Source: Acidobacteriota bacterium (GTDB lineage: Bacteria > Acidobacteriota > Terriglobia > UBA7540). Taken from it: 36,800 nucleotides of DNA. The stretch is taken from positions 1-36,800 of the forward strand of contig PLSX01000062.1 in assembly GCA_003165315.1 (NCBI GenBank). Direction: 5' to 3'. The notes beneath the pieces are model-generated. The model saw nothing but the letters and a program-made list of their open reading frames with translations. It made no database searches and had not been told where the DNA came from. Positions 1 through 36,800 of this stretch are shown one piece after another. Positions within the stretch are counted from its first letter, which is position 1, and the number at the start of each line of letters is the position of its first letter. A program made the position numbers and the translations under genes.

Positions 1-92
1 GAGATTGGCCGGTTATTACCCGTTAACCATGCACTTGAGCCATCGGTGGCCCCACACATCGATTTTGCATGTGCAGCGATGTATCATGCCCC

Positions 93-914
93 CTATTTTA
101 GTGTCTTTTCACTTGACTCAAATTTTCTGATCCTTTTTTTCAGTGCTCCGACCGCCTGCTTACGATATTCGTCTGGATAATAGAATCGCAGACGCCGAAG
201 TGCGTCCCCACACTCCGAAGGATCATTGCTGGCGCGCGCGTCTGCAAGCAATGATTCCATGTGTTCCCTGGCATCGATGCCATCCCAATCCTGCTTCACT
301 TCCTTGATCAGGATGGGAGCCTCAATGGGAGAGTTAACGATGAGGCCCGCAGTGGGCCCGTAACGAATTGAAAATAGATTGCGATTGACAATCTGGCCAA
401 TGAGCGCGTAGCAGATATCTCCCACCCTCACTGTGTATTTCCTGTCAAAGTGCTTTTCGAGGTGAGCCCGCCGCTCGCCGCGAGCCCGTGTCTTTGGATC
501 GTACTCATCACTGAAAAATGCCCACATGAAGCCATCTCCGCCAACTGTGAGCTTCGTCGGTCGCTTGTCATCAAGGTGCATGATGAGCAGGGGGAGGGAG
601 CCAACACCGCGACGAACCAGTTCTTTCATCTGTGGGAATGTTTTGGGAGCAACAGAACCAATCACGCCGCCTGCAAACTCGGCAGGCGAATCGTCCGCGA
701 TAAATGCGCGAACCCAGGCCGTACTGTGAAGACCGGGCCCTTGGGCGTCGATATCGACAAGGTCGTCAATAAGTCGTGCAACTGGCACGTCCGTGTAGTT
801 AGGTGTCGAATCTGCTGCGAGCGCATTGCAGGGCGCAAACAAAATGCTGATGGCAAGCGTGTAGAGCAAATATGCTTTGTTACTACTTGCACGGAACAGT
901 TTAGAGTGCCTCAT
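93..914 (-). CDS. Exported hypothetical protein
   Basis: A 273-residue protein whose family I do not recognise. The N-terminus has basic residues, then a hydrophobic stretch (about residues 14-32) ending in NALAA, a good signal peptidase I site, so it is probably secreted or periplasmic. The mature part is a mixed alpha/beta sequence with no repeats, no further membrane segment and no obvious catalytic motif. The C-terminal quarter is charged and helical (Glu, Arg and Lys rich). The minus frame was preferred over the 186-codon plus-strand frame that overlaps it (450-1010) because only this one has a signal peptide and normal protein composition. It is divergent from the kinase gene, and a palindromic repeat pair lies between them. 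Existence of the gene is fairly sure; function is unknown. Confidence 0.7.
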   Translation of the reverse strand: MRHSKLFRASSNKAYLLYTLAISILFAPCNALAADSTPNYTDVPVARLIDDLVDIDAQGPGLHSTAWVRAFIADDSPAEFAGGVIGSVAPKTFPQMKELVRRGVGSLPLLIMHLDDKRPTKLTVGGDGFMWAFFSDEYDPKTRARGERRAHLEKHFDRKYTVRVGDICYALIGQIVNRNLFSIRYGPTAGLIVNSPIEAPILIKEVKQDWDGIDAREHMESLLADARASNDPSECGDALRRLRFYYPDEYRKQAVGALKKRIRKFESSEKTLK

Positions 915-962
915 CTTGCTGATTCTACACCGGAGCGAGGTAGCGCGGGGAAAGGTAGCGAC

Positions 963-991
963 GAGTTATTCGGCTCCGAGCCGAATAACTC
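963..991. repeat. Palindromic repeat, family A, copy 1
   Basis: Perfect inverted repeat with 14-bp arms, GAGTTATTCGGCTC and its complement, around a single C. Weaker pairing extends outward through GGGAAAG on both sides, giving a roughly 60-bp element. The same core recurs at 30105-30139, so this is a dispersed REP-like element. It lies between two divergent genes and is not followed by a T-run, so it is not a typical terminator. Confidence 0.8.
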
Positions 992-1051
992 GGTGGTACT
1001 TTCCCAGTGACCGGGAATGAATGAGATCGCGGTCGAACTTCGAAGGCGAAC

Positions 1052-1088
1052 CGATGAGTAATTTTTCTCGGAGAAAAATAACTCATCG
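1052..1088. repeat. Palindromic repeat, family A-like variant
   Basis: Inverted repeat with 18-bp arms (CGATGAGTAATTTTTCTC and its complement with one mismatch) around one base. It keeps the GAGTTATT/AATAACTC outer part of the copy at 963-991, but the CGGCTC core is replaced by TTTCTC on both arms, so pairing is preserved while sequence differs. It sits 61 bp from copy 1, so the pair resembles a BIME-type cluster. Confidence 0.7.
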
Positions 1089-1275
1089 CTACGCCGCTTT
1101 TCCTTCCCAATCCATTCTGTGCGCGCCGCCCCACCTGATCCTGTCAATAGCCCCTGGGGAAATCTTGGTCTGCTGCCAGAACGATTTCACGGTCGGTCTG
1201 GCACGGAGAGAATTTCCTGACGATGCCAATTCTGTGAAGGCCACACCTGCTTCGGATCTTCCCGTTAGGGTCCCG

Positions 1276-1304
1276 TTGACTCAGCCCTATACACGCCGTA
1301 AGAT
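1276..1304 (+). promoter_or_regulatory. Probable housekeeping sigma promoter of the kinase gene
   Basis: TTGACT (1276-1281), a 17-base spacer, and TAAGAT (1299-1304). Transcription would start near 1311, leaving a leader of about 19 bases to the ATG at 1330, with AAAGG at 1313-1317 as a loose Shine-Dalgarno. The promoter overlaps the alternative in-frame ATG at 1303, which argues for the 1330 start. Confidence 0.6.
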
Positions 1305-1329
1305 GGCAACTAAAGGCAGACCCCTAACC

Positions 1330-4188
1330 ATGATTGGCAGAACCGTTTCCCACTACCGCGTGCTTGAGAAACTCGGCAGTGGAGGTATGGGCGTAGTCTA
1401 CAAGGCCGAGGACACCAAACTCGGCGGGCCGGTGGCCCTCAAGTTCCTGCCGGAAGGATTGGCGATAGATCCCGAAGCCCTGGGGCGGTTCACGCGCGAG
1501 GCTCGGGCCGCCCGGGCACTGAATCACCCTAGCATCTGCACGATTTATGAAATCGGCGAACATGATGGCCAGCCCTTCATCGCCATGGAATATCTGGAGG
1601 GGCAGACCCTGAAGGCCCGCCTTGCCGGGAAGCCGCTCGACACGGACGAAGTGCTGGACCTGGCGATTCAGATAGCCGATGCGCTGGACACGGCCCACGC
1701 GAAGGGGGTCATCCATCGGGATATCAAGCCGGAGAACATTTTTGTGACCTCGCGCGGGCAGGCGAAGGTCCTGGATTTTGGCCTGGCGAAGCTGGCGCCA
1801 TTGCCCAGGCAGGAGACGGAAACAATGGGGGCGGTTGACCTAGTCACCCCACCGGTCGTGCTCGAGCAACTCACCAGCCCTGGCGCGGTGATGGGCACCG
1901 TGGCCTACATGTCGCCGGAGCAGGCGCGCGGCGAGCGACTGGATGCGCGCACTGACCTCTTCAGCTTCGGCAGCGTGCTTTACGAGATGGCCACGGGCCG
2001 CCAACCGTTCGGCGGAAACACCCCAGCGGCCATTTTTGGCGCCCTTCTGCACCAAACCCCCACGCCACCCCTGGAGCTAAAGCCTGATCTGCTCCCCAAG
2101 CTCGAAGAAATTATTCACAAATCGCTGGAAAAAGGCCGCGACCTGCGGTACCAAAGCGCCGCCGAAATCCTCGCGGACCTGAAACGGCTGCAGCGCGTCT
2201 CGGATTCGCCGCAGGCGACACCCCGTGCGATACACGGAGCCACAACCGGCATCGCCAAACGCTGGAAGGTGATGGTTTCGGCTACTGCCGCAGTGCTGGC
2301 GTTCCTGGCGGCGGGTTATTTTTACCTTCATCGCCCGCCAAAACTCACGGACAAGGATACCCTTGTCCTCGCCGATTTCACCAACACCACAGGCGACGCG
2401 GTGTTTGACGGAACGCTTCGCCAAGGGCTGGCCGTACAGCTTGAACAGTCGCCTTTTCTCAGCCTCGTCTCCGACGAGCGAATCCAAAAGGTACTGGGTC
2501 TGATGGGCCGGAGGTCGGAGGCGCGACTTACTCCCGAGCTCGCCAGGGAAATCTGCGAGCGCACCGCCAGTGCTGCCGTCCTGGACGGATCGATTGCCAG
2601 CCTCGGAAGCGCTTACGTATTGGGGTTGCGCGCCAAGAACTGCCACACCGGAGAAGTCCTCGCTGAGGAGCAGGTGCAAGCCGCAAAAAAAGAGGACGTC
2701 TTGAATGCCTTAAGTCAAATTGCCAGTAGATTCCGAACTCGAGTCGGCGAATCGCTGGCTACCGTGGAAAAGCATGACACCCCGCTCGAGGAAGCGACAA
2801 CGCCGTCGCTCGAGGCCTTGAAAGCCTTTAGCGAGGGCTGGAAGGTGGAATTTTCTGCCGGCCCTGCCGCCGCCTTGCCCCTTTACAAGCGCGCCGTTGA
2901 GATCGACCCCAAATTCGCGATGGCACATGCGGCCCTGGGGCTCATGTACAGCGATATCGGAGAGTCGATCCTATCCCGGGAGAGCACGAGCAAGGCCTAT
3001 GCGTTGCGAGAACGCATCAGTGACCGGGAGAGGTTCTTTATCACGGCGATGTACGATCGACAAGTGACAGGAAATCTGGAAAAGCAACTACAAACTCTGG
3101 AGTTGTGGGCGCAAACGTATCCTCGTGATGCCGACGCCCACGGAATACTGTCGGGATTCGGTTCTCTGGGTTCCGGCAAGTATGAGCAGTCGATCGAAGA
3201 AGCCAGGATAGCGCTCGGGCTCAATCCCGACCACACTTTTGCTTATGACAATCTTGTCTCAAGCTTGCTTGATCTTGACCGCCTCAAAGAAGCCGAGGAC
3301 ACGCTTAAGCGAGCCTCCGAGCGCAAAATCGAAATTCCTGATCTTTTGCTCCACCGATACTACATCGCGTTCCTAAAGGGTGACAAGGCGGGAATGGAAC
3401 GGGAAGCGGCTCGGGCTAAAAGCGAGCCTGGAGCGGAAGACTTGATTTCCGACTCCGAGGCTCTGGTCCTGGCTCGTTCCGGCCAGTTACAAATGGCCGG
3501 CAGGATTTCACGCCACGCTGTGGATTTGGCTCAGCAAGCAGGCCAACCGGAAAGAGCGGCTATCTATGAAACCGGGGCAGCCGTATGGGAAGCCCTCTAC
3601 GGGAACACGTCCGCGGCAAGGCAGGGCGCAACGGCAGCACTTGAGCTTTCCCAGGGCCGGGACGTGGAATATGGCGCCGCTTTGGCGTTGGCCCTCTCGG
3701 GGGATTCTGCCCGGCCTCAAGCGCTCGCGAACGATCTGGAAAAGCGGTTCCCGGAGGATACCTCAGTCCAATTCAGCTACCTGCCAACACTTCGCGCGCT
3801 TTTCGTATTCGGTCAGGGCAAGCCATCAGGCGCTGCCGAATTGCTACAAGCCGCCCTTCCCTATGAATTGGCCCAAACGGGCATTGGCTTCTTTGCATCC
3901 TTCGGGAACCTCTATCCCGCTTACGTGCGCGGCGAAGCCTACCTGGCCGCACACCAGGCCGCCGACGCCGTCCTGGAATTTCAGAAAATTCTCGATCACC
4001 GCGGGATCGTGCTCAGCGATCCCATCGGAGCATTGGCGCACTTGCAATTGGGCAGAGCGTTCGCCCTGTCGGGAGATAAGACCAAGGCCAAGAGCGCCTA
4101 CCAGGATTTCCTCGCCCTTTGGAAAGATGCCGATCCCAATGTTCCCATCCTGAAGGAAGCCGAAGCGGAGTATGCGAAGTTGCAGTAG
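1330..4188 (+). CDS. Transmembrane Ser/Thr protein kinase with TPR sensor domain
   Basis: A 952-residue Hanks-type (PknB-like) kinase. Residues 9-288 form the kinase domain: glycine loop GSGGMG at 16-21, VALK lysine 38, HRD at 129-131 with Asn136, DFG at 149-151, and SPE at 195-197 in place of APE. All catalytic residues are present, so it should be active. Residues 312-333 are a single membrane span. The remaining ~600 residues are outside, with an N-terminal module (about 340-490) resembling the SPFH/TolB-like ADFTNTTGD segment common in such kinases, then TPR-type helical repeats to the end. This cytoplasmic kinase plus extracytoplasmic TPR layout is frequently expanded in Acidobacteriota. 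The open frame extends back to 1021, but that part is repeat DNA and promoter. The start at 1330 matches the family N-terminus ([20 protein letters not shown]). The signal and substrates are unknown. Confidence 0.95.
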
Positions 4189-4371
4189 CCCCCGCACTCC
4201 AATGCCTGCTTACAAGATCTCCATCGCCGCATGAAATACCCGCTGTAGCAGACCCGACCATGGCTTTGCCAGGATTCGCAACGAAAAACGCCCATCCCTG
4301 ATGGTGAGGAACTGCATAAGCGCCTGGGTCACTTGGCCGTGCAGTCGCTAAACCGCTCTTCTGACCATGAA

Positions 4372-4496
4372 GCTAGTGTAAGGTCCACGAAATAAATGGA
4401 CACTGTTTGCGGCGTAGCGCCGGGCTTTAGCCCGGCATGTGCCGCCCTAAAGGGCGGCGCCACATTGTCCAGCCAATTACTGGACACTACACTAGC
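4372..4496. mobile_element. MITE-like element with imperfect 34-bp terminal inverted repeats
   Basis: A 125-bp non-coding element. The left end (4372-4405) and the reverse complement of the right end (4463-4496) both begin GCTAGTGTA and agree at about 25 of 34 positions, including GTCCA and TGGACA blocks. A family B double hairpin (4414-4463) fills the middle. There is no room for a transposase, so it would be mobilised in trans if at all. AGCT occurs just outside both ends but overlaps the repeat, so a target duplication cannot be claimed. The rest of the 576-bp gap between the kinase and the peptidase shows nothing else I can name apart from the promoter at 4700-4726. Confidence 0.55.
4414..4463. 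repeat. Double-hairpin repeat, family B, copy 1
   Basis: Exactly 50 bp: GTAGCGCCGGGC-TTTA-GCCCGGC, a short ATGT joint, then GCCGCCC-TAAA-GGGCGGCGCCAC. It matches the copy at 32117-32166 in length, joint and end sequences, while the stem bases differ in compensating pairs (CCGGGC/GCCCGG here, CTGACC/GGTCAG there). Confidence 0.8.
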
Positions 4497-4699
4497 AGCT
4501 GTTAGCCAAGGGCACGATTGGGCCGTAATACGTCCAGGTGGTGTGGGCGATCCGATAAACCTGGCTCAGGCGTATTACCAACTCCCGATGGTAAGGGCTG
4601 TTATTGACAGTGTGTTGGGTTCGCTTGCCGCCCATAGGGTTTGTAGGTTGGTGGGGGGCATGTGTGTTCTTAGCTAACGACATTTGTGAAGGGCAGGTA

Positions 4700-4726
4700 T
4701 TGATATTCTTTGACTGCGCATATAAT
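4700..4726 (+). promoter_or_regulatory. Probable promoter of the M13 peptidase gene
   Basis: A consensus -10 box TATAAT at 4721-4726 followed by CT. The best -35 is TTGATA at 4700-4705, with a short 15-base spacer. The start codon lies 38 bases beyond the -10, with GGAGG (4756-4760 region) as ribosome binding site. The -10 is convincing and the -35 is weaker. Confidence 0.45.
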
Positions 4727-4764
4727 CTCCCCGGCAGCAAATATCGAGCGCACCGGAGGTTCTT

Positions 4765-6795
4765 ATGCGATTTCTGCGTTTTGGTTTGGCAATGCTTTTC
4801 TGCGCTTCCTCGCTTTTGGCTCAAAACAAGCCCCTGCACGGGATCGACATCAACGACCTCAATCGCGGAGTGAGTCCTTGCCAGGACTTTTATGAATTTG
4901 CCAACGGCAACTGGCGGGCGCACAATCCCATACCGCCTTCGATGATGATATGGAGCAAACGCTGGGCGGCGGGCGAGTCCACCAAGGAGGTGTTGCACGG
5001 CATCCTCGAGGACGCTGCGGCTCATTCCTCCAGTGCCCCGCCGAAGTCCACGGACCGCCTGATTGGCGACTATTACGGCGCTTGCATGGACGAGAAGCAA
5101 ATTGATGCCCAGGGCATCAAGGCGGTCCAGCGGGAACTTGACCTCATCCGCTCGATTGGCTCGGTTGCGGATCTGCAGTCTGTCATCGCTCGCTTGCACC
5201 AGGAAGCTGTATTTGCGCCATTCTATTTTGGGTCGATGCAGGATCCTCACAACCCGCAGCAAGTCATCGCCGATGCCGGCGCCAGCGGCCTTGGGCTTCC
5301 TGACCGGGACTACTACTTCAAAGACGATGTTAAGTCGAAAGAAACGCGGCAAAAGTACGTGGAACACGTTGCCGCAATGTTTGTGTTGGCTGGGTCAGGG
5401 AAGGCGGCCGCGGCAGCGTCGGCACAAGTTGTAATGCGGATGGAAACCTCCCTGGCCGGCGCTTCACTGACCAATGTGGAGTTGCGCGATCCCCATGCCA
5501 CGGACCACAAAATGAAACTGGATGAGGTGCAGAAGCTCACCCCCGATTTTAGGTGGGCAGGGTATTTCCAGGCATTAAACGTTGATCCCCGCGTCGCGTT
5601 TAACGTTGACCAACCCAAATTCATGCAAGAGTTTCAGCGGCAATTGCGGCAAACCTTCCTGGCTGATTGGAAAACCTATTTGACGTGGCAGTTGCTGTTG
5701 ACGGCGGCTCCGGCGCTTTCCACGCCCTTCGTCCAGGAAGATTTCGCATTTAATCAGCACTACTTGCAAGGCACCAAAGAGATGAAGCCGCGCTGGAAGC
5801 GGTGTGTGGAATCGACGGACGCAAATCTGGGCGAGGCTTTGGGGAAAAAGTACGTCGAAAAAACATTCTCACCGGAAGCCAAGGCGCGCATGCAAGAGAT
5901 GGTGAAGAACATTTTGCTGGCGCTGCATGACGACATCCTGATGCTCACCTGGATGAGCGACGCAACCAAACAGAAGGCCCTGGAAAAACTTTCCACGTTC
6001 AACCCCAAAGTTGGTTATCCGGACAAATGGAAGGATTACAGCAGCGTAGAAATCACCCGGCGAGCTTATTGGAACGACGTGGTGGAGGCGCGGCGTTTTG
6101 CCGTCCGCGATGACGCACAACAGATCGGCAAGCCGGTGGACCGCCTGCGGTGGGGCATGACCACGCCCACTTCCAACGCTTATTACAATCCACAGCTGAA
6201 TGAGATCGTGTTCCCGGCGGGGATTTTGTTGCCGCCGATGTTTGATGTGAATGCCACGGATGCGGTCAACTACGGTGGCATCGGCCCGGTAATCGGGCAT
6301 GAAATCTCGCATGGTTTTGACGATCAAGGCGCCCAGTATGACAGCACCGGGGAACTGAAGAACTGGTGGACTCCCGCCGACTACAAGGAATTCCAGAAAC
6401 ATGCGCAGTGTGTCGTCGACCAGTTTTCCGGCTACACCGTGGAGGGCGGGCTGCACGAAAACGGCAAATTGGTGCTGGGCGAGAGCATCGGCGACCTGGG
6501 TGGCGTAAAGCTTGCCTATCTCGCGTTCCAGAAATCGATGCAAGGCAAGCCCCGCCCGCCCGACCAGGACGGCTTCACGCCGGAACAACAGTTCTTTATC
6601 TCCTGGGGACAATCGCGCGGAGATGAAATTCGCCCCGATGCGCAACGCCAGTTTGTGCTCACCAATCCGCATCCGGTCAGCAAATACCGGGTCATTGGTC
6701 CCCTCTGTAATATGCCGGAATTCCATCAGGCGTTTGCTTGCAAGGCCGGTGATGCCATGGTGCGTCCGGATAATCAGCGATGCGCGGTCTGGTGA
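4765..6795 (+). CDS. Secreted M13 family (neprilysin-like) zinc endopeptidase
   Basis: A 676-residue metallopeptidase of the neprilysin/PepO family, which cleaves small peptides. A signal peptide occupies residues 1-19 (ends LLAQ), so it acts outside the cytoplasm. The N-terminal M13 domain begins with the typical PCQDFYEFANGNW. The catalytic domain has SNAYYNPQLNEIVFPAGIL, the zinc motif HEISH at 512-516 (His512, Glu513, His516), and the third ligand Glu573 with Asp577 in GESIGDLGG, where most relatives have ENxADxGG. The ending CAVW fits the C-terminal CxVW of the family. Length is normal (about 670-700). A strong GGAGG ribosome binding site precedes the ATG. It stands alone as a transcription unit, convergent with the next gene across a 22-bp palindrome. 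Confidence 0.96.
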   Translation: MRFLRFGLAMLFCASSLLAQNKPLHGIDINDLNRGVSPCQDFYEFANGNWRAHNPIPPSMMIWSKRWAAGESTKEVLHGILEDAAAHSSSAPPKSTDRLIGDYYGACMDEKQIDAQGIKAVQRELDLIRSIGSVADLQSVIARLHQEAVFAPFYFGSMQDPHNPQQVIADAGASGLGLPDRDYYFKDDVKSKETRQKYVEHVAAMFVLAGSGKAAAAASAQVVMRMETSLAGASLTNVELRDPHATDHKMKLDEVQKLTPDFRWAGYFQALNVDPRVAFNVDQPKFMQEFQRQLRQTFLADWKTYLTWQLLLTAAPALSTPFVQEDFAFNQHYLQGTKEMKPRWKRCVESTDANLGEALGKKYVEKTFSPEAKARMQEMVKNILLALHDDILMLTWMSDATKQKALEKLSTFNPKVGYPDKWKDYSSVEITRRAYWNDVVEARRFAVRDDAQQIGKPVDRLRWGMTTPTSNAYYNPQLNEIVFPAGILLPPMFDVNATDAVNYGGIGPVIGHEISHGFDDQGAQYDSTGELKNWWTPADYKEFQKHAQCVVDQFSGYTVEGGLHENGKLVLGESIGDLGGVKLAYLAFQKSMQGKPRPPDQDGFTPEQQFFISWGQSRGDEIRPDAQRQFVLTNPHPVSKYRVIGPLCNMPEFHQAFACKAGDAMVRPDNQRCAVW

Positions 6796-6814
6796 TTTGT
6801 TTCTACTTGCGAGG

Positions 6815-6836
6815 GGGGCGGTTCGCGAACCGCCCC
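6815..6836. terminator. Perfect palindrome between convergent genes, possible bidirectional terminator
   Basis: A perfect 22-bp palindrome with half GGGGCGGTTCG. It lies 20 bp after the peptidase stop and 12 bp before the stop of the convergent ARPP-1 gene. No T-run follows on either strand, so it is either a weak or factor-assisted terminator or a REP-like repeat. The GGGGC...GCCCC ends resemble those at 29875-29957. Confidence 0.5.
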
Positions 6837-6848
6837 TGCGCAACCCCA

Positions 6849-7934
6849 TCAATCGACCATTTTGGCGATGTGAACGTCGAAGCCTGTCCCCGGCAACAGC
6901 GAGGTTAGAGCGAAGGCGGTAAAGTCATCGCCCGTGCGTTCGGTCCGGCGGAAGACGCCGGGCTCGGTTTCCTGCGCCTCATGCCGCGTGCCGAAATCTT
7001 CCAAAAAGGCCTGGGCTTCTTTGGCATCGGGCGACTTGGCACTCTTTGACTGGGTCAGGGCCTCAGCGGCGTAGGAGCGGATGAGTTTGGGCCAGTATTT
7101 TTCCAGCAGCGGCGTGCTGGCAAAAATGTCGGCCCAAATCATGTTGCCATTTACCGCCACCACCACGCCCACGGCATTGCGTTCACGCAATTCGCGCATT
7201 ACTCCCAGATAGGATTGCTCCAATGGTACAGCCACGGAATCAACACGCAGCTTGACCTCGTCATTGGCCATCACTCCCGCGTAAGAAGATGTTTTGGACA
7301 TTTCCTGAGCGGCGGGGGCGCTGGCTGCCATCCCCAGAGATTCCGATGCGGAATGGACGTCGGCCCAAACCTTCACCTGATCTTTATTGGCCATGGCGCT
7401 GCGCCGCACGCTGGGCTGAGCCATCTGGGAATGGAAGGATCCAAAGCTAGATTTGGTGGCCACCCAACGCTCCGGTTCCACACAAAATACGGCGAGGTCA
7501 ATGGGATCGCTTTTGGGCGGAACGATGCGATCCTTGCCCACCACGCGATCCTGCTTGCCGCCGGTTACAATCTCCCCCGCCAGCAGGATCAGGGGACGGG
7601 CCGAGTTGTTGACCAGGACCAGGCGATTCACCTCGGCGCCGTCGCTCGGGATGTAACCCTCGCGCCGGCGAACGAGAGGTCGGATGCTGCCTGCTTCACT
7701 CACCACCACTTCGCCTGAGCGAACTCCTTCATCAAGGGTTAGAAACTTTCCCGTCTCGTGGGTGCTATCAGCTACCACGGGGAAAATGGTCAGATTTCCG
7801 CGACTGATGGGCGCCAGGACCTTGTAATTGGGTCCCATTTGACCTGCTTCGCCAAGGTAGGGTTTCATGGAAAGGGCAACCAGTGTACCCAATGCTGTCA
7901 TCAGACCCAGGGCTAGATATTGTTTTGTCGTCAT
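6849..7934 (-). CDS. ARPP-1 / DUF6569 domain exported protein
   Basis: A 361-residue protein matching, from memory, the ARPP-1 domain (DUF6569), named for its association with ADP-ribosylglycohydrolase and rhodanese-phosphatase proteins. Its biochemical role is unknown. Recognisable segments are the LLAGEIVTGGKQDRVVG block (about residues 116-132), IDLAVFCVEPERW (about 146-158), and the GVVVAVNGNMIWADIF block (about 254-269). An N-terminal hydrophobic segment (about 7-24) suggests export or membrane anchoring. The ribosome binding site GGGAGG lies 8 bases before the ATG, which fixes the start. It is divergent from the sigma factor gene with a 232-bp gap and has no operon partner. Family assignment is fairly sure; function is unknown. 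Confidence 0.8.
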   Translation of the reverse strand: MTTKQYLALGLMTALGTLVALSMKPYLGEAGQMGPNYKVLAPISRGNLTIFPVVADSTHETGKFLTLDEGVRSGEVVVSEAGSIRPLVRRREGYIPSDGAEVNRLVLVNNSARPLILLAGEIVTGGKQDRVVGKDRIVPPKSDPIDLAVFCVEPERWVATKSSFGSFHSQMAQPSVRRSAMANKDQVKVWADVHSASESLGMAASAPAAQEMSKTSSYAGVMANDEVKLRVDSVAVPLEQSYLGVMRELRERNAVGVVVAVNGNMIWADIFASTPLLEKYWPKLIRSYAAEALTQSKSAKSPDAKEAQAFLEDFGTRHEAQETEPGVFRRTERTGDDFTAFALTSLLPGTGFDVHIAKMVD

Positions 7935-8166
7935 CGTCGTTTCCTCCCTGCATAATGTGCCGAGTGCGTAACTCCCGGTCTGTAGGAAGAACGAGTCAGG
8001 GTATAATTCTTGCAGCCGAGTTTCATGCGGCAGGTTGGAGACCGGCTGAAGGAAGGCAGCCGCCGGTGTCCATTCATCAGCCGTCAGATATCAGTAAGAG
8101 CCGCCCGCAGTTAGACATCTACTGCGAATTGGCAACTGACGACTTTTTTCGCCCAGGTCGCAACCC

Positions 8167-9060
8167 ATGAGCGGCAGCCAGGAAACCGCCAGCCGTCCAG
8201 TCCAGATCAGCATCCCTGAATCACTGGCCGCCCAGCTTCACCGCGAAGCCGGAGCGGAGAAATATGGGTTGGGGGAGCAGGCTTTCGCGGGCATTCTGCG
8301 GGAAGTCGCGAGCAAATACCTTCCAATCACTGCTACTCATTCGGAAATTTCAGAATTTCTCACCCACCTTCGCCTGGAGGAATTGGCCCTGGCCCGCGCC
8401 TGCGCCTTGGGCAATGACATTGCCTGGGAGGTATTCCTAACCAGATATCGCGAAAAACTCTTCAGCGCCGCGCACACGATTGTGCAAGGGGATGCGAATG
8501 CCCGTGAGTTGGCCGACTCCCTCTACGCTGATCTCTACGGAACACGCACTTCGGATGGACGGCGCATTTCAAAATTGAACTCGTTTACCGGCCGCGGTTC
8601 TCTGGAAGGCTGGCTGAGGGCTGTCCTGGCGCAGGAGTGTGTGAATCGCTATCGTCGCGAGCAGCGGTTGGTGAGCCTGGAGGAACAATCCGATGCCGGA
8701 GTACAGTTTGAAGCTGAAACCGCAGACCCCTCCCAAGCCATCGACCCACGCTTGGCCGAGGCAACAGACCGGGCACTTGACGGTCTCGCGCCAGAAGACA
8801 AATTCATTTTGGTCAATTATTATCTCGATGACCGCACCTTGGCGGAAACCGCGCGCCTGCTGGGCGTGCACGAATCCACGATTAGCCGCAAAGTGGAGAA
8901 GATTACTGCGGCGGTCAGGAAGTCGATCCTGTCCGGTCTGCTGAAGCGCGGCATGAGCCGGAAGGAGGCGGAACAGTCCATGGAAGTTGAGGTTACGGAA
9001 CTCGCCTTGGATGTGCGCCGCCGACTAATGCAAGAAAAAGGCGGGCAAACCGTTCCATAA
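8167..9060 (+). CDS. RNA polymerase sigma factor, ECF-like (sigma-70 family)
   Basis: A 297-residue sigma-70 family protein. Region 2 spans about 75-165 (ARACALGNDIAWEVFLTRYREKLFSAA, then SFTGRGSLEGWLRAVLAQECVNRYRRE). Region 4 spans about 205-260, with the helix-turn-helix DDRTLAETARLLGVHESTI. Two things differ from a standard ~190-residue ECF factor: an N-terminal extension of about 70 residues with no known domain, and a C-terminal tail of about 40 residues after region 4. The following gene encodes a membrane protein with a zinc-binding anti-sigma domain, so the pair probably forms a regulated unit. A TATAAT at 8002-8007 may be a -10 box, but I see no good -35. The start is the ATG with AGGTCG just upstream. 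Confidence 0.88.
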   Translation: MSGSQETASRPVQISIPESLAAQLHREAGAEKYGLGEQAFAGILREVASKYLPITATHSEISEFLTHLRLEELALARACALGNDIAWEVFLTRYREKLFSAAHTIVQGDANARELADSLYADLYGTRTSDGRRISKLNSFTGRGSLEGWLRAVLAQECVNRYRREQRLVSLEEQSDAGVQFEAETADPSQAIDPRLAEATDRALDGLAPEDKFILVNYYLDDRTLAETARLLGVHESTISRKVEKITAAVRKSILSGLLKRGMSRKEAEQSMEVEVTELALDVRRRLMQEKGGQTVP

Positions 9061-9194
9061 TAGGAGGGAACAGACCGGCAATGCCCGCTTGAGTCTGGAG
9101 AACGGTCGAATGAATCGTAATAAACGGTAAGCAGTGCCCGGCGGACGGCGGGACAAAGAAGGACGGTCGAAGGCAGCAAGACTGCGACAATACG

Positions 9195-10589
9195 ATGTCT
9201 GGGTTACCAAAAATCGCGCTTTCACGGCTAAGGGCAAGACGTGAGGCATCAAGCTCTTCCGGCGTTCCCGCCGGGCCGACTCCTTTTGAAGGCGCAGAGC
9301 ATCCTGACGCCAACCTGCTCGCGGCGTTCGCGGAGAAGACGCTGATGGAAAGGGAACAGGCACTGGTGCTGAACCATCTCAGCCAGTGTGCGGATTGCCG
9401 TGAAGTTGCAGCCTTGATGATCCCGGCGGATGCGGTGATGGCGGAGCCTGCTCACGTGGCGAAGGCAGGGCGTTGGATTTCCTGGCCCATACTTCGCTGG
9501 GGTGCACTGGCAGCCGTGCTGGGAGCGGTAACACTTCTAGTGTTCTTGCACCCCGCCGGGTGGGGGCGAAAGTCGGAAATTTCGAAGTTGACGCCTCCTC
9601 CGGCCCCGCCGGGAAATGTCGTTGCCAGTCCAAATGCTGGCGTCTCGTTGCCGTCAGTTCCACCGCCTGCGGGAACAGCCCAAGCTATGGCGCAAATGAA
9701 GGCACGAGAGTCCGCGAGTGGAGCGATGGCGTTCAAGAAAGCGCCAGCCCCCCATCGAGATCTGGCATTGAGTAATCCAAGCGGCCGCCTGCTGGCCCAG
9801 CAGCATGCAACTGTGATGGCTTCAATCCGGCCACCAGTGGAATTGCGCGAGGAGAACGCTCCGGCCGTCGGGATGAGCCGAAGAGAGAGCCTTGGGGATG
9901 GAGCGCGTTCTGTTGCTGCACCTCCAATCCTAGTACCGGCTGCGCCCGCCGGCGAAACCGTGGCCGCATCGGGACAGGCTGGGAAGATGACCGCTGAAAC
10001 GAGCAGCCCGGCAATTCCGCACAGCGTTACCCAGAGCGTCACAGATACGGCGGAGACGCAGGCCTTGGGCGGGACAAATCCCAACGCCACAGCGACCGGA
10101 GGTAATCCCGATGCAACCCCGCGACCGGCCACCGCTGCAAAGTCTGCCCCGAGTGCCGCCCCTCAACCCTCGGCACAAGCTGCGGCCCGAGCATCCATAT
10201 TAGGATTGGGGGCATTCAGCAGTGTATCGAGACCTAGGACTAGTCCCCCCGCTCCTGTGTGGAGCATTTCATCCGATGGCAGGGTGCAACGATCCGATGA
10301 CGGAGCGAAGACTTTCCACTCTTTCGAAGTTGCTCACGGCATTAAGTTCCAGGCCGTTGCCGCAAGGGGCAATGAGGTTTGGGCGGGTGGTTCGGGCGGC
10401 GCCCTATATCATTCCACGGACTCCGGCGCAACTTGGACACAATTTCCCATCAACTCCGAAGGAAACACGATAACGGAGGCCATCACCGCCATTCAGATAC
10501 CCGACCCACAGCACCTGATCATCATCACGGCCTCCGGAACAGGATGGGTCAGTCCGGACGGCGGCCAACATTGGCAGAAACAGCCCTAA
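9195..10589 (+). CDS. Membrane anti-sigma factor with Ycf48-like periplasmic domain
   Basis: A 464-residue single-pass membrane protein. The cytoplasmic N-terminus has a zinc-finger anti-sigma motif, His36 and then His61-x3-Cys65-x2-Cys68. A membrane span follows at about 97-118. Residues ~120-345 are a Pro/Ala/Ser-rich, low-complexity linker. The last ~110 residues resemble Ycf48/BNR beta-propeller blades (WSISSDGRVQRSDDGAKTF, LYHSTDSGATW, WVSPDGGQHW); only about two to three blades are present. The likely role is to hold the upstream sigma factor until the external domain senses a signal. The start codon is not firmly fixed because no clear ribosome binding site precedes it. The 134-bp gap to the sigma gene is longer than usual for a coupled pair but contains no other gene. 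Confidence 0.8.
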   Translation: MSGLPKIALSRLRARREASSSSGVPAGPTPFEGAEHPDANLLAAFAEKTLMEREQALVLNHLSQCADCREVAALMIPADAVMAEPAHVAKAGRWISWPILRWGALAAVLGAVTLLVFLHPAGWGRKSEISKLTPPPAPPGNVVASPNAGVSLPSVPPPAGTAQAMAQMKARESASGAMAFKKAPAPHRDLALSNPSGRLLAQQHATVMASIRPPVELREENAPAVGMSRRESLGDGARSVAAPPILVPAAPAGETVAASGQAGKMTAETSSPAIPHSVTQSVTDTAETQALGGTNPNATATGGNPDATPRPATAAKSAPSAAPQPSAQAAARASILGLGAFSSVSRPRTSPPAPVWSISSDGRVQRSDDGAKTFHSFEVAHGIKFQAVAARGNEVWAGGSGGALYHSTDSGATWTQFPINSEGNTITEAITAIQIPDPQHLIIITASGTGWVSPDGGQHWQKQP

Positions 10590-10645
10590 TGCGCCACTCC
10601 GCGTGACCTGTTTCATGTCTCGTGTTTTTCCAAAGGTCGTGATTT

Positions 10646-11770
10646 ATGGTCACACTCCAGGATGCACTCAACGCCAATGTTCGTGAGGGCGAGCTCTACG
10701 AAAAGATTGACCGCGGCTTTGTGCAATGCTTCGCTTGCGGCCATTGCTGCCGGATTCCCGAGGGGCAGCTCGGCGTTTGCAAGGTCCGCTTCAACGAAGG
10801 GGGAAAACTTCAGGTTCCATGGGGTTATGCCGCCGGAGTGCAGTGCGACCCGATTGAAAAGAAGCCCTTCCATCACGCCTACCCTGGTGCGCTTGCTTAC
10901 AGTTTTGGCATGCTGGGTTGCGATCTTCATTGTGCGTATTGCCAGAATTGGGTTACTTCACAGGCCCTGCGCGACCCGCGCGCAGTATCCCGCCCCCTGC
11001 ATACAACGCCTCAGGAGCTTGTTCGGGACGCCATAAAACAAGGCGCCAAGGTCTTGGTAAGCACCTACAATGAGCCGCTGATTACCAGCGAGTGGGCCGT
11101 CGCCGTCTTCAAGGAGGCCAAATCGGCGGGGCTCGCGACGGGCTACGTCTCCAACGGCAACGGTACGCCTCAAGTGCTCGAATACCTGCGCCCGTGGGTT
11201 GACCTTTACAAGGTTGACCTGAAGAGTTTTGACGATCGTCACTACCGGCAGCTTGGCGGACGTATCGAGCCCATTCTCCAGACCATTCGCACCCTTTATG
11301 AAATGGGGCTGTGGGTTGAGATTGTCACGTTGCTGATTCCAGGGTTCAATGATTCCGACGATGAGCAAAAGCGGCTTACGGAATTTGTGGCGAGCGTTTC
11401 TGTTGATATTCCCTGGCACGTTTCGGCATTCCACAAAGATTACAAGATGACCGGCCCCGCAAACACCCAGCCGCGAGATCTCCAGCGGGCAGCGACAATC
11501 GGAAGCGCGGCAGGATTACGATTTATCTATGCGGGAAATCTGCCGGGTCAAGTGGGCGAACTTGAAAACACGTACTGCCCCCGCTGCCGTGAATTGCTGA
11601 TTGAACGATTTGGCTACCACATTTTGGATTATCGTTTGACCGCGACAGGTGCTTGTCCGATGTGTGGGATCGTTATTCCCGGCCGCTGGGCGGAGAAATT
11701 CGAAGGCCAAATTGCCGACCTGCCTTATTTGCCAAAACGCGCGCGAAAGGCGGTTGGCCGTGGGCAGTAG
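10646..11770 (+). CDS. amrS: AmrS-type radical SAM protein (AmmeMemoRadiSam family)
   Basis: A 374-residue radical SAM enzyme, similar to pyruvate formate-lyase activating enzymes. The [4Fe-4S] motif is Cys92-x3-Cys96-x2-Cys99 in GCDLHCAYCQNW. An N-terminal cysteine cluster (Cys28, 31, 34, 35 and 45, the last in GQLGVC) is typical of AmrS, and a C-terminal zinc-ribbon (CPRC and CPMCG) completes the usual length. The substrate is not established for the family. Its usual partners, AMMECR1 (AmrA) and Memo (AmrB), are not in this window, so the gene stands apart here. The start ATG has AAAGG about 10 bases upstream. Gene symbol by family resemblance. Confidence 0.9.
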   Translation: MVTLQDALNANVREGELYEKIDRGFVQCFACGHCCRIPEGQLGVCKVRFNEGGKLQVPWGYAAGVQCDPIEKKPFHHAYPGALAYSFGMLGCDLHCAYCQNWVTSQALRDPRAVSRPLHTTPQELVRDAIKQGAKVLVSTYNEPLITSEWAVAVFKEAKSAGLATGYVSNGNGTPQVLEYLRPWVDLYKVDLKSFDDRHYRQLGGRIEPILQTIRTLYEMGLWVEIVTLLIPGFNDSDDEQKRLTEFVASVSVDIPWHVSAFHKDYKMTGPANTQPRDLQRAATIGSAAGLRFIYAGNLPGQVGELENTYCPRCRELLIERFGYHILDYRLTATGACPMCGIVIPGRWAEKFEGQIADLPYLPKRARKAVGRGQ

Positions 11771-11910
11771 GCGGGAAGCATTAGTCCATCCGCAATAGCG
11801 CTGTTACCCTCTACGAGGATATTTCATACCGCTACGCCCCCCTTGAAACTCAGATTGAAGATAATGCTGGGGATTAGTTGCTGCCTACTGTCTGCGGCCT
11901 GGCGGGACGA

Positions 11911-12636
11911 CTAACGAATGCCGTAGAAAAAATACCCCGGCCCCACACGCATATGGTGAATCAGCGCATCCGGCGCGACGGCGGCAAGCAGGAGTCCTCC
12001 CACGGCCTGCGCCAGCGCCAGGGGCCAAATATTTCGATGGCGGGAAAACACTTCGGCAAATACGAATCCCGCAACCAGAGTGGCAACCATGAGGATGATA
12101 TTGGGAATGTGCGTGGCACTGAACATGATTCCGACGAGGGCGGAACTTAAATGCCGATTCCTGATCACCAACATCAAGCGGTTGTGGAAATACGATTGCG
12201 TCAGGTATTGCTGAAATGCACACCAACAGCCGTAACCGAGCAGCATGACCAAGGCTTGCCAGGTGGGGCGAAGAAACGCCAGATAGTGGTGCTCGAATCC
12301 ATAGAATAACATCGGCAGATATAGAAGCACGGCCAGTGGCAACACCCACTGGGCGCTGGCTTGAAGAGCGGTCCTTCCCAGGCCAAGCTCGTTCACAGTG
12401 TCGCGGTGCAGCACATGGCTTATCAGAATGAAGGCAAAGAGGGGAATCCATGCTCGAGGTTGTGTATGTTGCCATCGCCAGATATAGGTGAGAATCCCGG
12501 CCAAAATCAGCGTTACTTCCAACGCAGTGGCGATGGCAAGTGGCCCGGATGTTCCGCTCTGGCCTTCCAGTTTTCCGCTTGAGAAATCCCAACTCATGAT
12601 TGTTCCACAGAGCATTGTACTCCTGAAATCCTGCAT
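11911..12636 (-). CDS. CPBP-like integral membrane protein lacking the catalytic Glu pair
   Basis: A 241-residue protein with about six to seven hydrophobic segments. The layout resembles CPBP (CAAX/ABI-type) intramembrane proteases: an amphipathic segment corresponding to motif 1 (WCAFQQYLTQSYFHNRL, about 152-168) and FSATHIPN (about 184-191), which matches the FxxxH motif 2. Motif 1 in active enzymes is EExxxR. Here the two glutamates are replaced by QQ and the Arg lies further on, and the last HxxxN-type motif appears as QAVGG. It is therefore probably non-proteolytic or only a distant relative. Start uncertain: the ATG at 12636 or one 13 codons further in (12597). It is the last gene of the long minus-strand run, convergent with amrS. 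Confidence 0.65.
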   Translation of the reverse strand: MQDFRSTMLCGTIMSWDFSSGKLEGQSGTSGPLAIATALEVTLILAGILTYIWRWQHTQPRAWIPLFAFILISHVLHRDTVNELGLGRTALQASAQWVLPLAVLLYLPMLFYGFEHHYLAFLRPTWQALVMLLGYGCWCAFQQYLTQSYFHNRLMLVIRNRHLSSALVGIMFSATHIPNIILMVATLVAGFVFAEVFSRHRNIWPLALAQAVGGLLLAAVAPDALIHHMRVGPGYFFYGIR

Positions 12637-12704
12637 GATGAGCTTTTGTCGAAACCATCAGGAATGGGCGACGGACTAAAGGGCTGCTTGATAAATGGGA
12701 GAAC

Positions 12705-13013
12705 TTAATTGCCCGGCGGCCCGGAGACTCTCTCAGCATGGGAATCTGGTGCGGGAGGTGTCGCCTTGCGAAAAGGGAAGACAAATCGGAAGGTCAAATA
12801 GAGAACCAGGGTTAGAAATATCCCCACACATTCAAAAGCACCCATACGTAGGAAGTGACTTGCGGGCAGACCAAGATGCGTGCGAAGCTTGATCCACATG
12901 CAATTTTCATACACGTAGGGAGCGAGTCTGCAATCGCGTGTGGCGAGGTCTGCGGTGTGCAATACCAAGCCCACAACACCGATCCCAAGAATAATGCGCA
13001 GGACTCTTAGCAT
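12705..13013 (-). CDS. Small two-span membrane protein, hypothetical
   Basis: A 102-residue protein of unknown family. Two hydrophobic segments (about 3-20 and 60-80) flank a soluble loop with two cysteines (residues 28 and 38, CRLAPYVYENC) that could form a disulfide if the loop is periplasmic. The tail is charged and proline-rich. It ends 69 bp before the CPBP-like gene on the same strand and starts 114 bp after the dehydrogenase, so it may be co-transcribed with either. The ribosome binding site is weak (GAAAG). Coding status is likely but not certain. Confidence 0.5.
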   Translation of the reverse strand: MLRVLRIILGIGVVGLVLHTADLATRDCRLAPYVYENCMWIKLRTHLGLPASHFLRMGAFECVGIFLTLVLYLTFRFVFPFRKATPPAPDSHAERVSGPPGN

Positions 13014-13126
13014 ATCTTTCAGGACAATAGGCAGACCGCTGGATTTCGGAGCGACGATGATTTACTCAAGCACGAACCGATTATACTTACCTGCGGGCCA
13101 CAAAGTAAGGGCAGGTTGCATCGCGG

Positions 13127-14233
13127 TTAAGCTAATCGTTTTTCCAATCTCTCAATGGCTGATGCAACCACAAACTTGTTCACTGGGAAATTCAATGGGC
13201 CTATATCCGGGTCGTTGGCTGCTTTGTCTGCCACGCGCAAAATGAGATTCCGATCAAAAGGTAGTTTCAGGCCTTTCAAAGAAGGTTCCAACCCTAACTT
13301 TCGGAAAAACGAGAGTGCATCCTCAAATTCCTTTTTGGGGCAGTTCTGCACGCAAAGCTGGACCATGATTCCGTAGCCAACTTTCAACCCATGCAGAATA
13401 TGATGGCTTTCCTTTATCAGGGTCAGGCCGTTGTGCACGGGGTGGGCAAGCCCGGTGAAAAGAGTTCCCTTGGCAAGAGTTTGAATCACTCCCGTCAGCA
13501 GAATCACGATGTCGAGAGTTTGGATCAGGGCATTTTCAACCTGGTGTTCGGCATTCAAGCGCACGGCGTCAATGGCATATCTCCTGTGCCCGTTGTAGAG
13601 CACTTCCGCAAGTTGAAATGCCGCCGCGCTTTGAACATCAGGATTCCGAACAGACGGCCATACGGCGCGCCCTTCATACCACTTGGCCAGTGAATCCAAA
13701 ATACCCGCACGCAGGTAAATGCCCGGCGAATGAGTAATGATATCCGGGTCAACGAGGACGAGGCTGGGATTCCGCGAGTGTATACGGACTCGCTGAAATT
13801 CCCCCCGGTCATTGTAGATAACTGACAACGCCGTAGTGGCGGAGCAGGTGGCCGCGATGGTGGGGATGCAAACAACAGGCAGGCCAAGTTCCGCTGCCCC
13901 TTGCTTGGCGGTGTCCAATGACTTTCCGCCGCCAACGCCCACGATGACGTCCGCTTTGAATGCCCGTGCATCGCCCTTGATTCCGGCAATATGGCGAGGG
14001 CTGCATTCACCCGTGAACAGGCGCCTTCGCCATTTTATTCCGGCTTTGTCCAGGGATTTTGAGAGCCGTTCTTCCGACACCGCCAGCGCGGTCTCACCGC
14101 CACTGATGAGGGCGCGACTCCCCCAGGGGGCGATGTAATCCCCGGCTGTGCGCAGAATCCGCGCTCGATTTATGTACTGCGTGGGTCCGGTACGCACAAA
14201 GTCCAGGGGAGATTGCTTGGTTCTCTTAGCCAT
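13127..14233 (-). CDS. GldA-type iron/zinc-containing alcohol dehydrogenase
   Basis: A 368-residue NAD-dependent dehydrogenase of the glycerol dehydrogenase branch of the iron-containing alcohol dehydrogenases. The nucleotide-binding motif is GVGGGKSLDTAK (99-110), followed by PTIAATCSATTALSVIYNDRG (124-144), typical of GldA. The predicted metal ligands are Asp180 (in AGILDSLAKWYEGR), His267 (HNGL) and His281 (HGLKVGYG), all present. The oxidised alcohol cannot be told from sequence; glycerol or a sugar polyol is usual for the branch. The first ~20 residues are basic and look like a short extension. It lies 201 bp downstream of the YceI gene on the same strand, too far to claim a shared operon. 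The 201-bp gap shows no clear terminator. Confidence 0.88.
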   Translation of the reverse strand: MAKRTKQSPLDFVRTGPTQYINRARILRTAGDYIAPWGSRALISGGETALAVSEERLSKSLDKAGIKWRRRLFTGECSPRHIAGIKGDARAFKADVIVGVGGGKSLDTAKQGAAELGLPVVCIPTIAATCSATTALSVIYNDRGEFQRVRIHSRNPSLVLVDPDIITHSPGIYLRAGILDSLAKWYEGRAVWPSVRNPDVQSAAAFQLAEVLYNGHRRYAIDAVRLNAEHQVENALIQTLDIVILLTGVIQTLAKGTLFTGLAHPVHNGLTLIKESHHILHGLKVGYGIMVQLCVQNCPKKEFEDALSFFRKLGLEPSLKGLKLPFDRNLILRVADKAANDPDIGPLNFPVNKFVVASAIERLEKRLA

Positions 14234-14434
14234 TTACCGTCCTGCTCATGTTTTAGCTTCGGGGCGGAGGTGCACCCTTGAAAGCATAGTTTATTGGTGT
14301 GCCGATCTGCTTAGTGGGCTTGATCCGGTTGTTCGACGAGGCGAGCCGTTCATATGCCCCCCAAACTCAGGGCTTTATCCATCATACCCCAAATGGTGGG
14401 TGTTTGACTGCGTCTGCAGGCAAAGCTGTTGCTC

Positions 14435-15040
14435 TCAATGGTAAGAAGCCAGTTTGATCTGGCCCACGGCGTGGATCGAGATATCAACCGTATCATTGAC
14501 GCGTAGGAACAGCGTGCTGGGATTCTTCAAACCCCAACTCTGGTAAGGAATGGTGAATTGCGTGTCTGCGGAAAGTTGGCCACCCGCCAAATGGGCCTGA
14601 ATGACAAGGGTGAGCGGGTGACTTGCCCCGTGCAACGTGAAAGTGCCAAGTACCTGAACTTTGAAATCTCCCTGCGGCAAAACCTGCCCCTGCACTTGCT
14701 GTGGCGTAAAAGTGATTTCAGGATATGCCGTACTTTCCAAAACGTCTTTGTGCATTTTGTGATCGCGCGCACCGCTTCCTGTGTTACCACTTGTTGCGTC
14801 AACCACCACCAGGCCGCTGGCGTGCCCCGAGACGGTGTCGAATTTCACCGTCCCACGTTTCAGATGGAACGTTCCGTGGACAGTATGGAGAACATCACCC
14901 AAGGTGAAATTCACTTGAGTCTGTCCTGAATCAAGTTCCAGAACAGCCTCTTGCGCGTTCGCCGGCGATGCCAGCGCAAGGGCAAGAAGTGCGGGGATCA
15001 AAAGAGGAAATGCTCTGCGAAGCAATCTGAGTTTGGCCAT
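14435..15040 (-). CDS. YceI family exported lipid-binding protein
   Basis: A 201-residue periplasmic protein. The signal peptide is clear (residues 1-29, ending PANAQ). The mature part matches the YceI lipocalin-like fold: SGQTQVNFTLGDVLHTVHGTF near the start, DHKMHKDVLESTAYPEITF in the middle, and the GTFTLHGASHPLTL strand pair. Known YceI proteins bind polyisoprenoid chains such as ubiquinone-8. It begins 28 bp after the flavoprotein gene, with AAGGA as ribosome binding site, so it is probably the last gene of the polyketide operon. A role in carrying the hydrophobic product is a reasonable inference but is not shown. Confidence 0.92.
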   Translation of the reverse strand: MAKLRLLRRAFPLLIPALLALALASPANAQEAVLELDSGQTQVNFTLGDVLHTVHGTFHLKRGTVKFDTVSGHASGLVVVDATSGNTGSGARDHKMHKDVLESTAYPEITFTPQQVQGQVLPQGDFKVQVLGTFTLHGASHPLTLVIQAHLAGGQLSADTQFTIPYQSWGLKNPSTLFLRVNDTVDISIHAVGQIKLASYH

Positions 15041-15068
15041 GTATATTGAGGTCCTTGATTTGGAATTC

Positions 15069-16193
15069 TCACCTGGGGTTCGAAATCAGACTCAAACCCA
15101 GCTTGAAAAAACTGCCGATACCAAAATCCAGAGGGGAAAACGTCCCGTCGTGAACGGCCAAGAGCCGCCCAAATAAATGCGGTTCTTTAGCCAGCGTATC
15201 GATGACGCGTCGGCGGAGCCAGGCCCGGCTTTCCATGGCGAGCAGCAGCCTCGACATGACTTCAGGCGGACGATTTATGTGGCGGTGCGCCACTTCGTAG
15301 CGGGTAAGGTCCTCTTTAGCCAAAGCCTTTGCCAAAGCGGTCGCTTGCTGAAATGCAAGTCCCAGTCCCTCGCCGGTTAGAGAATCCACCGACCCTGACG
15401 CATCACCCACCAGGGCAAACGGCCCGCGGGATACCTTGCGGAGGATGCGCAGAGCTGAAACCGCCCCCAAGTCTTTGGTAATCGCCGGGCATCCTTTCAA
15501 TCTTTCGGTTATTGCCGGAAATTGGGTAAGAGCCTCTGTCAGACGAATTTGCGGCGACCGTGAGGTTACCACCAGGCATACTTCCTCGCGGGCCACGGGA
15601 GTAACAACAATCTGGCAATTATGTCCCCAATGAACTTCCACGAATTCAGTCCAGGGCGCCACTCGGAAGTGTTGGCGAAACCCGAAGCGCGATTCCTGCG
15701 GACGCCCCTGGTCCAGGCCGGCCCACTTTCGCACCATGGAGTTCTGCCCATCCGCTCCAACGACCCAACGGCAATGAACTTTGCCCGAGTCCAGCGAGAC
15801 CTCGCCGCGGTCGATGCCAGTCACGCGCGTTCCCCAAAGGGATTGCACCCCAACTTCCTCCGCCCTCCGCGCCAGAGCCTGGTGCAGTGTGGTTCGGCGG
15901 ATTCCCAATCCATAAATCGCGGGGAAGTCGCCCGTCGCCACGGTACCCTCGCCAATGAAGCGAATGCCGCGAAATGGAACTGCTTGTGCTGGCCCCAACG
16001 TCACGCCAAAACCTTTCAGCGCAGCCACCGTCTGTGGCATCAACCCTTCGCCGCAGGTCTTGTCAATCGGAGGTTTAGCCAGATCCGCCACCACCACGCG
16101 CAGGCCATGCTTCCGGATTTCCATCGCTGTGGCAAGTCCTGCAGGACCGCCGCCCGCGATGAAAACATCGGTCTTCAATACCCCCCAGCCCAT
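15069..16193 (-). CDS. FAD-dependent oxidoreductase of the geranylgeranyl reductase / UbiH-like group
   Basis: A 374-residue flavoprotein. The Rossmann motif is IAGGGPAGLATA near residues 12-23, CGEGLMP follows at about residue 46, and the second FAD motif (GDASGSVDSLTGEGLGLAF) lies at about 275-293, typical of the geranylgeranyl reductase and aromatic hydroxylase families. The start is the ATG at 16193, which overlaps the stop of the polyketide synthase gene as TAATG and implies translational coupling. The longer open frame upstream runs through that gene and should be ignored. In Streptomyces the srs cluster pairs a type III PKS with a flavoprotein (SrsC) that hydroxylates alkylresorcinol to a quinone precursor. 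By that analogy this enzyme probably oxidises or reduces the PKS product. Confidence 0.9.
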   Translation of the reverse strand: MGWGVLKTDVFIAGGGPAGLATAMEIRKHGLRVVVADLAKPPIDKTCGEGLMPQTVAALKGFGVTLGPAQAVPFRGIRFIGEGTVATGDFPAIYGLGIRRTTLHQALARRAEEVGVQSLWGTRVTGIDRGEVSLDSGKVHCRWVVGADGQNSMVRKWAGLDQGRPQESRFGFRQHFRVAPWTEFVEVHWGHNCQIVVTPVAREEVCLVVTSRSPQIRLTEALTQFPAITERLKGCPAITKDLGAVSALRILRKVSRGPFALVGDASGSVDSLTGEGLGLAFQQATALAKALAKEDLTRYEVAHRHINRPPEVMSRLLLAMESRAWLRRRVIDTLAKEPHLFGRLLAVHDGTFSPLDFGIGSFFKLGLSLISNPR

Positions 16194-17245
16194 TAAATCC
16201 ACCTGAGAAGAACAAGCTCTGAACAAAACCCCGGCCCCATGGCAGCGAGTATGGAGTAGGCCCCTGCCTCCGGGCGGCGGCGCTTGAATACTTCTTCCAG
16301 CACCAGCAGCACGGAGGCAGAAGAAAGGTTGCCAACCTTGCGCAGGCAGTCCCAAGAAGCTCCCATATCCTCTTTTGAGAGATCAAGCGCCCGGCCTGTT
16401 GCCTCGAGAATCTTGGGGCCTCCGGTATGCAGAATCCACCGGCCGATGTCGTTGCGCGTGAGTTCGTTGTCGGCAAGGAATTCATCAACATCATGGCCCA
16501 AATGATCCACAATCAGTTGCGGCAGGTCGGGTGAGAGGACAATCTGAAAACCCTTTTCCGAAATGTCCCAGCCCATGATGTGTTGCGTCTGCGGATAGAA
16601 GACGGACCGCGTATCCAGAATCTCCGCCCCCGGATAATCTTTATCCGAGCCGGTCACGATGGCAGCGGCGGCGCCATCGCCAAAAAGCGCCGAGGAGATC
16701 AAATTGGCCATGGAAACATCTTCCTTTTGGAGAGTCAACGAACAGAGTTCCACGGAAAGCAGGGCGGCAACATGGTTGGGAAATGCGCGCACGTAATCCG
16801 CCGCGCGGGCGATCCCTGCGGCGCCTGCAACGCAGCCCAACCCAAAGATCGGGATACGTTTGATTCGCGGCGACAAATTCATGCGATTCACCAGCCGCGC
16901 GTCCAGCGAGGGGCTGGCGACACCGGTGACTGAGACGACGAACAAGGCGTCTATATCCTGAGGGGCAAGACCGGCACCCACCAAGGCCCGGCAAAGCGCC
17001 TGTTGCCCGAGTTCCTGGGCGCACTCGATCCAGGCATCATTGTACTGTCCCCAGGTTTTCATTTCGTAATAAGCGTCAACCGGCAACGCCAAATAACGGC
17101 CGTCAATCTCCGCATGGGAATGCATCCTGTCCACGACCTCTGGATTATTAAGGCGTCCATCCCAGAACTTCTTTAATGCCGCGCTGAGGAATGCCTGCGG
17201 GTAATAATGTTTCGGGAAGGCACTGGCAACACCTGCAATCTTCAT
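16193..17245 (-). CDS. Type III polyketide synthase (chalcone/stilbene synthase superfamily)
   Basis: A 350-residue homodimeric condensing enzyme that extends an acyl-CoA starter with malonyl-CoA and cyclises the chain. The full catalytic triad is visible: Cys138 (FGLGCVAGA), His273 (WILHTGGPK) and Asn306 (GNLSSAS). VELCSLT after the active Cys and GPGF near the C-terminus are also family signatures. Bacterial members of this length make alkylresorcinols, alkylpyrones or phloroglucinols from long acyl starters, and the sequence alone does not decide which. It is followed immediately (TAATG overlap) by a flavoprotein and then YceI, and preceded at 46 bp by a TPR protein. No clear ribosome binding site precedes the ATG. 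Confidence 0.94.
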   Translation of the reverse strand: MKIAGVASAFPKHYYPQAFLSAALKKFWDGRLNNPEVVDRMHSHAEIDGRYLALPVDAYYEMKTWGQYNDAWIECAQELGQQALCRALVGAGLAPQDIDALFVVSVTGVASPSLDARLVNRMNLSPRIKRIPIFGLGCVAGAAGIARAADYVRAFPNHVAALLSVELCSLTLQKEDVSMANLISSALFGDGAAAAIVTGSDKDYPGAEILDTRSVFYPQTQHIMGWDISEKGFQIVLSPDLPQLIVDHLGHDVDEFLADNELTRNDIGRWILHTGGPKILEATGRALDLSKEDMGASWDCLRKVGNLSSASVLLVLEEVFKRRRPEAGAYSILAAMGPGFCSELVLLRWI

Positions 17246-17272
17246 AGTTTAAGTTTCAATCACGACTTTGCG

Positions 17273-17292
17273 GGGGCACCATAACGCGCCCC
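17273..17292. repeat. Short GGGGC...GCCCC inverted repeat in the operon gap
   Basis: GGGGC and GCCCC arms around a 10-base loop fill most of the 46-bp space between the TPR gene and the polyketide synthase gene. Ends resemble the elements at 6815 and 29875. It could stabilise or attenuate the mRNA between the two genes, or simply be an inserted repeat. Confidence 0.35.
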
Positions 17293-18119
17293 TACTGGAG
17301 CCGCAAGAGTTCTCTCCTGTAAAGTTGATTGTTGGGAAATTCCTGGGCCAAATTCTGAAGCAGGTTTTTTGCCTGGCTGCGATTCTTATCTCGCAGTGCT
17401 GCTACAGCAAGCAGTAGCCGGGCGTATGGCAACAGGTAGTGTCCTTTCGTTGCGGTCAATTCCAGCCTTTGGATGCCCAAGTCTTTGTCGGTTTCAGCGC
17501 CGTAGAGCCTCAGTAACCAACGCACGGGCGCAGGGTTTAAGCCCAATATATAGTTCTCTATTCCGATAGCCAGGTACGCGTCGTAACAGGAAGAGTCCAC
17601 GGCCAGCAGTTTCTCCGCCTCGAGGCCAGCCTGTTTCGCGTAGGTAAGCGCGGCCAAGTCACGTTTTTCGACCAGCGATAGGTAATCCGATCGCAGCCCG
17701 AGATTCAGGACGGTCGCAAACAGTGCATTATGGTCGTTGGGGAAATGCTGAAGTATGGCATCCGCCACCCTCTGACTTTGCGCGAGAGCCTCATCAAACT
17801 CTCCCCGGACTTTTGGGTCAGGCAAAGCCTTCGACCTTCCCCTGAATTTATCGTCATCTGTAAACAGTTCGGTCTGCAAAACGCCAAGTCGGTTGAATTC
17901 CTCAAAAAGGTAGGCCGCTCCGTCCGAAGTGGAGCCGAAGGGGTCTTCCGGATTGGTCTTCGTGTAGGTTTGAAAGGTATGGTGGGCGTCCGAGAACTCG
18001 AGGTTATACATTTGGCGATACCCCCGGTCGAGGGGCGTCGAAGGACCCAGACTGGCGCTGATCGGGCTCAAGACTCCCTGAGTCAGGGCGAAGAAAAGAT
18101 GAATTGTTGCAATGCCCAT
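17292..18119 (-). CDS. TPR-like exported hypothetical protein
   Basis: A 275-residue helical protein. The first ~20 residues are hydrophobic and may be a signal peptide, though the start codon is uncertain because no ribosome binding site is visible. Tetratricopeptide-like helix pairs are recognisable at about 32-52 (GYRQMYNLEFSDAHHTFQTY), 115-155, and 205-265 (LLPYARLLLAVAALRDKNRSQAKNLL). TPRs bind other proteins, so a scaffold role is possible. No enzyme motif is seen. It lies 46 bp upstream of the polyketide synthase gene on the same strand and is probably co-transcribed with it. The name reflects the repeats only; the function is not known. Confidence 0.7.
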   Translation of the reverse strand: MGIATIHLFFALTQGVLSPISASLGPSTPLDRGYRQMYNLEFSDAHHTFQTYTKTNPEDPFGSTSDGAAYLFEEFNRLGVLQTELFTDDDKFRGRSKALPDPKVRGEFDEALAQSQRVADAILQHFPNDHNALFATVLNLGLRSDYLSLVEKRDLAALTYAKQAGLEAEKLLAVDSSCYDAYLAIGIENYILGLNPAPVRWLLRLYGAETDKDLGIQRLELTATKGHYLLPYARLLLAVAALRDKNRSQAKNLLQNLAQEFPNNQLYRRELLRLQ

Positions 18120-18201
18120 GGAAGCAAAGGCCGCCGGTTCACAGTAGTGGTGGAATCAACCGCGGCTGTGACAACTCATTGAATCCTTGAGTTTGTCCAT
18201 C

Positions 18202-19554
18202 TCAAATATTTACGACGCGCCGGGCCAACCCCAGCGCTTCAGTCCAAAAGGTGGTGGAAGAATGGATCGACTCCACGACTTCGCCCACCTTACTTACAAA
18301 TTCGTCAATCTGCGCGTCCGTCACAACCAAAGGTGGCGCAACCTTTAACACTTGAAAGTTGTTGCCGCACATTTGTGTGAGGATACCTTTCTCCCGAAAC
18401 AGGTTCATCACGAGCATCTGTCCGAACATTCCCGGATGAATTCGTTTGAAGGCTTCATAAGAAGCGCGCAACGTCCACTGACGTGGAGCCTGGAACTCAA
18501 CCCCGCAAAATAGGCCTTGCCCACGGACTTCCTTAACCATCTCATATTTCGCCAGTGTTTCTTGCAATCGCTGGCGCAGGTATTGGCCCAAGGCCGTAGC
18601 GCGAGCGGCGAGACCTTCGGATTCCAGTACGTCGAGCGTCGCCAGTCCGGTTCGCATGGCAAGATTGTTTTCACTATAGGTTGAAGTATGAATGATGGCG
18701 CGGTGAAGCGAACTGTAGACTGAGTTGTAAACATCATCCGTCATCAAGACCGCGCCCACAGGAATCAGCCCACCGCTCAGGGCTTTGGCAAGAATTACCA
18801 TGTCGGGGTCGAGATTGAAATGCTGGGCCGCAAGAAACCTGCCAGTTCGGTACATGCCCGTCTGTACCTCGTCCAGGATTAAAAGGCTGCCATATTGACG
18901 GCAAAGTGATTGGGCCTCTTGCAGGTATGGTGCGCCGGGAATTCGGATCCCCCCTTCGCCCTGCATCGTTTCCACAATGAAGGCAGCGCACTCTTTTGTG
19001 GAAAGCTCTGCTTCGAGACTTTTGAGATCCCCGAATGGAACCTGCTGCGTGTCGGGCAGCAGCGGGCCGAACCCTTCGCGCCAAAACTCGTTCCCCATTA
19101 ATGAAAGAGCACCACAAGTGAGCCCGTGAAACGCGCCTTCGGTGTAAACCAAACCGTCCCGCCGGGTGCGGGCACGGGCAAACTTGATGGCCGCTTCCAC
19201 GCCCTCGCTGCCGGAGTTGGTGAAATGCACCTTCTTCAGTCGGCCTCCAGCGCGATCGCAAAGCCTTTCCGCAAGTTCTCCAGCTAGTTCGGGCACATTG
19301 CTCTGGAGCATGACCGGGCCGCTCCGGGCCAATTCTTCTTTAAGTGCGGAGATAATACGCGGATGGTTGTGGCCGGTGTTGTGAACACAGTAGCCGGAGA
19401 GGAAGTCCAAAACTCTCGACCCATTGGGGCGAAACAATTCCGCCCCCTCGCATAGCGTAAACTCGACGTTCATTTGCAGAATGTCAAGCAGCCGCACCCA
19501 TTGCGGATTTACCGAATTAGCATAAGGTACGTCACTGGCCACTAGTGTTGGCAT
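18202..19554 (-). CDS. Class III PLP-dependent aminotransferase (ornithine/acetylornithine type)
   Basis: A 450-residue fold-type I aminotransferase. Key parts are GSEGVEAAIK (115-124, phosphate contact), FHG (142-144, ring stacking), LDEVQTG (227-233, Asp228 to the pyridine nitrogen) and Lys257 in ILAKALSGG (Schiff-base lysine). The family moves amino groups from omega-amines or ornithine to 2-oxo acids. The true substrate cannot be read off, and relatives annotated as ornithine, acetylornithine or 4-aminobutyrate aminotransferases are all possible. It lies 82 bp upstream of the TPR gene on the same strand, so it may head the polyketide operon, but the gap is wide enough for a separate promoter. 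The 162-bp stretch upstream shows no gene. Confidence 0.92.
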   Translation of the reverse strand: MPTLVASDVPYANSVNPQWVRLLDILQMNVEFTLCEGAELFRPNGSRVLDFLSGYCVHNTGHNHPRIISALKEELARSGPVMLQSNVPELAGELAERLCDRAGGRLKKVHFTNSGSEGVEAAIKFARARTRRDGLVYTEGAFHGLTCGALSLMGNEFWREGFGPLLPDTQQVPFGDLKSLEAELSTKECAAFIVETMQGEGGIRIPGAPYLQEAQSLCRQYGSLLILDEVQTGMYRTGRFLAAQHFNLDPDMVILAKALSGGLIPVGAVLMTDDVYNSVYSSLHRAIIHTSTYSENNLAMRTGLATLDVLESEGLAARATALGQYLRQRLQETLAKYEMVKEVRGQGLFCGVEFQAPRQWTLRASYEAFKRIHPGMFGQMLVMNLFREKGILTQMCGNNFQVLKVAPPLVVTDAQIDEFVSKVGEVVESIHSSTTFWTEALGLARRVVNI

Positions 19555-19716
19555 CGGCGTTGTGTTTGCCCTTCTGCTTGCTTGTAAATCAGGATGGTTC
19601 TGAAAATGCCCTGTAGACGTAAATACGATGCCGGACTTCCTGGAAGGGTTGGAACAAATAGCTCAAGAAGGGAAAATTATGACAAGAAGCGGATCGGAAG
19701 CTATCGCACGATGGCA

Positions 19717-20451
19717 CTACCGTTTCCTCATCTTGCGAAGACCTGACATTTCGTCCGAATTCAATTCCCTCCATTTTCCAACTTGCAATCCCTCCAGAGT
19801 CAGCGGCCCGATGCGCGTACGAACGAGTTTCAATACGACGAACCCCACCGCTTCCATCATTCTGCGCACTTCGCGGTTCTTGCCCTCAGTCAAAACAACA
19901 TCCAGCCACGTGTACTTACCACGGTCCTCGCGCCGCGCAACGCTGAGGGGATGAGCCACATCGCCGCGCTTCATTTCCACGCCGGCACTGAGCTGGGCAA
20001 TGACTTGGTCGCTCAGAAGTCCACTGGCTTTCACCAGATAAGTCTTGGGAACTTCCGACTCCGGGCTGGTAATGAAGTCGGCGAATTTCGTGTCGTTGGT
20101 CAGAAGCAGAAGGCCAGAGGTGTCTTTATCTAATCGGCCGACGGGCGAGACCCATTTGTTATCGTCTCCCAGGTATTTGTAAATCGTGTCGCGTCCCGCT
20201 GGATCACCATGACTGGTAATTACGCCTTTGGGCTTGTAGAAGAGAAGGTAACGTTTGCGCGCGGGCTTGAGCTTTTGGCCATCCAGGAGAAACGTATCGG
20301 TGTCAGGGCTGACCCAAATGTCGGGGTCGCGGACCGTGCGTCCGTTCACCTTCATCCGGCCTGCCACAATCGCTTTGCGCGAATCCGCACGCGAGGCAAC
20401 GCCGAAGCGGGATGCCACGCGGTCAAGAGTCATTTTGGATTTCATGGGCAT
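19717..20451 (-). CDS. RsuA/RluB-family 16S/23S rRNA pseudouridine synthase
   Basis: A 244-residue enzyme that isomerises uridine to pseudouridine in rRNA. It starts with an S4 RNA-binding domain (about 7-55, LDRVASRFGVASRADSRKAI), then the catalytic domain with the signature GRLDKDTSGLLLLTND (catalytic Asp in RLDKDT) at about 110-125 and KNREVRRM at about 195-202. This matches the RsuA/RluB/RluE/RluF group, and RluB is the commonest in bacteria. The open frame reaches back to a TTG at 20469; the ATGs at 20451 or 20445 are more likely starts. It stands as its own unit, and a 180-bp AT- and purine-rich gap separates it from the next upstream gene. Confidence 0.9.
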   Translation of the reverse strand: MPMKSKMTLDRVASRFGVASRADSRKAIVAGRMKVNGRTVRDPDIWVSPDTDTFLLDGQKLKPARKRYLLFYKPKGVITSHGDPAGRDTIYKYLGDDNKWVSPVGRLDKDTSGLLLLTNDTKFADFITSPESEVPKTYLVKASGLLSDQVIAQLSAGVEMKRGDVAHPLSVARREDRGKYTWLDVVLTEGKNREVRRMMEAVGFVVLKLVRTRIGPLTLEGLQVGKWRELNSDEMSGLRKMRKR

Positions 20452-20629
20452 AGGAAGAGAACAAGTCAAAAGTCAAAATGTAAGAGGCAAAAGTTCATCA
20501 ATAATGCATTTTGTTGGGAGTGCCGGATTTCAATTTCCGGCATTCATCAATTTTCATTTCTCGAGATCCAATGCGGGGGACAAATTTCCATCGCTGACCT
20601 TTGCCCTTTGACTTTTTGGCTTTTGCCAA

Positions 20630-21619
20630 TCAGTTAACATCGATCTCACGCCCCGCTCCCTCTTTCTTTGCAGCCTCCAGCACCAGGTGCGCGGCGACAG
20701 CATCTTGCACGGCTACCCCTACAGATTTGTAAAGCGTGATCTGATTGGCGGAAGTGCGGCCGGGCTTAATACCTGAAATCAATTCGCCAATTTCGGTGCG
20801 GATATGATCCTTGCTGATCATTCCATCACGGATCGGCCATTTTAGATCATTAGCCCCACCGGCATTGGGCGCGAGGGCGGCTTCAAGCGTTTCAACCACA
20901 ACCAGCGATTTCATTACACATTCCGTGTCGACTTCACATCCATCGGCGTTCAAGCCGACAGAGGTAACATGCATGCCCGGCTGAAGCCATGACCCTTTCA
21001 CGACTGGGTCCGCGGCATGCGTCGCCGCGCAAATGATGTCCGCGCCGGCAAAGGATTGGGCCGAAATGTCGCAAGCAAATGCTTCAATATCCTGTTGCGC
21101 GGCAATTTCAGCCGCCAGGCGCGCAGCCTTCTGCGGGTTTCGGCCCGCAATTCGAATCTGCTGGATGGGCCGCACCCGCGGGATTGCACGGGCGTGCGTG
21201 CGCGCTTCGACTCCGGTTCCGATGATAAGCAGCACCTGCGAATCTTCCCGCGCAAGGAGGCGCGCGGATAACGCTGACCCCGCGGCGGTTCGCGCAGCTG
21301 TGATGAATGTTCCGTCCATCATCGCCTGCGGTGATCCCGTCTCCGCGTCAAAGACCAAAATCACTGCCTGGTGAGTGGGCACGCCGCGAGCTTCGTTTTC
21401 GGGAAATAGAGTGACTAATTTTGTGGCCAGGGTGCGGGGTGTGTGCAGAAAAACCGGCATTGCGGCAAGCAGTCCACTCGGCTCAGTTACCAGGGAAAGG
21501 ATGCGCGCCGGCATTGAAACCCGCCCCGCGCTCAGCTTCGCCATGGCAGGGCCCAGAGCATTGATCAGATTGTCAAGGTCGAGCAGGCTTTCGACTTCGC
21601 GTCGATTCAGAAAGAGCAT
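20630..21619 (-). CDS. Ornithine cyclodeaminase / mu-crystallin family protein
   Basis: A 329-residue NAD(P)-binding protein of the OCD/mu-crystallin superfamily, which includes ornithine cyclodeaminase, alanine dehydrogenase and delta-1-pyrroline-2-carboxylate reductases. Conserved parts are KLVTLFPEN (about 67-75), DGTFITAARTAAGSALSARLLAR (about 101-123), the Rossmann GTGVEARTHARAI (about 133-145), and the SVGLNADGCEVD region near 216-227. The substrate class cannot be decided from the sequence. It follows the MlaF-like gene on the same strand with a 78-bp gap and no ribosome binding site that stands out, so co-transcription is possible but unproven. Confidence 0.9.
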   Translation of the reverse strand: MLFLNRREVESLLDLDNLINALGPAMAKLSAGRVSMPARILSLVTEPSGLLAAMPVFLHTPRTLATKLVTLFPENEARGVPTHQAVILVFDAETGSPQAMMDGTFITAARTAAGSALSARLLAREDSQVLLIIGTGVEARTHARAIPRVRPIQQIRIAGRNPQKAARLAAEIAAQQDIEAFACDISAQSFAGADIICAATHAADPVVKGSWLQPGMHVTSVGLNADGCEVDTECVMKSLVVVETLEAALAPNAGGANDLKWPIRDGMISKDHIRTEIGELISGIKPGRTSANQITLYKSVGVAVQDAVAAHLVLEAAKKEGAGREIDVN

Positions 21620-21697
21620 AAACTACATCACTCTCAAGTCAGAGACATCAAACTCCACACATCTTTGTAATCTGTGAAATCTGCAAAAGCTGTGGGT

Positions 21698-22492
21698 TCA
21701 TAAGGACAGGAGCGAAACCTCATCCAACCGAATAAAATCCTGGACCATAGGCACGCTGGACTGGTCCATCTCTGCAATCGTTCCAAAGAAGGCTACTCGC
21801 CCGTCCACCAGAAAGACGACCCGGTCGGCTAGCTTGCGCGCCAGCTTCATGTCATGCGTTACGACGACAGAAGTGAGCCCGGTTTGCTGCTTGACCTTCA
21901 GAATTAGATCGCCCAGAGTCTGCGCCATCAGCGGATCGACCATGGTCGTGGGCTCATCATACAGAATGCATTCGGGCTCTGCCGCCAGCGCGCGCGCGAT
22001 CGCCACGGCCCGCTTCATCCCGGTACTTAAGTCGGAAGGCATCAGTTCGCGCCTGTCATCTAGTTCAACCTGAGCCAACAGCTTGTCTACGCGCTGCTGA
22101 ATATCGTCCTCACTCACCACTAACCCGCGTAGGGCCCGCTCTCGCAGGGGGTAGGCAACGTTTTCGCCCACCGTAAGTGAATCGAATAGAGCGCCAGATT
22201 GAAAAACCATGGTCACGCGCCGACGGACGTCCATCAACTCTTCTTCGCTCAGGGCAGAAACCTCGCGGCCCGCCACAAACACCCGCCCCGAGTCAGGCTT
22301 CAAGAAACCCAGAATGTGCTTCAGCGTAACGCTCTTGCCCACGCCACTTCGGCCCAGGATCGCGACCATTTCGCCCCGGCCTACGTTGAAGGTGACATCA
22401 TCCAGCACGGATAGGTCGCCAAACGCCTTATAGACGTGGTCAAACTCGATATAAGTTCTTTTCGATGCCCCGGATTTCAGTTCGTCGGCCAT
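21698..22492 (-). CDS. MlaF-like ABC transporter ATP-binding protein
   Basis: A 264-residue ATPase of the Mla/retrograde phospholipid type. In numbering from the upstream TTG (22501), Walker A is GRSGVGKS (50-57), the Q-loop is at Gln101 (VFQSGALFDSLT), the signature LSTGM at 158-162 (the LSGGM form of Mla ATPases is altered by one residue), Walker B is CILYDEP (178-184), and VVTHDM holds the H-loop His. The VFQSGALFDSLTVGENVAYPLRE context is characteristic of MlaF. In the usual arrangement a permease (MlaE), a substrate-binding MlaD and others follow directly, but here the neighbours are an unrelated cyclodeaminase gene and a gene-free gap. The start at ATG 22492 is preferred to the TTG. Confidence 0.88.
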   Translation of the reverse strand: MADELKSGASKRTYIEFDHVYKAFGDLSVLDDVTFNVGRGEMVAILGRSGVGKSVTLKHILGFLKPDSGRVFVAGREVSALSEEELMDVRRRVTMVFQSGALFDSLTVGENVAYPLRERALRGLVVSEDDIQQRVDKLLAQVELDDRRELMPSDLSTGMKRAVAIARALAAEPECILYDEPTTMVDPLMAQTLGDLILKVKQQTGLTSVVVTHDMKLARKLADRVVFLVDGRVAFFGTIAEMDQSSVPMVQDFIRLDEVSLLSL

Positions 22493-22520
22493 GGAGAACA
22501 ATTATGAACCAGGAACGGGG

Positions 22521-22540
22521 AATTAAGAATTAGGAATTAA
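22521..22540. repeat. AT-rich dispersed repeat (AATTAAGAATTAGGAATTAA type)
   Basis: A 20-bp run of AATTAAGAATTAGG-type units. Similar stretches occur at 34156-34185 and, in inverted order, at 34232-34257, always at gene edges. Low-complexity character means some similarity is expected by chance. Confidence 0.5.
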
Positions 22541-22671
22541 GATCTAAAAAACGGGGGATTATCCGACGTTTCGAGAATGCGTGGCGCCCAGGTCGAGTCG
22601 TCTCGCTTCCTCGACCTGTCAATTCTCCTCCATGAGAGGACTGCGATGCCCCACCCATCGAGCTAGTGATA

Positions 22672-22686
22672 TTGACAATATGTCAA
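22672..22686. promoter_or_regulatory. Palindromic operator-like site
   Basis: TTGACAATATGTCAA is a perfect inverted repeat with 6-bp arms and a 3-base centre, in an otherwise plain AT-rich stretch between the MlaF-like gene and the paralogue array. It may be a dimeric-regulator site. The TTGACA could also be a -35 box, but no good -10 follows at 16-18 bases. Confidence 0.3.
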
Positions 22687-22903
22687 CAAATCGGCATGAA
22701 ATCGACAATTTTAGCCAATGGGCAAGTTGCAATTTGACGTAGGACATGGACACCCGTAAGCAGGGGTTGTATGGTTCAGCCACTTGAAGCTCCTTTGTAG
22801 ATGTGGGCGTGGGGAGACAGCCTATGGCTGCAAACTCAAGCCCTTCGAGGGTGTCGCATGGATTGAATTTCCTGGATTCTTATGAGCATTTCCAGGTGAC
22901 CCC

Positions 22904-23080
22904 ATGAAGACCGATCGAGTAAGACCGACACCCTTCAGCTCAGCGTTATCCGCTTCTGACGAGTCACTCCCTACACCAGTTCGAATTCAAGAGATCTTGA
23001 GGCATTTTGGCGCTGCTTTGCGCAGTCTAAATGAGGGAGCGTATGAATCACCCGAGTTGGTCACAGTCGGCTTTACTTGA
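22904..23080 (+). CDS. Possible small protein of 58 residues
   Basis: An ATG-to-TGA frame too short for ordinary gene calling. AGGTGA lies a few bases upstream. The translation has a balanced composition with an amphipathic stretch (IQEILRHFGAALRSLNEGAY, about 28-47) and no hydrophobic span. It lies just before the exported-protein array on the same strand, 68 bp upstream of the first member. There is no recognisable family. Coding is a guess from composition only. Confidence 0.25.
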   Translation: MKTDRVRPTPFSSALSASDESLPTPVRIQEILRHFGAALRSLNEGAYESPELVTVGFT

Positions 23081-23148
23081 CGACCCTCAGCGCATTTATC
23101 CATTGAACTGGCTAGCAGTTCCCGAGAAGTCATATTGAGGAGATTATC

Positions 23149-24537
23149 TTGCTTACTTACAAACGAATTTCCGTGTCGTCGTTTCTGTGGCTAATTCTGA
23201 TCGGAATCTGTGCGCACAACGCCTGTGCTTAAACTTCCCTGAAAACCATCAATAATCCGCAAGGAGGCGTAACCGTCTACGGATTAGTGAACGGAGCCAC
23301 AACTCCAGTGGGCGCCATGGGCAGCATGCTGCGTTCTGTTCACAACAACTGCGGTGAAAGACCGCAATTGGGGAAGGTATTCAAGGTGCGCGGCACCAAT
23401 TCTGATGCGGTATTCATCACAGTGGTCAACCATCACGCAGGCAACAAGCGTCTGGCCGGCTTGCTCATCGCATCTCCCACCGGGCCCAATCAAGTGGAAG
23501 CGGCACTGGTAAGCGACGACGCGGCGCGCTTTGGCTCGACCATCAATCCCATGCTCAACCAACTTTTCAGCGAGTGGCATCCGGGCAGCGCGGGGCAAGC
23601 TTCCGGCTCCGCGGCTGGTGGGGGATATGTCCCGCCCGCCGCGTTGCATCGGGTGGTAGCGTCTGACAATTCCGCCAGCGTTGGCATTCCCGCCGGGTGG
23701 AACTTTAAGGGCTCTATGGGTACGATGATTGTCAACGGCCCCAATTCCGAAGTGTTAGGTCTCGACTTTGCCCGCCTGGCAGCCGACCCCAACGGTGCTG
23801 GAATGCGGCAAGCCCAATATTATGGTAGGGCAGATGGCAACGGCGGCAAGATTGTCTATCCTTCCAACGTGGACCCAGTCCGGGCCTTTCCGGAACTTTT
23901 CCAGCAGTTCTGGCGGGTGAATGGGGGGAACCCCGTCCTTCGGATCGCCCGCACCCAACAGGTTCCCGGTCCTTCCGGCCAACGCTGCGTCCATGCCACC
24001 GGGCATGCGGTTCTGGGTGGACAGGGCGTGGCGGAGAAAGATATGCCGGAGATGGAGGCACTGCTCTGCAGCACCACACCTGGTCCGATGGGCAACTATA
24101 TGGTTTTGCTTTCCATGAGCCTTATCCCTCCCAATCTTGCTGGTAGGGAGCGTGCCACCGTGGGCGCGATGCTCGCCAGTTTTCAGCCCAACCAGAATGT
24201 CATCGACCAGCAAACGCATGCGATGGCTGCTCCCGCCATTGCCCAGATCCACGCCATCGGCCAGGCTGCAATGCAACGGGCCCAGGCTGATTCTGTTGCC
24301 CATGACCAGCAAAACAGGGATTGGGAAAGCCGACAGGACAGTCAGGACAGGCGCAATCAGGCCTTCAACAACTATCTGCTCGATCAGACCGTCCTCCAGG
24401 ACAACAACATGGACGGCAATGGCACCATCGGCCACGGCACGGTCTGGAACTCCACCGCCGACGCACTGGTGCGGGCCGATCCTAATCGCTACGAGATTGT
24501 GGATACTCCCAATTTCTGGAAGGGAGTGGATTACTAA
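23149..24537 (+). pseudogene. Exported-protein paralogue 1, interrupted by an in-frame TAA after the signal peptide
   Basis: Reading in frame from a TTG at 23149 (GAGGAG 7 bases upstream) gives a signal-peptide-like start (KRISVSSFLWLILIGIC) parallel to that of the next gene. The frame hits TAA at 23230-23232. In the sister gene (24669) the same place is CAA (Gln in RAQTPL), so one C-to-T change explains it. Beyond the stop the frame runs clean for ~435 codons to 24537, with the family's NNCG, SDAVF, WHPG and C-terminal LDQTV...NNMDGNGTIGHGT motifs intact. A GTG at 23287 gives a 416-residue product without a signal peptide and has no correctly spaced ribosome binding site. It is therefore a recent pseudogene, a gene using stop readthrough, or a sequencing error. 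The body shows no further decay, so the change is young. Confidence 0.75.
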
Positions 24538-24668
24538 CCCAAAGGCGGGGACCTTGAATTTGAGCTGGTATGCCTGTGAGTGCCTGAACGCAGCCGTTCG
24601 TAACCTCGCAGCAGAAAGGAATTCCTGAGTCCCCTCGCCGTTCTAAATAACGGAAGGAGGTTGCGACC

Positions 24669-26111
24669 ATGACAAACATGAAGCGGTTTTCCGTCTCCTC
24701 GGTTCTGTGGGTTTTTTTAGTCGGAGGCTGTTCGTCCGTACCCCGCGCACAAACACCACTGACACAAATTCATGGCCAGCAAGGCGGAACAATCATATAC
24801 GGGCAGGTGAAAGGCGCCACCACGCCGGCAGCGGCCATGGCCCACATTCTAAGTACTATGCAAAATAACTGCGGTGAAAAACCACAGGTCGGAAAGGTCT
24901 TCCGAGTGAAGGGTAGCCATTCGGACGCGGTGTTTTTCACGGTCACGAATCATAACCAGGGGAATCAACCCGTGGCTGGCATGCTCATCGCAGCTCCCAC
25001 CGGCTCCCAAACAGTGGAGGCGGGCCTGGTCAGCGATTCCGCCGCCCGCTTTGGTACGACGGTGAACCCACTGCTCAGCCAGTTGTTCGGCGTCTGGCAT
25101 CCGGGCGGAGGGGCAGCCACGGCAGGAAGTGGCGCGACGCAAAGGGGCGCGGGTGGGGGAGTAAGCCTTCCTCCCATGCGCCAGGTGACCTCGCCTGACT
25201 CCACCGCCACGGTCGACCTGCCCGATGGGTGGAGTTTGGACCCGCAGGGGAGCAAAGGCGGAAGTGGACTCGTCAGAGGCCCTGAAGGAGAGACCCTGGA
25301 CCTTAACTGGTACCTCCTTGTGCAGGATCCCAGGTCCCAAGACTTCCAGCGCCAAATGCGCATGGGGATCAAGCCTCTCCCCAACATTCATCTGTTCGTA
25401 CCCTACAACCCGGACTTGACAAAGGCTTACCCCGACATTTGTCAGCGGTTGCAGGCTGCGGCTGGCCTCGGCTCGGCACCCCTTAAGATGGATAGCATCA
25501 AGCCCGTCGAGGGGACACAAGGAAAATGCGTGGATGCCACGGGCCAGGTGAATCTGGCCGGCAAAGGGGCGAAAGAGTTCAGGGAGTTGATGTGTGGAAC
25601 GCCGCCTTATCAAAACGGCGTATACGAATACCAGAGATCATTCTATTGGCTTCCTTTGGGCGCCACTGACCGGCAACGCGCCATCTGTGATGCCATTTTG
25701 GCGAGTTTTCATGTGGATCAGCAGCGCGTCGATGCCCAGGCTGCCCCGTATATCAAGATGCTGAACGATCATACGCATGCCCTGATGGCCATGACACAGC
25801 AACAGATCGCCTACAGTCAGCAGAGAACCAACGCCACCTTGGCGCGGGCACAAGCTGAGGGCATTGCTCACGACCAGCAGAACGCTCAGTGGCGGCAGGG
25901 CGAGGACGACATTTCCTGGCGAGGGCAGGGATTCAGCAACTATATTCTGGATCAGACCGTAGTGCAGAACAACAATGTGGCCGGCACCGGAATGGTGGGC
26001 CATGCAACCCTCTGGAACACGACGGCGGATGCCTTGGTGAAATCGGATCCCAATAAATATGAGTACGTACCTGAGCAGAATTACTGGAGAGGCACCGATT
26101 ACAGGCCCTAA
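24669..26111 (+). CDS. Exported (probable lipoprotein) family member 2, unknown family
   Basis: A 480-residue protein. The N-terminus has a charged start, a hydrophobic stretch and VGGCSS, consistent with a lipoprotein site at Cys21. Order of parts: a conserved N-terminal module (about 36-150, with GATTPAAAM, NNCGEKPQVGKVFRVKG, SDAVFFTV, PTGSQTVEAGLVSDSAARFGTT and ending FGVWHPGG), a Gly/Ala-rich linker, a second module (about 175-340) and a C-terminal helical region (about 360-480) with Gln- and Ala-rich helices and the signature SNYILDQTVVQNNN...VGHATLWN. I do not recognise the family. AAGGAGG lies 8 bases before the ATG. It is followed by the third paralogue at 73 bp; GCAGAAAGGAA occurs in both intergenic gaps, so the gaps were duplicated with the genes. 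No catalytic motif is evident. Confidence 0.88.
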   Translation: MTNMKRFSVSSVLWVFLVGGCSSVPRAQTPLTQIHGQQGGTIIYGQVKGATTPAAAMAHILSTMQNNCGEKPQVGKVFRVKGSHSDAVFFTVTNHNQGNQPVAGMLIAAPTGSQTVEAGLVSDSAARFGTTVNPLLSQLFGVWHPGGGAATAGSGATQRGAGGGVSLPPMRQVTSPDSTATVDLPDGWSLDPQGSKGGSGLVRGPEGETLDLNWYLLVQDPRSQDFQRQMRMGIKPLPNIHLFVPYNPDLTKAYPDICQRLQAAAGLGSAPLKMDSIKPVEGTQGKCVDATGQVNLAGKGAKEFRELMCGTPPYQNGVYEYQRSFYWLPLGATDRQRAICDAILASFHVDQQRVDAQAAPYIKMLNDHTHALMAMTQQQIAYSQQRTNATLARAQAEGIAHDQQNAQWRQGEDDISWRGQGFSNYILDQTVVQNNNVAGTGMVGHATLWNTTADALVKSDPNKYEYVPEQNYWRGTDYRP

Positions 26112-26183
26112 AACCGGCCAACTTATTTGAACTCGCACCCTTCAGGCGCACGACAGATCACCTGAAGCAGAAAGGAAATCCTA

Positions 26184-27596
26184 ATGCTCATCAATCGTCG
26201 TTTCTTCGAAGTCTTATTGCTCGGTCTATTCTTCATCGCCGGCTGCTCCTCTGCTCCAAAAGCTCAAACCCCTCTTACAACGCTTCAAGGGAACCAGGGA
26301 GGAATGATCGTCTACGGGCAGGTGGATGGAGCCACCACGCCCGCTGCCGCCATGGCTCACATTCTTCGCATCGTGCAGAACAACTGTGGCGATAAGCCGC
26401 AAATCGGCCGGGTCTTCCGAGTGAAAGGAAGCAATTCGGACGCGGTCTTTTTCACGGTCACAAACCGCAACCAGGGAAATCAACCGATAGCGGGCGAGAT
26501 CATTGCCGCTCCCACGGGACCTAAGACGGTCGAAGCAGCTCTGGTGAGCGACTCCGCACAACGTTTTGGCACCACCTTGAACCCCTTGCAGAACCAATTG
26601 TTTGGCGTGTGGCATCCGGGAGGGGCAGCGGGCGGCCGGGCAGTGGGCAGCCGTGCATCAGGCAGCGGGCCTGCTCCTCCTGAACAACTGCATCAGATTT
26701 GGAATCAGGATCACTCGGCTCTCATTGCCATCCCCGACGGCTGGGTAGTTCAAGGCAACGGGGGCACTACATTTGCCCGCGAGCCCAATTACAACGCGAT
26801 GATCAACCTCAACCTAGTCCGGGGGGCAACCGCCAATCCGAATTACCGGCCCTACGGCGGGATGACGACGGGGATGGGCGTCAAGATGGTTTATCCGGCC
26901 AATGTGGATCCGGTCCGGGGCTTTCCCGGCTTGATCAAAGAGTTCTATCGCGTGAACAACCAACGCATTGAGTTTCGGATGGAGAGCGGCGAGCAGATGG
27001 CCGGACCATCAGGCCAACGCTGCGTCCATGCCATCGGACATGGGTTACTTCTAGGAGCAACCAGGCCGCTCCCCCCCAACATAACGGAGAAAGATTACTG
27101 GGAGATGGAGTTTCTGGCGTGCACGACTCCTCCTAACCGGATGGGCGATTACGGGGTTACGATTTCCACCTACGAGATCGATCCCCGGTTCGTCGACCGG
27201 TATCGCGCCACCATGGCCGCGATTCTCCAGAGCTATCAGGTGAACCAGGCGGTGGTGAATCAGGAAGCGAGCGCCATCGCTGCTCCTGCCATCGCTGCCA
27301 TTCACCGGATCGGTGCGGAGGCCACGGAGCGAATGAGAGCCAACGACATTGCCAATGACCAGCAACACGCAGACTGGAGACAGGGCGAAGACAACATCTC
27401 GCGCAATACGCAGAGCGTCAGCAATTACCTTCTCGATCAAACCGTCATCCAGGATAACAATATGTATGGCAACGGTACGATTGGACACGGCACGCTCTGG
27501 AACAATGAAGCTGACGCGCTGGTGAAGGCCGATCCCAATCGCTTTGAGTACGTCACCGTCCCGAATTATTGGCGGGGTACCGATTATGTGCCGTAG
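26184..27596 (+). CDS. Exported (probable lipoprotein) family member 3, unknown family
   Basis: A 470-residue protein, the closest in gene order to member 2. The signal region ends FFIAGCSS, a good lipobox with Cys21, followed by PKAQTPL as in member 2 (PRAQTPL). The N-terminal module (to about residue 150, WHPGG) is nearly the same across the three copies. The middle part resembles member 1 more than member 2 (VYPANVDPVRGFP, SGQRCVHAIGHG versus VYPSNVDPVRAFP, SGQRCVHATGHA), so the copies have diverged in mosaic fashion. The C-terminus again carries SNYLLDQTVIQDNN...GHGTLWN and NYWRGTDY. The ribosome binding site AAAGGA sits about 8 bases before the ATG. It is probably transcribed with members 1 and 2. 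Function is unknown. Confidence 0.88.
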   Translation: MLINRRFFEVLLLGLFFIAGCSSAPKAQTPLTTLQGNQGGMIVYGQVDGATTPAAAMAHILRIVQNNCGDKPQIGRVFRVKGSNSDAVFFTVTNRNQGNQPIAGEIIAAPTGPKTVEAALVSDSAQRFGTTLNPLQNQLFGVWHPGGAAGGRAVGSRASGSGPAPPEQLHQIWNQDHSALIAIPDGWVVQGNGGTTFAREPNYNAMINLNLVRGATANPNYRPYGGMTTGMGVKMVYPANVDPVRGFPGLIKEFYRVNNQRIEFRMESGEQMAGPSGQRCVHAIGHGLLLGATRPLPPNITEKDYWEMEFLACTTPPNRMGDYGVTISTYEIDPRFVDRYRATMAAILQSYQVNQAVVNQEASAIAAPAIAAIHRIGAEATERMRANDIANDQQHADWRQGEDNISRNTQSVSNYLLDQTVIQDNNMYGNGTIGHGTLWNNEADALVKADPNRFEYVTVPNYWRGTDYVP

Positions 27597-27718
27597 GGCC
27601 CAAGGGTATGGGTGGGGAACGATGCTGAACCATCGTGGATGCTGCTGGATCCAGAAGCGAAGGTGAGCGAACCCGAAGACACCTCCGAGGCCCGGAGTGC
27701 CCCCTGGAGGCACAATAA

Positions 27719-27751
27719 GGAAAAAATCACCGAAACGGGCAAGGTTTCGGT
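27719..27751 (-). terminator. Rho-independent terminator of the STAS gene
   Basis: On the minus strand the stem ACCGAAAC with loop CTTGCCC and its complement GTTTCGGT (27729-27751) is followed by GATTTTTTCC. It begins 34 bases after the STAS stop codon. In the plus direction the same stem lacks a T-run, so it ends the array only weakly. Confidence 0.75.
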
Positions 27752-27785
27752 TGTTAACATTATGTCGTAATAGGTTGATTTCCCC

Positions 27786-28121
27786 TTATGACGTGAGCAA
27801 TTGCGCCAGATGGGTGATGCGCAGCAGATCGAGCACACGGGGTGTCATATTGACGAATTCCAGCCGGCACAGGCCCTGATTGATCGCAGACACTTTCAAG
27901 CCCACCAAGGCGCCTAAACCGGAGCTATCGAGAAAGCTTACATCGCCCAGGTCGATCGCGGTACGTCCGCCTTGTGTCAGAAGGGGCTTGACCACTTCTT
28001 TGATGGTGCTTGAATTCACACTCGTCAGCCTGCCGTGACACTTAACCGTCGTCACTTTATTCCCGTGCAGATCCTCTGGTGACTGCTCAACTTCGCAGCG
28101 GAATGCTTGACTTGATTCCAT
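27786..28121 (-). CDS. STAS-domain anti-sigma factor antagonist
   Basis: A 111-residue single STAS domain similar to SpoIIAA/RsbV. The motif VSFLDSSGLGALVGL (61-75) contains the serine (Ser66 or Ser67) that partner kinases phosphorylate in this family. The fold normally occupies the whole chain. No HATPase kinase or SpoIIE phosphatase lies beside it, so its partners must be elsewhere. It is likely a switch component for a stress sigma factor or a receptor pathway. It has its own terminator downstream. The ~190-bp gap to the paralogue array holds no gene. Confidence 0.9.
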   Translation of the reverse strand: MESSQAFRCEVEQSPEDLHGNKVTTVKCHGRLTSVNSSTIKEVVKPLLTQGGRTAIDLGDVSFLDSSGLGALVGLKVSAINQGLCRLEFVNMTPRVLDLLRITHLAQLLTS

Positions 28122-28198
28122 AGTTTCTCAATCCCCTTTTTTGCCCCGAAGGTACTAAATCCTACCATGTGCTCCAAATGGGGAATGTTAAGTTCAGG

Positions 28199-29677
28199 TT
28201 AAGATTTAGCCGCACCAGCTCCATCCCACCTCTGCGCGGCCTTTTGTCCGTCCGGCTTGGGGACGAAGATGTCCTGCCATGTGAGCCCGCACTGCTTGAC
28301 CATCTCGAGCGCATACTCCATCCGTCCCAGATTGGGGTCGCTGTTGTTGGTGCCAAAGGAGAATTTTACTCCGGCGCTCTTGGCCCGTTTGATGAAAGCC
28401 GCGCTGGGAATCCTGTAGCGGTTGTTGATCTCAATCGCCACATCGTTGGCTTTGGCGGCGTCGATAACCCTCTGCATCCGTTCCGGGGTCCACAAACGAT
28501 CGTAGTCCGGAGCCAGGGCCGGCGGCAGAAACGTGGGGTTGGCATGAATATCGATGGGCTCGTGATTCAGAATGCCTACGATTCGGCTGACCAGCAGCTC
28601 CATAAACTGTTCAGGGTCGGGAATCTCTCCCACTTCTTCCGGAATCCACAGACGCATGCGCTTGCCGTGGTCGTCCGTGAAGGTCATGCAGTCGGTGAAA
28701 ATATAATCGAACTTGGCAATGGCCTCCCGGGAGAAAAGCGTCACCCACTCGCGGCCCTCCCCCTGCAAGCCGATAAACGCAGGCTGGCCTTTCATGCCAT
28801 CGAGGAAGGCTGCCACCCCGGCGTCCGTTGTGATGGGGAATTTTAAGCCGCCATTCACGGCGATGCCGTACATGATCCCCAGGCGGCGGGAGTTGGCCAA
28901 CGCCTGCTCCAGCGTCAGCCCGCCTTTCAGGTGAGTGTGGTAGTCTACCATGGGATACCCGTCCCGGTTCATTTGCAGCAACTGGCGGTACACGTCGTCC
29001 ACTTGCGGCAATTGTTCTAGCGGCGTGCGCAGGTCATCGGGAAGAGGCTTTACCACTAGATTGCGGAACGCCACTTTGGGAACGTCGCCACAGCATTCCA
29101 GCGCGAACGCGCCGTGACCGAGCGTCGCCACGGTGGGATCCGCCGGTTGGGCAGGCTCGATGTAATCGACAATCAGCGTACCGTTCAACCAGACCTGGGC
29201 CTGTTTGTCGCGCACTTGAACACGCAGCTCGAACCATTCGTCATCCTTCGCCATGACTTTGTAAATGTTGCGGATCCCGTAAAGCGAGCCGGTCATACGG
29301 CGGTCGCGCCCATCTCCCTCGCCTGCATAGGCGTGGTTGATTTGCACTTTGAATCCGGTCTTGAGCGGGCCGTGAGATTGAAATTGGGAGTGAAAATGGA
29401 TGCCGGAACACGCCCCCGGGCGCGTCAGCACCTCCACCTTCAAATCGAAGTTTTTGAAATTTCCTTTCCCGCCCCGGCCGGTGTAGAAAAGGGACGCGGC
29501 GGGTCCTTGCGCAACAATTTTCCCATCCTCAACCCGGAAGGAGTGCCGATTCCCCGCGGCTTTCCAACCCTCAAGCGAGTGCCCGTTGAAGAGTGACATG
29601 CCTTCGTCGCCCGCGCGCAATGCGGCGGGAAGAACCATCAAAGATGCCAGAAGATGACGGCGTGATATCGAAACCAT
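28199..29677 (-). CDS. Tat-exported DUF1080 (3-keto-disaccharide hydrolase-like) fused to PHP-type domain
   Basis: A 492-residue two-domain protein. The N-terminus SRRHLLASL fits a twin-arginine signal, so it is probably exported folded. Residues about 25-210 match DUF1080, a jelly-roll domain found in sugar-acting proteins (LFNGHSLEGWKAAG, SGIHFHSQF, DEWFELRVQVRDKQAQVWLNG). Residues about 245-490 form a PHP-type metal-dependent domain: DYHTHLKGG (His247, His249), IDIHANP (about 376-382), EINNRYRIPS (about 416-425) and GTNNSDP (about 442-448) as probable metal or active-site segments. PHP domains hydrolyse phosphoesters. The substrate is unknown; the two domains together suggest action on a phosphorylated or modified glycan. 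The start is the ATG at 29677 with AAAGGA 8 bases upstream. Confidence 0.85.
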   Translation of the reverse strand: MVSISRRHLLASLMVLPAALRAGDEGMSLFNGHSLEGWKAAGNRHSFRVEDGKIVAQGPAASLFYTGRGGKGNFKNFDLKVEVLTRPGACSGIHFHSQFQSHGPLKTGFKVQINHAYAGEGDGRDRRMTGSLYGIRNIYKVMAKDDEWFELRVQVRDKQAQVWLNGTLIVDYIEPAQPADPTVATLGHGAFALECCGDVPKVAFRNLVVKPLPDDLRTPLEQLPQVDDVYRQLLQMNRDGYPMVDYHTHLKGGLTLEQALANSRRLGIMYGIAVNGGLKFPITTDAGVAAFLDGMKGQPAFIGLQGEGREWVTLFSREAIAKFDYIFTDCMTFTDDHGKRMRLWIPEEVGEIPDPEQFMELLVSRIVGILNHEPIDIHANPTFLPPALAPDYDRLWTPERMQRVIDAAKANDVAIEINNRYRIPSAAFIKRAKSAGVKFSFGTNNSDPNLGRMEYALEMVKQCGLTWQDIFVPKPDGQKAAQRWDGAGAAKS

Positions 29678-29721
29678 GGACGATCCTTTCCAGACTGCGG
29701 GCGGCAAGGCGAGAGAACGCT

Positions 29722-29760
29722 AGATTGTACTCCAAAGGGGAGGATTTTCCAGCATTAGGA
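29722..29760 (-). promoter_or_regulatory. Dispersed box, copy 1, with -10-like TACAAT facing the DUF1080-PHP gene
   Basis: About 33 of 41 bases are shared with the copy at 32618-32656. Read on the minus strand it has GGAAAATCC, then GTACAATCT about 13 bases later. TACAAT lies about 50 bases before the DUF1080-PHP start codon. The same GTANAATCT shape occurs before the other minus-strand gene with this box. No canonical -35 is visible. Confidence 0.5.
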
Positions 29761-29782
29761 GGTGTCCGGTGCCAGGAAGAAA

Positions 29783-29822
29783 GGGTAAAGGGTGAAGTCT
29801 AAAGGGTGGAGAGTCAAGGGTC
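29783..29822. repeat. Purine-rich heptamer-type tract (AAAGGGT/GTGAAGG)
   Basis: Imperfect units such as AAAGGGTAAAGGGTGAAG follow the box at 29722 by about 25 bp. A similar tract follows the box at 32618, so the two go together as a composite repeat. Confidence 0.55.
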
Positions 29823-29874
29823 GGCGGGTTTGTGCCTTGAGGAAATAATCGCAAAGTGGGAAACTCGAAACAAG

Positions 29875-29957
29875 CGTAGGGGCACCTCTTGTGGGTGCTC
29901 CGAAACGCCGGAGTCAACTCCCGGCGGCAAGGGGCCGCACAAGGCCTGCCCCTATGC
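29875..29957. repeat. 83-bp imperfect inverted repeat with TAGGGGCA ends
   Basis: The left end GCGTAGGGGCACCTCTTGTG and the reverse complement of the right end (GCATAGGGGCAGGCCTTGTG) match at most positions. The central part holds a second hairpin of CGGAG/CTCCCG type. It is in the gene-free stretch before the toxin-antitoxin pair and is probably a REP-like element. Confidence 0.55.
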
Positions 29958-30029
29958 CTGCATTCTTTCGCCGCGCCCCGGCTGGGTGGGTGATTCGACC
30001 AGCGGGCATTATTGTTTTTCCTAGCTGAA

Positions 30030-30060
30030 AACTGATAACTGATAACTGAAAGCTGATGAC
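30030..30060. repeat. AACTGATA tandem microrepeat
   Basis: About three to four units of AACTGATA/AACTGAA/AGCTGATG in a row. Simple-sequence filler in the gap between the DUF1080-PHP gene and the toxin-antitoxin pair. Confidence 0.55.
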
Positions 30061-30104
30061 TTCAGCGGTACGCCTGATTCATTTCCGGGCAAGGGGAGAG
30101 AACC

Positions 30105-30139
30105 GCAAAGTAATCCGGCTCGGAGCCGAATAACTTTGC
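30105..30139. repeat. Palindromic repeat, family A, copy 3
   Basis: The arms GCAAAGTAATCCGGCTC and GAGCCGAATAACTTTGC pair with two mismatches around one base. The core CGGCTC/GAGCCG and TTATTCGG/CCGAATAA are those of the copy at 963-991, nearly 29 kb away, with a different outer sequence (GCAAAG for GAG). Confidence 0.75.
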
Positions 30140-30190
30140 GCTACCTTTTCTCGCGCACTCCGCTTTACAATCGATCTCTCCAGCTGTTAC

Positions 30191-30213
30191 CTTATCTATT
30201 GTGAATAGATAAG
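30191..30213. promoter_or_regulatory. Perfect palindromic operator before the ParDE-type module
   Basis: The arms CTTATCTATT and AATAGATAAG are perfect complements around GTG. The site lies 44 bp before the antitoxin start. RHH antitoxins of this type usually bind palindromes over their own promoter, so autoregulation is likely. No clean -35/-10 pair is seen. Confidence 0.6.
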
Positions 30214-30257
30214 AAAAATGACCGATACCCCGAGAGGTTGGTTTTGGAGACATGCTG

Positions 30258-30527
30258 ATGAAGACTGTGACCATATCCCTCCCCGAGTCGCTTCAAGGCT
30301 TTGTGGAGCACCAGGTTGCTACGAAGGATTTCGGCAACGTCAGTGAGTATTTCCGCACCCTTTTGCGCGAAGCTCGGGCCCGGGAAGAGGACGCCAGGTT
30401 GGAATCGTTGCTGGTTGAAGGCCTCACGTCTGGCAATGAAATGCCGCTGACCAGAGAGTTCTGGAAGGAATTGAAGATTGAAGCCGCCGGGATTGCGCGT
30501 AAACACCGCGCGCGGAAAAAGTCATGA
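30258..30527 (+). CDS. parD: ParD-like ribbon-helix-helix antitoxin
   Basis: An 89-residue antitoxin. The N-terminal KTVTISLPESLQGFVEHQV (2-20) is a ribbon-helix-helix DNA-binding start; SEYFRTLLREARAREE follows and completes the dimer fold. The charged C-terminal half should wrap the toxin. The ATG at 30258 is chosen over 30252 because GGAGA (30246-30250) sits 7 bases before it. The stop overlaps the toxin start by four bases (ATGA), as expected for a co-expressed pair. A perfect palindrome upstream fits autoregulation. Confidence 0.88.
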   Translation: MKTVTISLPESLQGFVEHQVATKDFGNVSEYFRTLLREARAREEDARLESLLVEGLTSGNEMPLTREFWKELKIEAAGIARKHRARKKS

Positions 30528-30859
30528 GACCGGTCATCCTGCCGGCGGCGAGGGATGACATTCTGCGCCAGTTCCGCTACTACCTGGTGGACCAGGACAA
30601 GCCCCAAGTGGCCGATCGCTTTCTGGGCGCCGTCAGGAGAACGGTGGATCTGATCGTCCGAACGCCTCAGGGCGGAGCTCCCAAACGTCTATCCCGCGAT
30701 GCTCTTCGGGGCCTGCGATCCTGGCCCGTCAAGGGGTTTGATGACGTGCGCGTCTACTACCTGGCCTACGAGGGTCAGGTCCGGGTAGTCCGGGTATTGC
30801 ACGGAAAACGCGACATCAATAGCATCCTCAACGAAGAAGCCGATAACACATCCCAGTAG
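30524..30859 (+). CDS. parE: ParE/RelE-superfamily toxin
   Basis: A 111-residue toxin. The sequence pattern (AARDDILRQFRYYL, a helical hairpin, then LRSWPVKGFDDVRVYYLAYEGQVRVVRVLHGKRDI) is that of ParE toxins, which inhibit DNA gyrase; RelE-type mRNA interferases share this fold. The GFDDVRVYYL and VRVLHGKRDI strands are the most typical parts. It overlaps the antitoxin gene by four bases. No sign of disruption, so the module is probably functional. It may stabilise this repeat-rich stretch of chromosome. Confidence 0.88.
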   Translation: MRPVILPAARDDILRQFRYYLVDQDKPQVADRFLGAVRRTVDLIVRTPQGGAPKRLSRDALRGLRSWPVKGFDDVRVYYLAYEGQVRVVRVLHGKRDINSILNEEADNTSQ

Positions 30860-31064
30860 GCATGGCGTGACCAGGTGTAATCCATCGCGCCTGGGGAAGT
30901 CAAAATAAGCCGATGGGCTGGAAAAGTGGCTCTGCGCCAACCTGCGGTGGCGCATAAAAATCCGCACGCGCTCTCGCTCCAAACATGACAAGCACCCCTT
31001 AGCACCAACCCAAAGGATCAGGAAATGACGTGAACTTCCCCGGATCTCCCGCCAGCCCGCCCTT

Positions 31065-31949
31065 TTAAGGGTAGATCTTCCGGAGATCGCGAAGAAATCC
31101 CCAGGCAGTCCACCAGAACAAGGCACAATAGACGAATACAAGCAGGAATGTTAAGGCCAGGAATAGAAAGACACCCCCAAACGATTCCCAATAGGAGTGG
31201 TAAGGGCCTTGCTTTGAAAACAGAACGACGGCCCCCCCGCAGACCAAGAGGGCTGCTAAAGAACAGGCCGATCGAGTTCTCCATGATTCGAACTGGGCTC
31301 TGGCGTCTTCCTTCAATGCTACGATTTCATCCCTTGTAGGGCTATCATCAAGACCCAGAATTGATTTTTCGTCGCTCGTCCCCATCAGGCTAGGATCTGC
31401 GCTGGCTGATTCCTCTGTACATTTCGGATCGCGACGAAATTTTCTAAAACTCGCCCAGACAAGGAAGAGTCCCAGAAGTATCACGAAAATTCTGCTGAAG
31501 CTTGACGTGGTATTCAGCACGTCTTCCTGCTTGCCATTGGACTCATAGAACTTAGCCTGAATGAGCTCCCCCGTTTCTCCTCGGTAGCGCACTTTGATGT
31601 GTTGCCCATGTTTCATGCTCGGACTGAAATCAGACGTGTGTATGGAGATATCGCCACCTTGAGTCGTATGGATCTGCACGTCGGCTTTGTAGCGCCTGCT
31701 ATCGGAGTCACGCACGTGAAATGATGTAATGGTTCCCTCAAATTCGAACATGGGGAGGCTCGCATCAGAAAGGGAGATCAGAAGGGACGAGAAGCATAAC
31801 CAAAGACTGACGGCAAGCGACGCAATCAGGTAAGCCTTGCCCTTGCGCGGGCCATAGCTTTCAGTGGCAGCGAGGAACCCGTACCTCGCCACGAGCAGGA
31901 CAGCCACTACAGTCTCGATTAGGAAAAGACGCTGATAGGCAAAGTGCAT
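31065..31949 (-). CDS. DUF3592-like multi-span membrane protein
   Basis: A 294-residue membrane protein. About five hydrophobic segments are visible (9-27, 39-60, 155-172, 227-245, 255-285). The soluble part between the second and third, beginning FEFEGTITSFHVRDSDSRRY and ending GQHIKVRYRGETGELIQAKFY, resembles the DUF3592 beta domain. DUF3592 proteins have no established role. The start overlaps the 3' end of the repeat-invaded frame upstream by 89 bp, so one of the two boundaries is wrong; the overlap lies in an otherwise unremarkable C-terminal extension of the upstream frame. AGG lies about 10 bases before the ATG. Confidence 0.7.
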   Translation of the reverse strand: MHFAYQRLFLIETVVAVLLVARYGFLAATESYGPRKGKAYLIASLAVSLWLCFSSLLISLSDASLPMFEFEGTITSFHVRDSDSRRYKADVQIHTTQGGDISIHTSDFSPSMKHGQHIKVRYRGETGELIQAKFYESNGKQEDVLNTTSSFSRIFVILLGLFLVWASFRKFRRDPKCTEESASADPSLMGTSDEKSILGLDDSPTRDEIVALKEDARAQFESWRTRSACSLAALLVCGGAVVLFSKQGPYHSYWESFGGVFLFLALTFLLVFVYCALFWWTAWGFLRDLRKIYP

Positions 31950-32589
31950 TTGCTATAACCTGCGATGACAATACGATGGGCCTTTTTTCGTATGAAAGCA
32001 AGAGTTGCGCGGACCTCTGCTGTGTGAGGTCCGCGGGTTCTCGCGCTCCCAGCAGGGCGAAAACCTGCACCTGGTTGATGGGCTTCCTGGCGCTCGCGGG
32101 CTCGGACGCGGCTGTTGTAGCGCTGACCTTGAGGTCAGCATGTGCCGACCTCAAGGTCGGCGCTACGTTCCTTGCCGGGCTCAACGCCGGCCCTACGGCG
32201 GCGCGGAGGGCGTTAATAAATGCCTCGCTCGCGCCTGCCGCTTTGAGGGTTTGGATAAATTCATCCGTCGGGGCGAAATCAATTCTGCGCTGTTCGATGA
32301 GCTTCGCGCCGGACTCGTCTCCGAATCCGTCGCGCACCATATTGCTGACCTGCTCACGGGTGAAGGGCTTTGCCGGGGTTGCGGTTGTAGAGCCGACCTT
32401 GAGGTCGGCATGCCGTAGCGGCGGCTTTACGCCGCCACTGGTCCATCCCCTGACGGATAAACTCGCCGTTACTTCAGCAGGTGCCAACCTAAAGGTCGGC
32501 GCTACCAATCTCGGTTGCGCCGAGGCAGGCAGGGTAACTACGAGGGGCATCGCCAATATGAAAAAAGTCAGCGTTTTGGGGAATCTCAT
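31861..32589 (-). CDS. Exported protein with helical repeat domain, invaded by family B repeats
   Basis: A 242-residue frame starting with a signal peptide (KTLTFFILAMPLVVTLPASAQ). A ~55-residue helical module, FTREQVSNMVRDGFGDESG...RRIDFAPTDEFIQTLKAAGASEAFINALRAA (about 76-132), resembles a domain common in Acidobacteriota proteins. A partial second copy (INQVQVFALLGAREP) follows. The stretches between these, residues about 28-70 and 137-160, are translated family B palindromes, giving VAPTFRLAPAEV, RHADLKVGSTTA and VAPTLRSAHADLKVSATTA, always in the same frame. The last ~40 residues fit no pattern and overlap the next gene by 89 bp, so the 3' end may be frameshifted or truncated. The gene may be decaying, or the linkers may tolerate the inserts. 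Confidence 0.6.
   Translation of the reverse strand: MRFPKTLTFFILAMPLVVTLPASAQPRLVAPTFRLAPAEVTASLSVRGWTSGGVKPPLRHADLKVGSTTATPAKPFTREQVSNMVRDGFGDESGAKLIEQRRIDFAPTDEFIQTLKAAGASEAFINALRAAVGPALSPARNVAPTLRSAHADLKVSATTAASEPASARKPINQVQVFALLGAREPADLTQQRSAQLLLSYEKRPIVLSSQVIANALCLSASFPNRDCSGCPARGEVRVPRCH
32117..32166. repeat. Double-hairpin repeat, family B, copy 2
   Basis: 50 bp, GTAGCGCTGACC-TTGA-GGTCAGC, ATGT, GCCGACC-TCAA-GGTCGGCGCTAC. It is within the linker of the exported protein above and encodes APTLRSAHADLKV on the minus strand. It equals the 4414 copy in length and layout. Confidence 0.85.
32387..32437. repeat. Double-hairpin repeat, family B, copy 3 (variant)
   Basis: Two stems, GCCGACC-TTGA-GGTCGGC and GGCGGC-TTTA-CGCCGCC type, within a 51-bp span, inside the same gene's N-terminal linker. 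The second stem differs from other copies but still pairs. Confidence 0.75.
32481..32505. repeat. Half of a family B repeat
   Basis: GTGCCAACCTAAAGGTCGGC followed by GCTAC matches only the right half of the 50-bp element, with one unpaired position (A opposite C). It is translated as VAPTFRLAPA near the signal peptide. Looks like a degraded or partial copy. Confidence 0.7.
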
Positions 32590-32617
32590 TACCGCCTCGC
32601 GCGGGTGTTTGGAATCC

Positions 32618-32656
32618 AGATTCTACCCCAAACGTGGGGATTTTCCGGCTTTAAGA
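32618..32656 (-). promoter_or_regulatory. Dispersed box, copy 2, with -10-like TAGAAT facing the repeat-invaded gene
   Basis: Shares about 33 of 41 bases with the box at 29722-29760 and lies about 30 bases before the start codon. Minus strand reading gives GGAAAATCC and then GTAGAATCT, in the same spacing as GTACAATCT in copy 1. Confidence 0.5.
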
Positions 32657-32670
32657 GGGGGGCAAGCGCC

Positions 32671-32839
32671 AAGTGGAAAGGCTAAGGGAAAGGATGAAGG
32701 GTGAAGGATGAAAAGCGGGCGGTCTTATCCTTTAACCCTTATCCTTTATCCTTCACCCTTTAACCTCACCCTTTATCCTTTAACCCTTACCCTTTACCCT
32801 TACCCTTTATCCTTCACCCTTCATCCTTTCCCTTTACCC
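32671..32839. repeat. Purine tract then pyrimidine heptamer array (CCCTTTA/CCTTTAA)
   Basis: A GGCTAAGGGAAAGGATGAAGG-like purine tract (32671-32713) is followed by ~118 bp of degenerate CCCTTTA, CCTTTAA and CCTTCA units (32722-32839). The two are loosely self-complementary and could fold back. Irregular units rule out a simple slipped-strand array. Confidence 0.75.
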
Positions 32840-33378
32840 ATTTCCCCGCGCCTTGTGATTCCCGCCCCGCGGAGGCGGCAGAAATCTTCTAGGCTCTGAT
32901 TCTGGTGTATTTTTATTGACAGCAATATATAAAGGGTACATAGTGGTGATTGCTTTGAGCGCCGGTGCTGCCATGCCCAACAGTCAGTCCTTCACACTAA
33001 TTTCAGCTCCAGCCGTGCGATCCCGGCGGACCATTCAGGAAGCGGCCGGTTCCGTGCCCTTTCTCAAGGCCGAATGGCGACCAGGAAACAGGCCAAAATG
33101 TCGCCATCATGATTCCCAGAAAAGGAGAATGCATTTTTTCGACGAACGAAGCCGGAATGTTATTGAAAACAATAGAAACGCGGACAAAATGTATGTCCAA
33201 TCGATGGAAATTTAAGGCCAATATGCGGCGGTTTTGCAGGTTTTGGAGCGAAATTGAAGCTGAACTCAGTCAAAATGGACGGAAATGAAGCGAAATGCGA
33301 AGGTTGGGGAGACAGATTCAATTCAAGATTCAAGATTCAAGACAGAATTGTTTGTTTCGAGTCCCGTGTCCCAAATCC
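32840..33378. other. 539-bp gap without a supported gene
   Basis: A 99-codon frame (32916-33215) was judged unlikely to be a gene. Apart from an ATTCAAG microrepeat at 33316-33342 nothing identifiable is seen. A purine-rich, AT-balanced stretch (33110-33300) may hold a decayed sequence. Confidence 0.5.
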
Positions 33379-34146
33379 TCAGTACCGCCACATGAAGTAG
33401 ATCGACATCCCCGCGCCAACACAGATGACCACGGCGCGAACCCAGCGGGGATCGAGCTTCTGGGCGTAGTGGGCGCCGTAATAGCCTCCGGCCACAGCTC
33501 CAACGATCATGAGCAATCCCTGCGGCCACGCCACTTGCCTGGCGACGATGAACGTCACCACGGCCGAGCCGTTAATGGAAGTAGCCAGCACCGTCTTCAA
33601 TCCATTCATGGCGTGGATGTCTTCAATATGGACCATTTCCAGCATCGCCAGCATCAGGATGCCGATACCGCCGCCAAAAAAGCCTCCGTAAAGGGCAATG
33701 AAGAACTGCAACAGAGTGAGGCCCATGATGATCGGCCAGGACGGAGGTCCTTTGCGCTTGATGACATGTCCCAGCGCACCCGTAAGCCGCTTACCAAAGG
33801 CAAAGAGCAGCGTGGCAACTCCGAACAAGTAAGGAACCAACTTCATGAAAGTCGCTTGCGGAGTGCGCAGAAGCACCAAGGCCCCAACCCAGCCCCCAAT
33901 AATGCTAATGGTGATCAGCGGAACCATCACGCGAGGCGAGTTGGGCAGGCGCTTCCAGTAGGAGAATACGCTGGCCACCGATCCTGGCCAGACCGCCACG
34001 GTGTTGGTGGCATTGGCGGGGATGGGAGGAACGCCGGTGAAGATGAGAGCGGGAAAAGAGAAGAAGCTGCCCCCTCCGGCCACCGAGTTCATCGCCCCGG
34101 CCAGCACCGCAGCCACGAAGAGCAGAATTGCGTGAGAAAAAGACAT
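33379..34146 (-). CDS. TauE/SafE family membrane permease
   Basis: A 255-residue protein of the TauE/SafE family (sulfite, sulfoacetate or related anion export). About seven to eight hydrophobic segments. Family signatures are AVLAGAMNSVAGGGSFFSFP (about 12-31) and YGGFFGGGIGILMLAML (about 152-168). The transported anion cannot be read from sequence. The ATG at 34146 is preferred over one 16 codons upstream, because those extra codons (containing NSQFL-like residues) come from an AT-rich dispersed repeat. No strong ribosome binding site. Followed downstream by a gene-free region and preceded by another minus-strand gene. Confidence 0.9.
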   Translation of the reverse strand: MSFSHAILLFVAAVLAGAMNSVAGGGSFFSFPALIFTGVPPIPANATNTVAVWPGSVASVFSYWKRLPNSPRVMVPLITISIIGGWVGALVLLRTPQATFMKLVPYLFGVATLLFAFGKRLTGALGHVIKRKGPPSWPIIMGLTLLQFFIALYGGFFGGGIGILMLAMLEMVHIEDIHAMNGLKTVLATSINGSAVVTFIVARQVAWPQGLLMIVGAVAGGYYGAHYAQKLDPRWVRAVVICVGAGMSIYFMWRY

Positions 34147-34155
34147 GGTCAAGAC

Positions 34156-34185
34156 AATTAAGAATTGGGATTTAGGAATTAGGGA
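34156..34185. repeat. AT-rich dispersed repeat, left member of an inverted pair
   Basis: AATTAAGAATTGGG then TTTAGGAATTAGGG units. Together with 34232-34257 (inverted) it brackets the gap between the permease and the FG-GAP-like gene and could form a hairpin in the transcript. Confidence 0.5.
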
Positions 34186-34231
34186 AAACCACATACTTCA
34201 TCGAATCCAACAGACTAAACCGAGGGCTTTT

Positions 34232-34257
34232 CAATTCTTAATTCCTAATTCGTAATT
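34232..34257. repeat. AT-rich dispersed repeat, right member of an inverted pair
   Basis: CAATTCTTAATTCCTAATTC-type units in the opposite orientation to 34156-34185. The TAG stop of the FG-GAP-like gene (34245-34247) lies inside this repeat, so the repeat may have replaced the original gene end. Confidence 0.5.
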
Positions 34258-35423
34258 TCTTCGGTGATCGTTTCCTGGGTTCGCGTCAGGCCTGTTAGTC
34301 GGAACTTCCCATCGCTCGTAAAGACCGGGTGATAAACGTAATGCTTATCCGGCTTGGACAACACGAACAGGTGCTCATCGGGCGAGCCTGGGGGCAACTC
34401 CGGCGCTGCGAAGATCTCATCCTGAAGAAACTCCGGCCAATTATCCGGAACGAACTGGCGGAACTTATCCAGCGTGGGCGAGTCCATCTTCAGGAATTTT
34501 CCCGGCACCACCAGCGCGTAGGCCGAGGCGTAGTCGTGCAAATGCAGGGCGGAGATAAATCGATAGACCGTGTAGTCCTGATTGGCGGAATAATCGGTCC
34601 GCTCCGGGACAAAGGCGGTCCCACTCCAGCGATAGACGGCCCGCGCCTGAAACCCTCGTTGACCGTTTCGAGCTACCTGAAGAAGGCCAGGGTCAGCGCG
34701 GCCCGTCACCAGCATCTCCGTGGGTGTGCCCTTGTGGTCAAGAAAACTCACGCTGCCTTGAAGCAGGGGTTCATACCGGCTGTCATCTGCCTGGGCATCC
34801 CACAACAGCACGGCCGCGTGATCCTTCACCTGAAATATTGCGGGGTAGGGAATTTGACTCTCACCTTCCAGCGTCACGATGGCGAGCGCGTGCCCAATGG
34901 CCGGGCCTGGATTGATCACCTGAGGTTTGAAGTCCTCGACTCCCGTCAGCAGGCGCGAGGCCTTCCACTTGGTGCCGGTCCAGGAGAGCAGATAGAGGCC
35001 CCAAAGCGGACGCGAACCAGGATCGGGCGCCACATCCGGCCCCGCCTCAACATCGGGCAGCGCCCACTGCAAGAGGAGTTCCGGCACGCCGTCACCATCC
35101 AGGTCGCCCACCGGGGTCAACACGTTGGGTGGAGCGCTGGGCTCTGCGCCTTGAGGCTGCTCACCAATGTGCAAGGGTTTCCGCAAGGCATCGACATCTG
35201 GAGTCGTGACGCCCTGAATGGCTGCTGCAATTTGGGGCAGCAAATTGTCGGGCGTCGAAGGGGTGGCTTGAGTCACACGAGGGGGCGGCTCAGGGGTTTC
35301 TTCTTGACCCGACGCAATTACCGAAAAAATGAGGAGGCAGGCGGGCAGGGCCAGTGCGATAGGGCGAATTAAGCGGAGTTTCCCGGCGCAACTCGGAGAT
35401 AAACGGAGTTTATGGTAGTTCAT
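34245..35423 (-). CDS. Exported FG-GAP/EF-hand-like protein, hypothetical
   Basis: A 392-residue secreted protein. A signal peptide (about 15-38) ends SVIASGQE, and a Pro/Thr-rich stretch follows. The motif GDLDGDGVPELLLQW (about 105-119) is a calcium-binding loop of the FG-GAP/integrin type, here apparently single, so a full propeller is not evident. The rest has strand-like segments (WGLYLLSWTGTKW, AVYRWSGTAFVPERTDY) and no catalytic motif. The ATG at 35423 is chosen because a promoter overlaps the alternative TTG start at 35462. The C-terminus (EEITN, then TAG) lies in an AT-rich repeat and may be replaced sequence. Function unknown. Confidence 0.75.
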   Translation of the reverse strand: MNYHKLRLSPSCAGKLRLIRPIALALPACLLIFSVIASGQEETPEPPPRVTQATPSTPDNLLPQIAAAIQGVTTPDVDALRKPLHIGEQPQGAEPSAPPNVLTPVGDLDGDGVPELLLQWALPDVEAGPDVAPDPGSRPLWGLYLLSWTGTKWKASRLLTGVEDFKPQVINPGPAIGHALAIVTLEGESQIPYPAIFQVKDHAAVLLWDAQADDSRYEPLLQGSVSFLDHKGTPTEMLVTGRADPGLLQVARNGQRGFQARAVYRWSGTAFVPERTDYSANQDYTVYRFISALHLHDYASAYALVVPGKFLKMDSPTLDKFRQFVPDNWPEFLQDEIFAAPELPPGSPDEHLFVLSKPDKHYVYHPVFTSDGKFRLTGLTRTQETITEEITN

Positions 35424-35433
35424 GGTCGCCGAG

Positions 35434-35462
35434 ATTATACGGTAAGCCGCCTTGAAGGACAA
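35434..35462 (-). promoter_or_regulatory. Promoter of the FG-GAP-like gene with near-leaderless start
   Basis: On the minus strand TTGTCC (35457-35462), a 17-base spacer and TATAAT (35434-35439). The start codon at 35423 is 10 bases beyond the -10, so the transcript would begin about 4 bases before the ATG. No ribosome binding site is needed in that case, and none is seen. Confidence 0.55.
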
Positions 35463-35581
35463 ACCCGATTATATAAGGCCACGGTTAAGGGGCGATGAAG
35501 ACACCATGAAATCATGCTAAGATTAATTATTTCATTGTATTACAGGAATATTAAGGAAATGTCGTGATTCCCGGTCTTGAA

Positions 35582-35608
35582 TTGGCACTCTACGCCTGAG
35601 AGTGCTAA
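35582..35608. promoter_or_regulatory. CIRCE operator 1 (HrcA site)
   Basis: TTGGCACTC, 9 bases, GAGTGCTAA. Differs by one base from the canonical CIRCE (TTAGCACTC). It lies upstream of the groESL promoter. Confidence 0.95.
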
Positions 35609-35636
35609 TTTGTTGATTTCAGGCAAAATCTAGTTC

Positions 35637-35665
35637 TTGACAGCTGGAGTAGGAAAGACTACATT
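35637..35665 (+). promoter_or_regulatory. groESL promoter
   Basis: TTGACA (35637-35642), 17 bases, TACATT (35660-35665). The -10 overlaps the start of CIRCE 2, so HrcA bound there would block polymerase. The leader to groES is about 170 bases and contains a stable hairpin at 35750-35770. Confidence 0.85.
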
Positions 35666-35690
35666 AGCACTCGCAACGGTTGAGTGCCAA
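35664..35690. promoter_or_regulatory. CIRCE operator 2 (HrcA site)
   Basis: TTAGCACTC, 9 bases, GAGTGCCAA. It has one base different from the canonical in the right arm. It overlaps the -10 box and covers the likely transcription start. Confidence 0.95.
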
Positions 35691-35749
35691 GCAGTGCGAT
35701 TTATTCGCGTAGCAGCACTAAGAGTAAGCCATCAAACCTAATTGCAAAA

Positions 35750-35770
35750 GCCCGAGAGGGGCCTCCGGGC
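35750..35770 (+). other. GC-rich hairpin in the groES leader
   Basis: GCCCG/CGGGC and GAGG/CCTC stems with one bulged A and a 2-base loop. It lies 70 bases before the groES ATG in the 170-base leader. It could influence translation or mRNA stability, as in some heat-shock leaders. Confidence 0.45.
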
Positions 35771-35840
35771 GGGGGCAGAAGCAGCCGACGTTCGGCGGTT
35801 CCAATCTCGAGCATATCTGAGGAGGAAAGGAGAATTCATT

Positions 35841-36155
35841 ATGACAGTTAGACCTCTTCATGACCGTTTGATCGTGAAACGGGTGGAAGAAAAGGAAACC
35901 ATCAAGGGCGGGATCATCATCCCCGATTCGGCAAAAGAGAAGCCGCAAGAGGGCGAAGTGATTGCCGCAGGCAATGGCAAGAAGACGGAAGACGGGAAGG
36001 TGATTCCGCTGGACGTTAAGGCGGGGGATCGCATCCTGTTCGGCAAATACTCCGGCACAGAGATCAAGGTTGATGACCACGAATACCTGATCCTGCGCGA
36101 AGACGAAGTTCTGGGAGTTCTGGAAGGCGCGAAAGCGGCAGCAGGCAAGAAGTAA
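35841..36155 (+). CDS. groES: GroES (10 kDa co-chaperonin)
   Basis: A 104-residue co-chaperonin that caps the GroEL ring. The start is [14 protein letters not shown], the mobile loop region lies around [23 protein letters not shown] (18-40), and the C-terminal [13 protein letters not shown] is normal. The length is slightly above the typical 96 because of a short Ala/Lys tail. The ribosome binding site (GGAGGAAAGGAG) is very strong. The frame opens further upstream at 35742 without a Shine-Dalgarno, so that start is rejected. Transcribed from the CIRCE-controlled promoter together with groEL. Confidence 0.97.
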
Positions 36156-36241
36156 GCTTGCGGCGGCTCGTGTCCGTATAACCCGGAACCGGCCGCAGGG
36201 TTAGATTTGAAATCATCAGCTCCGCCATCCCGCAGCGGTAA

Positions 36242-36800
<559 letters not shown>

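Follow-up and report, generated by a model that had tools for sequence, protein, structure and literature searches.

Short GTAG-tagged palindromes of the REP type lie within proteins of uncultured soil-type Acidobacteriota, including the single-copy enzymes PrmC and MtnA, and are read there almost always in one codon register. The stretch of DNA that gave rise to this observation (hereafter the window) is 36,800 nucleotides long, and a preliminary description of it had held that mobile palindromes lie in frame within protein-coding genes and are limited to linkers, a view that has been borne out. It is likely that the palindromes have been spread by a REP-associated tyrosine transposase (RAYT), that the copies surviving within genes have been filtered by reading frame and by the tolerance of protein loops, and that the peptide which results is tolerated and not used.

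Palindromes in an exported protein of the window

The host reading frame, P0001, occupies 31861..32589 and, like all its features given below, is on the reverse strand; it would encode an exported single-module protein of 242 aa, a truncated paralogue of a large module and TPR family. It starts with an ATG and a signal peptide (MRFPKTLTFFILAMPLVVTLPASAQ, 32515..32589), recognised from its sequence and from paralogues with the same type of N-terminus, is open from end to end and includes helical module 1 (KPFTREQV...INALR, 32200..32370). The palindromic elements, signal peptide and helical module reported for this ORF in the preliminary description are all present, and the peptides VAPTLRSAHADLKVSAT, RHADLKVGSTTA and VAPTFRLAPAEV are all read in one frame of it.

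The linker between modules 1 and 2 contains a perfect 50-bp head-to-head REP dimer (32117..32166), which on the coding strand consists of two 23-nt hairpins, GTAGCGCCGACCTTGAGGTCGGC-ACAT-GCTGACCTCAAGGTCAGCGCTAC, is read as VAPTLRSAHADLKVSAT and folds with an energy of -42.5 kcal/mol (z -9.4). A half REP, GTAGGGCCGGCGTTGAGCCCGGC (VGPALSPA), which had been overlooked, lies at 32174..32196, and the same insertion point in paralogue C244 is occupied by a 50-bp dimer. The linker between the signal peptide and module 1 contains a nested GTAG-REP composite of 119 nt (32387..32505) that folds as a single closed structure with its outer arms paired (z -7.7). Those arms, GTAGCGCCGACCTTTAGGTTGGC at 32483..32505, read GTA-GCG-CCG (VAPTFRLA), and GCCGACCTCAAGGTCGGCTCTAC at 32387..32409 (ADLKVGST), had been counted separately in an earlier tally of two full elements and one half, and belong to one and the same composite. 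Its spacer contains an inner dimer, GTAACGGCGAGTTTATCC...GGCGGCGTAAAGCCGCCGCTAC, of which the right arm GGCGGCGTAAAGCCGCCGCTAC (GGVKPPLR) is at 32415..32436 and the left arm, GTAACGGCGAGTTTATCCGTC, at approximately 32452..32472, is decayed in the window and intact in the homologous nested arrays of loci L081 (2104-2210) and L082.

A second 50-bp dimer of the window is intergenic (4414..4463, forward strand) and lies within a MITE-like repeat (4372-4496) with the ends GCTAGTGTA...TACACTAGC; other genomic copies of this repeat have, in the same place, a different single palindrome of 32 bp (L078) or 8 nt only (L096, near 3129). An Rfam scan of the window gave no match. The window also contains three copies of a different palindromic repeat of the AGTTATTCGGCTCCGAGCCGAATAACT type (943-1095 and 30074-30156), degenerate short tandem repeats of CCTTTAWCC, accompanied by inverted copies, immediately upstream of P0001 (32684-32834) and two CIRCE-like inverted repeats (35582-35609 and 35663-35690; TTGGCACTC-N9-GAGTGCTAA and its inverse), the last of which suggest HrcA-type heat-shock control nearby.

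Family, copy number and transposase

The identity of the element family, its copy number and its association with a RAYT gene are direct observations. The elements are GTAG-tagged REP sequences, mostly REPIN-like 50-bp head-to-head dimers, in which the GTAG tetranucleotide adjoins a perfect short palindrome. The hairpin pattern, with up to 2 mismatches allowed, was matched 108 times in the 6.19-Mb genome and not once by a reversed-pattern control, and GTAG-tagged hairpins numbered 373 as against 11-48 for control tags in loci that had been sampled because of their REPs. The hairpin was found in 35 of the 39 genomes of the family, and 50-bp dimers numbered 12 in the source genome, which is 7.3% contaminated, 38 in G012 and 30 in G036. 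An exact match to the dimer occurs in 49 stretches of a collection of 84,980 species, from which near-identical records may be left out, and all of these are from Acidobacteriota/Terriglobia MAGs. Linkers in the paralogous family of P0001 are variable and rich in A and P, and it might be supposed on that ground that the palindromes are merely chance low-complexity sequence of no mobile origin; such a supposition is scarcely credible given the zero control matches, the fold z-scores of -7 to -9 for the window palindromes and the presence of the same dimer at 119 places with unrelated flanks.

A RAYT of 196 aa is encoded at 6129-6716 (reverse strand) of locus L060, scores 97.9 bits against NF047646, for which the cut-off is 80, and has GTAG dimers on both sides. 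The dimers on its flanks are built on GGGCT/GCCCT stems with longer spacers, those of the window on GACCT stems, and the latter may therefore not have been moved by this particular RAYT. A composite element of about 130 bp, bounded at either end by GTAG hairpins and containing long palindromes in its interior, occurs in many copies at intergenic loci of G000 (e.g. L049 2011-2140); its identification with the 119-bp composite of the window was dropped, as the middles differ.

Codon phase of copies within genes

Gene calls on the MAG contigs were made with a home-made codon model trained on long ORFs, and the coding state was called on either side of each dimer with the repeat itself unused. The family yielded 119 non-redundant 50-bp dimers, of which 54 are intergenic and 35 have coding sequence on one side; a further 15 are intragenic, flanked on either side by one and the same open frame, in 4 the frame is likewise shared but has a stop, where the gene ends, and 11 fall into none of these classes. 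Every one of the 15 open intragenic dimers begins on a codon boundary (phase 0), with GTA in 14 cases and ATA in the remaining one, a decayed copy. The phase 0 reading is GTA GCG ... and yields a VAPGFSPARADLKVGAT-like peptide.

An important consideration is the extent to which the element dictates its own phase. The three phases are open in 236, 115 and 1 of 238 strand-copies respectively (99%, 48% and <1%), intergenic copies included, which gives 0.67 as the share to be expected for phase 0. Stop-like triplets had been reported in the other phases and this is correct, one phase nearly always containing TAG and another being open in about half of the copies. The residual bias, 15/15 against the expected 0.67, has a p value of about 0.0025. 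Stop codons thus account for most of the phase bias and the excess beyond them is modest. It had been suggested earlier that the phase may be selected; since the stop codons of the element itself largely fix it, selection on the peptide can add at most a modest contribution. A stem-independent scan for GTAG-tagged hairpins in genes gave 20 in phase 0, 1 in phase 1 and none in phase 2, figures that overlap the set of 15 dimers, include a few likely chance hairpins and have control tags too few for a good comparison. Copies within genes are not, then, scattered over the three phases, 15/15 dimers and 20/21 hairpins in the stem-independent scan being in one phase. An apparent phase 1 case, L178, was rejected because it looks like the end of a sigma-factor gene followed by the next gene, with the stop in the repeat, and isolated weak matches to the hairpin within coding genes of L053, L079, L099 and L100, with poor stems or tags, were discarded as chance.

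Host genes and their orthologues

Intragenic dimers were found in genes for PrmC, MtnA, maltokinase, HsdR, a family B DNA polymerase (PolB), a DEAH-box helicase, two Type ISP restriction enzymes, a Mu-type portal and Ser/Thr kinases. The single phase, the presence or absence of the insert among orthologues and its position between conserved blocks are all observed. For MtnA and PrmC about 30 orthologues each were compared, of which a single one has the dimer peptide at any given site, and the inserts of both enzymes sit between conserved blocks. MtnA has VAPGFSPAGAALKGGAT in G024 alone among 30 aligned family members; at the same codon G010 has another GTAG...CTAC palindrome, 71 nt long and likewise in frame, and most other aligned members have no insert of any kind there. 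The PrmC of G027 has a dimer between its N-terminal domain and the SAM motif that is absent from the other aligned orthologues, and its gene (L237 873-2183, reverse strand) contains three GTAG...CTAC palindromic inserts with different stems, all of them codon-aligned on GTA. A 50-bp dimer lies near the C-terminus of PrmC in G024, and the corresponding place in G027 is taken by a palindrome whose stems differ. The net insertion is +57 in PrmC and +33 to +39 in MtnA, all multiples of three, and this variation indicates that flanking bases have been gained or lost. Among the loci compared there was no clean empty site within a species, the comparisons being with diverged orthologues and MITE variants.

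Two other repeats were seen in similar positions. Within an RND transporter gene (L224 2-3226, reverse strand) a member of a second palindromic family (EAVAAVSDRQTAVGTPQLQM), whose hairpin has 33 matches in the loci retrieved, is inserted in frame, and the PrmC of G023 (L344) has a linker with an inserted peptide, CHSERSEESRYSAQGRL, apparently from another interspersed repeat read in frame.

The preferred reading of these observations is as follows. A RAYT/TnpA-REP would spread REP dimers through the Terriglobia lineage, presumably including the transposase found here, and the dimers would land at many places, the majority persisting between genes. Survival within a gene would require a net insertion that is a multiple of three, a codon-aligned register (GTA GCG ...), which never presents TAG and with few exceptions is open on either strand, and a site within a flexible loop or linker; insertions that were out of frame or disrupted a protein core would be removed by selection. 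The added peptide would be translated and effectively neutral. Given that nearly every surviving copy is in one register, the insertions seem not to destroy proteins but to add to them a harmless peptide resembling a linker.

It could also be asked whether the peptide is of use, the element having evolved to be translatable, or having been domesticated by the host as a linker, with selection on its sequence keeping the one phase. The near-universal openness of phase 0, even in intergenic copies, the confinement of all 15 open intragenic dimers to that phase though about half of the copies are open in phase 1 too, and the richness of the peptides in A, P, G and S are what such a reading would predict. 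It is nevertheless improbable, as openness results from a small set of stem sequences, MtnA and PrmC orthologues manage without the insert, and the stems at one site vary freely between species. Rather less improbable, though still unlikely, is that the REP dimer itself has evolved towards translatability in this lineage and acts as a mobile, protein-compatible linker cassette, since its register is open in about 99% of copies on both strands and stems are exchanged in place with the hairpin and the frame kept.

P0001 and its paralogues

P0001 is a member of a large paralogous family, and Pfam and NCBIfam scans assigned it to no family. The REP array is absent in paralogues C116 and C182. A nested array in the signal-peptide linker is common to P0001, C233 and the G004 orthologue C365, with different outer stems, and C244 has a longer array together with a 50-bp dimer at the linker between modules 1 and 2. 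Paralogues and orthologues thus do not all share the linker, some being without it and others having a different one. The modules had been described as intact, which is true of module 1; module 2 (KPINQVQVFALLG, 32047..32085) breaks off after NQVQVFALLG, cut by truncation and not by a REP, and its end and all downstream parts, the TPR part included, have been lost. The C-terminal tail (31861..32046) contains a palindrome (32009-32034) and overlaps the start of the ORF at 31065-31949 (reverse strand). P0001 is a truncated paralogue in whose two linkers several REPs have built up, one nested inside another.

The truncation makes it a real, if lesser, possibility that P0001 is a dead or dying pseudogene, in which the REPs are ordinary extragenic palindromes and their shared frame is a leftover or a coincidence. 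The final 60 or so residues, which overlap the next ORF, resemble nothing in the paralogues; C244, a sister paralogue with a similar array, is frame-broken, with one break at a C7 run; and the codon model, which indicates coding in one frame over 31950-32409, gives no coding call over the signal-peptide region. Against this, the ORF has kept its start, its signal peptide and an open frame throughout, and dN/dS for module 1 is 0.10-0.33 against paralogues, mostly 0.1-0.2, from which it follows that this module was or is under constraint. Linker indels among the open paralogues, in comparison with C233 and G004, are also multiples of three. P0001 may be expressed today; the general phenomenon is independent of it, as in-frame copies also occur in intact housekeeping genes elsewhere, and it is RAYT-spread REPs filtered by frame and loop tolerance that we continue to favour.

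Comparison with known systems

The many natural pairs of proteins with and without an insert offer tests of the tolerance of proteins to a selfish peptide, of REP movement and of stem change at a fixed site. Selfish palindromes within proteins were once thought to be special to Rickettsia and Wolbachia. They were later reported for GTAG REPs of several bacteria by Di Nocera et al. in 2013 (PMC3733652), with 24 published families of a GTAG-tagged superfamily that includes intragenic REPs, most of these in Opitutus terrae. Intragenic GTAG REPs being already known from that publication, the use of a single phase and the exchange of stems are detail added here.

The Rickettsia palindromic elements had been named as a precedent. 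The resemblance to RPE-1 to RPE-7 and to the protein-coding palindromes of Wolbachia lies in in-frame insertion into unrelated genes at surface loops, in the way one locus may hold different groups of elements from species to species and in stem exchange, which recalls RPE-4/6/7 (PMC3767692). It is nonetheless very improbable that the elements belong to the RPE family proper. RPEs are some 100-150 bp long and, according to PMC3733652, RPE-4 and RPE-6 belong to a CGTC superfamily, without a known transposase, whereas the elements here are GTAG-tagged and RAYT-associated. As in REPINs and their RAYT/TnpA-REP (PMC3116915, PMC8266576), the mobile unit would consist of two inverted REPs, and the 23-nt REP with its perfect 8-bp stem resembles the group 3 REP of S. 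maltophilia (PMC8266576); unlike REPINs, a notable share of copies is in genes, and mobility in the Terriglobia lineage is presumed. The enterobacterial RU/ERIC repeats (PMC2759123) are also small, non-autonomous, sometimes intragenic and able to contribute peptides, but they are MITE-like units of 103-168 bp without a GTAG hairpin dimer.

The closest precedent is thus the GTAG REPs of PMC3733652, with which the elements share the GTAG terminus, an 8-bp stem and 2-nt loop, high copy number, head-to-head dimers, a RAYT gene flanked by REPs (REPtron) and a minority of copies in ORFs that add 20-30 aa, TAG sometimes terminating the gene. The accessible text of that paper contains no discussion of codon phase, and the literature as far as accessible yielded no published account of single-phase GTAG dimers, of genic copies in Terriglobia with insert-free orthologues or of stem exchange at coding sites. 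The present elements differ from the published ones, so far as these are described there, in their Acidobacteriota/Terriglobia host and in a 50-bp dimer with a 4-nt spacer, and extend them by the single codon phase, the presence and absence among orthologues, the nested arrays and the exchange of stems at one site.
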